A stretch of 64,000 nt of DNA, from positions 1-64,000 of the forward strand of contig VFKA01000005.1 in the NCBI GenBank assembly GCA_009885795.1, in the 5' to 3' direction. The position numbers and the translations under genes were made by a program. The notes beneath the pieces are model-generated. The model ran no database searches, was not told where the DNA came from, and was given only the letters and a program-made list of their open reading frames with translations. Positions within the stretch are counted from its first letter, which is position 1; each line of letters opens with the position of its first letter. The DNA is from Rhodospirillales bacterium. Lineage in GTDB: Bacteria; Pseudomonadota; Alphaproteobacteria; Dongiales; Dongiaceae. This document shows positions 1 to 64,000 of this stretch, piece after piece.

Positions 1-7
1 GAAAAGA

Positions 8-48
8 CCTCATGCTGAGGAGGCCGCGCAGCGGCCGTCTCGAAGCAC
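8..48. repeat. Dispersed palindromic repeat, family A, copy 1
   Basis: Begins CCTCATGCTGAGG, carries an inner hairpin GGCCGCgcaGCGGCC, then GTCTCGAAGCAC. Relatives lie at 3064-3153, 9163-9265, 32081-32126 and 61773-61867. The right outer arm (AGCAC in place of AGCATG) has decayed. It lies beyond the 3' end of nrdR. Confidence 0.8.
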
Positions 49-81
49 ACAGGAACCGCGAACCAGCATTCTTTCACAACC

Positions 82-122
82 TCTCAGCATGAGGGCCTCA
101 TCCTGAGCCTGTCGAAGGATGG
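82..122. repeat. Degenerate family A repeat pair lacking the inner stem
   Basis: A remnant CTCAGCATGAGG is followed by CCTCATCCTGAGCCTGTCGAAGGATGG (96-122). The outer arms CATCCT and AGGATG pair, but the variable inner hairpin of the other copies is replaced by a short spacer. It sits between copy 1 and the nrdR stop codon, so copies 1 and 2 form a cluster in the nrdR 3' flank. Confidence 0.65.
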
Positions 123-156
123 AAGGCCCGACTCACGTTTCGGCGATCGGCGGGTA

Positions 157-612
157 CTAGCGGGCTCCACCGATCTCGCCCACGATGTCCTTGAAGGCCT
201 CGATCTCCTGGAAGTCCCGATAGACCGAGGCGAAGCGCACATAGGCGACCTTGTCGAGACCGAGCAGCGCGTCCATCACCGCTTCGCCGATATCCTTGGA
301 CTTGATCTCGGTTTCGCCGCCGCTCTCGAGCCGCCGCACGATGCCGTTCACCACCCGGTCGAGCTTCTCGTCGTCCACCATTCGCTTGCGCAAGGCGATC
401 TTCATCGACCCTTGCAGCTTGTCGCGGTCGAAGGGCTCGCGCCGGCCGCCGCTCTTCAGGACGGTGAGCTCGCGGAGCTGGACGCGCTCGAACGTGGTGA
501 AGCGCGCGCCGCAGCTCGGGCATTGGCGGCGCCGGCGGATGGCGGCGTTGTCGTCGGTGGGACGAGAATCCTTGACCTGGGTATCGTCGTTTCCGCAGAA
601 CGGGCAGCGCAT
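157..612 (-). CDS. nrdR: Transcriptional repressor NrdR
   Basis: A 151-residue NrdR, the ATP/dATP-sensing repressor of ribonucleotide reductase genes. The N-terminal zinc ribbon is intact with Cys3/Cys6 and Cys31/Cys34 (MRCPFCG and CPSCGARF), followed by the basic RRRRQ segment. An ATP-cone occupies roughly residues 46-136. Length and start are normal for the family. It lies 15 bases after glyA on the same strand, completing an rpiB-glyA-nrdR run common in alphaproteobacteria. The usual next genes, ribD/ribE/nusB, are not visible; a palindromic-repeat cluster follows instead. Confidence 0.97.
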
Positions 613-627
613 GCGTGACTCTCCCCC

Positions 628-1926
628 TCAAACCCGGCCGGGATAGATCGGAAACCGCCGGCACATATCCGAGACCTCGGCGCGCACCGCCTGCTCGGCG
701 CCGCTATTGCCGTCCGGGTGCGCGGCAAGACCATCGAGCACGCGCACGATCATGCGGCCGACCTCGCGGAATTCGGCCGGCCCGAATCCCCGCGTCGTCG
801 TCGCGGGCGTCCCCAAGCGGATGCCCGAAGTCACGGTCGGCTTTTCCGGGTCGAACGGAATGGTGTTCTTGTTGCAGGTGATGCCGGCGCGCTCGAGACT
901 GTCCGAGGCCGCCTTGCCGGTGAGCTTCTTCGGCCTGAGATCGACCAGCATCAGATGCGTGTCGGTTCCGCCGGTGACGATATCGAGCCCCGCTTCCTTC
1001 AGCGTGGCCGCCAGAATCCGGGCGTTTTCCACGACGGCGGCGATGTAGGTCTTGAACCCGGGCTCCAGCGCCTCGGCGAAGGCGACCGCCTTGGCGGCGA
1101 TGACGTGCATCAGCGGCCCGCCCTGCAAGCCGGGGAACATGGCGCTGTTGATCTTCTTGCCGATGTCCTCGTCGTTGCTAAGGATCATGCCGCCGCGCGG
1201 GCCCCTCAGGGTCTTATGCGTCGTCGTCGTCACCACATGGGCATGAGGGAGCGGGCTCGGATGCAGGCCGGCCGCTACGATACCGGCGAAATGCGCCATG
1301 TCGACCAGCAGATAGGCCCCGACCGCGTCGGCGATACGCCGGAAGCGAGGGAAATCGATCACGCGGGGCACCGCCGACCCGCCGGCAATGACGAGCTTCG
1401 GGCGATGTTCGTTGGCGAGGCGCTCCACCTCGTCGTAATCGATCATGCCGTCCTCGCGCCGGACGCCGTATTGCACCGCCTTGAACCACTTGCCCGACAG
1501 GCTGGGCGCGGCGCCATGGGTGAGATGCCCGCCGGCCGCCAGCGCCATGCCGAGCAGCGTGTCGCCGGGCCGGCAGAGCGCCAGCAGGACGCCTTGGTTC
1601 GCCTGGGCGCCGGAATGCGGCTGTACGTTGGCGAACTTGCAATCGAACAGTTTCTTCGCGCGTTCGATCGCCAGCGTCTCGGCCACGTCCACGTACTCGC
1701 AACCGCCGTAATAGCGCTTGGCCGGATAGCCCTCGGCGTATTTGTTGGTGAGAACCGAGCCTTGCGCTTCCAACACCGCGGCCGAGACGATGTTCTCCGA
1801 CGCGATCAATTCGATCTGGTCCTGCTGGCGGCGCAACTCGTCGCCGATGGCGGCGAAGAGCGCGGGATCGCGTTGGGCGAGCGTGCCGGTGAAGAAACCC
1901 CGGTCTTGAGCGGTCGCGGCGGTCAT
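628..1926 (-). CDS. glyA: Serine hydroxymethyltransferase
   Basis: PLP enzyme of 432 residues converting serine and tetrahydrofolate to glycine and methylene-THF. Diagnostic segments are [25 protein letters not shown], the PLP-lysine motif [14 protein letters not shown] and the carboxylate-binding TSGIRLG. The frame is open far upstream, but the ATG at 1926 gives the family's normal N-terminus and falls 25 bases after rpiB. The motifs are canonical, which marks this as the housekeeping copy, in contrast to the divergent paralogue at 15486-16802. Confidence 0.97.
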
Positions 1927-1951
1927 TGCGCTTGGTTCTCCCTGGCTTACT

Positions 1952-2386
1952 TTAACCGAGCTTGGCGACGCGTGGGACATGGCGGCCGCCCGCGAACGGC
2001 GTCGCGAGAAACACCTTGAGGCAGTCCTTGGCAACCTCGGGTCCGATGAGGCGCGCGCCCAAGGCCAAGACGTTGGCATCGTTGTGTTCGCGGGCAAGGC
2101 GCGCGCCGGTCTCATCGGCGCAGACGGCGGCGCGCACATGGCGGTGGCGATTGGCGGCGATCGACATGCCGATGCCGGTGCCGCAGACCAACACGCCACG
2201 CGTCGCCCGCCCCTGGGCGAGCGCCTTGGCCACGGCGTCGGCGAAATCGGGGTAGTCGACCGAGGCCGGTCCTTGCGTACCCAGATCGAGAACATTCCAT
2301 CCCATGGTCGCGAGTTCCGCCTTCAACAAGCTCTTGAGTTCGACCCCGGCGTGGTCGGCGGCTATGGCGATTGTTTCTTGCGGCAT
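1952..2386 (-). CDS. rpiB: Ribose-5-phosphate isomerase B
   Basis: RpiB/LacAB family sugar isomerase of 144 residues, interconverting ribose 5-phosphate and ribulose 5-phosphate. The start [13 protein letters not shown] contains the Asp-His pair of the active site, and [16 protein letters not shown] is the conserved Cys/anion-hole loop. The ATG at 2386 is chosen because it puts the first beta strand directly at the N-terminus; the frame extends further upstream but without family homology. First gene of the rpiB-glyA-nrdR run, divergent from the mucR-like gene. Confidence 0.95.
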
Positions 2387-2602
2387 GATACCCGGCGGTC
2401 GAAGTGGGTGGTCGCGGCGTGCAAGCCTCGACTGATACCACATATCGGCGCCCGGAACCAAATATCCCCCAAAGGGTGGCGATGGCCCCGCCCCGGCCAC
2501 GGCCGGCGCGAAGGGAAGAGCGCGATCGTCATTGACATTAACTTGTACCCAAGGCAATCAAAGCCCCGATATAACCGGAATGTTTATGATGGGATAAAAG
2601 AA

Positions 2603-3031
2603 ATGGCCGATACGGACAAGATTTCGACCGAGGAATTGTTGCGAATGACCGCGGACGTCGCCGCCGCCTATGTCAGCGCCAACTCCCTTCCGACCTCCGA
2701 ACTTCCGGATGTGATCCGGACCATCCACGGATCGCTTGCCTCGCTCGGCGGCGGCGAGGCGCCCCGCGCCTTGAACCCCGCGGTCCCGATCAAGAAGTCG
2801 ATCACGGCCGAATACCTCTACTGCCTCGAGGACGGCAAGAAACTGAAGATGCTGAAGCGGCACCTGCGCACGGCCTACCGGATGACGCCCGACGAGTACC
2901 GGGCGAAATGGGGCCTGCCGTCCGACTATCCGATGGTGGCGCCCAATTACGCCGCGCAGCGCTCCGCCTTCGCCAAGAAGATCGGGCTCGGCCGCAACGG
3001 CGGCGGCCGCGGCCGCAAGCGGCGGAAGTAG
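2603..3031 (+). CDS. MucR/Ros family transcriptional regulator
   Basis: A 142-residue MucR/Ros protein, a family of nucleoid-like repressors binding AT-rich promoters. The C-terminal domain reads YLYCLEDGKKLKMLKRHLRTAYRMTPDEYRAKW in two pieces (YLYCLEDGKKLKMLKRHL at about residues 73-90, then RTAYRMTPDEYRAKW). Of the Ros Cys2His2 ligands only the first Cys and first His are kept: the second Cys is Asp, and the second His position is Ala/Tyr. A very basic tail (GRGRKRRK) ends the protein. The ATG at 2603 is chosen because family similarity begins there. The 216-base gap to rpiB is AT-rich next to the start, a plausible autoregulatory site. Confidence 0.88.
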   Translation: MADTDKISTEELLRMTADVAAAYVSANSLPTSELPDVIRTIHGSLASLGGGEAPRALNPAVPIKKSITAEYLYCLEDGKKLKMLKRHLRTAYRMTPDEYRAKWGLPSDYPMVAPNYAAQRSAFAKKIGLGRNGGGRGRKRRK

Positions 3032-3063
3032 TACCCAACCTCGGGTAGCCCGAGACCCATGGC

Positions 3064-3153
3064 CCATCCTTCGAGACGCGTTCTTCGAACGCTCCTCAGG
3101 ATGAGGAATACCACCTCATGCTGAGGAGCCGCGAAGCGGCGTCTCGAAGCATG
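3064..3153. repeat. Inverted pair of family A palindromic repeats
   Basis: Two family A units sit back to back: CCATCCTTCGAGACG...CTCCTCAGGATGAGG (3064-3107) and CCTCATGCTGAGGAG...GTCTCGAAGCATGG (3113-3153). The second has an inner stem GCCGCgaaGCGGC. Outer arms are CATCCT/AGGATG in one unit and CATGCT/AGCATG in the other, so each unit pairs with itself. The element lies between the convergent mucR-like and livK genes. Confidence 0.85.
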
Positions 3154-3197
3154 GTACCTGGGTCGACATTTCCGAGATTCGGTATTGCGAAGAGGGC

Positions 3198-3231
3198 AAA
3201 AAAATGGCCCGGCACATCGCTGCGCCGGGCC
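3198..3231 (-). terminator. Rho-independent terminator of the livK gene
   Basis: Read on the minus strand, an 8-bp stem GGCCCGGC/GCCGGGCC (3206-3213 with 3224-3231) is followed by A and a run of seven T (3198-3204). It lies 35 bases after the livK stop codon. Confidence 0.85.
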
Positions 3232-3265
3232 TCTTCGTTCTAGGCTATCGCGTTGTTAGCGGCTC

Positions 3266-4381
3266 TTACATGGAGCCGGCTTCGGCGTAGTTGCCGTCCT
3301 TGAACACGTACCAGACGTACGCCGCGGAGGTCAGGTCGCCCTTGGCGTCGAAGCCGAGCTTGCCGACGACCGTGTCCCACTCCTTGCCGCGCAAGGTCTC
3401 CGCGACCTTCGCGGAATCGGTGGTGCCCGCCTCGGCCACCGCGGCGGCCCACACTTGGACGGCGGCGTAGGTCGAGAGCGTATAGCCTTCCGGCTCGTAG
3501 CCTCCGGCGCGGAATTCCTCCACGACCGCTTTCGCGCTCGGCAGGTTACGCGCCTCGGCGGCGTTCGTGAACATGACGCCGTCGGAGGCCTTGCCGGCGA
3601 GCGTCGCGAACTCAAGCGTATTCAGAGCATCGCCCGAGAGCAGCGGTGCCTCGAGGCCTTGTTCGCGAGCCTGCTTGACGATCAAGGCCGCTTCCGGGTG
3701 GTAGCCGCCGAAGTAGATGGCGTCGATCTTGGAGTCTTTCATCTTGGTGACGAGCGCGGTGTAGTCCTGCTCGCCGGCGGTGATCGCTTCGTAAACGACC
3801 TCGGTAAGGCCGGCCTTGTTCATCGCCGCCTTGGTCAGATCGGCCAGGCCCTGGCCATAGGGCGACTTGTCGTGAACGATGGCCACGTTCTTGCCCTTGA
3901 ATTTCTCGGCGACCCAGGGGCCGGCGAAGTCGCCCTGCTGATCGTCGCGCCCGCAGGTGCGGAAGGTGAGATTGCTGGGTGCTTCATCGGTGAACTTCGG
4001 ATTGGTCGAGGCCGGCGTGATCTGCAGGATGCCTTCCTCGGCATAGACGCTCGAAGCCGGGATCGACGAGCCGGAGCAGAAATGGCCGGCCACGAAGACG
4101 ACGCCCTTCGAGATCAGGTCATTGGCCACGATCGGCGCCTGCTTCGGGTCGCATTGATCGTCGCCCTTCTCGAGCTTCAGTTGCTTGCCGAGTACGCCGC
4201 CGGCCTTGTTGATGTCCTCGACGGCCTTCTCGGCGCCGCGAACGAGCTGGGCGCCGAACTCCGCCAGATCGCCCGTGATCGGGCCTGCCATGCCGATGAC
4301 GATCTCCTCGGACCAAGCGGGCGTGATGGCCAGCGCCGAGGCGAATGCCGCGGCGATAATGGGTAACGCGAGTTTGCGCAT
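3266..4381 (-). CDS. livK: Branched-chain amino acid type ABC transporter substrate-binding protein
   Basis: Periplasmic binding protein of 371 residues (type I fold, Leu/Ile/Val family). The signal peptide is roughly residues 1-24, with a hydrophobic core and a cleavage region near PAWSEE. The mature start EIVIGMAGPITGDLAEFGAQ is the typical ligand-binding opening. PASSVYAEEGILQITPAST and FRTCGRDDQQGDFAG are further family landmarks. It has its own terminator, and a gap of about 185 bases separates it from the DUF6867-like gene upstream, so it may be transcribed separately from the permease genes. Ligand specificity cannot be read from sequence alone. Confidence 0.93.
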   Translation of the reverse strand: MRKLALPIIAAAFASALAITPAWSEEIVIGMAGPITGDLAEFGAQLVRGAEKAVEDINKAGGVLGKQLKLEKGDDQCDPKQAPIVANDLISKGVVFVAGHFCSGSSIPASSVYAEEGILQITPASTNPKFTDEAPSNLTFRTCGRDDQQGDFAGPWVAEKFKGKNVAIVHDKSPYGQGLADLTKAAMNKAGLTEVVYEAITAGEQDYTALVTKMKDSKIDAIYFGGYHPEAALIVKQAREQGLEAPLLSGDALNTLEFATLAGKASDGVMFTNAAEARNLPSAKAVVEEFRAGGYEPEGYTLSTYAAVQVWAAAVAEAGTTDSAKVAETLRGKEWDTVVGKLGFDAKGDLTSAAYVWYVFKDGNYAEAGSM

Positions 4382-4566
4382 AGAGACTTCTCCCTGTTGG
4401 GGTTGGTTTGGGGGTGTCGGTTGTTCCCGGTGAGATGGGCCTGTGGGATCGCAGGTGATCCGCTAGAACGCGGCTCGGCGCGTATTCTAGCACGGTCCGG
4501 CCCCCCGACCGCAATTGCTATCATTCCGGCTTGAGAGAGTCGATTTAACCTATTGCAAAAACAGAC

Positions 4567-4905
4567 TTATATCTTCTTCCACCCCATGAGCCCGGCGCGT
4601 TGGTAGAGCCATGGATACTGCGCCACCATCTTGCGGGCCTGCGTCGTGCGGTAAGCGAAGAGGGCCACGAGGATGAGAAAAAGGGTGCCCACGACAAGTC
4701 CTGGGACGGAGAGAACGTCATGGGCGAAGAAGAAATTCCCGAACAGCCGGTTGGCGGCGCCGAGCAGAACGCCGTAAGGCAGACACTGCGCCATCGGCCG
4801 CCACGTCTCCGCCAGCGACAACCCCATCATGTAGGCGGCTCCGCCGAACATGATGACGGTGAGGAAGATGAACTCGCCCCACGTCGCGCCCAGGATCGAT
4901 TCCAT
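4567..4905 (-). CDS. DUF6867-like small membrane protein of the liv cluster
   Basis: A 112-residue protein with about three hydrophobic segments: FIFLTVIMFGGAAYMMGLSL, a middle one near LPYGVLLGAANRLF, and VVGTLFLILVALFAYR. It ends in a short basic/aromatic cytoplasmic tail. Small proteins of this type (I recall the name DUF6867) occur inside alphaproteobacterial liv-type ABC clusters; their role is unknown. The ATG at 4905 is preferred over an upstream in-frame start, because residues from the upstream start would be encoded by a palindromic repeat (4957-5038). Confidence 0.7.
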   Translation of the reverse strand: MESILGATWGEFIFLTVIMFGGAAYMMGLSLAETWRPMAQCLPYGVLLGAANRLFGNFFFAHDVLSVPGLVVGTLFLILVALFAYRTTQARKMVAQYPWLYQRAGLMGWKKI

Positions 4906-4956
4906 TCCTAGTGTTCCGCTCTCATCGGATGAACCCAGACCACTCGCCGCCCTTGG

Positions 4957-5038
4957 ATTGTCATTGCCGGGCTTGACCCGGCAATCCACGGCGCGGCGAC
5001 GAGATGGATGCCCGGCTCGGGGGCCGGGCATGACAATA
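4957..5038. repeat. Palindromic repeat, family B, copy 1
   Basis: Outer arms ATTGTCAT and ATGACAAT enclose two hairpins: TTGCCGGGcttgaCCCGGCAA on the left and a GCCCGG/CCGGGC hairpin on the right. A second copy is at 50181-50258. Here it separates livF from the DUF6867-like gene. Confidence 0.85.
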
Positions 5039-5068
5039 GGGGCGGAATCATATGTCGGACTCGGTACA

Positions 5069-5779
5069 CTAGTGCCCGCCTTCCAGATAGGCCTTGCGGA
5101 TTTCGGGATTGGCGAGTAGTTCCGCGCCGGTCCCGGTCAAGGAGATCCGGCCGTTGACCATGACGTAGCCGCGGTGCGCGAGCCGGAGCGCGTGATGCGC
5201 GTTCTGCTCGACCAGGAACACGGTGACCCCCTCCTCCTTGTTGATGTCCCGGATGACCGAGAATATCTGCTTGACGATGAGCGGCGCCAGGCCGAGCGAG
5301 GGTTCGTCGAGCAGCAGCAGGCGCGGGCGGCTCATCAACGCGCGCGCGATGGCCAGCATCTGCTGCTCGCCGCCGGATAGCGTGCCGCCGCGCTGCATGT
5401 GCCGCGTTTTCAGGATCGGAAACATCCCGAAGACTTTCTCGACGTCGCCCTCGAACGCTTTCGGATCGGCGGTCAGCGCCCCCATCCGCAGGTTTTCCAG
5501 CACGGTCATGCGTGGAAAAATGCGCCGCCCTTCGGGCGCCTGGGCGATGCCTTGGCGCATGATCTCATAGGTGGGCAGACGCGTGATGTCCCGGCCGTTG
5601 AACCGGATGGTCCCGCTCTTGGCCCGGGGCGAGCCGCAGATGGTCATCAGCAGCGTCGACTTCCCAGCGCCGTTGGAGCCGATGAGCGTCACGATCTCGC
5701 CCTGGCGCACCTCGACAGACACGCCATGCAGCGCCTCGATCTGGCCATAGAACGTATGGACGCCGTCGACGCTCAGCAT
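5069..5779 (-). CDS. livF: ABC transporter ATP-binding protein LivF
   Basis: ATPase subunit of about 236 residues for the liv-type importer. Walker A is GSNGAGKST, the signature is LSGGEQQMLAIARAL, and Walker B is LLLLDEPSLGLAP, followed by the EQNAHHAL switch. The ATG at 5779 overlaps the livG stop by one base; a GTG lies one codon earlier. This is the last of the tightly coupled livH-livM-livG-livF genes. LivF pairs with LivG to energise the LivH/LivM pore. Confidence 0.95.
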   Translation of the reverse strand: MLSVDGVHTFYGQIEALHGVSVEVRQGEIVTLIGSNGAGKSTLLMTICGSPRAKSGTIRFNGRDITRLPTYEIMRQGIAQAPEGRRIFPRMTVLENLRMGALTADPKAFEGDVEKVFGMFPILKTRHMQRGGTLSGGEQQMLAIARALMSRPRLLLLDEPSLGLAPLIVKQIFSVIRDINKEEGVTVFLVEQNAHHALRLAHRGYVMVNGRISLTGTGAELLANPEIRKAYLEGGH

Positions 5780-6609
5780 CACGACTCCTCCTCGGCCTCG
5801 CCGAGATAGGCGCGGATCACGGTCGGGTCGGCGCGGATCTCGGCCGGCGAGCCGTCGGCGATCTTGCGACCGTAATCGAGCACGACGATATGGTCGGAAA
5901 TTCCCATCACCACGCTCATGTCATGTTCGATCAGCAGGATTCCGATCTTGTACTGGTCCTTGATCCACAGCAGCAGCTGGTTGAGTTCGGCCGATTCATG
6001 GGCGTTGAGGCCGGCGGCGGGCTCGTCGAGACAGAGCAAGACCGGTTCCGTGCACATGGCGCGCGCGATCTCGAGCCGCCGCTGTTCGCCATAGGCCAGG
6101 CTGCCGGCCGGCTGGTCCGCCTTCCGAACCAGGCCGGTCCGCTCCAGCCAATGCCGGGCCAGCGCCACGGCCTCCTTCTCGGCCTTCTTGTAACCGCCGA
6201 TGCCGAAGAGGGCTGCCACGGAATAACCCGACGCGCGCATGAGTTTGTTGTGCTGGGCGACGATCAGGTTCTCGAGCGTCGACATGCTGGCAAACAGCCG
6301 AACGTTCTGGAACGTCCGCGCCACGCGCGCGCGCTGGGCGATACGAAATCCGTCCAGCCGCTCGAGCAGGAACGTGCCGTGCGGCGCATTCAGCGTCTGG
6401 CGCCCGACGCTCGGCTTGTAGAAACCCGTCAGGCAATTGAACACCGTGGTCTTGCCGGCGCCGTTCGGCCCGATGATCGCCGTGATGAGACCGGGCGGCG
6501 CGGCGAACGAGACATCGTCCACCGCGACCAGGCCGCCGAAGCGCATGGTCAGGTGCTCGATTTCCAGGAGAGGCGCCGCCGCCGGCGCGGCCATGGGCGC
6601 GGCCGTCAT
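5779..6609 (-). CDS. livG: ABC transporter ATP-binding protein LivG
   Basis: ATPase subunit of 276 residues. Walker A is GPNGAGKTT, the signature region is SLAYGEQRRLEIARAM, Walker B is LLCLDEPAAGLN, and IEHDMSVVM follows. The Ala/Pro-rich first 14 residues are a poorly conserved extension. The start is the ATG at 6609, in an ATGA overlap with the livM stop. Longer in-frame readings upstream run antisense-like through livM and are not real. Confidence 0.95.
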   Translation of the reverse strand: MTAAPMAAPAAAPLLEIEHLTMRFGGLVAVDDVSFAAPPGLITAIIGPNGAGKTTVFNCLTGFYKPSVGRQTLNAPHGTFLLERLDGFRIAQRARVARTFQNVRLFASMSTLENLIVAQHNKLMRASGYSVAALFGIGGYKKAEKEAVALARHWLERTGLVRKADQPAGSLAYGEQRRLEIARAMCTEPVLLCLDEPAAGLNAHESAELNQLLLWIKDQYKIGILLIEHDMSVVMGISDHIVVLDYGRKIADGSPAEIRADPTVIRAYLGEAEEES

Positions 6610-8123
6610 CGGGTTTCGCCGCCCGCCGCGCCATGCAGCCTGATCGTCGGATCGCGATGCGCCATGAGACCGCCCGGCCGCCAGATCATAATCAGCACCA
6701 TGCCGATGCCGAACGCCAGCATCCGGTAATTCGACAGCTCGCGAAAGAGCTCCGGCACGCCGATCAGCACCAGGGCGGCGAGCACGATGCCGACCTGGCT
6801 GCCCAGCCCGCCGAGAACGACGATGGCCAGGATGACCGCCGATTCCAGAAAGACGAAACTTTGCGGGTCGATGAAGCCGTTGCGCGCGGCGAAGAATGAT
6901 CCCGCGAAGCCGGCGAACATGGCGCCGACGGCAAAGGCGGTGAGCTTGGTATTGGTCGGATTGATGCCGAGCGCGCGGCAGGCGGTCTCGTCCTCGCGCA
7001 AGGCTTCCCAGGCGCGGCCCAAGGGCAGCTTGCGCACGCGCAGGGTGAAGAAGTTCACCGTCAGCGCCGCCAACAGCACAAGATAATAAAGAAAGATGAC
7101 GCGGTGGTTGGGGTTGAAAACCAAGCCGAAATACTCGCTGAACCCGACCACGCCCTCCGGAATGTTCCGCTCCATCGGCAGTCCGAAGAAGCTCGCGCGC
7201 GGTATCTTGTTGATCCCGGCGGGCCCGCCGGTCACCGGCTTCCAATTGACCAGGATGATGCGGACCATTTCGCCGAATCCGAGCGTGACGATGGCGAGAT
7301 AGTCGCCACGCAGGCGCAAGACCGGGAATCCGAGCGCCACGCCGAACAGCGCGGCGAACAGGCCGGCCAGCGGCAGGCAAACCCAGAAGCTCCAATCGTA
7401 GTAGACCGACAGCATCGCGTAGGTGTAGGCGCCCACGGCATAGAACGCGACGTAGCCGAGATCGAGCAGGCCGGCCAGACCCACCACCACGTTCAGGCCC
7501 CAGCCGAGCATGATGTAGGTCAGCACGATCGTGCAGATATCGATGATCTTCTTGGCTTGCGTGCGCTCGCCCAACGGCAGCCACGGCAGGGCGAGCGCCA
7601 GCACGATGAGCACGATCCCGACCCATGGCAGGATGCGCTCGACCACGGCGCCGGCCCGGACCGATGGCGCCGTCCTTCCCGCCGCCGCCATCCCCGCCGA
7701 TACCATGAGCGAGACGCCGCGCGCGCAGATCGCCGCCGGTATCAGAAGCACGCTCCAATTGACGATCGGCGACTTGAACGGCAGCAGCCAGGCGAGCCGC
7801 CCGCTTTCGTCCTGCGCCATCAGGATGACGAAGAGAAGCAGCGCCAGGCCGCCGCCGCCGATGACGCCCACGACCGGCTTGCCGGCCCGCATGTGGCTGA
7901 CGACCAGGCTGGCGCAGAACACCCCGATCCCGGCGATGAACACTTCCTTGTAGCGGGTGACGAAATCGAGCTGGCCGGTGCTGCTCACCGTCTCGACGCC
8001 GATGATGAGCGAGGCGAGCAGGATCGTCAGCACGCCCGCGCCGGCCGCGGTGCGCAGCATCTCCTGGGATGGCGTCAGCGCCCTGGCGCCGGCGCGCGAT
8101 CCGAATAACTGGCTGACCGCCAA
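6606..8123 (-). CDS. livM: ABC transporter permease LivM, N-terminally extended
   Basis: Inner-membrane permease of 505 residues. The conserved LivM core starts near residue 210 (YIMLGWGLNVVVGLAGLLDL) and includes the EAA-like loop LGRAWEALREDETACRALGI. The first 200 or so residues add several extra hydrophobic helices, which makes it long for LivM. The start is TTG at 8123, four bases after the livH stop, with GAGAAGG about 10 bases upstream as ribosome-binding site; the ATG at 8060 is an alternative. It forms the translocation pore with LivH. Confidence 0.92.
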   Translation of the reverse strand: MAVSQLFGSRAGARALTPSQEMLRTAAGAGVLTILLASLIIGVETVSSTGQLDFVTRYKEVFIAGIGVFCASLVVSHMRAGKPVVGVIGGGGLALLLFVILMAQDESGRLAWLLPFKSPIVNWSVLLIPAAICARGVSLMVSAGMAAAGRTAPSVRAGAVVERILPWVGIVLIVLALALPWLPLGERTQAKKIIDICTIVLTYIMLGWGLNVVVGLAGLLDLGYVAFYAVGAYTYAMLSVYYDWSFWVCLPLAGLFAALFGVALGFPVLRLRGDYLAIVTLGFGEMVRIILVNWKPVTGGPAGINKIPRASFFGLPMERNIPEGVVGFSEYFGLVFNPNHRVIFLYYLVLLAALTVNFFTLRVRKLPLGRAWEALREDETACRALGINPTNTKLTAFAVGAMFAGFAGSFFAARNGFIDPQSFVFLESAVILAIVVLGGLGSQVGIVLAALVLIGVPELFRELSNYRMLAFGIGMVLIMIWRPGGLMAHRDPTIRLHGAAGGETR

Positions 8124-8127
8124 GGGC

Positions 8128-9063
<936 letters not shown>

Positions 9064-9162
9064 CCGCAATGCCCCCCAGCAATGCCCCGCGCGGCCAATC
9101 GTCCTTGGCCCTGGTCCGAAGCTAGTATGCGATGGCGGGCATGGGCAAGACGAAAGTGGCGC

Positions 9163-9265
9163 TCCTCAAGATGAGGAAAGCCAAGAAACAAACCTCATGG
9201 TGAGGAAAGCCAAGAAACAAACCTCATGGTGAGGAGGCTGCGGCAGCAGCCGTCTCGAACCATGG
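9163..9265. repeat. Family A repeat with a 29-bp tandem duplication
   Basis: The final unit (CCTCATGGTGAGGAGG...GTCTCGAACCATGG, ending about 9264) has outer arms CATGGT/ACCATG and inner stem GGCTGC/GCAGCC. Upstream of it an exact 29-base stretch is present twice head to tail (9177-9205 and 9206-9234). An incomplete inverted arm CTCCTCAAGATGAGG precedes them. The element lies upstream of livH and after the 9279-9485 gene. Confidence 0.8.
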
Positions 9266-9278
9266 CCCCTTCTCTCGG

Positions 9279-9485
9279 CTACCTCGGGGCCGCCCCCCGC
9301 CTCAGCACATAGGCGAGCTTGCGCGCGGCCGCGTGGCGCAACGAGAATTCGCCCATGGCCGGGTCGCCCACGATCGAGACTTCCAGCCCCGAACTGGGAT
9401 CGACCGCGGTTACCTTGACCGAGTTCCCGACATGGATGAACTCGAACAGCACCGCGTCCGAAACCGGCGGCGCGTTCGCGGTCAC
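9279..9485 (-). CDS. Small conserved protein, DUF6898-like
   Basis: About 68 residues. The core AVLFEFIHVGNSVKVTAVD, then SGLEVSIVGDP and RKLAYVLRRG, resembles a small alphaproteobacterial family I recall as DUF6898 (sometimes mislabelled in databases); the function is unknown. I chose the GTG at 9485 because it forms a GTGA overlap with the kinase stop; a longer reading from an ATG at 9524 overlaps the kinase by 43 bases. No membrane segment or signal is visible. Translational coupling suggests co-expression with the kinase, not necessarily a shared role. Confidence 0.6.
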   Translation of the reverse strand: MTANAPPVSDAVLFEFIHVGNSVKVTAVDPSSGLEVSIVGDPAMGEFSLRHAAARKLAYVLRRGAAPR

Positions 9486-11434
9486 GTCGCCAGCTTCGCG
9501 GCGGCCGACGGGACCGTGCGCCATGGGGGAAAGCGGATCGTGGCCACGGTGCCTTCGCCTACCTTGCTCTCGATGGTGAGATCGGCGTCATGCATCGCGG
9601 CGAAGGAACGGGTGATCGGCAGGCCGAGGCCAGTGCCGGCACCGGTCGCGCGAACGGTGCTTTCCGACGCGCCGAAGGGCACGACGGTCTTGACGATGAC
9701 CTCTTCCGTCATGCCCGAACCGGTGTCGCGCACGATGATTTCGTGGCCGGAATCCGAGCCCACCCTGGACTCGATCGAAACAGTGCCGCCGGGCGGCGTG
9801 AATTTGAGGGCATTGCCGACGAGATTGATCAGCATCTGCAGCACCAGGCGCCGATCCGCCCGCAGCGCCATGCCGCCATCCTCGACGCTCTCCGTCAGTT
9901 CGATACCGCGGTCGTCGGCGCGCTCCTTCACCATTCGCACGGCCGAATCGAAAACTTCCACCACGCGAATCGGCTCTTCATGCAGCACGTAGCGCCCGGC
10001 TTCGATCTTGGCCAGATCCAGAAGGTCGTTGATGATCCGCAATAGATGCTCGCCGCTGAAGTGAATATCGGCGGCGTAGCCGCGGTACGTCTCATTGCCC
10101 ATGGGCCCCAGAACCTCGCCGCTCATCACTTCGGAGAATCCGAGGATCGCGTTCAAGGGCGTGCGCAGTTCGTGGCTCATGTTGGCGAGGAACTCGCTCT
10201 TTGCCCGGCTCGCGAGCTCGGCGCGTTCCTTGGCCTCGCGCAGATCGTCCTCGGCCCGCTTCAGATCGGCGATGTCGCGGGCGACGCAGATGGCGCCGGT
10301 GGGCTTGCCGCCGGCGTCGCGGATGAGCGAGGGCGACATCAGAATCGGAATGGCGCGGCCGTCCGCGCCCACCAACTCCATGCCGCGGCCGCCAACCATG
10401 ACACCGGTCTCGAAGAAGAGCTGGCAGGCTTGCTCGGGGGTTTCCGGGCCTTGCAAGCGAAGAAACGATGCGAAGGGACGGCCGACGATCGCGTCCGCTT
10501 GCATCCCCAGCTTCTCGCATGCGGCATCGTTCGCCGCCAAAACGGTTCCGTCGGCGCGCAATTCGAACAAAGGATCGAGGATGCTGCGCAGCACGTTGTC
10601 CAGGTGGTCGCGCGATACTGTCGTGCGCTCCAACCGCTCGGCCATGCGTTGCATGGAATCGGCCAAGGCACCGATTTCGTCGTGGCGCTGGAACGGCGCT
10701 TCGAGCACGTAATCCCCCTCGCCGATCCGCGCCGTCATATCGGACAACTGCCGTATCGGCAGCACCAGGCCACGGGCGACGGCATAGCTGACCGCCCCCG
10801 CGCCGGCCACCAACAGCACGATCAGACCGGCGACGACCTTCCAAGTTCTCGCCCGGATGCCATCGCGCATCTCCATGAGCATGCGGCGCATGGACGAAAT
10901 GCTGTCTTCGTAGGGTTTCATCGACAACGCCACGCGAACGCCGCCGAGCAGCCGGGTGCCGATGAGGACGGGCGCGGCGACGTAGAGGCGATCGCCCTCG
11001 ATGCTGAATCCGGCGGCGCGGCTGGCCAGCACGTCGCGCACGAGCGTCTGATCGATCGATTGACCGAGCGTTTCCAAGTTCATCGTGCCGTCATGCACGA
11101 CGACGCGGTTCGCGTCGAAGGCTTGCGCCAGCAACACGCCGGGCTGGACCCTGGCGGCGTCCAACTGGCCGTGCATCTCGGCCAGGTCGTGCCGATAGAG
11201 AGGGTTCACCAGCGCGTTAGCCAGGTGCAGCGCCAGGGCCTCGCCACGCTGCCGCAACTGGCCCAGCACCGCCGCGCTCAGCTCGCGTTCGGAGAGGGCT
11301 GCCTGCTCTTCGCTGCTCGATTTCAGCTGCAGAGAGAGCGCGCCGCCGAAGAGGCCGGTAATCCCGACGGTCACCGCAAGCAAGATGACCGCATACCGAA
11401 CCACCAGGCTCGATCGGTATCGGCGCATCGGCAT
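9482..11434 (-). CDS. Membrane sensor histidine kinase (HAMP-PAS-HisKA-HATPase)
   Basis: A 650-residue hybrid-free sensor kinase. TM1 spans about residues 12-36 and a periplasmic sensor of about 160 residues follows. TM2 is about 199-222, then HAMP to about 270, and a PAS domain about 275-392. A short coiled linker leads to HisKA with phospho-acceptor His421 in MSHELRTPLN. The ATPase has the N box NLVGNALKFTPPGG, G1 DTGSGM and G2 GTGLGLP. No receiver domain is present, and no response regulator lies nearby. The ATG overlaps the stop of the PhnD-like gene, so the two proteins are translated together. Confidence 0.93.
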   Translation of the reverse strand: MPMRRYRSSLVVRYAVILLAVTVGITGLFGGALSLQLKSSSEEQAALSERELSAAVLGQLRQRGEALALHLANALVNPLYRHDLAEMHGQLDAARVQPGVLLAQAFDANRVVVHDGTMNLETLGQSIDQTLVRDVLASRAAGFSIEGDRLYVAAPVLIGTRLLGGVRVALSMKPYEDSISSMRRMLMEMRDGIRARTWKVVAGLIVLLVAGAGAVSYAVARGLVLPIRQLSDMTARIGEGDYVLEAPFQRHDEIGALADSMQRMAERLERTTVSRDHLDNVLRSILDPLFELRADGTVLAANDAACEKLGMQADAIVGRPFASFLRLQGPETPEQACQLFFETGVMVGGRGMELVGADGRAIPILMSPSLIRDAGGKPTGAICVARDIADLKRAEDDLREAKERAELASRAKSEFLANMSHELRTPLNAILGFSEVMSGEVLGPMGNETYRGYAADIHFSGEHLLRIINDLLDLAKIEAGRYVLHEEPIRVVEVFDSAVRMVKERADDRGIELTESVEDGGMALRADRRLVLQMLINLVGNALKFTPPGGTVSIESRVGSDSGHEIIVRDTGSGMTEEVIVKTVVPFGASESTVRATGAGTGLGLPITRSFAAMHDADLTIESKVGEGTVATIRFPPWRTVPSAAAKLAT

Positions 11435-12366
11435 CAGTGGATTTCCTTCTCCACCAGCGGAAACAGCGACCGCGCGTAATCGAGGCGCTCGGCGGCCGGT
11501 CCCGCCACGTCGTCGTATTTTTCGACCCCATTATAGATCTTCAATGCCTCGATCCCCGCCTCATCCTCATGCGCGCGCAACATAATGTCCTTGATCGCTT
11601 GCTTTAGATTCTCCGGCAAGGACGCCCGCGCCAGAAATAGCGACCGCGGCAGTGCCTCGCTGGTAAAGAGGATCGCCAGATCGTTCTTCAGGGCATCGGG
11701 CGTGCGCAGCGGATCGTCCCAATCCTGTTCTTTGACCGCGCCGACCGCCGCCAGGCCGCGGACGATCCAGGCGGCAATGTTGATTCCATCGCTGGCGAAG
11801 ACGTAACCGACGGCGCCCGGCGGCGCCGAGTCGCCTTCGGGGATCTCCACCGCCCGAATCCCATGCTGATGCAGGATCGCGAGCGGAAGCAGGAACCCCG
11901 TGGTCGAGCTGCGGTCTTCGAACGCGGCGATGCGCCCCACGAGGTCGTCGAGCGAATCGATGCCGCTGTCCTTGCGCACGACCAACAGTCCCCGGTACTC
12001 GGCAACGCCGTTCTTCCACTCGCGCAGCAGGATTTCGGCCCCGGCATTCTCCAAGTGGACCGCCGCGAAAGGAGTCTCGCTCAGGACATCGACGGCGCCC
12101 GATTGCAGCAGCGCCGCCATCTCGTCATTGGTCGCGGCGACGACGGCGCCGCCGTATTTGATGCCGACGGGGCCGAGTTGCCCGGCGAGATAGTTGACGA
12201 GCGCCTCCATCTTCGGGAACGCCTTTTGCGCGTCGGATTTTACGACGCCCACGATGATGGTTTCGGCCCGCGGCGTCTCCTCGGCCCGCAACGGCGAAGG
12301 CCCGGTCCAGGCGAGAGACAGTAGGATGACGAGAAGCCGCAGCACTCCGCCGAAACGACAGGTCAT
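11434..12366 (-). CDS. PhnD-type periplasmic substrate-binding protein
   Basis: A 310-residue secreted protein with a signal peptide (about residues 1-29). It has the phosphate/phosphite/phosphonate-binding PhnD fold: IIVGVVKSDAQKAFPKMEAL at the start, ETPFAAVHLENAGAEIL, and the DRSSTTGFLLPLAIL ligand loop. No PhnC/PhnE ATPase or permease is adjacent. Instead its stop overlaps the start codon of a membrane histidine kinase, which suggests that it serves as a ligand-capturing co-sensor. The ligand is unknown; the family name does not prove a phosphonate. Confidence 0.85.
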   Translation of the reverse strand: MTCRFGGVLRLLVILLSLAWTGPSPLRAEETPRAETIIVGVVKSDAQKAFPKMEALVNYLAGQLGPVGIKYGGAVVAATNDEMAALLQSGAVDVLSETPFAAVHLENAGAEILLREWKNGVAEYRGLLVVRKDSGIDSLDDLVGRIAAFEDRSSTTGFLLPLAILHQHGIRAVEIPEGDSAPPGAVGYVFASDGINIAAWIVRGLAAVGAVKEQDWDDPLRTPDALKNDLAILFTSEALPRSLFLARASLPENLKQAIKDIMLRAHEDEAGIEALKIYNGVEKYDDVAGPAAERLDYARSLFPLVEKEIH

Positions 12367-12513
12367 GATTTAGCTCCAATCGAGGACACCCGCTATTCTC
12401 TCATTACCGCAACATTGGTTAAGAATGTCTATCTCTCGCCCGCGGCCCTTAATATCTATACGTTGGAATTACGACCTTCTCCAACCGCCTGCCTTCCTTG
12501 AGGAGTTGCATCG

Positions 12514-13725
12514 ATGCCGACCGCAAAGGGCGCGACCGCCGAAGCCAGAAGCCATGGCGGCTTCCAGTGGGACGACCCGCTTCTGCTCGACGATCAGCTG
12601 AGCGGCGAGGAGCGCATGATCCGCGACACGGCGCGGGCCTACGCCCAAGGCAAGCTCATGCCCCGCATCCTCGAAGCCAACCGTCACGAGCGCTTCGACC
12701 GCGCCATCATGACCGAACTGGGTGAGCTGGGCCTCCTCGGCGCCACCATCCAGGGCTATGGCTGCGCCGGGGTGAACTACGTCTCCTATGGGCTGGTCGC
12801 GCGTGAGATCGAACGCGTCGATTCCGGTTACCGCTCGGCCATGAGCGTGCAGTCGAGCCTGGTCATGCACCCGATCCACGCCTATGGCAGCGAAGCCCAG
12901 CGCCAGAAATACCTGCCCCGGCTGGCCAAGGGCGAGATCGTCGGCTGCTTCGGCCTGACCGAACCCGACCACGGCTCGGACCCGGGCGGCATGGCGGCGC
13001 GCGCGCGAAAGGTCGCCGGCGGTTATGTGCTTTCCGGCTCCAAGACCTGGATCACCAATTCGCCCATAGCCGACATCATGATCGTGTGGGCCAAGGACGA
13101 TGCCGGCCACATTCGCGGCTTCATCTTGGAACGGGGGGCCAAGGGCCTTTCCACGCCCAAGATCGAGGGCAAGTTCTCCTTGCGCGCCTCGGTCACCGGC
13201 CAGATCGTCATGGACGAGGTCGAGGTGCCCGAGGAAGCGCTTCTGGCCGGCGTCGGCGGCCTCAAGGGGCCGTTTGGTTGCCTCAACAACGCGCGCTACG
13301 GCATCGCCTGGGGCGCGCTGGGAGCGGCCGAGTTCTGCTGGCACGCCGCGCGCGGCTACGTCATCGACCGCAAGCAGTTCGGCCGCCCGCTCGCCGCCAA
13401 CCAGCTGATCCAGAAGAAGCTCGCCGACATGCAGACCGAGATCACGCTGGGCCTGCATGCCTGCCTGCGGCTCGGGCGCCTCAAGGACGACGGCCGCGCG
13501 ACGCCGGAGATGGTTTCATTGCTGAAGCGCAATTCCTGCGGCAAGGCGCTCGACATCGCGAGGCAGGCTCGCGACATGCATGGCGGCAACGGCATCTCCG
13601 ACGAGTTCCACGTGATACGGCACGTCATGAACCTCGAGGCCGTGAACACCTATGAAGGGACGCACGACATCCACGCCCTCATCCTCGGCCGCGCCCAGAC
13701 CGGCATTCAGGCCTTCGGCGCCTAA
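12514..13725 (+). CDS. gcdH: Glutaryl-CoA dehydrogenase
   Basis: Acyl-CoA dehydrogenase of 403 residues oxidising and decarboxylating glutaryl-CoA to crotonyl-CoA in lysine/tryptophan and dicarboxylate breakdown. [17 protein letters not shown] is the FAD/substrate segment, [16 protein letters not shown] and [20 protein letters not shown] are GcdH-like, and the catalytic base is Glu381 in [16 protein letters not shown]. An AGGAG lies 11 bases before the ATG. It is the first gene of a plus-strand run followed after 88 bases by a PhyH gene; co-transcription is plausible but not proven. Confidence 0.93.
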
Positions 13726-13813
13726 CCGATCCACCCGCCTTCCGCCGTTGACAGCCACCGGAAGTCGGCGTATTTTTTCCATATCGATTGATCGGTTTAA
13801 TTACGAGGACGAC

Positions 13814-14650
13814 ATGCCGGCAGTGAGCGGGAAAAGCTCCGCTATTCTTAGCGACGAGGAAGTGGCCCGCTATCACCGGGACGGCTTGTTGATCCCCCGC
13901 TATCGGCTGCCGCCCGATGCGGTGAAGCACCTTCAGAAGCTCATCGACGAGTTGATCGCCCGCAACCCCGATGTCCCGCAGGAATTGCTGCTGGACGCCA
14001 ACGTCGAGGATGGCAGCCTCGGGCCGGTCACCGGCAGCCGGGAATTCCTGAAATACGCGGCCTATCCGCCGCTGCTCGACGTGTTGGAACAGATCATCGG
14101 GCCCGACATACTTCTTTGGGACGTCGCGGTCATCTGCAAGCCGCCCGCCACCGGCAAGCCGATCGCCTGGCACCAGGACAGCCCCTATATGGTCAAGATC
14201 AAGCCGATCGTCACCGCCACCATCTGGCTCGCGGTTGACGGGGCGAACCCTGGGAACGGCGGCATGCGTTTCATGCCGGGCGCGCACAAGCGCGGCATGT
14301 TGGAGCATGTTCGCCTCACCGGCGACGTGCTCACCGGCTTCGAGACCAGCGTCAAACCCGGCCTGTTGGACGAGCGCGAGGCACGCGACGTCATCCTGGA
14401 GCCCGGCCAATTCTGCGTCTTTCATGCCCATACGCCGCACTCTTCGCCGCCCAACCGCTCGGGCCGCCGGCGCGCCGGCCTCATTCTCCGCTATATTCCA
14501 GGTACAACCTTCTACGATGACACCGTGGCGGCCGTCTTGGACCAGCAAGGCAATCCGGTCGAGCCCCAGGGCCGCCCGATCTACCTGCTGCGCGGCGAGG
14601 ATCGGACGGGGCGCAACGTGCTCACGGAGCTTCCCTCCTTCGCCGCGTGA
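13814..14650 (+). CDS. Phytanoyl-CoA dioxygenase (PhyH) family oxygenase 1
   Basis: A 278-residue Fe(II)/2-oxoglutarate dioxygenase. The iron facial triad is His120 and Asp122 in AWHQDSPY plus His209 in HAHTPHSSPPNRSG; the arginines at 217-220 (SGRRRAG) are placed to bind 2-oxoglutarate. The ATG at 13814 is used because the readable frame upstream overlaps gcdH. It resembles the third dioxygenase (20729-21595) in IGPDILLWDVAV and PNRSGRRR, so these two are probably paralogues. The substrate is unknown; bacterial PhyH proteins hydroxylate many free acids and amines. Confidence 0.88.
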   Translation: MPAVSGKSSAILSDEEVARYHRDGLLIPRYRLPPDAVKHLQKLIDELIARNPDVPQELLLDANVEDGSLGPVTGSREFLKYAAYPPLLDVLEQIIGPDILLWDVAVICKPPATGKPIAWHQDSPYMVKIKPIVTATIWLAVDGANPGNGGMRFMPGAHKRGMLEHVRLTGDVLTGFETSVKPGLLDEREARDVILEPGQFCVFHAHTPHSSPPNRSGRRRAGLILRYIPGTTFYDDTVAAVLDQQGNPVEPQGRPIYLLRGEDRTGRNVLTELPSFAA

Positions 14651-14707
14651 ACTTGGTTTGCGGAACGCCCCGGGGAAAAGTGGTATGAATCACCCGCGAG
14701 GCACCCC

Positions 14708-15499
14708 ATGAACCTGACCCCAACCCAACTGGAACGTTTCGAGCGGGATGGATTTTTGATCCTTCCCAAGCTCTTTTCGGCCGCCGAAGTCGCCGTCCTG
14801 TTGCGCGAACTCCCGGCGCTCTTCGCCGACGATACGCCGGCGAATTTCCGCGAAAAGAGCAGCGGTGTCGTGCGCACGGCCATGGGCCTGCACCTGCGCA
14901 ACGCGGTTTTTTCCCGGCTGGTCCGCCACCCGCGCCTTATCGGCCCCGCCACGCAGATCGCCGGCGACAGGCTCTACGTCCAGCAGGTGAAGGTGAACGT
15001 CAAGGCGGCCTTCGGCGGCGAGGCTTGGCAATGGCACTACGATTTCGCCACCCATCGCGGCGAGGACGGATCGCCCGAACCCCTCGCGCTCAACCTCCAT
15101 GTCTTCCTCGACGACGTGACCGAATTCAACGGGCCGCTCTATTTCATTCCCGGATCGCACCGCCACGGCCCGGCACCGTCGGCGCTCGACACGACGACGA
15201 CCAGCTATCCCCTGTGGTGCGTCGGCAACGACACGGTGACGAAGCTCGTGGCCGAAGGCGGCATCGTCGCCGCGAAGGGGCCGGCCGGCACCGGGCTCGT
15301 CTTCGGCGACTGCATGGTGCATGGCTCTCCGCCCAACATGTCGCCCTGGCCAAGGCGTATCTTTTCGCTGATCGTCAATCCGGTCGCGAACGCGCTGACC
15401 CGCTTTCAACGGCCCGATTTTCAGCACCACCGGGATCTGACGCCGATCGTTCCATTGGCGGACGATTGCCTGCTTGGAGCCTCTCGTGCCGCCGAGTGA
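14708..15499 (+). CDS. PhyH-family dioxygenase 2, EctD-like
   Basis: A 263-residue Fe(II)/2-oxoglutarate hydroxylase. The triad is His110/Asp112 in [14 protein letters not shown] and His205 in [12 protein letters not shown], with Arg216/217 for 2-oxoglutarate. The [12 protein letters not shown] stretch is reminiscent of ectoine hydroxylase EctD, although the rest is divergent and no ectABC genes are present. Its 3' end overlaps the start of the SHMT-family gene by 14 bases, so the two are translationally coupled. I infer hydroxylation of an amino acid or amine. Confidence 0.85.
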
Positions 15500-16802
15500 C
15501 CGGCGCAAAGCCGCTCCCACGACGCTGCATGACGGTTACTTCACCGCGCCGCTTGCCGAGACCGATCCGGCCGTCGCGGACGTCATCGGCCGCGAGACCG
15601 ACCGCCAGCAAAGCGTCGTCGAGCTGATCGCCTCGGAGAATATCGTCAGCCGCGCGGTCCTCGAGGCCCAGGGCTCGGTCTTCACCAACAAGACCGTCGA
15701 GGGTTATCCGGGCCGGCGCTATTACGGCGGCGCGGCCGAGGCCGACGCCCTCGAGCGGATCGCCATCGAACGGGCCTGCGCGCTCTTCGGCTCCCGGTTC
15801 GCCAACGTGCAGCCCCATTCCGGCAGCCAGGCGAACCATGCCGTCTTCCTGGCGACCGTGCAGCCGGGCGACACGGTCTTGTCCATGGCGCTCGGCGCCG
15901 GCGGCCATTTGAGCCACGGCGCGTCGGTCAACATCACCGGCAAGTGGTTCAAGATCGAGAATTATGGCGTGCGCCGCCAGGACGGGCGCATCGACTATGA
16001 CGAGGTCGAGGCATTGGCGCGGGCGTGCCGGCCCAAGCTCGTCATCGCCGGAGGATCGTCCTATCCACGCGCCATCGACTTCGCCCGCTTCCGCAAGATC
16101 GCCGACGCGGTGGGCGCGCGCCTCCTCGTCGACATGGCGCATTTCGCCGGTCTCGTCGCCGGCGCCATCCACCCGAACCCGGTGCCGCACGCCGACATCG
16201 TCACCACCACGACCTACAAATCGCTGCGCGGGGCGCGCGGCGGCCTCATCCTCTGCAACGACGCCGATATGGCCCGCAAGATCGACGCCGCCGTCTTCCC
16301 CGGAATCCAGGGCAGCGTGATGCTGCACGCATTGGCCGGCAAGGCGGTTTGCTTCGGCGAGGCGCTGCGGCCCGAGTTCCGGCGCTACGCCGAGGCCACC
16401 CTAGCCAACGCCCGCGCGCTCGCGGCGCGGCTGATCGCGCGCGGCCATGACGTGGTGACCGGCGGCACCGACATGCCGCTCCTGCTCGTCGATTTGCGCC
16501 GCCGGGGCTTGAAGGGCGACCTGGCGTCCGCGAGCCTCGATCGGGCCGCCATCGCCTGCAACAAGAACGCCGTGCCTTTCGACGAGGAAAAGCCCACCGT
16601 CACCTCGGGCCTGCGCTTCGGCGCCTCGGCGGGAACGACGCGTGGCTTCGGCGTCCCTGAGTTCGAGCGCATCGGCGACCTTGCCGCCGACGTGCTGGAT
16701 GGGCTTTGCGAAAACCCCGCCGACAACACAGCCGCCGAGCTAGCCGCCGCCGCGTCCATCCGCGACCTCACCGCCCGGTTCCCGATCTATTCGGGACAGT
16801 AG
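15486..16802 (+). CDS. SHMT-family PLP enzyme (divergent serine hydroxymethyltransferase paralogue)
   Basis: A 438-residue second member of the SHMT fold. [27 protein letters not shown] and [13 protein letters not shown] are kept. The PLP-lysine motif is [14 protein letters not shown], with Tyr replacing the His of housekeeping GlyA ([10 protein letters not shown]), and the region after YYGG reads AAEAD, not CEYVD. It may act on a different amino acid as an aldolase or hydroxymethyltransferase, for example alpha-methylserine type. The GTG at 15486 lies inside the end of the preceding dioxygenase gene; a TTG at 15474 is an alternative. Confidence 0.9.
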
Positions 16803-16833
16803 CGGGCGAGGTCGGTTCGGAGCGCCACGTCCC

Positions 16834-16858
16834 CCCTCTCCCACAACGTGGGAGAGGG
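16834..16858. repeat. Palindrome CCCTCTCCCAC/GTGGGAGAGGG
   Basis: An 11-bp perfect stem with a three-base loop lies 31 bases after the SHMT-family stop and is followed by a G-rich tail. It resembles the CCCTCTCCC-type element at 29644-29765. No T run follows, so it is not a canonical terminator, though it may end or stabilise the upstream transcript. Confidence 0.7.
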
Positions 16859-16952
16859 CCGGGGGGAGGGTGCTTGCCACAAATCACATCGGCGACGGCA
16901 AGTCTCAAGCCCCGCTCAAGACCACGCGGGCCGTGCGCTTTTGCTCCGCCTG

Positions 16953-17675
16953 TCAGCCGAGCGCCTGCCGTTTGGGCAGACGTTGAAGCCGTAGGATGTG
17001 GTTCTCGATCTCGCGCTCGACCTCGCCGCGGTCGCCCCGAACCAGCACGTCGCGCAACGCGCGGTGATGGCGCGGAATATCGGTCGGCAACGCGGTGTCT
17101 TCCCGGATCTCGAGGTTGAACGATATCCGCATGTGACGGGCGATCGTCTCCCAGAGCGTAAGTATGACTTCGTTCCTCGACGCCAGGCAGACGGCCCCGT
17201 GAAATGCCAGGTCCGCCTTGGTGATTTCGTTGAGGTCGTTACGGCGCGCGGCCTCTTCCATGGCCTCGATGATCCGGTCGAGCTCCCGGACCAGGCTCGG
17301 GTCGCCGGCATAAGCTGTTGCAGCCTCGCCAAAGGCGATCCGCTCGATGGCGACTCGGGCGCCGGCGATCTGCTTCACCTTGGTCTGGTCGAAGGCGACG
17401 ACATGGGAGCCGCGATGCGGGTTGCTGACGATGATCCCCTGGGCCTCGAGGATCTTCATGGCCTCGCGAACCGGGTTCCGGCTGACCCCGAGTTTGCGCG
17501 CGATGTCGGAATCGGTGACGCGCTCGCCGGGCCGAATGACCCCGGAGGCGACCGCCTCGACGATGCCGTCGGCGACCTGCTGAGCCAAGGGAATGCGTGG
17601 CAGCCTGCTCAGAGTCGGTTCGTTCTCCGGCAAAGCGGTGACGTCATTCGCGATCGAGGTCGGAGTTTCGTCCAT
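16953..17675 (-). CDS. GntR/FadR-family transcriptional regulator
   Basis: A 240-residue regulator. An N-terminal winged helix (about residues 30-95) carries the recognition helix DSDIARKLGVSRNPVREAMK. A C-terminal FCD all-helical ligand domain follows, with metal-type residues in KADLAFHGAV and HHRALRDVL and a final NHILRLQR. The ATG at 17675 is taken, since the frame continues upstream without homology. It is divergent from the TRAP operon with about 180 bases between, and a TGTATACA palindrome lies in that gap. It very likely controls uptake and catabolism of the TRAP substrate. Confidence 0.9.
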   Translation of the reverse strand: MDETPTSIANDVTALPENEPTLSRLPRIPLAQQVADGIVEAVASGVIRPGERVTDSDIARKLGVSRNPVREAMKILEAQGIIVSNPHRGSHVVAFDQTKVKQIAGARVAIERIAFGEAATAYAGDPSLVRELDRIIEAMEEAARRNDLNEITKADLAFHGAVCLASRNEVILTLWETIARHMRISFNLEIREDTALPTDIPRHHRALRDVLVRGDRGEVEREIENHILRLQRLPKRQALG

Positions 17676-17739
17676 TTGTAGCTTCGCCTGCCCTCCTCTC
17701 GTTCCGCAATTCAACCTTTGGCGACCCGAGAAGTAGAAC

Positions 17740-17747
17740 TGTATACA
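17740..17747. promoter_or_regulatory. Candidate GntR operator TGTATACA
   Basis: A perfect 8-base palindrome within ACTGTATACATTGG lies 65 bases from the regulator start and 108 bases before dctP. GntR-family regulators of this type often bind short palindromes with TGTATACA-like cores. It is the only such palindrome I noticed in the intergenic region. Confidence 0.5.
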
Positions 17748-17854
17748 TTGGCATTGCGACCATTTCAAGAGAGTGCTATGAACTGCCTTGTCGGGATGGA
17801 GTCTCATTCCGACGCCGTGGTCTCAAACAAGTCGGCTCAAACAGGAGGAAAACC

Positions 17855-18841
17855 ATGAGGAAATCAGGTCTTGCCCTGGCGTCCGCATTTCTTGCGTTGT
17901 CCATCGCGGCGCCGGCGGTGGCGGCGGAGGTGACGTTCAGGGTCACGCACGAAATGGCGGCTCAGGACGCCATCAACATCGCCGCCATTCGGTTCGCGGA
18001 GCGGGTCGCCGAGCGCACCGGCGGTACGATCGAGGTGAAAGTCTTCCCATCGGCTCAAATCGGTCACGACAACGACGTCCTCGAACAGATCAAGGGCGGG
18101 GCCGACATGATCGTGATCACCAACCCGGGCGGGTCGGCGCCGGCCGAGGTGCCGGACCTTTCGATTCTCGACGGTCCCTATGTGTTCGATAACTTCGCCG
18201 ATTACCGGAAGCTGGTGAAGTCCGATTGGTTCAAGTCGACCGTTCAGCAGCTCGAGGACAAAGCCGGCCTGAAGCTCCTTGCGGCCAACTGGCTCTTCGG
18301 CGTACGCCACGTTCTCACCGACAAGCCGATCCGCACGGCTGACGACTTCAACGGGCTCAAGATCCGCATCCCCCCGCTGCCCATGTGGGTGGAGACCTTC
18401 AAGGCGCTCGGGGCCAACGCGCAAACCATCAATTTCGGCGAGGCTTACACGGCGCTATCCTCGGGCGTTGTCGACGCCGTGGAGTCGCCGCTCGAATCGA
18501 TCTACGCCGCCAAGTTCTGGGAAGTGAAGAAGGTCATCTCCATGACCGGTCACTTCACCAATTGGATCGCGCCGATCATGAGCGCCAAGGTCTTCAATGC
18601 CTTGTCGGCGGAAAATCAGGCGATTCTCCTCGAGGAAGCGGAAATCGCCGGCGAAATCATCACGGCGCTGGCCCTCGACCGCGAGCAAGGATTCCGGGAG
18701 AAGCTGATGGCCGGGGGCGTGACCTTCGTCGATGACGTCGACCGGGCTTCGCTCGGCGCGAAGTCCAAGGCGGCGTTCTCGCAGATCCCGGAATGGACGC
18801 CCGGACTCTACGAGACGGTTCGCGCGGCCATGGGCAAGTAG
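17855..18841 (+). CDS. dctP: TRAP transporter substrate-binding protein DctP
   Basis: A 328-residue periplasmic receptor. The signal peptide spans about residues 1-24 (cleavage after AVAA), and the mature protein begins EVTFRVTHEM. The conserved Arg-containing ligand strand is GLKIRIPPLPMWVETFKALG, followed by FGEAYTALSSGVVDAVESPL. A strong AGGAGG lies seven bases before the ATG. TRAP receptors bind organic acids through a carboxylate-Arg salt bridge. It is the first gene of dctP-dctQ-dctM, with a stable hairpin between dctP and dctQ that would favour excess receptor. Confidence 0.95.
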   Translation: MRKSGLALASAFLALSIAAPAVAAEVTFRVTHEMAAQDAINIAAIRFAERVAERTGGTIEVKVFPSAQIGHDNDVLEQIKGGADMIVITNPGGSAPAEVPDLSILDGPYVFDNFADYRKLVKSDWFKSTVQQLEDKAGLKLLAANWLFGVRHVLTDKPIRTADDFNGLKIRIPPLPMWVETFKALGANAQTINFGEAYTALSSGVVDAVESPLESIYAAKFWEVKKVISMTGHFTNWIAPIMSAKVFNALSAENQAILLEEAEIAGEIITALALDREQGFREKLMAGGVTFVDDVDRASLGAKSKAAFSQIPEWTPGLYETVRAAMGK

Positions 18842-18858
18842 GCGGCGGATACGAAACC

Positions 18859-18887
18859 GTACCGGAGGGCGCGTCGCCCTCCGGTAC
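18859..18887 (+). promoter_or_regulatory. Intercistronic hairpin between dctP and dctQ
   Basis: A perfect 12-bp stem GTACCGGAGGGC/GCCCTCCGGTAC with a five-base loop, 17 bases after the dctP stop and without a T run. Such structures typically protect the upstream mRNA from 3' exonucleases. I infer differential expression favouring the binding protein over the membrane subunits. Confidence 0.75.
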
Positions 18888-18936
18888 ACTCCGACGACGC
18901 CAGCTCGCGTCAAACGTTTCATCAAGGGGCGCCTCG

Positions 18937-19428
18937 ATGAACAAGGAACGTTCGCGTCCGGGGTTCCTCGGCAACCTCGAGGAGATCGCCGCGGGCCTCG
19001 GCCTCGTCGTCGTCGTCATCCTCACCCTCTACAATATATTCAACCGTTACGTTCTGGAACGATCCGCGGTCTGGGCGCCCGAATTGGCCGGCTTTGTCTT
19101 CACCTGGGTCGTATTCATCGGCGCGAGCGCGGCGTGGAAGAGGAAGATGCACATCGGTATCGATGTCGCCATCCGCTACCTTGGACTCCGCGCGAAGGCC
19201 GCGGTCGGACTCTTGGTCGATATCGTCCTCCTCGCCTTCCTTGCCTACGCCACATATCTCGCCATCGAGATCACGATTTCGTCCCATACCCGGCTGTCGC
19301 CGGTGATGCGGATACCGTTCAGCTACATTTATGCCAGCGCCACGCTTTCGTTCGGCCTCATGCTTTGTCGCCAATGCATGACGCTCGCCCGGGCACTGCG
19401 GCGGCCCGCCATTTCACCGGAGCCATGA
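18937..19428 (+). CDS. dctQ: TRAP transporter small permease DctQ
   Basis: A 163-residue integral membrane protein with four predicted helices. NIFNRYVLERSAVWAPELAGFVFTW (in part) and the charged segment AAWKRKMHIGIDVAIRYLG are the standard DctQ signatures. The ATG at 18937 is used; an earlier in-frame start overlaps dctP. The stop overlaps the dctM start (ATGA). Confidence 0.93.
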   Translation: MNKERSRPGFLGNLEEIAAGLGLVVVVILTLYNIFNRYVLERSAVWAPELAGFVFTWVVFIGASAAWKRKMHIGIDVAIRYLGLRAKAAVGLLVDIVLLAFLAYATYLAIEITISSHTRLSPVMRIPFSYIYASATLSFGLMLCRQCMTLARALRRPAISPEP

Positions 19429-20717
19429 ATGCCATGGACTGGATTCCGGCAATCGTGATGCTTACCTTGTTCGCGGCCAACGTACCCGTGGCCTTCGCGA
19501 TCGCCATCGCCGCGCTGTCGTTCTTCATGATGACCGATGGCACGCAGACCGACGCCTTCATCCAGCGCCTCGTCAGCATCACCTACTCCTTTCCCCTGCT
19601 GGCCATACCGTTCTTCATCTTCCTCGGGGTCGCCATCCATCACGGCGGCATGGGCCGGCGCATCATGAACCTGGCGGATGTGTTGACCGGTCACATGGTC
19701 GGCGGACTGGCACAAGTGAACGTGCTGCTCTCCCTGCTCATGGCCGGAATGACGGGCTCGTCCGTGGCGGAGGCCGCCATGGAGGCCCGAATTCTGGTCC
19801 CGGAGATGACGCGACGGGGCTATGGCAAGGCCTTCTCCGCCGCCATCACCGCCACGTCGGCGCTGATCGCGACCATGATTCCGCCGAGCATCGGACTCAT
19901 TCTGTACGGCTTGCTTGCCGACGTTTCGATCGGGCGGCTGTTCGTGGCGGGCATCGTTCCCGGGGCGTTGATGTGCGTCGCCCTGATGGTGGTCGTCAAG
20001 ATCGTGTCCGGGCGCCGCGGGTACCTTCCCTCGCGGGCGAAAAGGGCCTCCTTCAAGGAGGTGGTGACCGCGAGCCGGGACGCTTTTTGGGCGCTCCTGA
20101 TTCCCTTCGGGATCGTCGGCGGGATGCGCGCCGGAATCTTCACGCCGACCGAGGTAGGCGCGGTTGCCGCCGTCTACGCCGCGCTCGTCGGCATGTTCGT
20201 CTATCGCGAACTCGACTGGCGCAAACTCGTCGAGACCGTCCGGGAGACGGTCCTTCTGACCTCCGTCGTGATGATGATCATCAGCGCCGCCAACAGTCTC
20301 GGATTCTATTTGGCGTGGGAGGAAATCCCGATGCGGGCCGCGCAATGGGTACTCGCCGCCACCAACAACCCCTATGTCTTCCTCGCCGCGTTCAATGTCT
20401 TCGTCCTCGTCCTCGGGATGTTCATGGACGGCGCCATGCTCCTCGTTCTCTTGACGCCGCTCCTCGTCCCGATCATCCATTTTTACGGCATCGACCCGGT
20501 GCAGTTCGGCGTCCTCTTCATGCTCAATCTCGAGATCGGCGCCGTGACCCCGCCGGTCGGCATCGTCATGTACACCACCATTTCGATCGTCGACGTCTCG
20601 ATGGAAAGCTACACCCGCGAGGCGTTGCCGATGTTCGTGGCGCTCATCGCCGTGCTGCTGCTGATTACGTTCGTGCCGGCGTTGAGCCTGACCTTGCCCA
20701 ATCTGCTGTTCCGATGA
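19425..20717 (+). CDS. dctM: TRAP transporter large permease DctM
   Basis: A 430-residue, roughly 12-helix permease of the ion-transporter superfamily that performs sodium-driven uptake with DctP and DctQ. Landmarks are FFIFLGVAIHHGGMGRRIMNL, MTGSSVAEAAMEARILVPEM, and IPPSIGLILYGLLADVSIGRLF (in part). VFLAAFNVFVLVLGMFMDG and the final EIGAVTPPVGIVMY are also standard. The start is an ATG four-base overlap with dctQ. Confidence 0.95.
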   Translation: MNAMDWIPAIVMLTLFAANVPVAFAIAIAALSFFMMTDGTQTDAFIQRLVSITYSFPLLAIPFFIFLGVAIHHGGMGRRIMNLADVLTGHMVGGLAQVNVLLSLLMAGMTGSSVAEAAMEARILVPEMTRRGYGKAFSAAITATSALIATMIPPSIGLILYGLLADVSIGRLFVAGIVPGALMCVALMVVVKIVSGRRGYLPSRAKRASFKEVVTASRDAFWALLIPFGIVGGMRAGIFTPTEVGAVAAVYAALVGMFVYRELDWRKLVETVRETVLLTSVVMMIISAANSLGFYLAWEEIPMRAAQWVLAATNNPYVFLAAFNVFVLVLGMFMDGAMLLVLLTPLLVPIIHFYGIDPVQFGVLFMLNLEIGAVTPPVGIVMYTTISIVDVSMESYTREALPMFVALIAVLLLITFVPALSLTLPNLLFR

Positions 20718-20728
20718 GAGGGACCGAC

Positions 20729-21595
20729 ATGCATGAAGAACTCAAGACACGCTATGATCGGGACGGATACGTTTGTCCCGTCCACGTGATGCCGGCGGAC
20801 GAAATGGGATCGATCCGCCTCGGTCTCGAAAGCTATCTCGCTCAATCGAATCGAAACCCGAAGGAGGATACGTATCTTCAGTTCAAGGTCCACATGGTTT
20901 TCCCTTGGGCCGACGCGCTTGTTCGGCATCCGGCGGTCCTCGACGCCGTCGAGACGCTGATCGGCCCCGACATCTTGGTCTGGAACACGGCCGTCTTGAT
21001 CAAGAAACCGAAAAACCGCGACTTCGTCAGCTGGCATCAGGACGTCTACTATTGGGGCAACCACCCCGACCATGTGGTGGGCGCCTGGATCGCGATCGCC
21101 GACAGCACGCCGGAGAATGGCTGCGTTCGCGTCATCCCAGGCTCGCACAAGGCGGGCATCCTGCCGCACGCCGACACGTTCGGCGAAAACAACATGCTCT
21201 CGCGCGGGCAGGAGATCGCGGCCGTCGACGACACGAAGGCCGTGGACATGGTCCTCGATGCGGGCGAGATGTCGCTGCATCACACCAGGACCGTGCACGG
21301 ATCGCGCCCCAACCGGTCCGGCCGGAGCCGGCCCGGTTTCGTGATCACCTATATGTGTCCGGCCGCCACGATGATCGGTCCGCGCACCGGCGCCACCTTG
21401 GTGCGCGGCGTCGACACGCACGACCACTTCGACCTCGAGACCGTGAGGCCGGCGAGGGATCTCGATCCCGCGGGCCTGATCGCCCACGACGCGGCGATGC
21501 GCGTGTTCTCGCAAGCCATCTACGAAGGCGCCGAGAAAGACGGCCGCCTGTCGCCGACACGCATCGCGGATGGCCCGCCAACGGTGCCTCGATGA
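20729..21595 (+). CDS. PhyH-family dioxygenase 3, in the TRAP operon
   Basis: A 288-residue Fe(II)/2-oxoglutarate dioxygenase. The triad is His103/Asp105 in SWHQDVYYWG and His190 in TRTVHGSRPNRSG, with Arg199-201 for 2-oxoglutarate. GAGAGGGA sits 8 bases before the ATG at 20729; an ATG at 20714 overlapping dctM is the alternative. It follows the TRAP genes directly, so it probably hydroxylates the imported compound. It is closer to dioxygenase 1 (13814-14650) than to dioxygenase 2. Confidence 0.88.
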   Translation: MHEELKTRYDRDGYVCPVHVMPADEMGSIRLGLESYLAQSNRNPKEDTYLQFKVHMVFPWADALVRHPAVLDAVETLIGPDILVWNTAVLIKKPKNRDFVSWHQDVYYWGNHPDHVVGAWIAIADSTPENGCVRVIPGSHKAGILPHADTFGENNMLSRGQEIAAVDDTKAVDMVLDAGEMSLHHTRTVHGSRPNRSGRSRPGFVITYMCPAATMIGPRTGATLVRGVDTHDHFDLETVRPARDLDPAGLIAHDAAMRVFSQAIYEGAEKDGRLSPTRIADGPPTVPR

Positions 21596-21647
21596 ATGGC
21601 GCCAACGCAACTTCGGATCGCCACCGACCCAATAGAGGATGAACGCC

Positions 21648-22853
21648 ATGAACGACCTAGAGATCGACCGCGTGCAGGTCTACGCCGTCGGGCCCGAAAC
21701 GGAACGCTATACCTGGGCCACGAACCACACCCCCCAATACGTCACCAACACGATCGCCCGCATCACCACCAAGGGCGGGCTCGAAGGCGTCGGCGCGGCG
21801 ATGAGCGTGACCGAGTTCGGGTTCTCGGCGGCTGTCGCCGAGACGATGCGCAGCTTGCTACCCCTCGTCGTCGGGTCGACCCCATTCGACCGCAATCGGC
21901 TATGGCACCGGCTGCTGCCCCTCGACTTGCCGCTGGCGCCGCAGGCGCACTCCATCATCGATATCGCGCTCTGGGATCTCGCGGCCAAGCATGCGGGGAT
22001 GCCGCTCTATCGGATGTTGGGCGGGGCGCGGTCGAAGATCATGTCCTACGCCAGCACGCCGCTTCTGCCCTCTCCCGCCGCCTATGTCGACTTCGTCACC
22101 GAGATGCGCAAACTCGGGTTCAAGGCCATCAAGTTCCACTGCTATTGCGAATATGAGCGCGATATGGAACTGGTCCGCGCGGTGCATGCGCGCCATGGCG
22201 ATTCCGGCATCAAGTTCATGCTCGATGTGGAGCAGCGATACTCGCGAGAGGAGTCGCTGAAGGCGGCGCGGGAGTTGGAGGAGCTGGGATATGCCTGGTT
22301 CGAGGCGCCGCTGCCGGATTTCGACCTCGAGGGCTACCGCGACCTGAAGCGGCGCGTGAGCATTCCGATTCTTGCCAATGGCAATTGGATCCTGGACCCG
22401 CGGCTGATCGAGCACGTTCTCGATTACGATTGCTGGACCCATGTGCGCGTCGACACCACGGTGGCCGGCGGCGTCACCGGGATGCTGAAGATCATGCCCA
22501 TCGCCGAGGCGCATGGCATGAATGTCGAGATCCAGAGCTGGGGCTACACCTTGACCCAGGCGTCGAACCTCCAGGTCATGCTCGCCCATCGGAACTGCGA
22601 ATTCTTCGAGCATCCGGTGCCGTATCCGGCGTTCGAGTACGGCTCCCTCGATACCATCCGCGTCGACAAGGACGGCTATGTGCACGCGCCTAAGGGAAAC
22701 GGCCTCGGCATTCGCACCGACTGGAAGGCGATGGAGAAGGCCGCGTTCCTCAAATACGAGGTGACGCAGGGCGCCAGCGCGGCAAGCCAGCCCGCCCGGC
22801 TACCGGCTAAAGGCTCATCCCCCCGTCGATCGCCAAAGCGGCGCCGGTCATGA
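21648..22853 (+). CDS. Enolase-superfamily enzyme (mandelate racemase/muconate lactonizing family), atypical active site
   Basis: About 401 residues. The lid domain runs to about residue 125, then a TIM barrel. Visible positions are K162-F-H164 at the second strand, metal-ligand candidates Asp193 (FMLDVEQ) and Glu219 (FEAPLP), and Asp269 in RVDTTVAGGVTG. The third metal-ligand position, GENW in mandelate racemase, reads NGNW here (244-247). The His of the usual His-Asp dyad is absent from IQSWGYTL. It is therefore either a divergent dehydratase or racemase, or one using other residues. The last 20 residues are basic and come from overlap with the convergent SDR gene. The ATG at 21648 has AGAGG at proper spacing. 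Confidence 0.82.
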   Translation: MNDLEIDRVQVYAVGPETERYTWATNHTPQYVTNTIARITTKGGLEGVGAAMSVTEFGFSAAVAETMRSLLPLVVGSTPFDRNRLWHRLLPLDLPLAPQAHSIIDIALWDLAAKHAGMPLYRMLGGARSKIMSYASTPLLPSPAAYVDFVTEMRKLGFKAIKFHCYCEYERDMELVRAVHARHGDSGIKFMLDVEQRYSREESLKAARELEELGYAWFEAPLPDFDLEGYRDLKRRVSIPILANGNWILDPRLIEHVLDYDCWTHVRVDTTVAGGVTGMLKIMPIAEAHGMNVEIQSWGYTLTQASNLQVMLAHRNCEFFEHPVPYPAFEYGSLDTIRVDKDGYVHAPKGNGLGIRTDWKAMEKAAFLKYEVTQGASAASQPARLPAKGSSPRRSPKRRRS

Positions 22854-23550
22854 AGGCGGCGGCATCGGAGGCGAGGTAGACGCACAGTTCCGCGACTTCC
22901 TCCGGTTGCCCGAAGCGGCCCATCGGTTGGCGGGCGATGAACTGGGCGCGCGCGGCCGCGGGATCGGGCAGCGCCTGGATGCGCTCATCCAGCGAGGGCG
23001 AGGCGACCGTGCCGGGGCAAATGGCGTTGCAGCGGATTCCCTGTTTCACGAAATCGACGGCGATCGCCTTGGTGAAGCCGATGACCGCGCCCTTGCTTGC
23101 GGCATAGGCGAAACGGTTCGGCGCCGCGGACAGCGACGAGACCACGGAGGCGATGTTGACGATCGAGCCGCCGCCATGCGCGATCATCGCCGGCAGGAAG
23201 GCGCGGGTCACCAGGTACATGCTCCGCACGTTCACCTCGAACGTCCGATCCCAATCCTTCTCGTTGCAATCGAGGATGGTGCCGTGATGAACCCAACCGA
23301 CGGCGTTGACGAGGACATCAATGGCACCGATCCGCCGCGCCGCCCGGGCGACCGCCTCGCCGTCGGTGGCGTCGAGCGTCAGGCGCTCGATGCCCTTGAC
23401 CCCGCCGAGTTCGCCGAGGCGCTCCGCGTTCACGTCGGCGGCCCAGACGCGCGCCCCTTCCTCGGCGAAGGCGAGCGCGGTCGCGCGCCCGATGCCCTGT
23501 GCCGCGGCGGTCACCAGCGCCGCCTTGCCTTCTAGCCCGCGCTTTTTCAT
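22807..23550 (-). CDS. SDR-family dehydrogenase (BDH2/2-keto-3-deoxy-fuconate dehydrogenase like)
   Basis: A 247-residue NAD(P)-dependent short-chain dehydrogenase. TAAAQGIGRA is the cofactor loop, NAVG replaces NNAG, and catalytic Ser/Tyr/Lys lie in NIASVVSS and FAYAASKGAV. HHGTILDCNEKDWD and GIRCNAICPGTVASPSL closely resemble the DHRS6/BDH2 group, which includes bacterial 2-keto-3-deoxy-L-fuconate dehydrogenase. Next to an enolase-superfamily enzyme, a sugar-acid pathway is an attractive inference. It is the second gene of a minus-strand pair, 21 bases after the Fe-ADH gene. Confidence 0.88.
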   Translation of the reverse strand: MKKRGLEGKAALVTAAAQGIGRATALAFAEEGARVWAADVNAERLGELGGVKGIERLTLDATDGEAVARAARRIGAIDVLVNAVGWVHHGTILDCNEKDWDRTFEVNVRSMYLVTRAFLPAMIAHGGGSIVNIASVVSSLSAAPNRFAYAASKGAVIGFTKAIAVDFVKQGIRCNAICPGTVASPSLDERIQALPDPAAARAQFIARQPMGRFGQPEEVAELCVYLASDAAAFMTGAALAIDGGMSL

Positions 23551-23571
23551 GACGACGACAATGAACGTGTT

Positions 23572-24753
23572 TCAGGCCGCGCTCAAGACCTCGCGGGCGA
23601 TCCTGAGCGCGTCCGCCGGCGCGATCTCGCGGATGTTGGAATCGCGCATCGATTTGTTCTCGGGCGCCATCGTGACCTCGGCCAGGCGCTCCGCGTCGGC
23701 GGGCGCGAGCCCGTCTTTTCGCAACGAGATCGGTAGCCCGACCTCCCGCAGGAAGGCGTCGTAGGCCGGCGCCAGATCGCGGGCGAGATCGGCGGGCGGG
23801 CATCCTTGCGCCGGAACGCCCAGCGCGACCGCCACTGCCGCATGGCGCGCCGGATCGGCCTCGGCGTTCCAGGCGAGCGCCGCCCGCAGGCAGAGACCGA
23901 CCGCGCGTCCATGATGGATGTGGCCGACGACGCCCAGCGCATGGCCCATGGCGTGGGCGATCCCGGTGCCGGTGTTGTCGATGCCGATGCCGGCCATGGC
24001 GGCGGCGATCTGCATGGCGCCGCGCGCCTCAAGATCCTCGGGCGCCTCGACCGCGCGCCGCAGATTGGCGGCGATCAGGCGGATCGCATGATGGCAGAGC
24101 GCGTCATTCATCGGATTGAGGCGGCGGATCGTGCAGGCCTCGATGGCATGGACCAGCGCGTCGACGCCGGTGGCCGCCGTGAGGCCCGCGGGCAGGCCCA
24201 CCGTCAGTTCGGGATCGAGCAGCGCCAGGTCGGCGCGCAACGGATCGCCCCAGGCCCAGACCTTTTCCGACTTGGCATTGGTGAAGACCGACACCCGGGT
24301 GGTCTCCGACCCGGTGCCCGCGGTCGTCGGCACGCAGATTTTTTTAAGGCCATTCGCCGGCAATGGATGGACGGCAAGCCCGTAATGGTCGGCCTTGTCG
24401 CCGGCGCGCGCGATAGTGGCGGCGAACTTGGCGGTGTCGAGCGTCGAGCCGCCGCCCACGCCCACGACGATGGCGGCATCGGCGCTCCGCGCGGCCTCGG
24501 CGGCGGCATCCACCTGAGTGCCCAGGGGATCGCTGCGCACATCGGTGAAGAGGCGCACCCGGTGTCCGCCGGCCTTAAGAATCTCACCGAGCCGTTCGGC
24601 GATTTTCGGCAGACCCGGATCGGCCACCAACAAGACCGACGCGCCGGCGCCGCAAAGCGCCGTCACGTCATCGGCGAGCTTCGCCGACCGGCCGACGCCA
24701 AACGCGACCGGCGTGGTCGGGCCGAAGGAAAATTTGGGCATGGAGGCGGGCAT
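23572..24753 (-). CDS. Iron-containing (type III) alcohol dehydrogenase
   Basis: A 393-residue group III dehydrogenase. The cofactor-binding GVGGGSTLDTAK, the PTTAGTGSETTR loop, and metal ligands in GVDALVHAIEA, IAHAMGHALG and HIHHG are present. It probably oxidises or reduces a hydroxy acid, alcohol or aldehyde in the catabolic region. The ATG at 24753 gives MPASMPKFSFGP, a usual start; an earlier in-frame ATG adds a tail of 12 residues. First gene of the Fe-ADH/SDR pair. Confidence 0.9.
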   Translation of the reverse strand: MPASMPKFSFGPTTPVAFGVGRSAKLADDVTALCGAGASVLLVADPGLPKIAERLGEILKAGGHRVRLFTDVRSDPLGTQVDAAAEAARSADAAIVVGVGGGSTLDTAKFAATIARAGDKADHYGLAVHPLPANGLKKICVPTTAGTGSETTRVSVFTNAKSEKVWAWGDPLRADLALLDPELTVGLPAGLTAATGVDALVHAIEACTIRRLNPMNDALCHHAIRLIAANLRRAVEAPEDLEARGAMQIAAAMAGIGIDNTGTGIAHAMGHALGVVGHIHHGRAVGLCLRAALAWNAEADPARHAAVAVALGVPAQGCPPADLARDLAPAYDAFLREVGLPISLRKDGLAPADAERLAEVTMAPENKSMRDSNIREIAPADALRIAREVLSAA

Positions 24754-24816
24754 GGGAGTCTCGCTTTGGCGAAACCCTGCCCGTAGCACCTCGGGCCGCG
24801 GCGAGCAATTCTGAAA

Positions 24817-25314
24817 TTAGGCGTGGGTGGCCGCGGTGGCGGAAACGACGTTGGCGGCACCGCGCGTCGGCGTATCGAATCGCCCGGCCCAGAACCGCTC
24901 GAGCCGGCGCAAAACCTTGTTGACGGATTCGAGTTCCGCCTGCTGGAAGACGCCGCCCGTAAGCTGCGTGGCGTGACGGTCGAACATGGCCTGCATCATG
25001 TCGCGGATGGCGAGGCCCTTGTCCGACAGTTTCACATGCACCGTGCGCCGGTCATGCAGCGAGCGCTGCTGGATGAGGTAGCCGTTCTCGCCCAGCTTCT
25101 TCACGTTGTAGGAGACGTTGGAGCCGAGGTAGTAGCCGCGATGCGTGAGCTCGCCCACCGACAGCTCGTCGTCGCCGATGTTGAACAGAATCAGCGCCTG
25201 CACGTTGTTGAGGTCGCGGATCCCATGGCCGTCGAGATCGGCCTTGATGACCTCCAGACACTCGCGGTGCAAGCGTTCGACCAGCGCGATGGTGTCAAGA
25301 TAATGCTGCTTCAC
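24817..25314 (-). CDS. ldtR: MarR-family regulator, LdtR-like
   Basis: A 165-residue winged-helix regulator. NVQALILFNIGDDELSVGEL and the recognition helix RGYYLGSNVSYNVKKLGENG match the LdtR group known from Liberibacter and Sinorhizobium, where it controls an L,D-transpeptidase gene and stress tolerance. DRRTVHVKLSDKG is the wing. The start is GTG at 25314, with GGGAG upstream. It stands alone on the minus strand; no transpeptidase gene is adjacent, so its target lies elsewhere. Confidence 0.8.
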   Translation of the reverse strand: MKQHYLDTIALVERLHRECLEVIKADLDGHGIRDLNNVQALILFNIGDDELSVGELTHRGYYLGSNVSYNVKKLGENGYLIQQRSLHDRRTVHVKLSDKGLAIRDMMQAMFDRHATQLTGGVFQQAELESVNKVLRRLERFWAGRFDTPTRGAANVVSATAATHA

Positions 25315-25368
25315 GGGTCGGCTCCCTTTAGAGGCCCAGCACGAACCGAAGCCTTAGCACGGTCTTCG

Positions 25369-26265
25369 TTAATGGGACGTTGACGCCCGCAACATCCGCA
25401 CGATGCCCGAGAAATCGGTGCCGCCCTCTCCGGCGTTAACGAATGCCTCATAAAGCGCCGTCGCCGCCGCCGTCAGTTGAATTTCCGCCCCCGCCTCGGC
25501 GGCCGAGCCCATGGCCAGGCGCAGATCCTTCAGCATCATCGCCGCCGTGAACCCCGGCCGGTAGTCGCGATTGGCGGGCGAGGCCGGCAGCGGCCCCGGC
25601 ACCGGGCAATAAGAAGTCAGCGACCAGCACTGCCCGGAGGATTTCGAGCTGATGGCGAAGAGTTTGTCGGCCGGCAGCCCTAGCCGCTCGGCCAGCACGA
25701 ACGCCTCGCAGACCGCGATCATGGACGAGCCCAGGATCAGGTTGTTGCAGATCTTCGCCGCCTGGCCGTTGCCGGGGCCGCCGGCGTGAATGACGGCCTT
25801 GCCCATCGCGCCGAGAATCGGCTCGGCCGCCGCGAAGGCAGTCTCGCTGCCGCCGACCATGAAGGTCAGCGTCGCGCCTTGCGCCCCGGCAACGCCGCCC
25901 GAGACCGGAGCGTCGGCCATGAGCCGCCCGGCCGCCGCCGCCGCCCCATGAAGTTCGCGCGCCGTCTTCACGTCGATGGTCGAGCAGTCGATCAGCAGCG
26001 TCTTCGGTCCCGCCGCCTTCAATACGCCGCCGATGCCCAGATAGACCTCGCGCGCATGCTTACCCGCCGGCAGCATGGTGATGACGGCATCGGCGCCCTC
26101 GGACGCGTCGGCGGCGCTTGGCGCCGGCGTCGCGCCGGCTTCCTTCGCCTTAACCGCCGCATCCGGCGCGACGTCGAAGGCCCGCACAAGGTGGCCGGCC
26201 TTCACGAGGTTGGCCGCCATCGGCAACCCCATATTGCCGAGACCGATGAAACCAATGGTGGTCAT
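25369..26265 (-). CDS. mmsB: 3-hydroxyisobutyrate dehydrogenase
   Basis: A 298-residue beta-hydroxyacid dehydrogenase of valine catabolism, oxidising 3-hydroxyisobutyrate to methylmalonate semialdehyde with NAD. Landmarks are GFIGLGNMGLPMAANL (nucleotide loop), DAPVSGGVAGAQGATL (substrate loop), the catalytic Lys in GNGQAAKICNN, and MMLKDLRLAMGSA. The start ATG overlaps the stop of the 3-hydroxyisobutyryl-CoA hydrolase gene (ATGA), which supports consecutive steps. The frame is open further upstream inside that gene but is not coding there. Confidence 0.95.
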   Translation of the reverse strand: MTTIGFIGLGNMGLPMAANLVKAGHLVRAFDVAPDAAVKAKEAGATPAPSAADASEGADAVITMLPAGKHAREVYLGIGGVLKAAGPKTLLIDCSTIDVKTARELHGAAAAAGRLMADAPVSGGVAGAQGATLTFMVGGSETAFAAAEPILGAMGKAVIHAGGPGNGQAAKICNNLILGSSMIAVCEAFVLAERLGLPADKLFAISSKSSGQCWSLTSYCPVPGPLPASPANRDYRPGFTAAMMLKDLRLAMGSAAEAGAEIQLTAAATALYEAFVNAGEGGTDFSGIVRMLRASTSH

Positions 26266-27326
26266 GGCGATTTCCCTTCTTCGAATGTCAGGTCCGGCTC
26301 GCCAAGCGGCGCGAAGTAGCCCGCGACATCGCCCTCGCCCAGGTCGGACAAATGGCCCGGACTCCAGCGCGGCTGGCGATCCTTGTCGATGACGGCGGCG
26401 CGCACGCCTTCGAAAAAATCGCGCCCGCGCATGAAATGCTGGCTCAAGCGGTACTCCATGCGCAGCGCTTCGGCGAAATCGAGACGCGCGGCGCCGCGCA
26501 ATGCCGCGAGCGTCACCTTGAGGCTGGTCGGCGAAGCCCGGCGCATCGCCGCCGCCGCTTCCCCTGTCCAGGCGGATTCCTCGCCATCGAGCGCCGCCAG
26601 TATCGCCTCCACCGTGGGCGCGGCAAAACAACGATCGATGCCCTCTCGCCGCTCGGGCAATACGGCCGGGCCGTCCGGCGCCGCCGCATGGCGTTCGATG
26701 ATTGCGCTCACGTCCGCGGGTTCCGCCAGCGCCAGCGCCTCGACCAGGTCCGGCCAACGCCGGCTTTCCATCCCATGCGTCGCCAGGCCGGCAAGGAGCA
26801 TATCGGCGGCGCCGATGCGCGTTCCGGTGAGACCGAGATAGAAGCCGATCCGGCCCGGACAGCGCGGCAGGAACCAGGTCGCGCCGACATCGGTAAATAA
26901 TCCGATCTGGGCTTCCGGCATGGCGAACAGGCTGCGCTCGGTGGCGATGCGATGCGAGCCGTGCACGGATACGCCGACCCCGCCGCCCATGGCGATGCCG
27001 TCCATGAAGGCGATGAAGGGCTTGGGAAAGGTCTTGATACGGTAATTCAGCCGGTACTCGCGGGCGTAGAATCGTCGCACCAGATCGTCGCCCCGCCGCC
27101 CGGCCTCATGGAGCGCGCGAACGTCCCCGCCGGCGCAGAAGGCGCGCCCGCCCGCGCCCTCGATCGCCGCCACGCGCACACCGGGATCATCGGCCCATCC
27201 CGAGAGCCAGCCATCGAGCAGTTCGATCATCTCCAGGGTAAGAGCATTCAGCGCCGCCGGCCGGTCGAGCGTCACCAGCGCCAGGCCCCCTTCCCTCCGC
27301 ATCGAGATGCCGCGATCCGTGTTCAT
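26262..27326 (-). CDS. 3-hydroxyisobutyryl-CoA hydrolase (crotonase fold)
   Basis: A 354-residue HIBCH-type member of the enoyl-CoA hydratase superfamily. AFCAGGDVRALHEAGR, IAFMDGIAMGGGVGVSVHG (oxyanion hole) and FAMPEAQIGLFTDVGATWF (catalytic Glu and Asp) are diagnostic of the hydrolase branch. The C-terminal extension with EYRLSQHFMRGRDFFEGVRA (in part) is also typical. It hydrolyses 3-hydroxyisobutyryl-CoA in valine breakdown, immediately before MmsB. Confidence 0.94.
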   Translation of the reverse strand: MNTDRGISMRREGGLALVTLDRPAALNALTLEMIELLDGWLSGWADDPGVRVAAIEGAGGRAFCAGGDVRALHEAGRRGDDLVRRFYAREYRLNYRIKTFPKPFIAFMDGIAMGGGVGVSVHGSHRIATERSLFAMPEAQIGLFTDVGATWFLPRCPGRIGFYLGLTGTRIGAADMLLAGLATHGMESRRWPDLVEALALAEPADVSAIIERHAAAPDGPAVLPERREGIDRCFAAPTVEAILAALDGEESAWTGEAAAAMRRASPTSLKVTLAALRGAARLDFAEALRMEYRLSQHFMRGRDFFEGVRAAVIDKDRQPRWSPGHLSDLGEGDVAGYFAPLGEPDLTFEEGKSP

Positions 27327-27372
27327 GGGGACGCACTATAGTCTCGAAAAGTCGACACCGTTGAAATAGCGC

Positions 27373-27401
27373 TTGACAGACGACGCCGCTTTTGGTTTCT
27401 T
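27373..27401 (+). promoter_or_regulatory. Putative promoter of the osmC-metY operon
   Basis: A perfect -35 box TTGACA (27373-27378) is followed after 17 bases by a weak -10 TTTCTT (27396-27401). Transcription would then start a few bases before the SAM-II aptamer, as expected for this riboswitch. The -35 is convincing; the -10 is weak. Confidence 0.5.
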
Positions 27402-27405
27402 GCTC

Positions 27406-27460
27406 GTCGCGCCGATTTGAACACCAGATTGCGGGCGCGTTATAAATGCAGCTAAAGCGA
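27406..27460 (+). promoter_or_regulatory. SAM-II riboswitch (metA motif) upstream of osmC-metY
   Basis: Stem P1 is CGCGCC (27408-27413) with GGCGCG (27434-27439). The P1 loop begins GATTTGAACACC, and the sequence after P1 reads TTATAAATGCAGCTAAAG. This matches the SAM-II consensus, in which P1 is followed by TGATAAATG and then AGCTAAA. A pseudoknot pairs TTGC (27429-27432) with GCAG (27448-27451). SAM-II is an alphaproteobacterial S-adenosylmethionine sensor controlling methionine genes, and metY is downstream, so both sequence and context agree. Confidence 0.9.
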
Positions 27461-27469
27461 TGGGCCGGA

Positions 27470-27501
27470 CCGCCCAGCGAAAGCTGCGGCGGCTTTTTTT
27501 T
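27470..27501 (+). terminator. Intrinsic terminator downstream of the SAM-II aptamer
   Basis: The stem is CCGCCCAGC with GCTGcGGCGG around a GAAA tetraloop: nine pairs and one bulged C. C and eight T (27494-27501) follow. It begins about ten bases after the aptamer and well before osmC, so it is placed for attenuation. Whether SAM binding changes its folding cannot be told by eye, since no obvious antiterminator was worked out. Confidence 0.85.
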
Positions 27502-27639
27502 GTTTCGAGTGAAGGAGTTGAGAGGTCTGGTCCACCCAAGGACTCGCGGGAATTTGAGGGGCAGCTTGCACCGCGTCACCAATGCTAAAGCGTCACGGAA
27601 TTCGTGGCCCCGCCAACCTTAAGAGAGGAGGGCCACGCC

Positions 27640-28170
27640 ATGGCCAGCACGTTCCAATTTAAAGATGTGGTTCCGGCGTTCCAGACAGCGCTCAGGGAAA
27701 AGCCCGAGCAATCGCTCGCGACCTTCACCGCCACCTCGCGTCAGGTCTCCGGCCTGAAGAGCGAGGTCACCATCCGCGATTTCAAGATCATCGTCGACGA
27801 GCCGCCGTCGCTTGCGGGCACGGATGAGGGCCCGAACCCGGCCGAACTGGCGCTGGGCGCGCTCGCGAGCTGCCAGGAGATCACCTACCGGCTCTATGCC
27901 GACAAGCTCGGCATTCCGGTCGACTCCGTTGCCGTGAAGCTCGACGGCGATATCGATTTGCGCGGCTTCTTCGCGGTCGATGCCAAGGTGCGCCCCGGCT
28001 TCACCGAGATTCGCGGCACGGTCACGATCGAAAGTTCGGCCAGCGCCGCCGACATCGCGCGGCTGCGCTCCACCGTCGACGCCCATTGCCCGATCCTCGA
28101 CCTCTTGAGCCGGGCGACGCCGATCAAGCTCGAACTCGCCCATAAGACAACGAACCGGGCCGCGGCCTGA
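27640..28170 (+). CDS. OsmC-family protein in the SAM-II operon
   Basis: A 176-residue OsmC/Ohr-fold protein. The two redox-active cysteines of the family are present: Cys78 in [11 protein letters not shown] and Cys150 in [10 protein letters not shown]. It lacks a signal peptide, so it is cytoplasmic. The ATG at 27640 has AAGAGAGGAG ten bases upstream; an earlier in-frame ATG at 27604 precedes this site and is rejected. It lies between a SAM-II riboswitch and metY, 25 bases before the latter. This suggests a thiol or sulfide-related role rather than general organic peroxide defence, but the substrate is unknown. Confidence 0.88.
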
Positions 28171-28195
28171 AATCGGAAAGAAGAGGACAACAATC

Positions 28196-29512
28196 ATGCC
28201 AACCAGTAGCAAGCATCCCGAGACGGTGGTCCTGCACGCCAGCCACCGCTTCGACGCCGGCACCGGCGCCGTCGCCGTGCCGATCTTCCAGACCACCTCC
28301 TACCAATTCGACAACACCCAGCGCGCCGCCAATCTGTTCGCGCTGAAGGAACTCGGCAACATCTACACGCGCATCATGAACCCGACCAATGCGGTACTCG
28401 AGGAGCGCATCGCCGCCCTCGAAGGCGGCGTGGCGGCGCTGGCCGTCTCGTCGGGCCAGGCGGCGTCGGCCATCGCGGTGCAGAACATCGCGCGGGCGGG
28501 CGACAACATCGTGAGCTCGACCGACCTCTATGGCGGCACCTGGAATCTCTTCGCCAACACGCTCAAGGACCAGGGCATCGAGGTGCGCTTCGTCGATCCG
28601 ACCGATCCGGAGAACTTCCGCCGGGCGACGGACGCCAAGACGCGGGCCTACTACGCCGAAACCCTGCCCAACCCGAAGCTGACCGTCTTCCCGATCAAGG
28701 AAGTGGCCGAGATCGGGCGCAAGCTCGGCGTGCCGCTGATCGTCGACAACACCGCGGCCCCGGTGCTGTGCAAGCCGCTGGAGCATGGCGCGGCCATCGT
28801 GGTGCACTCGACCACGAAATACATCGGCGGCCACGGCACCTCGATCGGCGGCATCATCGTCGATGGCGGCAACTTCGATTGGGAGAAGCACGCCGAGCGC
28901 TTCCCCGCGCTGAACACGCCGGACCCCAGCTATCACGGGGCGATCTGGGTTCAGGCGGTGAAACCCTTGGGGCCCATCGCCTACATCATCAAGGCCCGGG
29001 TCACGCTGTTGCGCGATCTGGGATCGGCCTTGAGCCCGTTCAACGCCTTCCTGTTCATCCAAGGGCTGGAGACCCTGCCGCTCAGAATCCGCGAGCATGT
29101 CAGGAACGCTCAAGCCGTGGCCACCTACTTGAAGAAGCACGCAGGCGTGGCCAAGGTCATCTACCCGGGCTTCTTCGACGGCGAGCAGAAGCGGCGCGCC
29201 GACTACTACCTGAAGGGCGGCTATGGCGGGCTCGTCGGCTTCGAGTTGAAGGGCGGCAAGGACGCGGGCCGCCGTTTCATCGACTCGCTGAAGCTCTTCT
29301 ATCACGTGGCCAACATCGGCGATGCGCGCAGCCTCGCCATCCACCCGGCGACGACCACGCACTCGCAACTCTCGCCCGAGGAGCAGCTCGCCACCGGAGT
29401 CTCCGACGGCTATGTGCGCCTCTCGGTCGGCATCGAGCACATCGACGACATCATCGCCGATCTCGACCAGGCGCTGAAGGCGTCCGACACCAGGGCGCTC
29501 GCCGCCGAATAG
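28196..29512 (+). CDS. metY: O-acetylhomoserine aminocarboxypropyltransferase (sulfhydrylase)
   Basis: A 438-residue PLP enzyme of the Cys/Met metabolism family, making homocysteine from O-acetylhomoserine and sulfide. The start [20 protein letters not shown] and [20 protein letters not shown] is the MetY hallmark. [17 protein letters not shown]-like [18 protein letters not shown] and the PLP lysine in [18 protein letters not shown] follow, ending [15 protein letters not shown]. It is longer than MetB/MetZ (about 390), as expected. Repression by SAM through the upstream riboswitch is expected, and a strong terminator follows. Confidence 0.96.
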
Positions 29513-29531
29513 CCGTCTTTCTAGACCATCG

Positions 29532-29574
29532 CCGCGGGGGTTCGGCTTCGGCCGGTCCGCCCGCGGTTTTTTTT
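29532..29574 (+). terminator. Rho-independent terminator of osmC-metY
   Basis: Stem CCGCGGG (29532-29538) with CCCGCGG (29560-29566) enclosing a GGCTTCGGCC subhairpin, followed by eight T (29567-29574). It is 20 bases after the metY stop codon. Confidence 0.93.
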
Positions 29575-29578
29575 ATTT

Positions 29579-29641
29579 CGGGGACACAATACTTAATTCC
29601 TCAAGCTCGCCCGACCCAATCAAATAAGTATTGTGTCCCCG
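29579..29641. repeat. 17-bp perfect inverted repeat, REP-like
   Basis: CGGGGACACAATACTTA (29579-29595) and its exact complement TAAGTATTGTGTCCCCG (29625-29641) surround 29 bases. GGGGACACAATACTT-type arms are known to me as ends flanking REP-associated tyrosine transposase (Y1_Tnp) genes in other proteobacteria. No transposase is present, so it may be a non-autonomous relic. Confidence 0.7.
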
Positions 29642-29643
29642 TA

Positions 29644-30937
<1,294 letters not shown>

Positions 30938-30959
30938 GACGCGCCGCTTGACGATCCCA

Positions 30960-32063
30960 ATGCGTCTGTTTTTTCTGGCGTTCGCCATGACGGCGCTCTC
31001 GGCGTGCGCGCCCGAACCGCGGCCGAGCCAAGCGGCGCTCGCCGCCGCCGAGCCCAGTGCCGGCGGTCCCGGACTCCTGCTGCTCCATGGCGGCGGCACG
31101 ATTTCGGCGGACGACATGGCGCCGCTCGTCGCCGCGGCGGGGAAGAATCCGCTCATCTGCCTGATCGAGACCGCGCTCGAAGGCCAGGGCGACTCGCGTC
31201 CGCTGTTCGAGGACTACGACGGCGTGCGCCTCAAGGTGTTCGACATCCAGGGTCCGAAGGCATACCGCTCGGACGTCGTCGAACGCTTGAGCGCCTGCGA
31301 CGGCTACTTCATCAATGGCGGCGATCCCAAGCGGCTTTCCGAAACATTCCGCGCCGATGGCAACGAGACGCCGGCGCTCCGGGTCATCCGCCGGCGCCAT
31401 GAATCGGGCGCCCCAATCGGCGGCACCAGCGCCGGCGCCATGATCGTCGGGCCGGCGACGCTCTGTGAATGCGGCGCCAACAGCAGCCTCGCGGCGCTCC
31501 TCGAGGACACGCTGTTCCTAAGCCCCGGCTTCGGCCTCGTGGATGGCGTCCTGATCGACGCCCATTTCTTCGCCCGCGGGCTTCTCGGCCGCCACGCCGA
31601 GGCGCTGGCGCGGACCGGGATCGGCGTCGGCATCGGCCTCGACGAGGGCGCGGCGGTGCTGGTGCCCGGCGATGGAAGCACGTGGGAAGTCCAAGGCCGG
31701 GGCGCGGTCGCGGTCATCGAAGGCCCAACCTCGGCCGGGACACTCGCCGGCTTTCGCTTGACCCTGCTCTGGCCGGGCGACAAATTCGATCCCCGCACCG
31801 GCGAGTTCATGATCGACAGCAGCCGCCGGCCGCTCACGCCCGCCGTCGCCGCGCCGCTGCCGGCCATCGACGAAGCCTTCGCCGACGGCGAGATTCTCCG
31901 CCTCCTCGAGGCGTTCGCCGAAAGCACCGCCAATGAAGCCACCGCCGATGCGGCCGGCGGCGCCATCCGCCTCGTCTTTCGCAGAACCTCCGAAACCGCC
32001 GCCTATGGCGGCGCCGGAAACATCAGCCTCGTCCGCGTCGCCCTCGACATCGAGCGGCCTTGA
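30960..32063 (+). CDS. Cyanophycinase-like peptidase S51 lipoprotein
   Basis: About 367 residues. The lipoprotein signal ends in lipobox LSAC with Cys16, so the protein is probably anchored in the envelope. HGGGTIS, YFINGGDPKRLSETF and the nucleophile Ser157 in PIGGTSAGAMIVG define the S51/cyanophycinase fold. Later landmarks are GLVDGVLIDAHFFARGLLGR and GIGLDEGAAVLV. It probably hydrolyses Asp- or Glu-linked (iso)peptides. No cyanophycin synthetase is nearby. The ATG at 30960 is preferred over a TTG at 30948 because it opens directly with the signal peptide. Confidence 0.87.
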   Translation: MRLFFLAFAMTALSACAPEPRPSQAALAAAEPSAGGPGLLLLHGGGTISADDMAPLVAAAGKNPLICLIETALEGQGDSRPLFEDYDGVRLKVFDIQGPKAYRSDVVERLSACDGYFINGGDPKRLSETFRADGNETPALRVIRRRHESGAPIGGTSAGAMIVGPATLCECGANSSLAALLEDTLFLSPGFGLVDGVLIDAHFFARGLLGRHAEALARTGIGVGIGLDEGAAVLVPGDGSTWEVQGRGAVAVIEGPTSAGTLAGFRLTLLWPGDKFDPRTGEFMIDSSRRPLTPAVAAPLPAIDEAFADGEILRLLEAFAESTANEATADAAGGAIRLVFRRTSETAAYGGAGNISLVRVALDIERP

Positions 32064-32080
32064 GGACGCACGGCAATAAA

Positions 32081-32126
32081 CCTCATGGTGAGGAGGTCGC
32101 GCCAGCGACCGTCTCGAACCATGAGG
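32081..32126. repeat. Family A palindromic repeat
   Basis: CCTCATGGTGAGGAGGTCGC...GCGACCGTCTCGAACCATGAGG. Outer arms are CATGGT/ACCATG and the inner stem is GGTCGC/GCGACC. The inner stem differs in sequence from the other copies but remains paired. It starts 17 bases after the cyanophycinase-like stop. Confidence 0.85.
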
Positions 32127-32535
32127 CGCGAGAGTGATGCGTTTTTTTCTTGCGCTACATGGACCTCAAAAGGCTCGCAAACACCGCCACTGCGTTTCGA
32201 TTCCGCTACGTGCTCTTTCATGCGCCAGGATGTAGCGCGGGCCGCCAGGCATCCCTTGAGAGCGAACCCGGCATCGAAGTGTGAAGCTTGGAGAACGCTC
32301 TCGACTTTTCCCGGATCCGCCCCATATGAAGGCCGAGATCCGGTCGGTTTTCCGGCAGTTCTTTGACATCGTGAAGATGGTTAACGGGCCAGCGGGGTAA
32401 CCCTCCCGCTTGGCGAAACTGTCCTGTTTGCGACATGTCCGCATGTCGCTTCCCCGCTGGACATGGGGTGCATCGCTCGGATTTCGATTTTTCCGCTTGG
32501 CGGGCACCAAGCGGGGCGCGCGACCGTCAGAATCC
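32127..32535. other. Intergenic stretch without a credible gene
   Basis: About 410 bases between the family A repeat and the convergent YheT-like gene. A minus-strand reading of about 114 codons exists but has no recognisable domain, no good ribosome-binding site and an odd composition. A TTTTTTT run at about 32142-32148 follows the repeat and could help terminate the upstream transcript. Confidence 0.5.
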
Positions 32536-33513
32536 CTACCGCCTCAGCCGGGCCAGGAACGCCGCGACCCGGGCGTTGTGCCAGGTGCCGCGCCGGCCCG
32601 CTTCATGGAAGCCGACATGGCCGCCGCCCTTGGGAAAGAGGGTCAGAAGCTTCGGGTTGTCCCGCCAGCGCACGCGGGCGTATGCGTCGAACGGGATCCA
32701 CGGGTCGTTTCGTGCGTGGATGACGAGCGTCGGCGCCTTCACCTCCATCAGGTACTGCTCGGCCGAGCAAAGCCTGTAATACTCGTCCACCCCGGCAAAA
32801 CGCCCTCGCGGCGCGGTCAGGCGCTCGTCGAACTCGAGGACGGTGCGCAAGGCGGCGGCCTGGCGGCACTCCTCCTCGCTCAGGGCCGAGGCCGGCGCCA
32901 GGATTTCATTCTTCATCTGGCCCAGCATGTAGCGGTGATAGAGCCGGTTGCGCGGCGCCATCATGCGCATTTGCGTCGCCTTGAGGTCGATGGGCGTGGA
33001 GACGGCGGCCGCGCCCAGCACCGGAGCCATGCGGCCCGCCTCCGCCAGGTATTTGAGCAGCATGTTGCCGCCGAGCGATAGGCCGATGACGAAGATTCCC
33101 GCCCCGGCGAGGCGCCCATCCATCCCGCCGAGGACGGCGCGAAAATCCTCGCTGCGCCCGGCGTGGTATTGCTGCCGGCACAAGGGCCGCGAAGCGCCGG
33201 CGCCGCGCAAGTTGAGCCGCAACACCCGGTAGCCTTCATCGAGGAAGTGGCGGGCGCATTCGCGGATGTAAAGCGAGTCTTCGTGTCCGGTCATCCCGTG
33301 AAGGACGACGACCAGCGGCCGGCCGCCGCCGCCATCCACCGGCGTATTCAACGTGCCGACCAAGGTGTCGCCGGTCGCGTCGGGCATGGGAAACAGGATC
33401 CGCTCCGCCGCGAATTTCGACAGATCGGGACGATGCCCGAGGAGCATATTGCGCGCCGTCTGCAGGTCGCCGCCCCACCACGGCGCCCTCGGCCTGAATT
33501 GCGCGTCCGTCAA
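32536..33513 (-). CDS. Alpha/beta hydrolase, YheT/EMB8 family
   Basis: A 325-residue predicted hydrolase. LVVVLHGMTGHEDSLYIREC is the oxyanion strand, RLNLRGAGAS follows, and the nucleophile elbow is VIGLSLGGNMLLKYLAE. The Asp lies in VIHARNDPWIPFD and the His in PKGGGHVGFHE. The order and spacing match the YheT/EMB8 family of poorly characterised esterases. The start is TTG at 33513, overlapping the upstream gene stop as TTGA. The frame runs 64 codons further up, inside the neighbour, without homology. Confidence 0.88.
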   Translation of the reverse strand: MTDAQFRPRAPWWGGDLQTARNMLLGHRPDLSKFAAERILFPMPDATGDTLVGTLNTPVDGGGGRPLVVVLHGMTGHEDSLYIRECARHFLDEGYRVLRLNLRGAGASRPLCRQQYHAGRSEDFRAVLGGMDGRLAGAGIFVIGLSLGGNMLLKYLAEAGRMAPVLGAAAVSTPIDLKATQMRMMAPRNRLYHRYMLGQMKNEILAPASALSEEECRQAAALRTVLEFDERLTAPRGRFAGVDEYYRLCSAEQYLMEVKAPTLVIHARNDPWIPFDAYARVRWRDNPKLLTLFPKGGGHVGFHEAGRRGTWHNARVAAFLARLRR

Positions 33514-34343
33514 CGCGCCGCCAGCCAATCGGAAACGCAGGCGATCTGATCGGCGCTCATCAGCATCGGCGCGTGGCCGATGCCGGGGAACTCGACCACC
33601 ATCGCCTTGGGCCCGCGACCGGTCATCGCCGCCGCGGTCTCCGCCGTCAGCAAATCCGATTGCCCGCCTCTTATGACCAGCACCGGACATAGGATCCGAT
33701 CCCAAACCGACCAGAGATCGACGTCGCCATGAGCCAGGGCCTTGAACGGCACGGCGATCGCCGGATCGTAGTGAAAGCGAATGCGCCCGTCAGGATCGCG
33801 GCGATGTCCATGCCGCGCCAGGTGGCGCCAATCCTCGTCGGCGAGCGGACCGAACGACGCCATCGACGAACGCAGATGGGTCTCGAACTCGGCCTCGCTC
33901 TCGAACACCGGATCGCGGCCGACATAATCGGCGATGCGCCGAAGTGCTACCGCCGGCAGGAACGGGCCGACGTCGTTCAGCACCAGGCGGCGGATCGGCG
34001 TTCCCGGCATCGCCGCCATCATGAAGCCGATGAGGCCGCCCATGGACGTGCCGATCCAATCGACCTCGCTCAAGCCCTCCGCGGCCAGGAGCGCCGCCAT
34101 GTCGGCGAGATAGCGCGGATAGCCGTAGTGGCCGGGATCGGCCAGCCAGTCGCTTGCGCCCCGCCCCGCCATGTCGGGGCAGATCACGTTGTAGCGGCTG
34201 GCAAGCGTCTCCGCCAACCGGTCGAAGTCCCGCCCGCTGCGGGTGAGACCATGGACGCAGATGATGGTACTGGCACCCGCCGGGCCGGGCCAGCGGGTGA
34301 AGGCGATGCGGCCCATGCCGCCCTCGATGAAACCGGTCCGCAT
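33510..34343 (-). CDS. Alpha/beta hydrolase
   Basis: A 277-residue hydrolase. ICVHGLTRSGRDFDRLAETL and CPDMAGRGASDWLADP precede the nucleophile elbow DWIGTSMGGLIGFMMAA. The acid is in VIRGGQSDLLTAET and the His in FPGIGHAPMLMS. It resembles esterase/haloperoxidase-like hydrolases; the substrate is not predictable. The ATG at 34343 begins MRTGFIEGGMGRIAF, a natural first strand. It is translationally coupled to the YheT-like gene, so two unrelated hydrolases are made together. Divergent from the EamA gene. Confidence 0.88.
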   Translation of the reverse strand: MRTGFIEGGMGRIAFTRWPGPAGASTIICVHGLTRSGRDFDRLAETLASRYNVICPDMAGRGASDWLADPGHYGYPRYLADMAALLAAEGLSEVDWIGTSMGGLIGFMMAAMPGTPIRRLVLNDVGPFLPAVALRRIADYVGRDPVFESEAEFETHLRSSMASFGPLADEDWRHLARHGHRRDPDGRIRFHYDPAIAVPFKALAHGDVDLWSVWDRILCPVLVIRGGQSDLLTAETAAAMTGRGPKAMVVEFPGIGHAPMLMSADQIACVSDWLAAR

Positions 34344-34436
34344 GGACACCTCGATACCTCCCGTGTTAGTCAACCGCCGCCCGCCGTCATGCCTGGCAAG
34401 AAGCCGGACGGCAACCGAAATTCCCTCCGAAAGACG

Positions 34437-35351
34437 ATGCCGACATCGACACCCTTTGAATCGCCCGCGATGTTGGCCGCCGCCGTCCATCGCAAGGGCA
34501 CGGTCCTCATCGTCATCGCCATGTTCGTCTGGAGCTCGGGCGGGCTGCTCGCGCGTCTGATCGAGGCGGAAGGATGGACCGTCATATTCTGGCGCACTTT
34601 CTTCGCCGCCGCGACCCTCTTCCTCTACATCCTGATCCGCGACCGGCGCGAAACCTTCAACGTGTTCCGGAACATGGGCTGGCCCGGCGTGCTCATGGCC
34701 GTCTGCTTCTGCACCGCCTCCACCTGCTTCGTGCTGGCGCTCTCCCATACCACCGTCGCCAACATCCTCATCATCCAGAGTACCTCGCCGTTCCTCGCCG
34801 CGTTGCTGGCATTCGCGGTCATGGGAGAGACCGTGCCGCCGCGCCGCTGGATCGCCATCACCGCCGCGCTCGCCGGCATCGTTCTCATGGTGTCGCAGTC
34901 GAGCGAGCGCGGCACGGTCACGGGCGACCTGTTGGCAATCGGCGCGGCCATCGGCTTTACCGGCGCCACCGTGCTGCTGCGCCGCCAGCGCGACGTGCGC
35001 ATGACCCCCGCCGCGTGCCTGGCGGCCGTGCTCGGTTGCGCTATCGCCGCGTTCATGAGCCCCTCGGTCGCGGTGTCGGCGCCCGACCTCTCCATTCTGG
35101 CGCTGTTCGGCGCCGGGCAGCTTGCGCTCGGCCTCATCCTCTACACCTCCGGGGCGAGGCATGTGCCGGCCGCCGAGGCGGCGCTGTTGGGTGTGCTCGA
35201 AGCGATCCTGTCGCCCATCTGGGTGTGGCTGGTGGTGAACGTGAACCCCGGCCCCTACGCCATCGTCGGTGGGGGCGTGGTGCTACTCGCCCTGGCGGCC
35301 AACACGATCCTGGACGCACGCCACGCCAGGATCGCCCCCCCGGCGCTTTGA
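34437..35351 (+). CDS. EamA-family (DMT) transporter
   Basis: About 304 residues with ten predicted helices in two EamA repeats. The first opens VLIVIAMFVWSSGGLLARLI and contains FWRTFFAAATLFLYI; the second begins near LLAIGAAIGFTGATVLLRR. The ending AAEAALLGVLEAILSPIWVW is the typical DMT signature. It probably exports a metabolite. The ATG at 34437 is used; an ATG at 34389 would add 16 residues, and neither has a strong ribosome-binding site. Confidence 0.87.
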   Translation: MPTSTPFESPAMLAAAVHRKGTVLIVIAMFVWSSGGLLARLIEAEGWTVIFWRTFFAAATLFLYILIRDRRETFNVFRNMGWPGVLMAVCFCTASTCFVLALSHTTVANILIIQSTSPFLAALLAFAVMGETVPPRRWIAITAALAGIVLMVSQSSERGTVTGDLLAIGAAIGFTGATVLLRRQRDVRMTPAACLAAVLGCAIAAFMSPSVAVSAPDLSILALFGAGQLALGLILYTSGARHVPAAEAALLGVLEAILSPIWVWLVVNVNPGPYAIVGGGVVLLALAANTILDARHARIAPPAL

Positions 35352-35363
35352 GGCGCCAGTCCC

Positions 35364-35681
35364 ATGCCGGACCAACCCACCTTCGACGAACCGTGGCAGG
35401 CCCAGGCCTTCGCGATCACGTTGAAGCTGCATCATGCCGGTCGTTTCACGTGGAGCGAATGGACCCAGTATCTGAGCCGCGAGATCGCCGCCGATCCGGC
35501 GCCCCAGGGACAGGGCGATAACAGCGCCTATTATCGTCAATGGCTTGCCGCCCTCGAAAAGCTGGTGGCGGACAAGGGCCTGGTGTCGCCGTCGGCGCTC
35601 GCCGAGCGCAAGAACGAATGGCATCGCGCCCATGATCGCACGCCGCACGGGCAGCCGGTGGAACTTCGCCGCGGCCGATAG
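35364..35681 (+). CDS. Nitrile hydratase accessory protein-like (orphan)
   Basis: A 105-residue protein. FDEPWQAQAFAITLKLHHAG, FTWSEWTQYLSREI, YYRQWLAALEKLVADKGLVS and DRTPHGQPVEL match the small nitrile hydratase accessory/activator family, which resembles the N-terminal part of the beta subunit. Neither hydratase subunit is in this window; its neighbours are an EamA transporter 12 bases upstream and a convergent decarboxylase. It either supports an enzyme encoded elsewhere or has another partner. Confidence 0.82.
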   Translation: MPDQPTFDEPWQAQAFAITLKLHHAGRFTWSEWTQYLSREIAADPAPQGQGDNSAYYRQWLAALEKLVADKGLVSPSALAERKNEWHRAHDRTPHGQPVELRRGR

Positions 35682-35684
35682 CCG

Positions 35685-36833
35685 TCAGACAAGACCGAGC
35701 GGACTGTCCTCGACCGTCACCCATGTCTCCGGGCGCATACCGTTGAAGTTCGTCGAATTGGCGTGGCTGTAGGCGCCGACCCGACCGATCTCGATCCAGT
35801 CGCCTTCGCGGACGTCCTTGGGCAAATGGAAAGGCGCCGGCAGCACGTCCAGCGAATCGCAGGTCGGGCCATTGAGCACGAAGGCTTTTGTGCGTTTCGC
35901 CGGTTCGCCGTTGAGGCGCACAAGACGCGCCGGCAGACGCAGCTTGGCCGTCACCATCTCGCTCAATGAGCCGTAGATTCCGTCATTGATATAGAGCTGG
36001 CCGTTCTTGCGCAGCTGCACCTGAACGATCAGCGACACGCCGTCCGCCACCAGCGCCCTGCCCGGCTCGCACATGAGGATGCAGTCGCGGCGCAGTTTCA
36101 GCGCCTTCACGCCGGCCTCGATCTCGGCCACGTAGTCCTCGAGCGGCGGGGCGTTGGTGCCCAGGTACTGCGCCGGAAATCCGCCGCCGATGTCCAGCAC
36201 CTGGATCGGCGTCTGGGCGCTCTCCAGCACATCGCCGACGATCTTCAGCGCCTGGCCGTAAGCGCCCGTCACCAGGCACTGCGAGCCGACGTGGAAGGCC
36301 AACCCCAACTGGCAGCCGCGCGAGCGCGCTTCGCGCAGCAGTTGCGCCGCGGCCTCCGGCTTGGCGCCGAACTTAGCCGCCAGGTGATAGAAGGTCCCCT
36401 CGACCGGCGGCGTCTCCAGGCGCACCACGATGGTCAGCCCCTCGCCGCCCCCGGTCTCGTCCAGCACCTTGGCCAGCTCGTCCTCGTGATCGACGATGAA
36501 GGTGTCGATGCCATAGACCCTGGCGGCGGTGCGGATGACCGCGCGGCCCTTCACCGGGTGCATGAAATAGGCGCCGGCATCGGGAAATCGCTCGCGAATA
36601 AGGGCGATCTCCGGCAACGAGGCCGTGTCGAAGTGGCGTATGCCGGTATCGTAGAGCGCCTGGAGCACCGCCGGGTGGGGATTGCACTTGACGGCGAAGA
36701 GCACGCGGCCCGGAAACAGATCAAGAAACCGCTGGGCGGTCGCCCGCAGCACATGCGGCCGCAGGCAATAGACGGGATAGCTCGGCTGCAGCGCCTCGAC
36801 CATGGCGCGCACGGTGGGAAACGGCTTGTCCAT
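35685..36833 (-). CDS. Type III PLP ornithine/lysine/arginine decarboxylase
   Basis: A 382-residue alanine-racemase-fold decarboxylase of the eukaryotic ODC type. The PLP lysine is Lys49 in LFAVKCNPHP. LAFHVGSQC and the glycine loop DIGGGFPAQY bind PLP phosphate, and the active-site Cys325 is in NGPTCDSLDVL. YINDGIYGSLSE and GAYSHANSTNFNG complete the family pattern. It probably makes putrescine or cadaverine. The start is ATG at 36833, divergent from the CoA-transferase gene with 112 bases between. Ornithine versus lysine preference cannot be decided here. Confidence 0.9.
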   Translation of the reverse strand: MDKPFPTVRAMVEALQPSYPVYCLRPHVLRATAQRFLDLFPGRVLFAVKCNPHPAVLQALYDTGIRHFDTASLPEIALIRERFPDAGAYFMHPVKGRAVIRTAARVYGIDTFIVDHEDELAKVLDETGGGEGLTIVVRLETPPVEGTFYHLAAKFGAKPEAAAQLLREARSRGCQLGLAFHVGSQCLVTGAYGQALKIVGDVLESAQTPIQVLDIGGGFPAQYLGTNAPPLEDYVAEIEAGVKALKLRRDCILMCEPGRALVADGVSLIVQVQLRKNGQLYINDGIYGSLSEMVTAKLRLPARLVRLNGEPAKRTKAFVLNGPTCDSLDVLPAPFHLPKDVREGDWIEIGRVGAYSHANSTNFNGMRPETWVTVEDSPLGLV

Positions 36834-36945
36834 TCAGATTCCCGAGCCCGGTACAAGGTTGACGGCAGCGAGCCTTCTATCGCAGCCTACACGAACTGTC
36901 ACCGATTTGATTCTTCCCAGACCTCGAATTCCAAGGAAAGTTTAC

Positions 36946-38112
36946 ATGAACGAGTCGGGCCCTCTCGATGGAGTCGTCGTCATCGACATGACACGGGTTC
37001 TTGCCGGCCCCCTTTGTACCCTGCTGCTGGCCGACCTCGGCGCCCGGGTCATCAAGATCGAGGCGCCCGGCACGGGCGACGATTCCCGCCAGTTCGGCCC
37101 GTTCGTCAATGGCCGATCGGCCTATTTCGCCGCCCTGAACCGGGGCAAGGAGAGCATCGCCCTCGACCTCAAGAACAAGACCGATCGCGCGGTTTTCGAG
37201 CGCCTGTTGGGGCGCGCCGACGTGCTGGTCGAGAATTTCCGCGCCGGCGCCATGGAGCGGCTGGGCTACGGCTGGGAGGCGCTGCACGGGCGCTTTCCCC
37301 GCCTCATCTACGCCGCGGCGTCGGGCTTCGGCCACACCGGCCCCTATGCGGGCCGCGCCGCCTATGACGTGATTGCCCAGGCCATGGGCGGCGTCATGAG
37401 CATCACCGGCCAGCCGGGCGGGCCGCCGACACGGGTCGGCACCTCGATCGGCGACATTACCGCGGCGCTCTTCGCCGCCATCGGCACCCTTGCCGCCCTT
37501 GCCCACCGGCATGAGAGTGGCGTCGGCATGAAGGTCGACATCTCCATGCTCGACTGCCAGGTCGCGATCCTCGAAAACGCCATCACTCGCTACTTGGCGA
37601 CCGGGGAGGTTCCGGGTCCGCTCGGCGCGCGTCACCCGACCATCGCGCCCTTCGAGGTGTTCGAGGCGGGCGACGGGCCGATCGTGATCGCCGCGGCCAA
37701 CGATAACTTGTTCGCGAAGCTCTGCGCGGCGCTCGGCCTGCCGGCGTTGGCCCGGGATTCGCGCTTTCGCGACAATGACCAGCGCAGCCGCAATGTCGTG
37801 GCCCTGAAGCGCGAGATCGACGCCGCGCTCGGCCCCCGGTCCAAATCCGAGTGGCTCGCGATCCTGACCGAAGCCGGTGTTCCCTGCGGTCCGATCAACA
37901 ACATCGCCGAAGTGCTGGCCGATCCCCAGGTGCTGGCGCGAAACATGCTGGTGTCGGTGGAGGATCCGGTCATGGGCCGCCAGCGCATGCCGGGCAATCC
38001 GATCAAGCTGTCGGCGTTTCTCGACCCGCCCACGCGCCCGCCGGCGCCGGAGCTCGACGCCGACCGCGATCGCATCCTTGCCGAGCTCGCGGACGATATG
38101 GCGTCGCCATGA
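36946..38112 (+). CDS. CaiB/BaiF-type (family III) CoA transferase
   Basis: A 388-residue family III CoA transferase. VIDMTRVLAGPLCTLLLADL and RVIKIEAPGTGDDSR open the protein, and RGKESIALDLK is standard. The catalytic Asp is Asp170 in GTSIGDITAALFA. The dimer-interlocked C-terminus includes AGVPCGPINNIAEVLADPQ. It moves CoA between carboxylic acids; the substrate is unknown. The ATG at 36946 has AAGGAAAG upstream. Its stop overlaps the start of the penicillin acylase gene (ATGA), an uncommon pairing. Confidence 0.92.
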   Translation: MNESGPLDGVVVIDMTRVLAGPLCTLLLADLGARVIKIEAPGTGDDSRQFGPFVNGRSAYFAALNRGKESIALDLKNKTDRAVFERLLGRADVLVENFRAGAMERLGYGWEALHGRFPRLIYAAASGFGHTGPYAGRAAYDVIAQAMGGVMSITGQPGGPPTRVGTSIGDITAALFAAIGTLAALAHRHESGVGMKVDISMLDCQVAILENAITRYLATGEVPGPLGARHPTIAPFEVFEAGDGPIVIAAANDNLFAKLCAALGLPALARDSRFRDNDQRSRNVVALKREIDAALGPRSKSEWLAILTEAGVPCGPINNIAEVLADPQVLARNMLVSVEDPVMGRQRMPGNPIKLSAFLDPPTRPPAPELDADRDRILAELADDMASP

Positions 38113-40424
38113 TCTGGCTCAAGCGCACCGCCGCGTTTTTGTTGTGCACCCTGGTGCTGCTGGCGCTGATCGCGGGCGGCATCTACATCTGGCTGCAAGG
38201 GTCCCTGCCCAAGACGTCCGGCGAGATCGCGGTCGCGGGGTCGGAATCGCCGCTGACGATTCATCGCGACGCCCGCGGCGTCGTTCGCATCGAGGCGGCG
38301 AACAAAAATGATGCCCATTTCGCGCTCGGCTTCGCCCACGCCCAGGACCGGTTCGCGCAAATGGAATTCACGCGCCGGCTGGCGGACGGCCGATTGTCCG
38401 AACTGATCGGCCGCCGGGGCGCGCGAAGCGACCGCATCCTGCGCACGCTTGGATTCCGGCTGCTGGCCGAGGCCGCCTGGCCCAATCTTCCTCCAGAGAT
38501 CCAGAAAACCATCGAAGCCTACGCGGCGGGCGTGAACGCCTATCTCTCCACTCGCGAAGGCCCGCTGCCTCCCGAGCTGGCGCTGCTCGGAGGCGATCCC
38601 GAACCCTGGACGCCGATCGATTCGCTTGTCATCGGCCGGGCGCTTGCCTTGCAGCTCAGCGGCAATTGGCAGGACGAGATCAAGCGCCAAGCGCTTTCGC
38701 GCAAGCTGTCGCCCGAAGCACTCGAGGATTTCTGGCCGGCGATGCCGGCCGCCGACCGCGCCGATGCCGGCGGCGATCCGTTCCGCGCCGCTTCCAATGT
38801 CTGGGCCGTCGGCGGCCGTCTTACCCGGTCGGGCAGGCCGCTCCTTGCCAACGATCCCCATCTGCCGTTCGAGGCGCCGATTCAATGGTATCTGGCGCGG
38901 CTCGAGGCGCCGAACTTCAAGGTCGCGGGCGGCACCATGCCCGGCATCCCCTTCGTCCTTGTCGGCCATAACGGCCAGGTGGCCTGGGGTGTCACCACCA
39001 CCCATGCCGACACCCAGGATCTATTCATCGAGCATGTGGTGGATGACGGCATCAACTACGAGACTCCGGACGGGCCGCGTGCCTTTGCCATTCGTGACGA
39101 GAAAATCTCGGTCCGCTTCGGCGATGACATTGCCATGAAGGTGCGCGGGAGCCGGCACGGCCCGATGCTTTCCGACTCCGAATTCACCGATCGGCACGGC
39201 GCCGACGGCCGCAGCCTGGCGCTCGCCTGGACCTGCCTCGCGCCTGGCGACCGAACCCCCGTCGCCCTCTACAACATGAACCGGGCGCAAGACGCGGCCG
39301 AGTTCCGGGCGGCACTCGGCGACTTCCACTGTCCCGTCCAGACGATCGCCTATGCCGACGTCGCCGGCGCCATCGGCACGGTCGTCGCCGGGCGCGTTCC
39401 CGTGCGCAAGTCTCTCCACGCCGGAAGCCAGGCCCCGGTCGAAGGCTCGTCGGGCGCCTTCGATTGGACCGGTTTCGTGCCCACCGAGGCGTTGCCTGGG
39501 GTCGGCGATCCGCCGTCGGGTTGGGTTGGCGCGGCCAATGGTCGGCCGGAAGGCAACGGGTCGAGTTTCCTCGCCGCCCGCTGGGAGCCGTCCTATCGCT
39601 ATCGGCGCATCGCCCAGCGGCTCGACGCCAAGAGCGGGCTGACGGCGGACGACATGGCTTCCATCCAGCTCGATACGCTGTCGCTGCTCGCCGGCGAACA
39701 GCTGCCGGTCATGCTGGCGAATGTCGTCCCCTTGGGCCGCGCATCGGAAGCGGCCGTGGCCGCCTTGCGCGACTGGAATTTCCAGATGACCCGCGACCGG
39801 GCGGCGCCGCTCATCTTCACCGCATGGCTGAACGTCTTTCACCGCCTCGTCTTCGGCGACGAACTGGGCGACCTCTACGATGCCCATGCGCCGGACCCGC
39901 TGTTCGATGCGGCGCGCCTGTTCTCCGATCGTCCGGGCGCTCCGGATTGGTGCGACAATGGCGGCACGCCGGCCCATGAAACCTGCGTCACGCTGCTCAG
40001 CGCCGCGCTCGCCGATGCCGTCGCTTCCCTAGCCGAAGCCCATGGCGACGATCAGGCGCGCTGGCGGTGGGGCGACGCGCACGAGGCTCGTTTCGCGAGC
40101 CGGGTATGGTCGCAGGTGCCGTTGTTGGGCCGGTTGCTGACGCGGAGCATTGCCGTCGACGGCGCGGCCGATACGCTGAATCGCGCCGTCTCGTGGCCGT
40201 CGGAGGATGGGGCCTCGTTCACCGATGGGCACGGGCCGGGCCTGCGCATGATCGTGGATCTCGCCGACATCGACGCCTCTCGCTTCATCATCGCCACCGG
40301 CCAGTCGGGCAATCCGCTCTCGCCGCATTTTGACGATCTGATCGCGCCCTGGCGCGACGGCCGATACCTTTCTATGCTGGAACGGCCGGCCGCGAGCCTG
40401 CGCCTGGTGCCACGCGCGCCTTGA
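38109..40424 (+). CDS. Penicillin acylase family amidohydrolase (S45, Ntn-hydrolase)
   Basis: A 771-residue precursor. An N-terminal hydrophobic segment at about residues 7-30 acts as signal or anchor, so the enzyme is periplasmic or membrane-attached. The alpha chain includes HFALGFAHAQDRFAQME. Self-cleavage would free the catalytic Ser229 in AASNVWAVGGRLTRSG. The beta chain shows ANDPHLPFEAPIQWYLAR, MPGIPFVLVGHNGQVAWG and TGQSGNPLSPHFDDL. Natural substrates may be acyl-homoserine lactones, phenylacetyl amides or other N-acyl compounds. Confidence 0.93.
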   Translation: MIWLKRTAAFLLCTLVLLALIAGGIYIWLQGSLPKTSGEIAVAGSESPLTIHRDARGVVRIEAANKNDAHFALGFAHAQDRFAQMEFTRRLADGRLSELIGRRGARSDRILRTLGFRLLAEAAWPNLPPEIQKTIEAYAAGVNAYLSTREGPLPPELALLGGDPEPWTPIDSLVIGRALALQLSGNWQDEIKRQALSRKLSPEALEDFWPAMPAADRADAGGDPFRAASNVWAVGGRLTRSGRPLLANDPHLPFEAPIQWYLARLEAPNFKVAGGTMPGIPFVLVGHNGQVAWGVTTTHADTQDLFIEHVVDDGINYETPDGPRAFAIRDEKISVRFGDDIAMKVRGSRHGPMLSDSEFTDRHGADGRSLALAWTCLAPGDRTPVALYNMNRAQDAAEFRAALGDFHCPVQTIAYADVAGAIGTVVAGRVPVRKSLHAGSQAPVEGSSGAFDWTGFVPTEALPGVGDPPSGWVGAANGRPEGNGSSFLAARWEPSYRYRRIAQRLDAKSGLTADDMASIQLDTLSLLAGEQLPVMLANVVPLGRASEAAVAALRDWNFQMTRDRAAPLIFTAWLNVFHRLVFGDELGDLYDAHAPDPLFDAARLFSDRPGAPDWCDNGGTPAHETCVTLLSAALADAVASLAEAHGDDQARWRWGDAHEARFASRVWSQVPLLGRLLTRSIAVDGAADTLNRAVSWPSEDGASFTDGHGPGLRMIVDLADIDASRFIIATGQSGNPLSPHFDDLIAPWRDGRYLSMLERPAASLRLVPRAP

Positions 40425-40442
40425 TACGGCTTCGGAGACGCC

Positions 40443-41675
40443 ATGACCGTTTCGATCGACGACATCCGCGCCGCGGCAGCGACGCTGGCCGGCCAGATCG
40501 TCCGCACGCCGGCCGTCGCCGCGCCGCGCCTGGCCGAAATGACCGGCGCCGCATCGGTGATATTGAAGCTCGAGAATCAGCAATACACCGGTTCCTTCAA
40601 GGACCGCGGCGCGTTCGTGAAACTGAAAAGCCTGACACCGGCCGAGGCGAAGACGGGCGTCATCGCCATGTCCGCCGGCAATCACGCGCAAGGGGTCGCC
40701 TATCATGCGCGCCGCCTCGGCATTCCGGCGACCATCGTCATGCCGTTGGGCACGCCGTTCACGAAGGTCGAGCGCACGCGAAGCCTGGAGGCGCGCGTGC
40801 TGATCGAGGGCGACAGCATCGACAGCGCCGCCGTCTTCGCCCGCGAGATCGCGGGCCGGGAGAACCTCACCTTCGTCCACCCTTACGACGACGAGCGAAT
40901 TATCGCCGGACAGGGCACGATCGGCTTGGAGCTGCTCGCCGACTGGCCGGACCTCGATACCATCGTGGTGCCGATCGGCGGAGGCGGCATCATCGCCGGC
41001 ATCGCGACGGCCGCGAAAGCCTTGAAACCCGGCGTCGACATCATTGGCGTCGAGGCCGCCCTCTACCCGTCGATGCGCAACGCGATCCACGATCTGCCGC
41101 CTCCGGCCGGTGGCGCGTCCATCGCCGAGGGCATTGCCGTCAAGTCGCCCGGCGCGCTAACCCGCGCCATCATCGAGCGCCTCGTGAGCGACATCCTGCT
41201 CGTGGACGAGGACACGCTGGAGACCGCCGTGCACGTCATGGCCGAATGTCAGAAGATCGTCGCCGAAGGGGCGGGCGCCGCCGGACTGGCCGCGATGCTG
41301 GCGCACCGGGCGACTTTCGCCGGCAAGCGCGTCGGCGTCATCGTGTGCGGCGGCAACATCGATCCGCGGCTGCTGGCGCAAGTTCTGCTGCGCGGGCTGG
41401 TGCGCGATGGGCGCATCGTGACGCTGCGCATCGAAATCTCGGACACGCCGGGGGTTCTCGGGCGCCTGGCGAATCTCATCGGCGAGGCGGGTGGGAACAT
41501 CATCGATATCCATCATCGGCGGCTGTTCTCCGACCTGCCGGTGAAGCGCGCGGACGTGGACGCCATCGTCGAAACGCGCAACGCCGCCCATGTCGACGTG
41601 ATCATGCGCGACCTTCAGGTCGGCGGATTCCCGACGCGCCAGCTGAGCAGCCGGTCGGCTGGCGGCGAAGACTGA
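40443..41675 (+). CDS. Threonine/serine dehydratase with ACT domain
   Basis: A 410-residue fold-type II PLP enzyme deaminating threonine to 2-oxobutyrate. LENQQYTGSFKDRGAFVKL holds the PLP lysine, SAGNHAQGVAYHARRLG is the substrate loop, and PIGGGGIIAG is the phosphate loop. A C-terminal ACT domain begins near residue 325 (TLRIEISDTPGVLGRLANLI). Catabolic TdcB-like proteins with one ACT domain fit this length. Only one base separates it from the CBS gene. Confidence 0.93.
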   Translation: MTVSIDDIRAAAATLAGQIVRTPAVAAPRLAEMTGAASVILKLENQQYTGSFKDRGAFVKLKSLTPAEAKTGVIAMSAGNHAQGVAYHARRLGIPATIVMPLGTPFTKVERTRSLEARVLIEGDSIDSAAVFAREIAGRENLTFVHPYDDERIIAGQGTIGLELLADWPDLDTIVVPIGGGGIIAGIATAAKALKPGVDIIGVEAALYPSMRNAIHDLPPPAGGASIAEGIAVKSPGALTRAIIERLVSDILLVDEDTLETAVHVMAECQKIVAEGAGAAGLAAMLAHRATFAGKRVGVIVCGGNIDPRLLAQVLLRGLVRDGRIVTLRIEISDTPGVLGRLANLIGEAGGNIIDIHHRRLFSDLPVKRADVDAIVETRNAAHVDVIMRDLQVGGFPTRQLSSRSAGGED

Positions 41676-41676
41676 A

Positions 41677-43044
41677 ATGACCGCGTCGGGCAACGTGCTC
41701 GCCCTCATCGGCAACACGCCGATGGTCGAAGTGACGCGCTTCGACACCGGTCCCTGCCGCCTGTTCCTGAAGCTTGAAAATCAGAACCCAGGCGGCTCGA
41801 TCAAGGACCGGATCGCTCTTTCGATGGTCGAAGCGGCCGAGCGCGACGGCAGCCTCGGCCCCGGCGGTACGCTGGTCGAGGCGACGGCGGGCAATACCGG
41901 CCTCGGCCTGGCGCTCGTCGCCGCGCAAAAGAAATACCGTCTCGTGCTCGTCATCCCCGACAAGATGGCGCAGGAGAAAGTCTTCCACTTGAAAGCGCTT
42001 GGCGCCGAGGTGCGCATGACCCGCTCCGACGTCGGCAAGGGCCACCCGGACTATTATCAGGACATGGCCGAACGCCTGGCCAAGGAGATACCCGGCGCCT
42101 TCTACGTCAATCAGTTCGCCAACCCGGCCAATCCGGCCGCGCATGAGATGGGTACGGCGCCGGAGATCTGGCAGCAGATGGAGCACCGGGTCGACGCCAT
42201 CGTCTGCGGGGTGGGCTCCGGCGGAACCCTCACCGGCCTCGGCCGCTTCTTCCGCCGCGCGCAGCCGGCGCTGAAGATGGTACTCGCCGATCCGCTGGGA
42301 TCGATCCTGGCCGAGAAGGTGCGAAGCGGGAAAACGATCGACGCCGGCTCCTGGCTCGTCGAGGGCATCGGCGAGGATTTCGTGCCGCCGAATTGCGACC
42401 TGTCGCTCGTCTCGGAGGCCTACACCGTCGACGACGCCGAAAGCTTCGCCACCGCGCGCGACATCCTGCGGAAGGAGGGCTTGCTTGCCGGGTCGTCCTC
42501 GGGAACGCTGGTCGCCGGCGCGCTTCGTTATTGCCGGGCCCAGAAGAAGCCGCAACGTGTCGTCAGTTTCGTGTGCGACAGCGGCGGCAAGTACCTGTCC
42601 AAGATGTTCAACGACTACTGGATGATCGACCAGGGTTTTGTCGAGCGCGAGCGGTTCGGCGATCTGCGCGACCTGATCGCGCGCCGGCACACCGACCGCG
42701 ACACGGTCATCGCCGCGCCGGACGACACGCTTCTGAATGCCTATCGCCGGATGAAGCTCTATGACATCTCGCAGCTTCCGGTGCTCAAGGGCGGCGAGAT
42801 CGTCGGCATCATCGACGAGTCCGACGTCTTGTTGGCGGTCCACGATCGCCGCGAACGTTTTGCCGATACCGTCGAAGGCGCCATGACGCGGCGCCTCGAA
42901 ACGCTGTCCGCCTCGGCCGCGCTTGGCGAGCTGCTGCCGATATTCGATCGCGGCCACGTCGCCGTCGTCATGCAAGGTAACGAGTTCCTCGGCCTCATCA
43001 CCCGCATCGATTTCCTCAATCACCTGCGCCGGCAGGTTACATAG
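41677..43044 (+). CDS. Cystathionine beta-synthase with C-terminal CBS pair
   Basis: A 455-residue enzyme joining serine and homocysteine to cystathionine. The catalytic part has LIGNTPMVEV, the PLP lysine in NPGGSIKDRIALSMVE, TAGNTGLGLALV and GVGSGGTLTGLGR. Two CBS motifs end the protein (APDDTLLNAYRRMKLYDISQ and FDRGHVAVVMQGNEFLGLIT), like eukaryotic CBS and many bacterial Cbs. It is placed between threonine dehydratase and cystathionine gamma-lyase, which supports CBS rather than cysteine synthase. No haem domain is present. Confidence 0.92.
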   Translation: MTASGNVLALIGNTPMVEVTRFDTGPCRLFLKLENQNPGGSIKDRIALSMVEAAERDGSLGPGGTLVEATAGNTGLGLALVAAQKKYRLVLVIPDKMAQEKVFHLKALGAEVRMTRSDVGKGHPDYYQDMAERLAKEIPGAFYVNQFANPANPAAHEMGTAPEIWQQMEHRVDAIVCGVGSGGTLTGLGRFFRRAQPALKMVLADPLGSILAEKVRSGKTIDAGSWLVEGIGEDFVPPNCDLSLVSEAYTVDDAESFATARDILRKEGLLAGSSSGTLVAGALRYCRAQKKPQRVVSFVCDSGGKYLSKMFNDYWMIDQGFVERERFGDLRDLIARRHTDRDTVIAAPDDTLLNAYRRMKLYDISQLPVLKGGEIVGIIDESDVLLAVHDRRERFADTVEGAMTRRLETLSASAALGELLPIFDRGHVAVVMQGNEFLGLITRIDFLNHLRRQVT

Positions 43045-43051
43045 GTTCATC

Positions 43052-44242
43052 ATGGACGACCGCCACGACAAGCCGCCTCGGGCCCGAACCGGCAACCGGC
43101 AAGGTTTCTCGACCCGGGCCATCCACGCGGGTCAGTCGCCCGACCCTTCGACCGGCGCCATCATGATGCCGATCTACGCCACCTCGACCTACGTTCAGGA
43201 AAGCCCGGGCGTCCACAAAGGCTACGAGTATTCGCGCTCGCAGAACCCGACCCGCATGGCCTATGAGCGCTGCGTCGCCGATCTGGAGAGCGGCACGGCG
43301 GGGTTCGCGTTCGCGTCTGGACTTGCCGGGACCGCGACCATCCTCGATTGCCTCGACAGCGGCGCGCATGTGGTCGCCATGGACGACCTCTATGGCGGCA
43401 CTCATCGCCTGTTCGAGCGCGTGCGCCGGCGCAGCGCCGGCCTCGAATTCACCTATGTCGACCTCGCCGACGCGGAGGCACTCGAAGGCGCGATCCGGCC
43501 CCAGACACGCATGGTGTGGGTCGAGACGCCGACCAATCCGCTGCTGAAGCTGGTCGATCTGGAGCGGGTCGCGGCCATCGCCAAGAAGCATAGTCTCATT
43601 GCCGCCGCCGACAACACGTTCGCCAGCCCCTGGGTCCAGCGCCCGCTGGAACACGGGTTCGACGTGGTCTTGCATTCGGCCACCAAGTACCTAAACGGTC
43701 ATTCGGACATGGTCGGCGGCATGGTGGTGGTTGGCGGCAATCGCGATCTGGCCGAGCGCTTGACGTTCCTGCAAAACGCGGTCGGCGCGATCGCCGGGCC
43801 GTTCGACAGCTTCCTGGCGCTGCGCGGCCTGAAGACGTTGGGCTTACGCATGGAGCGGCACTGCGCCAACGCGATCGAGATCGCGCGTTGGCTGGAGAAG
43901 CACCCCAGCATCGAACGGGTCTATTACCCCGGTCTGCCGAGCCATCCCCAGCATGCGCTCGCGCGCCGGCAGATGAACGGCTTCGGCGGCATGGTGACGG
44001 CGATCGTCAAGGGCGGCCTGCCGGCGGCGCGCCGGTTCCTGGAACGCTGCCGAATTTTCGCGCTGGCCGAGAGCCTTGGCGGCGTCGAGAGCCTGATCGA
44101 GCACCCGGCGATCATGACCCATGCCTCTTTGCCGCCCGAGAGGCGGGCCGCCATCGGCATCGTCGACGGCCTCGTGCGGCTGTCGGTGGGGGTCGAGGAC
44201 CTCGCGGACCAGATCGTCGACCTGGAGCAGGCGCTGCTCTAG
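43052..44242 (+). CDS. Cystathionine gamma-lyase (trans-sulfuration PLP enzyme)
   Basis: A 396-residue Cys/Met-metabolism PLP enzyme that splits cystathionine into cysteine, 2-oxobutyrate and ammonia. FSTRAIHAGQSPDPSTGAIM, YEYSRSQNPTRMAYERCVAD, DDLYGGTHRLFERV, the PLP lysine in LHSATKYLNGHSDMVGG and SLGGVESLIEHPAIMTH are all classical. MetB (synthase) is the alternative, but position after cbs argues for the lyase. The start ATG at 43052 lies eight bases after the CBS stop. Confidence 0.93.
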   Translation: MDDRHDKPPRARTGNRQGFSTRAIHAGQSPDPSTGAIMMPIYATSTYVQESPGVHKGYEYSRSQNPTRMAYERCVADLESGTAGFAFASGLAGTATILDCLDSGAHVVAMDDLYGGTHRLFERVRRRSAGLEFTYVDLADAEALEGAIRPQTRMVWVETPTNPLLKLVDLERVAAIAKKHSLIAAADNTFASPWVQRPLEHGFDVVLHSATKYLNGHSDMVGGMVVVGGNRDLAERLTFLQNAVGAIAGPFDSFLALRGLKTLGLRMERHCANAIEIARWLEKHPSIERVYYPGLPSHPQHALARRQMNGFGGMVTAIVKGGLPAARRFLERCRIFALAESLGGVESLIEHPAIMTHASLPPERRAAIGIVDGLVRLSVGVEDLADQIVDLEQALL

Positions 44243-44341
44243 AAAGCCAAAAAACTAAGTCCGTTCATGGCCCTAACCCATTCTTAACCCAATTCGGCGA
44301 GTTTAGGCGCGGGAGCGGTTCATTCGCGTCAAGGCCGGGAC

Positions 44342-45202
44342 ATGTTCATCCTCATCGGATCGGTCGTCGTAATTGCCAGCGTGCTCGGCGGTTTTGTCGC
44401 GCTGGGCGGGCATCCCGCCGTTCTGTTCCAACCCTTCGAACTCGTGATCATCGGCGGAGCGGCTCTCGGCGCCTTCGTCATCGGCAATCCGAAGAGAGTC
44501 GTGATCGGCTGCATGACCGCGTTGAAGCGGTCGCTGAGCGGCCCGCGCTACAAGAAGGCCGCCTATGTCGAACTCATGAGCCTTCTCTACATGGTTTTCA
44601 AACTGGCCAAGACGAAGGGCATGCTGGCCCTGGAGCAGCATGTCGAGAAGCCGGACGAAAGCACTTTGTTCCAGCAGTTTCCGAATTTCGCCAAGGATCA
44701 TCATGCGTTGGTGTTCCTGTGCGACTACCTGCGCATGATGACGCTGGGCACCGAGAACCACTACGAGGTCGAGGCGCTCATGGACGCCGAGCTGGAGGTC
44801 CATCACGCCGAGAGCGCCCAGATCTCGACGGCCTTGACCAACGTCGCGGACGGACTGCCGGCGCTGGGCATCGTCGCGGCCGTACTCGGAGTCATCCACA
44901 CGATGGCCTCCATCACCGAGCCGCCGGAGGTTCTCGGCCATCTAATCGGCGGCGCGCTGGTTGGCACATTCCTTGGCGTGCTGCTGGCTTACGGTTTCGT
45001 CGGACCGCTTGCCAACGCGGTCAAGACGACCGACGAGGCCGAAGCCAAATACCTACAGTGCATCAAGGCCGGCATCATTGCCCATCTGCAAGGCTATCCG
45101 CCCGCGGTCTCCGTGGAATTCGCGCGCAAGGCCCTCTTGGGGGAAGACCGGCCGACCTTCTACGAGGTCGAAGAGGCCGTCCAGGCCCTGCCGCCCGTCT
45201 AG
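44342..45202 (+). CDS. motA: Flagellar motor stator protein MotA
   Basis: A 286-residue stator membrane protein with four helices. Helix 1 is ILIGSVVVIASVLGGFVAL. The cytoplasmic loop after helix 2 contains AKTKGMLALEQHVEKPDES. Helices 3 and 4 hold GLPALGIVAAVLGVIHTMAS and LVGTFLGVLLAYGFVGPLAN. Pro and Glu residues involved in proton transfer (GLPALG, EPPEVLG) are present. It forms the proton-driven stator with MotB. No other flagellar genes are in the window. Confidence 0.96.
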   Translation: MFILIGSVVVIASVLGGFVALGGHPAVLFQPFELVIIGGAALGAFVIGNPKRVVIGCMTALKRSLSGPRYKKAAYVELMSLLYMVFKLAKTKGMLALEQHVEKPDESTLFQQFPNFAKDHHALVFLCDYLRMMTLGTENHYEVEALMDAELEVHHAESAQISTALTNVADGLPALGIVAAVLGVIHTMASITEPPEVLGHLIGGALVGTFLGVLLAYGFVGPLANAVKTTDEAEAKYLQCIKAGIIAHLQGYPPAVSVEFARKALLGEDRPTFYEVEEAVQALPPV

Positions 45203-45214
45203 CAAGGTTCGACC

Positions 45215-46270
45215 ATGGCCGCCACCAAGACCAGCAAGAAGGGCAACGAGCCCCCGGCCGTCGTCATCAAGCGGGTGAAGAAGGGCGGCCACGCCGCGCA
45301 CCATGGCGGTTCGTGGAAGGTCGCCTACGCCGATTTCGTCACGGCGATGATGGCGTTCTTCCTGCTGCTCTGGCTGCTGAACGTCACCACGGACGAGCAG
45401 AAGCGCGGCATCGCCGATTACTTCGCGCCCAGCATTGCCTCCGAAAGCCAGAGCGGCAGCGGCGGCGTGCTCGGCGGACAAACGCTTTCGGCCGACGGCG
45501 CGCTCATGAGCGTGCGCAACTCCCCCAGCGTGACTGTTCTCCTGGAAAAGCCGAGCGACGTTTCGCAGGAAACCGACAGCCCGCCGACCCAAGAACAGAG
45601 CGTCGCCGCCGCCGCCGAGGATCCCACCAAGGAAACCCTGTCGGGTGCCGCGTCCGAAGACCCATTCGAGTCGCCCGACATTCCGTCCGTCGAAGACGCC
45701 AAGAAAATGCTGGCCGAGGAGGAGGAAAAACACTTCCGCCAGGCCGAGCACGATCTGCGCCAGGCCATCCAGGACGTGCCCGAGCTCGCCAGCCTGGTCG
45801 AGAACCTCATCATCGACCGCACGCAAGAGGGCTTGCGGATTCAGATCGTCGATCAGGACAAGACGGAAATGTTCGATCGTGGCAGCGCCAAGATGCTGCC
45901 GCACACGGAACGGCTGCTGGGCCTGATCGCGGAAGTCGTGAAACAGATGCCGAACCAGGTGGCCATCAGCGGCCACACCGATTCCACGCCTTACGCCCAA
46001 GGGCAGGAGGATTACACGAATTGGGAATTGTCGGCGGATCGCGCCAATGCCTCGCGCCGCGCACTGCTGCGAAACGGTATTCCGGTGAAGCGCATCGCCC
46101 GCGTCGTCGGCAAGGCGGAACACGAGCCGCTCGTGGGCGACAACCCGGCCGACCCGCGCAATCGGCGCATCACCATCGTACTCCTGCGCGAGAACGAGTT
46201 TCCTACGAGCGCCGCGGCCGTGGAAGAACCCTCCTCGCCGACTTCGCCGGGGAGCCCGACCCTCCCCTAA
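45215..46270 (+). CDS. motB: Flagellar motor stator protein MotB
   Basis: A 351-residue stator protein. A basic cytoplasmic N-terminus precedes one helix with the proton-binding Asp40 in VAYADFVTAMMAFFLLLWLL. A long acidic linker of about 110 residues includes EEEEKHFRQAEHDLRQAIQ. A C-terminal OmpA-like domain binds peptidoglycan (GHTDSTPYAQGQEDYTNWEL, then RITIVLLRENE). It starts 12 bases after motA. The linker is longer than in enteric MotB but typical of alphaproteobacteria. Confidence 0.95.
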   Translation: MAATKTSKKGNEPPAVVIKRVKKGGHAAHHGGSWKVAYADFVTAMMAFFLLLWLLNVTTDEQKRGIADYFAPSIASESQSGSGGVLGGQTLSADGALMSVRNSPSVTVLLEKPSDVSQETDSPPTQEQSVAAAAEDPTKETLSGAASEDPFESPDIPSVEDAKKMLAEEEEKHFRQAEHDLRQAIQDVPELASLVENLIIDRTQEGLRIQIVDQDKTEMFDRGSAKMLPHTERLLGLIAEVVKQMPNQVAISGHTDSTPYAQGQEDYTNWELSADRANASRRALLRNGIPVKRIARVVGKAEHEPLVGDNPADPRNRRITIVLLRENEFPTSAAAVEEPSSPTSPGSPTLP

Positions 46271-46375
46271 CCGCTAAAGTCTTATTCTTTTTCTAGCGCG
46301 CGGCCCCTTCTTCTTGCCATAGTCCGTGGCACGGGGCCGGCGATGCCGCCGGCCTGAAACGACCGGTTCGGTATC

Positions 46376-47128
46376 ATGAGCATCCAGGATCGCCCGCGGC
46401 CGATCTCCTTCATGGTCACGACGGAGATGACCTGCCCCTATTTGCCCGACCGGCTGGAGCGCAAGATCGTGACCGATCTATCCGCGCCGGGCGGCGCCGG
46501 GCTCTACGAGGTGCTGTCGCGGGCCGGATTCCGCCGCAGCCACTCGATCGCCTACCGCCCGGCATGCAGCGGGTGCGGCGCCTGCGTGCCGGTTCGCGTG
46601 GTGGCGGGATCGTATCGGCCAGGCCGCTCGCTGCAGCGGGTCGAGAATCGAAACCGCGATCTCGTCGTGCGCCAGCTTCCGCCGCGCCGGACCGCCGAGC
46701 AGTTCGTGCTTTTCTCGATGTATCTCGACAGCCGCCATCGGGACGGCGAGATGGTCGGCATGAGCTTCGGCGAGTACGGCACCATGATCGAGGACAGCCC
46801 GCTCGACACTTTCCTGCTCGAATGCCGCGACCCGAACGGCCGCTTGATTGCCTGCTGCCTCGCCGACCGCACGCGCGACGGCCTGTCCGCGGTCTATAGC
46901 TTCTTCGACCCGGATGTCGGCAATCGCAGTCTCGGAAACTTCATGGTGATCCGCCTCATCCGCGAGGCCCAGGCGCTGGGGCTTCCTTTCGTCTACCTCG
47001 GCTACTGGGTGCCGGGCAGCCGCAAGATGTCCTACAAGGCGCGATTCCGACCGCTCGAGGCGCTGCGGGCGGATGGCTGGCAGGCCATGCCAGCCGGCGC
47101 GCGTTTCACGGAAATCGGAAGCCCCTAA
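46376..47128 (+). CDS. bpt: Aspartate/glutamate leucyltransferase (Bpt-type arginyltransferase homologue)
   Basis: A 250-residue ATE1-fold aminoacyl-tRNA-protein transferase. CPYLPDRLERKIVTDL and the cysteine pair in ACSGCGACVPVRV are N-terminal ATE features. The C-terminal catalytic part contains VYSFFDPDVGNRSLGNF, YLGYWVPGSRKMSYKARFRP and a final PLEALRADGWQ. The family adds Leu to N-terminal Asp/Glu for ClpS/ClpAP degradation (N-degron pathway). It stands alone between motB and the RTX gene. Confidence 0.94.
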   Translation: MSIQDRPRPISFMVTTEMTCPYLPDRLERKIVTDLSAPGGAGLYEVLSRAGFRRSHSIAYRPACSGCGACVPVRVVAGSYRPGRSLQRVENRNRDLVVRQLPPRRTAEQFVLFSMYLDSRHRDGEMVGMSFGEYGTMIEDSPLDTFLLECRDPNGRLIACCLADRTRDGLSAVYSFFDPDVGNRSLGNFMVIRLIREAQALGLPFVYLGYWVPGSRKMSYKARFRPLEALRADGWQAMPAGARFTEIGSP

Positions 47129-47393
47129 ACAAGTTCGGGCGGCGCGGCTTCATGGCGAAGGCGGTGCTCGCGGCGGCGGCGCGCCCGCTGTCGCCGGTAT
47201 CGCCGCCCCCAATCCGGCCGGATGCCGCGAATTCGCGCCATGTTCGCGGCGAATACTTCTAAATAATACGCATGATCTTGTAAAGCATACACCACAATAC
47301 CTCATATATTACTTTTTTTAACAACTTGGTAGTAACTTGGGTATCATTTACCTCGCCACGTCGAATTCAATAAATAGGCGAGGAGCCTCCCCC

Positions 47394-50162
47394 ATGTCCG
47401 CGATCTTTGGAACCAAGAAGAACGACACCCTGCTGGGCACCGCGTGGAACGACGAGATATTCGGACGCGCCGGCAACGACCGCATCGAAGCCATGGGCGG
47501 CAACGACATCGTCTTCGGCGAGGCCGGCAATGACACGCTGCTGGGTGGCGCGGGCGCCGACACGCTCGATGGTGGGCTGGGGCAGGATTCACTGGATGGC
47601 GGCGAAGACAATGATGTCCTCTTGGGCGCGGTCGGCAACGACACCCTGCTGGGCGGCGCCGGCAATGACGCTCTCGATGGCGGTGTCGGTCACGACTTCC
47701 TCGACGGCGGCGACAATGACGACGGCCTACTGGGCGCGGCCGGCAATGACCGGCTCATGGGCGGCGCTGGCAACGACAAGCTGAACGGCGGCGCCGGCGC
47801 GGACTCGATCAATGGCGGCGACGGGATCGACACGGCGGTCTTCGGCGGCACCGCGTCGGTCAATCTCGCGACCGGGATCGCGACCGGCACCGATGGGGCC
47901 GATACCCTCTCCGGCATCGAGAACGTGATCACCGGTTCCGGCAAGGACACGATCGTCGGCGACGGGACGGCCAATCTGCTGTCGAGCAACGGCGGCAATG
48001 ATTCGCTGACCGGCAATGGCGGCGACGACACGCTGCGGGCCGGCGACGGGCATGATTTCGCCGATGGCGGCGACGGCAACGATCTCCTGATCGGCGACGC
48101 GGGCGTGGCCGACGGCAACGATACCCTGTTGGGCGGGAATGGCGACGATACGATCTTCGGCGGCGACGGCACCGGCGAAGCGGACGCGCTGCCGGACAAG
48201 GATTCCCTCTCGGGCGGCGCCGGCAACGACCTTCTGGTCGGCGAGGACGACAACGACACGCTTCTTGGCGGCAACGACGACGATACCTTGATCGGCGACC
48301 GCGCCAGCCACGGAGGAGGCGAGATCGACGGCAACGACAAGCTGGACGGCGGCGCCGGAAACGATTCCTTGGTGGGAGACATGGAAGTGGACTCCGAAGC
48401 GTTCGGCGGCGGAGCCGACACCCTGGCCGGCGGCGAGGGCGACGACACCCTCATCGGCGACGCCGTGTCCCAGGACTGGGCCGGCGGCGAGGGCGATGAC
48501 AATCTCGCCGGCGGCGCGGGCAACGACTTCGCCGTGGGCGATGCGCGGGCCTTCCGGGCGGAGGGCTCCGGCTGCGATACGATCGGCGGCGGAACCGGCG
48601 ATGACACCCTCGTCGGCGATGCGTACGGCGCCGGCGCCGACGGCATGTTCTATGTGTGGGATCGGTACCCGATCGCGGCCGACGGTTGGGGCGAGGACAG
48701 CCTGACCGGCGATGCCGGCAACGACATTATCGTCGGCGATGCCATGGCCATGGAGAGCGGCGCGCTCGGCGAAGGCCACGACACCCTCTCGGGCGGCGAC
48801 AATGACGACACCGTTGTCGGCGATGCGCTCGGCTACACCGCCTTCGGGTTCGGCGACGACAGCCTCGGGGGCGACACCGGCGACGATCTGATCGTTGGCG
48901 ACGCTCTCGCGACCACGCTCGCGGTCGGCGAAGGCTGCGACGTCGCCAATGGCGGCGACGGGGCGGATACCGTGGTCGGCGATGCCTCGGGCGCGGACGC
49001 GCTCGGTTGGGGCGACGACACCCTCGGCGGCGGCGAAGGCGACGACCGCATCGTCGGCGACGCCGATGGTTACTACAGCGCGCTCGGCGAGGGCGACGAC
49101 CAGCTCGACGGTGGAAACGGCGACGACACGATGGTCGGCGATTCGGCGGCGCAGTTTGGCACCGCCGCGGGCTTCGGCTGCGACACGGCCATCGGTGGCG
49201 ACGGCGACGACGTCATCGTCGGCGACGCGCATGTCGTTTACGGGTACGCCGGGGACGGCGACTACGCCTTGGAGTCGTACGACAATGAGTACGGGTATGG
49301 CTACGATGCCAACGGCTTCGGCGACGACTATGTTTACGGCGGCAACGGCGACGACCTGATCGTGGGCGACGCCGCCGCCGATACCGGCACGGCGTTCGGC
49401 AACGGCTGCGACGTTCTGATCGGCGGCGACGGCTTCGACACCATCGTCGGCGACGCCATAGGCGACCTCGCCGTCGGCGAGGGCGAGGACGCGCTGCAAG
49501 GCGGCACCGACGACGACGTACTCGTCGGCGATGCCATGGGCGCCTACGCCGTGGGCTATGGCTGCGACGTTCTCGATGGCGAGGCCGGCAACGATCTTCT
49601 CGTCGGCGACGCCATGGGCGACTTCGCGGTCGGCTACGGCCATGACGACCTCTATGGCGGCGAAGGCGACGACACGCTGTTCGGCGACGCCACCGGCACT
49701 TACGCCTACGGCTATGGCGAGGATCGCCTGTGGGGCGACGACGGCGACGACATCCTCTACGGCCAGGGCGGCCACGATCACCTCGTCGGCGGTATCGGCG
49801 TGGATCTGCTGACCGGCGGCAGCCAGGACGACGCTTTCGAGTGGCACGCGACGGGCGAGAGCGGCGTGGGCGCCGGCAACCGTGACGTCGTCATGGACTT
49901 CGAAGGCGCGGGCGGCTGGGAAGGCGACTACATCGACCTGCACGAGATCGACGCCAACGCCGGTACGCTCGACAACAACGCCTTCGAGTTCGTCGGCACC
50001 GCCGGCTTGAGCGGCGTGGCCGGCGAGCTTGCCGCGATCGACGACGGCTTCGGCAACACGATCCTCGCGGGCGACGTGAATGGCGACGGCGTGGCCGACT
50101 TCGAGATCGAGCTCTCCGGTATCGACGCCGCCACACTCACTTGCGAGGATTTCTGGTTGTAG
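47394..50162 (+). CDS. Large secreted RTX calcium-binding protein
   Basis: A 922-residue, strongly acidic, glycine-rich protein built almost entirely of RTX nonapeptides (GGxGxDxxx). No signal peptide is present, as expected for type I secretion, and the C-terminus (VNGDGVADFEIELSGIDA then LTCEDFWL) resembles a peptidase-M10 serralysin/T1SS end. From about residue 380 the repeats form a higher-order unit of 26-28 residues, each starting VGDA. Six Cys are present. AGGAG lies eight bases before the ATG. The preceding 265 bases are AT-rich. No TolC/HlyB/HlyD genes are in the window. Confidence 0.9.
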   Translation: MSAIFGTKKNDTLLGTAWNDEIFGRAGNDRIEAMGGNDIVFGEAGNDTLLGGAGADTLDGGLGQDSLDGGEDNDVLLGAVGNDTLLGGAGNDALDGGVGHDFLDGGDNDDGLLGAAGNDRLMGGAGNDKLNGGAGADSINGGDGIDTAVFGGTASVNLATGIATGTDGADTLSGIENVITGSGKDTIVGDGTANLLSSNGGNDSLTGNGGDDTLRAGDGHDFADGGDGNDLLIGDAGVADGNDTLLGGNGDDTIFGGDGTGEADALPDKDSLSGGAGNDLLVGEDDNDTLLGGNDDDTLIGDRASHGGGEIDGNDKLDGGAGNDSLVGDMEVDSEAFGGGADTLAGGEGDDTLIGDAVSQDWAGGEGDDNLAGGAGNDFAVGDARAFRAEGSGCDTIGGGTGDDTLVGDAYGAGADGMFYVWDRYPIAADGWGEDSLTGDAGNDIIVGDAMAMESGALGEGHDTLSGGDNDDTVVGDALGYTAFGFGDDSLGGDTGDDLIVGDALATTLAVGEGCDVANGGDGADTVVGDASGADALGWGDDTLGGGEGDDRIVGDADGYYSALGEGDDQLDGGNGDDTMVGDSAAQFGTAAGFGCDTAIGGDGDDVIVGDAHVVYGYAGDGDYALESYDNEYGYGYDANGFGDDYVYGGNGDDLIVGDAAADTGTAFGNGCDVLIGGDGFDTIVGDAIGDLAVGEGEDALQGGTDDDVLVGDAMGAYAVGYGCDVLDGEAGNDLLVGDAMGDFAVGYGHDDLYGGEGDDTLFGDATGTYAYGYGEDRLWGDDGDDILYGQGGHDHLVGGIGVDLLTGGSQDDAFEWHATGESGVGAGNRDVVMDFEGAGGWEGDYIDLHEIDANAGTLDNNAFEFVGTAGLSGVAGELAAIDDGFGNTILAGDVNGDGVADFEIELSGIDAATLTCEDFWL

Positions 50163-50180
50163 AGGATGCAAGAAACCCTT

Positions 50181-50258
50181 TGTCATCGCCGGGCCTTGAC
50201 CCGGCGATCCATGGCGCAACGGCACAATGGATGCCCGCGTCAAGCGCGGGCATGACAA
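50181..50258. repeat. Palindromic repeat, family B, copy 2
   Basis: Outer arms TTGTCAT and ATGACAA with two inner hairpins: TCGCCGGGccttgaCCCGGCGA and ATGCCCGCGtcaagCGCGGGCAT. Compared with the copy at 4957-5038, paired bases in the hairpins change together. It lies between the convergent RTX and parC genes. Confidence 0.85.
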
Positions 50259-50271
50259 AACGCCGGTTCGC

Positions 50272-52512
50272 TTACCCGAACCGGTTGGCGCGCGGGAAGC
50301 CCGTTGGCGGCAGCCGGCCCGCCTGGGCGCGGACGCCGATCCAGTCGCGCAGGTTCGTCTCGGTGCGCGTGCGGTCCTCGCCCGCTTTCCAGCTGAGGCC
50401 GTCGGCGAGCCGAAAGACCTTCACGTCGGCAAGGCCGCCATCCTTGTGCTTCTGCAGAATGACGCCGCGGCCGCGCGCCATCGCCGGCACGTCCTTCAAC
50501 GGAAATACCAGCAACTTCCGGTTCCGGCCGATCGCGGCCACGTGATCGCCTTCGGCGGGCACGGCCGTCAGGGCGAGAACGCCTTCGGCAAGGTTCAGCA
50601 CTTGCCGGCCGGCGCGCGTCTGCGCCAGCGCGTCCTCTTCCTTCACCAGGAAGCCGCGCCCATCGGTGGAGGCGACCAGCAACACCCCTCCTGCCCTATG
50701 CACGCGCAAGCTGGCCACGTCGCCATCCTGCGGCAGGTCCATCATCAGCCGCACGGGTTCGCCATGCCCGCGCCCGCTCGGTAGCTTGTCGCAAGCCAGC
50801 GTGTAGAACCGGCCATTGGTGCCGAATACCAGCAGCTTGTCGGTCGTCTCGGCCTGTACCACGAAGCGCCCGCGGTCCCCTTCCTTGAACTTCAGGTCGC
50901 CGTTCGCGCCGGCCTGGCCCTTGAGCGCCCTGATCCAACCTTTCTCGGAGAGGACGACCGTGACCGGCTCCCGTTCGACGGTCGCCTCGGCCGGCACCTC
51001 GACCGGCGCCGGCGGCGGCCCGATCTCGGTTCGCCGGCGACCGAGCGGCGTCGCCTCGCCGAAGCGCTTCTTCATCACCCGTAACTCGTCGCCGATATGC
51101 CGCCACTGGCGGTCCTCGTCCTTCAGCAAGCGGGCGAGGTCCTTGCGTTCCGCCGTCAACGCCTCGAATTCCTTGCGGATGCCCGTTTCCTCGAGCTTCC
51201 TGAGCGCGCGCAGCTTCATGTCCAGGATCGCCTCGGCCTGGATATCGGAGAGCTTCCAGCGCGCCATCATGATTTTCTTCGGCTCATCCTCCTCGCGGAT
51301 CACCTTGATGATGGCGTCGAGGTTCCGGTAGGCGATCAGGTAGCCGGCGAGGATTTCGAGCCGCCGGTCGATGCGCGCCAGCCGAAAGCGCGAGCGCCGC
51401 CGCAGCACGTCGCGCCGATGATCGAGAAAGGCGCGCATGACGTCGGCCAAGGACATGACGCGCGGCGTCTGAGCGGAATCGACGACGTTCATGTTGAGGC
51501 TGAAGCGGGTCTCCAGATCCGTCAGCCGGAACAGGGATTCCATGAGTACCGCCGGATCGACGTTGCGGCTTTTCGGCTCCAGCACGAGGCGAAGCTCGGC
51601 CGCCGATTCATCGCGAATGTCCCCCAGGAACGCCAATTTGCGTTCCTGCAGCAGTGTCGCGATCTTCTCGACCAGGCGCGCCTTGGCGACCTGGTAGGGA
51701 ATCTCGGTCACCACGATTTGCCAGGCGCCGCCCTTCAGCTGCTCGACCGTCCAGCGCGCGCGAAGGCGAAACGAACCCCGGCCGCTGCGATAGGCATCCA
51801 GGATGCTCTCCGCCGGCTCGACCAGGATGCCGCCGGTGGGAAAATCGGGCCCCGGAACCAGCTCGACCAGCTTTGCCGCCGTCGCCTTCGGATACTTGAT
51901 GAGGTGGAGCAGCGCGTTGCAGATCTCCCCCGCGTTGTGCGGCGGGATACTGGTTGCCATGCCGACCGCGATGCCCTGCGCGCCGTTCGCCAGCAGATTC
52001 GGGAATGCCGCCGGCAGAACCACGGGTTCGCGATCCTCGCCGTCATAAGTCGGGCGAAAGTCGACCGCGTCCTCGTCGATGCCTTCGAGCAGCGCTTCCG
52101 CCACTTCGGTGAGGCGCGCCTCGGTGTAGCGCATGGCGGCGGCGTTATCGCCGTCGATGTTGCCGTAATTGCCCTGACCGTCGACGAGTGGATAGCGCTG
52201 CGCGAAGGTCTGCGCCAGGCGCACCATGGCGTCGTAGATCGCCCCCTCGCCATGGGGATGGAACTTGCCCATCACGTCGCCGACCACGCGCGCCGAACGC
52301 TTGAAGCCGCCGCGCGGATCGAGGTGCAGCTGGCGCATGGCATAGAGCAGCCGGCGGTGAACCGGCTTCAAACCATCGCGCACGTCGGGCAGCGAGCGCG
52401 CCATGATGGTGGAGAGAGCATAGGAGAGATAGCGCTCGCGCAGCGCCTCGGCGAAATCGACAACGCGCGTCTCGCCCGTGGGCGGCGGCGGCACAGGGGC
52501 GCGCTTCGGCAT
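50272..52512 (-). CDS. parC: DNA topoisomerase IV subunit A
   Basis: A 746-residue topoisomerase subunit that cuts and passes DNA to separate daughter chromosomes. The active-site Tyr129 is in [31 protein letters not shown] and [18 protein letters not shown] form the DNA-gate region; the position of E. coli ParC Ser80 is Gly here. [14 protein letters not shown] and later repeats form the beta-propeller C-terminal domain. The short C-terminus (746 rather than the roughly 870 of GyrA) and [19 protein letters not shown] favour ParC over GyrA. Confidence 0.93.
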
Positions 52513-52561
52513 GAGCGGGTTAATTCACCAGATTCCGCCGGCCGTCAAGGCAGCGGCATGG

Positions 52562-53473
52562 TCATGTGTCTTGGATCTCGTAGCCAAGGCGCGAGAGCTC
52601 GGTGCGCGCCGTGGCGAAGGCGCCCTCGGGGAAGAACTCGGCGCCGCGATCGAGAACCACCAGCACGCCGCGCCGCTCGCGCGGCGCCGTTGCTGGAATG
52701 AGCAGGCCATCGGCCCACGGGCGATCGCGTCCCGCCGCAGCGTCATAAAGCACCCGGTCCATGGCGAAGTGACGTTCGGCCGCGGCCTTGATCCGCGCCT
52801 CCATGGCCGCGTCCAAATAGGCAGAGCCCTGTTGCAGCTCCATGTAGGCGATATCGGGCCAGCCGAAGAGCGTGATGAGCGCACTCAGCACCTCATCGAA
52901 GCGCTCGGCAACTCCAACGACGCCGTAGCGCCGCAGGTTATCGATGGCCATGGCGAGCGTCGCTTCCGTGCAGGGCGCGTCGGCATCGGCAAGGCCGGCG
53001 ATCTGCCGCGTCTGGCCGTTGGCGGCGATTCTCCCACTGGCAACGAGGTCGTCGATATCCGCGCCCGGAAGCCATCCCTGGCGCTGGAGACCGAACCGAA
53101 ACTGGGAGCGCAAACGGGCGAGCGGATCGCGTAGCACCGTGACGTAAAGGCAAGGCCGCGGCAGCCGTTCATGCATCCCATAAGGGAGGTGGCCCGTGAG
53201 ATAGGCGCAATCCGTAAGACGCTCGGCCGGCATCGCGGCGAGGGATGCGAGCGCCTCTTCCTTGTCGGGTCCCAAATACTGGCCGTAAATCGTGCCCATG
53301 GCCCGCTCGCCGCGGCTATACCCGAGCCGCGCCGCCGCGGACATGATTCGGTCGAGCGTCGTGCCCGCCGCCTTGGGGATATGGGTGAAGGCGACGGTGT
53401 GGTCATCGTAGCGCCGCGCCGGTGCGAGATCCCTAAGCCCGGTCACGAGCTTCAGGCGCTTAGGGCCGCTCAC
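52562..53473 (-). CDS. Sulfotransferase family protein
   Basis: A 303-residue cytosolic sulfotransferase-type protein. The PAPS 5'-phosphosulfate loop is VAFTHIPKAAGTTLDR, and the 3'-phosphate motif is VTVLRDPLARLRSQFRFG, as in carbohydrate (family 2) sulfotransferases. No membrane anchor is visible. The start is GTG at 53473, forming a GTGA overlap with the recO stop, so it is translated with the DNA-repair gene; this is an unexpected lodger at the end of rnc-era-recO. The acceptor is unknown. Confidence 0.82.
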   Translation of the reverse strand: MSGPKRLKLVTGLRDLAPARRYDDHTVAFTHIPKAAGTTLDRIMSAAARLGYSRGERAMGTIYGQYLGPDKEEALASLAAMPAERLTDCAYLTGHLPYGMHERLPRPCLYVTVLRDPLARLRSQFRFGLQRQGWLPGADIDDLVASGRIAANGQTRQIAGLADADAPCTEATLAMAIDNLRRYGVVGVAERFDEVLSALITLFGWPDIAYMELQQGSAYLDAAMEARIKAAAERHFAMDRVLYDAAAGRDRPWADGLLIPATAPRERRGVLVVLDRGAEFFPEGAFATARTELSRLGYEIQDT

Positions 53474-54213
53474 GCCCCGCCCATCGCTGCCAGGCGCTCC
53501 ACCACCCGGCGCCGCGCCGCCGGCATGGCGTGGCGTTCCGCGCCTTGCGCGGTGAAGACGTGCCGTTCGAGAAAGTAACCAGTGAGAGCGAGGCCGGCCG
53601 CGATCTCGCCCGGACCGGGCGCCGCCGCACTGTCGGCAAGAAAGGCCGGCAGCCTAAGCATCCGCCCAAGATAGGGTTCGGCCGCCTGCCTCGACACGGC
53701 GCGGCCGCTTCTTGGCGAGACATAGGCGAGATCGACGGTTCCGCCCGTCGCGGCACACGCCCGAAGATCGAGCCCAAATCCGAGATCGGTCAGCAGCGCC
53801 AATTCCCACCGGACGTAAGCGGCCGCGGCTTCCGTCCCCGTTGCCGCCAATGTGTCCAGCAGCCGGGCAAGGGCATCGTGCGCGGCTAGGTGCGGTTCGC
53901 GCTCGGGCAACGCCGTCGCCGATACCGCCGTCGCCGCCGCCAGAATCGCCAGCCGAACCGGATCGTCGAGCACGGCCGCGGCGCGTGCCCCGATCAATTC
54001 GCATCGATAGCTCCCGAGATGCTCGGAGAGCCGCGCCCGCCACACCGCCGTCACCCGATTGCCCGCCTGGTAGAGGCCCCGCGCGCGGGCGCCTGCGCCA
54101 CCGCGCGCCAATCCGGCATGGCGTCCATGCGAACGGGTCAAGAGCATGACGACGACCGCGTTCTCGCCATGCTTGCGGGCCGAGAGTACGATGCCTTCAT
54201 CGCTCCATTCCAT
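53470..54213 (-). CDS. recO: DNA repair protein RecO
   Basis: A 247-residue recombination mediator of the RecFOR pathway, loading RecA on gapped DNA. The N-terminal OB fold begins MEWSDEGIVLSARKHGENAV and includes GLARGGAGARARG, GNRVTAVWRARL and HLGSYRCEL. The helical C-terminus has WELALLTDLGFGLDL and the Cys-containing CAATG, a remnant of the zinc motif found in some RecO proteins. The ATG at 54213 is preferred to a TTG two codons earlier. It follows era closely. Confidence 0.93.
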   Translation of the reverse strand: MEWSDEGIVLSARKHGENAVVVMLLTRSHGRHAGLARGGAGARARGLYQAGNRVTAVWRARLSEHLGSYRCELIGARAAAVLDDPVRLAILAAATAVSATALPEREPHLAAHDALARLLDTLAATGTEAAAAYVRWELALLTDLGFGLDLRACAATGGTVDLAYVSPRSGRAVSRQAAEPYLGRMLRLPAFLADSAAAPGPGEIAAGLALTGYFLERHVFTAQGAERHAMPAARRRVVERLAAMGGA

Positions 54214-54228
54214 CGCCAAACGCCTTCA

Positions 54229-55146
54229 TTACGCGTCGAATTCGAGGCCGAGCGCACGATAGCGCTCCGGATCCTCCTGCCATTTGCCGCGTACCACGAC
54301 CCGTAGGAACAAGTGAACCTTTTGCCCCAGCAATTCGTTCATGGTGACTTGGGCGGCCTCGCGCACTTCCTTGATGCGCGCGCCCCGCTTGCCGAGAATG
54401 ATGGCCTTCTGGCTGTCGCGCTCGATCAGGATAATCTGACCAACTCTCACGCTGCCGTCGGCGAAGTCCTCCCAACTCTCCGGTTCGACGGTCAGCGCAT
54501 AGGGCAGTTCTTCCTTGAGCTGCAGGAATAACTGCTCGCGCGTCGCTTCCGCCGCGAGAAACCGCATCGGCGCGTCGGCGATCTGGTCGGCGGCGTAGTG
54601 CCACGGTCCGGCCGGCGCCAGCGAAGCCAATTTCGCCTTGAGGTCCTCGACGCCATCGCCGGTGAGACTCGATATCATGAATACGTCGCCGAACAAGCCC
54701 ATCTCATGCAACAGGCGGGCGAGCGCGAGCAGGTTCTCGCGCTTGGCTACGTCCACCTTGTTGAGGGCGAGAATGGCCTTGTGCCGGCGCTGCTTCAGGC
54801 CCTCGACGATGAGCCGCGTGCCATGGTCCAGCGACCGGTGGGAGGCATCGACCAGCACCACGATGACGTCCGCGTCCACCGCTGACCGCCAGGCATCGCG
54901 CACCATGGCACGATCGAGCCGGCGGCGTGGCTGGAAGATACCCGGGGTGTCGACGAACACGAGCTGCGTGCCTTCGACCGCGGCGATGCCAAGCAGGCGC
55001 CGGCGCGTCGTCTGCGCCTTCGGGGTGACGATGGCGATCTTGGCTCCGACCAATCGATTGAGCAGCGTCGACTTGCCGGCATTAGGCGCGCCGAGGATCG
55101 CCACATAGGCAAAGCAAGTCGGCGCGCCGCCGCCGCTGTCAGACAT
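54229..55146 (-). CDS. era: GTPase Era
   Basis: A 305-residue ribosome-assembly GTPase binding 16S rRNA. G1 is AILGAPNAGKSTLLN, G2 TPKAQTTRRRLLGI, G3 VDTPGIFQPRRRLD and G4 LNKVDVAK. The C-terminal KH domain includes IILIERDSQKAIILGKRGAR and INELLGQK-like MNELLGQKVHLFLRV. It overlaps the rnc stop by eight bases, the usual rnc-era arrangement. Confidence 0.97.
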   Translation of the reverse strand: MSDSGGGAPTCFAYVAILGAPNAGKSTLLNRLVGAKIAIVTPKAQTTRRRLLGIAAVEGTQLVFVDTPGIFQPRRRLDRAMVRDAWRSAVDADVIVVLVDASHRSLDHGTRLIVEGLKQRRHKAILALNKVDVAKRENLLALARLLHEMGLFGDVFMISSLTGDGVEDLKAKLASLAPAGPWHYAADQIADAPMRFLAAEATREQLFLQLKEELPYALTVEPESWEDFADGSVRVGQIILIERDSQKAIILGKRGARIKEVREAAQVTMNELLGQKVHLFLRVVVRGKWQEDPERYRALGLEFDA

Positions 55147-55864
55147 TCTCGGTCCCGAGCAACGACAGCATGACCGAGGCCGCGGCGGTTTCGGCCGCGC
55201 GCTTGGATCGTCCCCGCCCCGCGGCCGGCGGGCGGTCGGCGACGCTCACTTCCACGTCGAACATGGCATCGTGCGGCGGTCCCTCGGCCTTCACCACTCG
55301 ATAGACTGGAAGCGGCAGCCGCGCCCCTTGCGCCCATTCCTGCAGCGCCGTTTTGGCGTCGCGCGGCGGATCGCCGCTGGCGCCGATCAGCGGCGACCAG
55401 TGCTTGCGAATGAAGTCGGCCGCCGGCGCCAAGCCGCCATCCAGATACAATGCGCCGATCACGGCCTCGCAGGAATCGGCCAGGAGATTCTCGTTCGTTC
55501 GCCCGCCGCTATCGTCCTCCCCTTTCGACAGCATCACGAAACGGCCGAGATCGAAATCCCTTGCTACTTGCGCGAGCGTGCCGCGGCTGACCAGGACCGC
55601 GATCCGCTTGGCCAGCGCGCCTTCGTCCTCGGCGGGAAAGGTGTGATAGATCATGTCGGCGACAACGAGAGCGAGAACCCGGTCGCCGAGGAATTCCAGC
55701 CGTTCGTAGCCCTCGCCCGCCCGGCGCTGGCGCTTGGCGCCGGAAACCATGCTGCGGTGGGTGAGCGCCTGGCGCAGCAGTTTCGGATCGCCGAATCGAT
55801 GCCCGAGCCGCTCCGCGATCCCGTCGAGCGGCGCCGCCAGGCGCGGAGAGGATCCCGGCGTCAA
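55139..55864 (-). CDS. rnc: Ribonuclease III
   Basis: A 241-residue dsRNA endonuclease. The signature is YERLEFLGDRVLALVVADMI. The second acidic site is ADSCEAVIGALYLDGG, and the C-terminal dsRBD has DAKTALQEWAQ and GRGRSKRAAETAAA. The start is TTG at 55864 overlapping the lepB stop as TTGA; the reading frame is open 20 codons further, but those residues lie in lepB and lack homology. It processes rRNA. Confidence 0.94.
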   Translation of the reverse strand: MTPGSSPRLAAPLDGIAERLGHRFGDPKLLRQALTHRSMVSGAKRQRRAGEGYERLEFLGDRVLALVVADMIYHTFPAEDEGALAKRIAVLVSRGTLAQVARDFDLGRFVMLSKGEDDSGGRTNENLLADSCEAVIGALYLDGGLAPAADFIRKHWSPLIGASGDPPRDAKTALQEWAQGARLPLPVYRVVKAEGPPHDAMFDVEVSVADRPPAAGRGRSKRAAETAAASVMLSLLGTENV

Positions 55865-56610
55865 TTGACCGCGTTGAACAGGCGGCCGAAGCGCGTGGCC
55901 AGCGGCCATTTCCAGAATTCCCACAACTCGGCGCCGCCGTCGGTCGAGAAAAACAAGAACTCGGCGCGGCCAACCAGATTCTCGACAGGAACGTACCCGA
56001 CCCGCCCCAGCACGCGGCTGTCTTGCGAATTGTCGCGATTGTCGCCCATCATGAAATAGTGGCCGGCGGGCACGACATACTCCTCCGTCTCATCCATGGC
56101 CTCGGTATCGCCGCGCTCGATGATCGGATGCCGGACGCCGTTCGGCAGGGTTTCCAGGTACTGGACGTACTGCGCGAAATCGCCATCGGGCCGCTCGTCG
56201 ATGTAGTCGGCGATGCGCTCGCGCCGGACCGGTTCTCCATTGATATGGAGTATGCCGCCATAGACCGCGATGCGGTCGCCCGGCAGGCCGATGATACGCT
56301 TGATGTAATCCGTGCTGTTGTCGGTGGGGAGCTTGAACACCGCCACGTCGCCCCGCTCGGGTTGCTCGAACCAGACCCGCCCCTCGAAGGCGGGCAGCGC
56401 GAAGGGCAAGGAATACCGGCTGTAGCCGTAGGAGGGCTTCGACACGAACAGATAGTCGCCGATCAGCAGCGTCGGGATCATCGATCCCGAGGGAATGTTG
56501 AAGGGCTCGTAGGCGAATGTGCGTACGCCCACCGCGATCAACACGGCGAAGACCATCGTACGGGCGGTCTCGCCCAGCCAGCTCGACTTTTGCGCCGCCA
56601 TTGCGGTCAT
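55861..56610 (-). CDS. lepB: Signal peptidase I
   Basis: A 249-residue membrane peptidase removing signal peptides. One N-terminal helix (about 18-31) precedes the Ser box PSGSMIPTLLIGDYLFVSK with catalytic Ser43. The Lys box is DYIKRIIGLPGDRIAVYGG with Lys104, and box E is MMGDNRDNSQDSRVLGRVGY. It sits between acpS and rnc as in many alphaproteobacteria. Confidence 0.96.
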   Translation of the reverse strand: MTAMAAQKSSWLGETARTMVFAVLIAVGVRTFAYEPFNIPSGSMIPTLLIGDYLFVSKPSYGYSRYSLPFALPAFEGRVWFEQPERGDVAVFKLPTDNSTDYIKRIIGLPGDRIAVYGGILHINGEPVRRERIADYIDERPDGDFAQYVQYLETLPNGVRHPIIERGDTEAMDETEEYVVPAGHYFMMGDNRDNSQDSRVLGRVGYVPVENLVGRAEFLFFSTDGGAELWEFWKWPLATRFGRLFNAVN

Positions 56611-56684
56611 CTCGTTAACTTGTTGAAAAATATGGGTTTAACAGAATCGTGTCGGCGCCATGGAGCCAGTCCGGCGCATGCCTG

Positions 56685-57128
56685 TCAAGCATGATCATCG
56701 CTCTCCAGGCGGTGGCGAGCTGCCGGCGCCGCGGTTGGCAGCGCCGAGATCACGACGATGGCCTGCGCCTGGGGATGATCGTCGGTGATGGATAGATCGA
56801 TCTGGGCCATCATGCCTGGCGGCGTCAACTCGCCGAGGCGCCGAAGCGCGCCCCCGGTCAGCGCCATCGTCGGTTTGCCGGACGGCAAATTGACCACGCC
56901 GAGATCGCGCCAGAAAACGCCGCGGCGAAAGCCGGTGCCAAGCGCCTTGGAACAGGCTTCCTTGGCGGCGAAGCGCTTGGCGTAGCTGGCCGCGCGCCCG
57001 GCGCGCCGGTCCGATTTCATGCGTTCGGTCTCGGTGAAGACGCGTTGAAGGAATTTTTCGCCGAAGCGCTCGATCGTGCGTTCGATGCGCCGGATGTCGA
57101 TGATGTCGCTGCCGATTCCAAGGATCAT
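56685..57128 (-). CDS. acpS: Holo-[acyl-carrier-protein] synthase
   Basis: A 147-residue phosphopantetheinyl transferase activating [23 protein letters not shown] contains the Mg-binding Asp, and [18 protein letters not shown] the second acidic site (KRFAAKEA). [10 protein letters not shown]-like [16 protein letters not shown] ends the domain, with a short extra tail. It comes 6 bases after the rsh stop. In many relatives pyrE and pdxJ lie between rsh and acpS; they are absent here. Confidence 0.95.
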
Positions 57129-57134
57129 GAGGTC

Positions 57135-59282
57135 TTAGCCGCGCTGGCGTTCGACGGAATTGATCACCGGCGTCGCGCGCAAGGCCGCGATGATGTTGGT
57201 CAAGTGGCGGACGTCCTTCACCTGCACGTCGATCAAGATGTCGAAGAAATCGACCGAGCGATTGGTGATCTTGAGGTTCGAGATGTTGCCTTCGCTCCGG
57301 CCGATCACGGTCGAGAGGCTGCCGAGGCTCCCCGGCTCGTTGGCGATGACGACATGCAGGCGCCCGACATAATTCTGATCGTCGTCGATCGACCACGAAA
57401 CGTCGAGCCAGCGCTCCGGCTGGTCGCTGAAACTGTCGAGCGTTTCGCAGTCGATGGTATGGATGGTGACGCCCTTGCCGGTACTCACGATGCCGACGAT
57501 GCGCTCGCCCGGCAACGGATGGCAGCAACCGGCGAAATGCACCGCCATTCCGGGAATGAGGCCCGTGATCGGCACCGCGAGCCCCCGCTCCTTCTTGGCG
57601 CGCAGCCGCCGCCCCTCGAGAGACACGACTTTCGGCGACCGTCCCGGCGCGCGGATCGCCGGATAGACGGCGGCCACCACCTCATGGCCGGTCAGCATTC
57701 CTTCGCCGACCGCGGCGTGAATGTCCTCGACCTCGGCGGCCTTCAGCTTCTTCAAGACCCCTGCAATGGCCTTGTCGGTGTAGTCGTAACCGGCTTGGCG
57801 AAACGCCTTATGGAGGATCGACCGGCCGAGCTCGGCGTATTGCTCGTGTTGCTGGGTGCGGATGAAGCGGCGGATGCAGGCGCGCGCCTTGCCGGTGACC
57901 ACGAAACGCTCCCAGGTCGGCGATGGCGTCTGCGTTTTCGAGGTGACGATCTCGACCTGGTCGCCATTGGCGAGCTGGGTCCGCAGCGGCATGAGCCGGC
58001 CATTGATCTTGGCGCCGACGCATCGATTGCCGACTTGGGTGTGGACGTTGTAGGCGAAATCGACGGGCGTGGCGCCGCGCGGCAGGGCGACAAGCTCGCC
58101 CTTCGGCGTGAAGCAGAACACCTGGTCCTGGAACATCTCGAGCTTCGTATGCTCGAGAAATTCCTCGGGGCCCGCCGCATGATCGAGGATGTCCAGCAGT
58201 TCGCGCAGCCAGCGGTACTGCCGTCCCTCGAGCGCCATGCCGCTCGAGCCCTGCTTGTACTGCCAATGCGCGGCAACCCCGTACTCCGCGACATCGTGCA
58301 TCTCGGGCGTTCGAATCTGGGCTTCGATGCGCTGGCGCTCCGGCCCGATGATTCCGGTGTGGAGCGAGCGGTAATTGTTCGGCTTGGGGGTGCTGATGTA
58401 GTCCTTGAACCGGCCCGGAACCATCGAATACTTGCTGTGCAGCACGCCCAGCGCCTGGTAGCAGGCGCCGATATCGGGCACGACGATGCGAAACGCCATG
58501 ATGTCGGAAAGCTGCTCGAAGGCGATGTTCTTGCGCTGCATCTTGCGCCACATCGAGTAGGGCGATTTTTCCCGGCCCGAGACGGACGCTTCGATGCCGG
58601 CGTCCAGGAGTACCTTCTTCAACTCGTCGATCACGCGACCCACCACCCCACCGCCGGTTTCCCGCAAGAACGTGAGCCGCTTGGTGATCGACGCATCGGC
58701 GTCGGGATAGATTTCGACGAAGGCCAGGTTTTCCAGATCGTCCTTCAGGTGGTGGATGCCCATCCGCTCGGCGAGCGGCGCATAGATCTCCAGCGTTTCG
58801 AGCGCGACCCGCCGGCGTTTTTCCGGATCCTCGATATGGTGCAGCGTCTGCATGTTGTGCAGGCGGTCGGCCAATTTGACCAGCAGCACCCGAATGTCCG
58901 CCGACATGGCGAGCACGAGCTTGCGGAAATTCTCCGCGTGCTTGGTCTGGTCCGATTGCAGTTCGAGGCGCGACAGCTTGGTGACGCCGTCGACAAGGCG
59001 CGCGATTTCCTTGCCGAACAGCTTCTCGATCTGCTCCAGCGTCGTGTCGGTGTCCTCGACCGTATCGTGCAACAGGGCGGTGGCAATCGACGCGCCGTCG
59101 AGCTTCATGCGCGTCAGGATTTCCGCCACCTGCAAGGGATGCGAAAAATAGGGATCGCCGGACGCCCGCGCCTGGGACCCGTGCGCCTTCATCGAGAAGA
59201 CATAGGCGCGATTCAGAAGATCTTCATCCGCATTGGGATCGTAGGATTTGACCCGCTCGACCAATTCGTACTGGCGGATCAT
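57135..59282 (-). CDS. Bifunctional (p)ppGpp synthetase/hydrolase RelA/SpoT (Rsh)
   Basis: A 715-residue long RSH. The HD hydrolase domain has FSHPLQVAEILTRMKLD, the intact metal motif ATALLHDTVEDT and KLADRLHNM. The synthetase has GREKSPYSMWRKM, DIMAFRIVV and YISTPKPNNYRSLHTGI. TGS follows at about residue 385 (VFCFTPKGELVALPRGATPV). The C-terminus carries the zinc-finger cysteines in HFAGCCHPLPGERIVG and an ACT domain. Both catalytic halves look active, as expected for the single alphaproteobacterial Rsh. Confidence 0.95.
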   Translation of the reverse strand: MIRQYELVERVKSYDPNADEDLLNRAYVFSMKAHGSQARASGDPYFSHPLQVAEILTRMKLDGASIATALLHDTVEDTDTTLEQIEKLFGKEIARLVDGVTKLSRLELQSDQTKHAENFRKLVLAMSADIRVLLVKLADRLHNMQTLHHIEDPEKRRRVALETLEIYAPLAERMGIHHLKDDLENLAFVEIYPDADASITKRLTFLRETGGGVVGRVIDELKKVLLDAGIEASVSGREKSPYSMWRKMQRKNIAFEQLSDIMAFRIVVPDIGACYQALGVLHSKYSMVPGRFKDYISTPKPNNYRSLHTGIIGPERQRIEAQIRTPEMHDVAEYGVAAHWQYKQGSSGMALEGRQYRWLRELLDILDHAAGPEEFLEHTKLEMFQDQVFCFTPKGELVALPRGATPVDFAYNVHTQVGNRCVGAKINGRLMPLRTQLANGDQVEIVTSKTQTPSPTWERFVVTGKARACIRRFIRTQQHEQYAELGRSILHKAFRQAGYDYTDKAIAGVLKKLKAAEVEDIHAAVGEGMLTGHEVVAAVYPAIRAPGRSPKVVSLEGRRLRAKKERGLAVPITGLIPGMAVHFAGCCHPLPGERIVGIVSTGKGVTIHTIDCETLDSFSDQPERWLDVSWSIDDDQNYVGRLHVVIANEPGSLGSLSTVIGRSEGNISNLKITNRSVDFFDILIDVQVKDVRHLTNIIAALRATPVINSVERQRG

Positions 59283-59363
59283 GCCGTCGGCGTTCTCCGG
59301 GACAGCGCGGTCGTCGGCGGATCGGCCGGCGCCGATGGAACCGGGCGTAAGCGCGTTGCCGCC

Positions 59364-59777
59364 TTACTCTTCCCCCGGTGCAAGCTCGCCCCGGTCCGGC
59401 TCCTCGCCGGGAACCGGCTCCTCCTCGATCTCGCCTTCGATCGACATGTCGTCGAGAAGTTCGCCCTCGATCGGCCGCGTATCCATGAGGTCGTTGAGCA
59501 GTTCGGCGCCGCTGGCGGTAAAGCGCTCTTCTTCCTCCGGTTCCTCGGGCTCCGATTGCTTCTGCAGGCCTTGGACGAGCCCGGTGCGCAAGCCATCGAG
59601 CTCGACCGTCTTGTCGGCGATCTCGCGCAGCGCCACGACCGGGTTCTTGTCGTTGTCACGATCGATCGTCAGCGGTTCGCCGGCCGAGATCTGGCGCGCT
59701 CTCTGGGCCGCCAATAGGACGAGCTCGAACCGATTGGGAACTTGCATGACGCAATCTTCAACCGTGACTCGGGCCAT
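59364..59777 (-). CDS. rpoZ: RNA polymerase omega subunit
   Basis: A 137-residue omega subunit that chaperones beta-prime and links RNAP to ppGpp signalling. [32 protein letters not shown] and [12 protein letters not shown] are diagnostic. The roughly 60-residue acidic tail (EEPEEEERF to the end) is longer than in E. coli (about 90 residues) but usual for alphaproteobacteria. It lies upstream of rsh by 81 bases, a conserved pairing. Confidence 0.95.
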
Positions 59778-59858
59778 CGCTTGTCACTCTCCAGTGGCGG
59801 AACCTAAGCCGCGATCATAAAGGGGGAAAGGCCAGGAAACAAGGACTATCAATAGGTT

Positions 59859-60407
59859 CTATGTCGCTTCTCGCCCCGGTCCGGGGTTTCGCGGCGGTAT
59901 TGGGCCATCGTCCATCCGGCGCAGGGCCTGGCCCGGGGGAAGATCCGCCAACATCCGCCCGATTGTCCTGCCGGTCTCGGGGTGGCGCCATTCGGGCAGC
60001 AAATCGGCAAGCGGTTGAAGGACAAAGGCGCGCCCGGCAAGGCGGGGGTGGGGCAGGAGGGGTGGTTCGGGCCCAAGGTTAACCAGTTCGCCATAGGCAA
60101 TCAGGTCGAGGTCGACGGACCTTGCCTCGTCTCGAGCCTGCCGCCGGCGCCCGAGGGATTTCTCGGTTTCTTGCAACAGATTCAACAGGGCGGCCGGATC
60201 CAGGTCGGTATCGATCAGGGCTACCGCGTTGACAAACCAGGGTTGATCGGAAGCCGGGACCGGCGCGCTTTCATACCAGGGTGAGAGGGCGGCGATCCCC
60301 ATGCCGGCCCGGCCAAGCCGCCCGAGGGCGGCTTCGAGGGTCGCCCGCGGCGGCGAGCCGTCCAGACCAGGCAGATTGCCGCCAAGGCCGAGGATCGCGC
60401 GGGCCAT
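59859..60407 (-). CDS. folK: HPPK, 6-hydroxymethyl-7,8-dihydropterin pyrophosphokinase
   Basis: A 182-residue folate-biosynthesis kinase. ILGLGGNLPG, SPWYESAPVPASDQPWFVN, the HPPK signature RDEARSVDLDLIAYGE with the two Mg-binding Asp residues, and LPHPRLAGRAFVLQPLADL match the family. A 20-residue C-terminal tail is variable. No folP or folB is adjacent. It is divergent from the NYN gene. Confidence 0.94.
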   Translation of the reverse strand: MARAILGLGGNLPGLDGSPPRATLEAALGRLGRAGMGIAALSPWYESAPVPASDQPWFVNAVALIDTDLDPAALLNLLQETEKSLGRRRQARDEARSVDLDLIAYGELVNLGPEPPLLPHPRLAGRAFVLQPLADLLPEWRHPETGRTIGRMLADLPPGQALRRMDDGPIPPRNPGPGREAT

Positions 60408-60495
60408 GGGTCACCCGTTTTTTCTTGTTGGGCGCAAGGCGGCGGCTAACATGGGGCACTGCTCAGGGGTTTCTATTGCAACGGGAGTCATTTCC

Positions 60496-61101
60496 ATGGA
60501 ACTCAAATTTTATCCGGAAGACCGCATCGCCCTTTTCATCGACGGAGCCAACCTTTACATCGCCGCGCGCGCGCTCGGATTCAACATCGATTTCAAGCGC
60601 CTGCGCCAGCGTTTCGGCGAGGAGGGGCGCCTCGTCCGCGCCTTCTATTATACGGCGCTGACCGATGACCAGGACTATTCGCCATTGCGGCCGCTCGTCG
60701 ACTGGCTTTCCTATAATGGCTACACGGTCGTGACCAAGCCCACCAAGGAGTTCACCGACGCCTCGGGCCGGCGAAAGGTCAAGGGTAACATGGACATCGA
60801 GCTTGCGACCGACGTCCTCGAAATGGCGGAGCGCCTCGACCAAATCGTCATCTTCTCCGGCGATGGCGACTTTCGGCGCGTGGTCGAAGCGGTCCAGCGC
60901 AAGGGCGTGCGCGTAACCGTGGTCAGCACCAATCGATCGAACCCGCCCATGATGGCCGACGAGCTTCGCCGCCAGGCCGACAGTTTCATCGAACTCGACG
61001 ACATTGCCGACGAGATATCCCGCGCCCATGCGCCCCGCGAGCCGGCGCCCGATTTGCCAAGCCGGGGGCCGAGCTCGCCCGGCGAATTCGAAAACACGTG
61101 A
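60496..61101 (+). CDS. NYN-domain (LabA/DUF88-type) putative RNase
   Basis: A 201-residue PIN-like NYN-domain protein. The acidic sites are Asp16/Asn19 in IALFIDGANLYIAA, the Asp in NMDIELATDVLEMA and FSGDGDFRRVVEAVQRKG; the last part contains STNRSNPPMMADELRRQAD. Such proteins are thought to be Mg-dependent ribonucleases, but the target is unknown. An ATG at 60496 preceded by GGGAGTCATTTCC is used; the upstream reading frame overlaps folK. Its stop overlaps the GTG start of the uracil-DNA glycosylase gene. Confidence 0.9.
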   Translation: MELKFYPEDRIALFIDGANLYIAARALGFNIDFKRLRQRFGEEGRLVRAFYYTALTDDQDYSPLRPLVDWLSYNGYTVVTKPTKEFTDASGRRKVKGNMDIELATDVLEMAERLDQIVIFSGDGDFRRVVEAVQRKGVRVTVVSTNRSNPPMMADELRRQADSFIELDDIADEISRAHAPREPAPDLPSRGPSSPGEFENT

Positions 61102-61733
61102 ACGAACCGGGCGCCGATTGCCCGATCTGTCCGCGATTGGCGGCTTTTCGCGCCGCCGGCCGGCGAGCCGAGCCGGCTTGGCACAATTCACCGGTTTCGT
61201 CCTTCGGCGCGCTGTCGGCGCGCCTCCTCGTGGTCGGACTGGCGCCGGGCCTGCGCGGCGCCAATCGCACCGGCCGCCCGTTCACCGGCGACTACGCGGG
61301 CGACCTTCTCTACGGCACTTTGCAACGCCATGGATTCGCGGCCGGCTCATACGCCGCCGCCGCCGATGACGGATTTCAACTCCACGATTGCCGCGTCACC
61401 AACGCGGTTCGCTGCGTGCCGCCGGGAAACAAGCCGACTCCGGCCGAAATCGCCGCCTGCCGGCCGTTCCTGACGGCCGAACTGTCGTCCATGACGCGGC
61501 TGAGGGCAGTCCTTGCCTTGGGAACCATCGCGCACGACTCCGTGCTAAAGGCGCTTGGCCGGCGCCTTACCCTGTTCCGCTTCGCCCACGGCGCCAAACA
61601 CGAGATCGGCGGCCTCTTGCTCGCCGACAGCTATCACTGCTCGCGGCTCAACACCAACACCGGTCGGCTGACCCCGGACATGTTCGACCGGGTCGTGGCG
61701 GCTTTACGCGATTATCTCGACAGGGCGGCTTGA
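61098..61733 (+). CDS. Uracil-DNA glycosylase family 5 (UDGb-type)
   Basis: A 211-residue DNA glycosylase. An N-terminal CPICPRLAAF and the further cysteines suggest a 4Fe-4S site as in family 4/5 enzymes. Motif 1 is LAPGLRGANRTGRPFTGDYA, in which the catalytic Asp of family 1/4 is replaced, as in UDGb. CRVTNAVRCVPPGNKPTPAE is characteristic, and motif 3 is DSYHCSRLNTNTGRL. It should remove uracil or hypoxanthine from damaged DNA. The start is GTG in a GTGA overlap with the NYN gene. Confidence 0.87.
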   Translation: MNEPGADCPICPRLAAFRAAGRRAEPAWHNSPVSSFGALSARLLVVGLAPGLRGANRTGRPFTGDYAGDLLYGTLQRHGFAAGSYAAAADDGFQLHDCRVTNAVRCVPPGNKPTPAEIAACRPFLTAELSSMTRLRAVLALGTIAHDSVLKALGRRLTLFRFAHGAKHEIGGLLLADSYHCSRLNTNTGRLTPDMFDRVVAALRDYLDRAA

Positions 61734-61772
61734 AATGCCCAATGCCAAGTCCCGGAAACCTCGACCCAACCG

Positions 61773-61867
61773 CCATGCTTCGAGACGCCGCTTCGCGGCT
61801 CCTCAGCATGAGGTAACATTCCTCATCCTCATCCTGAGGAGGCCCGTAGGGCCGTCTCGAAGGATGG
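61773..61867. repeat. Inverted pair of family A palindromic repeats
   Basis: Unit 1 (61773-61813) is CCATGCTTCGAGACG...CTCCTCAGCATGAGG with inner stem GCCGCttcGCGGC. Unit 2 (61827-61867) is CCTCATCCTGAGGAGG...GTCTCGAAGGATGG with inner stem GGCCCgtaGGGCC. The pair occupies the gap between the convergent uracil-DNA glycosylase and smpB genes. Confidence 0.88.
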
Positions 61868-61897
61868 CCGCGGGTCTCGGGCTACCCGAAATTCGGT

Positions 61898-62371
61898 TTA
61901 ACCGCTCCGCTGGCGCAGCAGACGCGCGCGGTCGCGCTGCCAGTCGCGGGTCTTCTCCGCTTCGCGCTTGTCGACCTTGCGCTTGCCGCGCGCCAGCCCG
62001 AGTTCGACCTTGGCGATGCCGCGCTCGTTGAAGTAGATCGACAGCGGCACCAGGGTCATGCCTTCGCGCTGTATGGCGCCCCGGAGCCGATTGGCCTCGC
62101 GCTTGTGCAGCAGCAGCTTGCGCGGCCGAAGCGGCGCGTGGTTGAAACGGTTGGCGGATTCGTAAACCGGGATATGGGCATTCATCAGAAACAGCTCGCC
62201 ATCGCGATCGGTGGCATGGGCCTCGACGATGCTGGCGCGCCCGAGGCGGAGCGACTTCACTTCCGACCCTGTCAGCATCAGGCCGGCCTCGACCGTATCC
62301 TCGATGAAAAAATCGTGGCGCACCTTGCGGTTCTGCGCCGCCAGGCGACGAGCCGTTTCTCGGCTCCCCAT
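61898..62371 (-). CDS. smpB: SsrA-binding protein SmpB
   Basis: A 157-residue trans-translation factor guiding tmRNA to stalled ribosomes. [47 protein letters not shown] and the basic tail ([18 protein letters not shown]) are diagnostic. The ATG at 62371 lies 13 bases after the dapA stop. The reading frame upstream continues inside dapA and is not coding. The tmRNA gene is not in the window. Confidence 0.96.
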
Positions 62372-62384
62372 GAAATTTCGCGGC

Positions 62385-63260
62385 TCAGCCGGTAAGGCCG
62401 AGCCCCTCCAATGCCTTCTCGACCATTTGCTTGGCGCTGTCGCCGATCTCGCACAACGGCAAGCGCGTATCGGCCGTGCATTTGCCGAGCAGGCTCGCGG
62501 CATACTTGACCGGTCCGGGGCTCGTCTCCGAGAACAAGGCGCGGTGGAGCGGCAGCAGACGCTCGTTGATCGCCATGGCCCCGGCGAGATCGCCTTTTTG
62601 CCAGGCATCGTGCATGTCGGCGCAAAGCCGCGGCGCCACGTTGGCGGTCACCGAGATGCAGCCATGGCCGCCTTGGGCGAGGAATGGCAACGCCGTCCCG
62701 TCTTCGCCCGAGAGCTGACAGAATTGCGCACCCAGCTCGAGTTTCGTCCGCAGCGGGCGAACCAGATCCTGGGTGGCATCCTTGACGCCGACGATCCTTG
62801 GCAACGCCGCGAGCCGCGCCATGGTTTCAACCGACATATCGACGACCGATCGGGGGGGGATGTTGTAGATGACGATCGGCAGATCGACCGCGTCATGGAT
62901 CGCCTTGTAGTGGCGATACTGCCCCTCCGCGGTGGGCTTGTTGTAATAGGGCATGACGACGAGGGCCGCCGTTGCTCCCGCGGCCTGGGCATGACGGGTA
63001 AGGTCGATGGCCTCGGCGGTCGAGTTCGAGCCGGTGCCGGCCACGACCGGCACGCGCCCGCCGGCCGCCTCGACACATAATTCGACGATCCGCTTGTGCT
63101 CGTCATGGCTCAAGGTCGGCGATTCGCCCGTCGTGCCGCAAGGCACGAGCCCGTCCGTGCCCTGCGCTATCTGCCAGTGCACGAATTCGCTAAACGCCTT
63201 CCCGTCGATCGCGCCGTTCCGGAACGGCGTGATGAGGGCGACGAACGACCCCTTGAACAT
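62385..63260 (-). CDS. dapA: 4-hydroxy-tetrahydrodipicolinate synthase
   Basis: A 291-residue lysine/diaminopimelate pathway aldolase condensing pyruvate and aspartate semialdehyde. The Schiff-base Lys160 is in RIVGVKDAT and the Tyr132 in [28 protein letters not shown] and the [13 protein letters not shown] segment are standard. The ATG at 63260 gives the family start [13 protein letters not shown]. Divergent from the lytic transglycosylase gene. Confidence 0.96.
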
Positions 63261-63397
63261 GGTTGGCTCCCGAGCGGCGGCCGGCTTCCGGCCGGCACGA
63301 CCGAGGGCACCATAGCCAGCGGAACCGGGGGCGGCAAGACGTTGACCGTGATATAAGACTCGGCGGTTCATTCGAGCGAGGAATGGGGAGAGGTCGC

Positions 63398-64000
63398 ATG
63401 GCCTGGAGCGCGCGGGGATTTGTTCTGGCCGCGATCGGGGTTTCGTTGCTGAGCCTCGCCCTGTCGGCGCCGGCGGCGGCCCACGGCCTCGCCGCGCGCG
63501 ACAAGCAGTTCTACAAGTCCGCCTTCGCGGCGGTGGAGAAGGATCGCTGGACCGAGGCCGCGCGGTTGGCTGGGAAAGCCAAGAACCGGCTTCCGGCCAA
63601 GATCATCCACTGGCTTGACCTGACGCGCCCAGGGCCGGGACGGTCGTTCGAGGATTATCGACGGTTCATCGAAGCCAATCCGCACTGGCCGAAACAAGCC
63701 GAGCTGCTGGCGCAGGCCGAGCGGGCGATGTCGGATGGATTGCCGGGTGCGGCCGTGATCGCCTGGTTCGGCGCGCGCGAGCCGGCCACGCTGGAAGGCA
63801 GCATGCGCCTGGCGCGGGCGCTGATGGATGCCAAGGATAAGGCGCGCGCGGAAGCCCTGTTGCGCCGCGGCTGGGTCGAGTTCGACGGCCTTGAGGCGAC
63901 CGAAAAGGCTTTTCTCCGACGCCATGCCGCGCTGCTCCAACCCGAGCACCATGTCCGGCGCCTGGACCGCCTGCTTTGGGAGGAAGAAACCGAGGCGGCG
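63398..64000 (+). CDS. Lytic murein transglycosylase, N-terminal part (runs off the window)
   Basis: The reading frame stays open to the last base (201 codons). A signal peptide (about residues 1-27, ending APAAAHG) is followed by an all-helical, Slt70-like U-shaped domain: FIEANPHWPKQAELLAQAER and RRGWVEFDGLEATEKAFLRRH. The catalytic SLT domain would lie beyond the window. Position divergent from dapA is common for soluble lytic transglycosylases in alphaproteobacteria. The ATG at 63398 has GGGGAGAGG upstream. Confidence 0.8.
   Translation, partial: MAWSARGFVLAAIGVSLLSLALSAPAAAHGLAARDKQFYKSAFAAVEKDRWTEAARLAGKAKNRLPAKIIHWLDLTRPGPGRSFEDYRRFIEANPHWPKQAELLAQAERAMSDGLPGAAVIAWFGAREPATLEGSMRLARALMDAKDKARAEALLRRGWVEFDGLEATEKAFLRRHAALLQPEHHVRRLDRLLWEEETEAA

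Follow-up and report, generated by a model that had tools for sequence, protein, structure and literature searches.

The DNA analysed here (the window, 64,000 nucleotides of a single contig) belongs to a 3.46 Mb, 99.9% complete genome of the Dongiaceae and contains an operon that starts with a gene for an OsmC-like protein followed by a metY-type homocysteine synthase gene. The leader of this operon comprises, in 5' to 3' order, a SAM-II aptamer (aptamer 1), an intrinsic terminator, a second aptamer-like element (aptamer 2), the ribosome-binding site and the start codon. The features are as follows.

27373–27401, + strand: putative promoter, with the −35 box TTGACA (27373–27378) and a weak −10-like TTTCTT (27396–27401) located 7 nt upstream of P1 in aptamer 1
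27408–27464, + strand: aptamer 1 (SAM-II)
27408–27413/27434–27439, + strand: aptamer 1, P1, CGCGCC/GGCGCG
27415–27419, + strand: aptamer 1, third strand AUUUG
27424–27426/27461–27463, + strand: aptamer 1, short P2b, CCA/UGG
27429–27432/27451–27455, + strand: aptamer 1, P2, UUGC with GCUAA
27447–27488, + strand: predicted antiterminator UGCAGCU/AGCUGCG (arms 27447–27453/27482–27488), from the minimum-energy fold and covariation; additional pairs GC 27457–27458/GC 27477–27478 and UGGGC 27461–27465/GCCCA 27472–27476
27470–27501, + strand: intrinsic terminator CCGCCCAGC-GAAA-GCUGCGGCGG (hairpin 27470–27492), then T8 (27494–27501)
27530–27543, + strand: P0 hairpin GUCC/GGAC, directly 5' of aptamer 2
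27545–27611, + strand: aptamer 2 (SAM-II variant), ending 28 nt before the start codon
27545–27549/27571–27575, + strand: aptamer 2, P1
27552–27556, + strand: aptamer 2, third strand AUUUG
27558–27562/27607–27611, + strand: aptamer 2, P2b, GGGGC/GCCCC
27564–27569/27584–27591, + strand: aptamer 2, P2, GCUUGC/GCUAAAGC
27594–27597/27603–27606, + strand: aptamer 2, inserted hairpin P3
27603–27637, + strand: predicted alternative helix CGUGGCCC/GGGCCACG over the ribosome-binding site (arms 27603–27610/27630–27637)
27627–27631, + strand: Shine-Dalgarno sequence GGAGG; start codon at 27640
27640–28170, + strand: OsmC-like protein, 176 aa, operon gene 1 (Pfam PF02566, E 7e-21)
28196–29512, + strand: metY-type O-acetylhomoserine aminocarboxypropyltransferase (homocysteine synthase; TIGR01326, 617.6 bits, cut-off 495)

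The putative promoter was read from its motifs; a promoter scan was uninformative. TTGACA, which begins at the first base of the stretch singled out in the first-pass annotation, fits a −35 box, and promoters directly 5' of P1 have been recorded for SAM-II elements (Corbino 2005). The annotation had recognised a SAM-II riboswitch by P1, the downstream TATAAATGCAGCTAAAG block (last base 27457) and a pseudoknot, and had noted a GAAA-capped hairpin with eight T after it; P1, the block and the hairpin were located where it had placed them. The covariance-model search agrees with this identity. In a permissive scan of 351 bases (27300–27650), positions 27399–27475(+) matched the Rfam SAM_alpha model (SAM-II, RF00521) over its full length with 35.1 bits (E 1.8e-6), 0.9 bit short of the curated gathering score of 36 bits, and in a whole-genome scan aptamer 1 was the best SAM_alpha match of its genome (E 4.3e-6). 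Since the score lies just below the curated cut-off, an Rfam scan of the whole window with curated cut-offs returned no match, and both aptamers surfaced only in the permissive local scan. Aptamer 1 shows the P1 stem and the P2 pseudoknot with an AUUUG/UUGC/GCUAAAG core. The pseudoknot had been proposed to pair TTGC with GCAG; according to the structure of SAM-V, which is nearly identical to that of SAM-II, UUGC instead pairs with those bases of GCUAAAG, GC and AA, that flank a SAM-contacting U (PMC6061858). A counterpart of aptamer 1 is present in nearly all other genomes of the family that were searched, with scores of about 28–41 bits against RF00521 at the homologous position. Nearly all of these genomes (loci L003–L026) also contain extra SAM-II elements (55–78 bits) before metA-like and metZ-like genes; the genome studied here has the tandem without these additional elements.

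Aptamer 2 was overlooked in the first-pass annotation. It gave a weaker SAM_alpha match in the same permissive scan (27536–27608, 20.8 bits, E 0.014), far below the gathering score of 36. Within 27524–27592, DNA searches revealed blocks up to about 90% identical in relatives. The consensus of these copies runs from P1 through AUUUGA, a variable P2b strand, GCUUGC, GCUAAAGCG and hairpin P3 to the 3' strand of P2b, so that P3 (usually CCACG/CGUGG) sits in the pseudoknot strand between P2 and P2b. P1 varies in step (CGCGG/CCGCG to CCCGG/CCGGG) and P2b covaries (z 5.0, 0 of 500 swaps; GGGAGC/GUUCCC, GGAGC/GCUCC, GGAUUC/GAAUUC); the corresponding swap score for P3 is inflated because its arms had been defined by pairing. 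On this comparative evidence, aptamer 2 is a SAM-II variant in which covariation supports P1, the P2 pseudoknot and P2b. The nucleotides given as SAM contacts in SAM-V (third-strand UUU, UUGC and the U-AAA of GCUAAAG) are found in both aptamers. Assignment of aptamer 2 to SAM-V itself was rejected, as RF01826 matched nothing in the scan of the locus, where E values up to 10 were allowed, nor in the scan of the relatives' loci, with E up to 0.5. By inspection, P0 also appears to be compensated in relatives (GCCGG/CCGGC, GCCC/GGGC).

Covariation with the ribosome-binding site points to an effect of aptamer 2 on translation. In relatives, the 3' arm of P3 covaries with the spacer (z 3.2, 0 of 500) and with the Shine-Dalgarno segment (z 2.5, 1 of 500), and a segment past the start codon, used as a control, showed no excess pairing with this arm. 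The core of aptamer 2 did not covary with the spacer/Shine-Dalgarno segment in relatives, nor did the P2b strand, whose pairing with the Shine-Dalgarno sequence had seemed attractive at first. The distance from the end of P3 to the first plausible start codon is 21–35 nt in 63 of 65 cases. Transcripts that escape termination would carry aptamer 2 at a near-fixed distance 5' of the start codon, and the 3' arm of P3 may pair alternately within P3 and with the ribosome-binding site. We infer that aptamer 2 responds to SAM; since the operon serves homocysteine synthesis and the two aptamers lie in the same leader, it, too, is most likely OFF with SAM. Folding does not decide which state of the P3 arm is favoured by SAM, and a literal reading, in which aptamer 2 with SAM bound has P3 formed and the ribosome-binding site free (ON), counts against the OFF assignment. 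Aptamer 2 might have the opposite sign or sense another ligand, which would make the leader incoherent or a band-pass device. In favour of this, P2b and P3 stabilised by SAM would keep the anti-ribosome-binding-site strand off the Shine-Dalgarno sequence, and an incoherent SAM-II element is known from S. meliloti (PMC9373788). However, low SAM would then yield a transcribed but untranslated mRNA of a biosynthetic operon, and the SAM contacts are conserved. Moreover, the covarying anti-ribosome-binding-site strand is the P3 arm and excludes the P2b strand, so that P2b can be in its SAM-bound state while the ribosome-binding site is sequestered. We consider this reading improbable, and assign the same low probability to its stronger form, in which aptamer 2 founds a distinct inserted-hairpin subclass of SAM-II, a SAM-ON or other-ligand translational switch, and the tandem passes only mid-range SAM.

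To follow the spread of the aptamer-2 type, a covariance model (R1) was built from 25 cores including the copy of the window. Of 386 genomes sampled from the Alphaproteobacteria, 93 gave a match with E up to 0.01, and about 69 (about 18% of the sample) gave a strong one (E < 1e-7). When two sets of 20 loci were scanned with RF00521, one such copy exceeded the cut-off (L167, 41.0 bits), the others among the matches listed scoring 22–34 bits. Aptamer 1 lies within 260 nt upstream in 42 of 127 distinct aptamer-2 copies, with representatives in Dongia, Kiloniellaceae, Tistlia, Thalassobaculum and others. Only 4 of the 127 copies are followed by a terminator-like hairpin in the next 90 nt. The genes downstream of aptamer-2-type copies are metY, metX, metZ, metN, metE, cysG and similar genes; outside the window they were named by eye, as the automatic search for the first gene took wrong frames at some loci. 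Solo copies (L101, L109, L116, L114, L171, L187, L192 and others) precede genes that resemble metX, metZ, metN, cysG, metA, metE and a gene for a sulfate-binding protein. Several solo copies are directly followed by a short leader ORF, with the main gene 100–250 nt later, and one genome (L160 = G389:C116; also G389:C92) contains six aptamer-2-type copies, two of which lie divergently on one contig with about 260 nt between them. The low score of aptamer 2 against RF00521 would also be expected if it were a decayed duplicate and aptamer 1 alone worked, as a single SAM-II transcription attenuator. Its conservation with covariation, the near-fixed distance to the start codon and the frequent solo occurrence before methionine and sulfur genes make this reading even less probable than a switch of opposite sign.

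Between the two aptamers, an intrinsic terminator is present in 39 of the 42 tandem leaders, at the same position as in the window. A crude scan for intrinsic terminators found 2 where 1.6 were expected, so that the terminator alone is not rarer than chance. From the end of T8 to the ATG at 27640 there are 138 nt, in line with the more than 130 bases noted earlier. A terminator in this place had been regarded as unusual on the premise that SAM-II elements act mostly on translation; the literature states the reverse, with mostly transcriptional elements (PMC6061858; PMC1273637), which makes a terminator after this SAM-II ordinary, and SAM-II plus terminator is a standard arrangement (PMC1273637, PMC9373788, PMC6061858). 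The beginning of the terminator 3' arm, AGCUGCG (27482–27488), is complementary to the core strand UGCAGCU of aptamer 1. When the core is free to pair, the fold of lowest energy is the antiterminator (−23.5 kcal/mol at 30 °C), which contains no terminator pairs, while with the core masked to mimic a SAM-bound pocket the terminator folds (−21.7 kcal/mol, 9 pairs). The antiterminator emerges once the fold begins at the core; the fold of 27402–27510 alone, which had been suggested as a check, contained none in RNAfold because P1 and the core are then free to mispair. Over 31 non-redundant tandem leaders, the core covaries with the 3' half of the terminator (z 4.9 over swapped pairings, 0 of 5000), compared to 1.8 s.d. 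for the 5' half as a control in the same test. Swap tests of this type leave common ancestry in, which makes them strong evidence but not absolute. The pairs are GCAGC with GCUGC in Dongiaceae, CCAGC with GCUGG at locus L107, and mostly GCGGC with GCCGC or GUCGC in Kiloniellaceae and others. The energy argument is not general, as in 26 of 39 relatives the terminator remains the minimum-energy fold although the core is free. In Dongia (L042–L049), an additional hairpin separates aptamer 1 from the terminator; the core/terminator pairing test is weak there, and the antiterminator must be built differently.

Together, the modelled folds and the covariation lend good support to transcriptional attenuation by SAM at aptamer 1, as the first-pass annotation had proposed; its picture of a single attenuator does not hold. 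Without SAM, the P2 strand UGCAGCU would pair with the terminator 3' arm and form the antiterminator, so that transcription continues; with SAM, P2 would form and keep this strand in the pocket, so that the terminator folds. Both SAM binding by aptamer 1 and the effect of SAM on termination are thus predicted from this model. That the terminator is constitutive and SAM-independent, or yields a short trans-acting riboswitch RNA like RA1 of S. meliloti metA, where SAM-II plus terminator has no predicted antiterminator (PMC9373788), is the least probable reading, as an antiterminator exists here and covaries with the core, and S. meliloti metZ is the closer match.

Hence we regard it as probable that the osmC-metY leader combines two SAM-II aptamers in tandem, with two levels of control, in which aptamer 1 would switch transcription OFF and aptamer 2 would act on translation, most likely also OFF with SAM. 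As in bi-mechanism tandems, a terminator follows aptamer 1, none follows aptamer 2, and aptamer 2 adjoins the ribosome-binding site. Counting against the two-level reading, the SAM-II domain is masked in a published SAM-II/SAM-V tandem (PMC11508383).

A two-level tandem SAM-II device is of an already known kind. With SAM-II (RF00521), including S. meliloti metZ with its SAM-dependent terminator, the leader shares the H-type pseudoknot core, the SAM-contact bases, a promoter close upstream, a terminator past the aptamer and a methionine gene downstream; it differs in that aptamer 1 is a 35-bit variant and aptamer 2 has a hairpin between P2 and P2b and a score below the cut-off. Tandem control, first of transcription and next of translation, has been described for SAM-II/SAM-V and for some of 44 SAM-II doublets (PMC9481103). 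The latter likewise have a terminator with the first aptamer and the second aptamer at the ribosome-binding site, whereas the second aptamer here is hairpin-inserted, a variant that the 44 examples may include. The SAM-II/SAM-V tandem of Pelagibacter bhmT has the same order and the same split between transcription and translation, but aptamer 2 of the present leader matches SAM-II (RF00521), has a GC-rich P2b of 4–7 bp and leaves the Shine-Dalgarno sequence outside P2b. SAM-V (RF01826) and aptamer 2 have the same core and contacts and both adjoin the ribosome-binding site; the hairpin of SAM-V lies between P1 and P2, that of aptamer 2 after P2. Within the incomplete literature covered, we found no description of the hairpin-inserted variant or its wide spread, which provisionally appear to be new.

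In a published comparative survey, SAM_alpha was confined to Rhizobiales and Rhodobacterales (PMC4239095). Our findings extend SAM-II control to alphaproteobacterial groups without any in that survey, such as Rhodospirillales, which we provisionally regard as new given the same incomplete coverage. Such leaders can be missed because both aptamers score under the default cut-off. As the variant is common among the sampled genomes and precedes methionine and sulfur genes, a new covariance model would bring in a regulon of considerable size. The tandem also offers a compact natural system for asking whether control becomes sharper when the same ligand is sensed at both levels.
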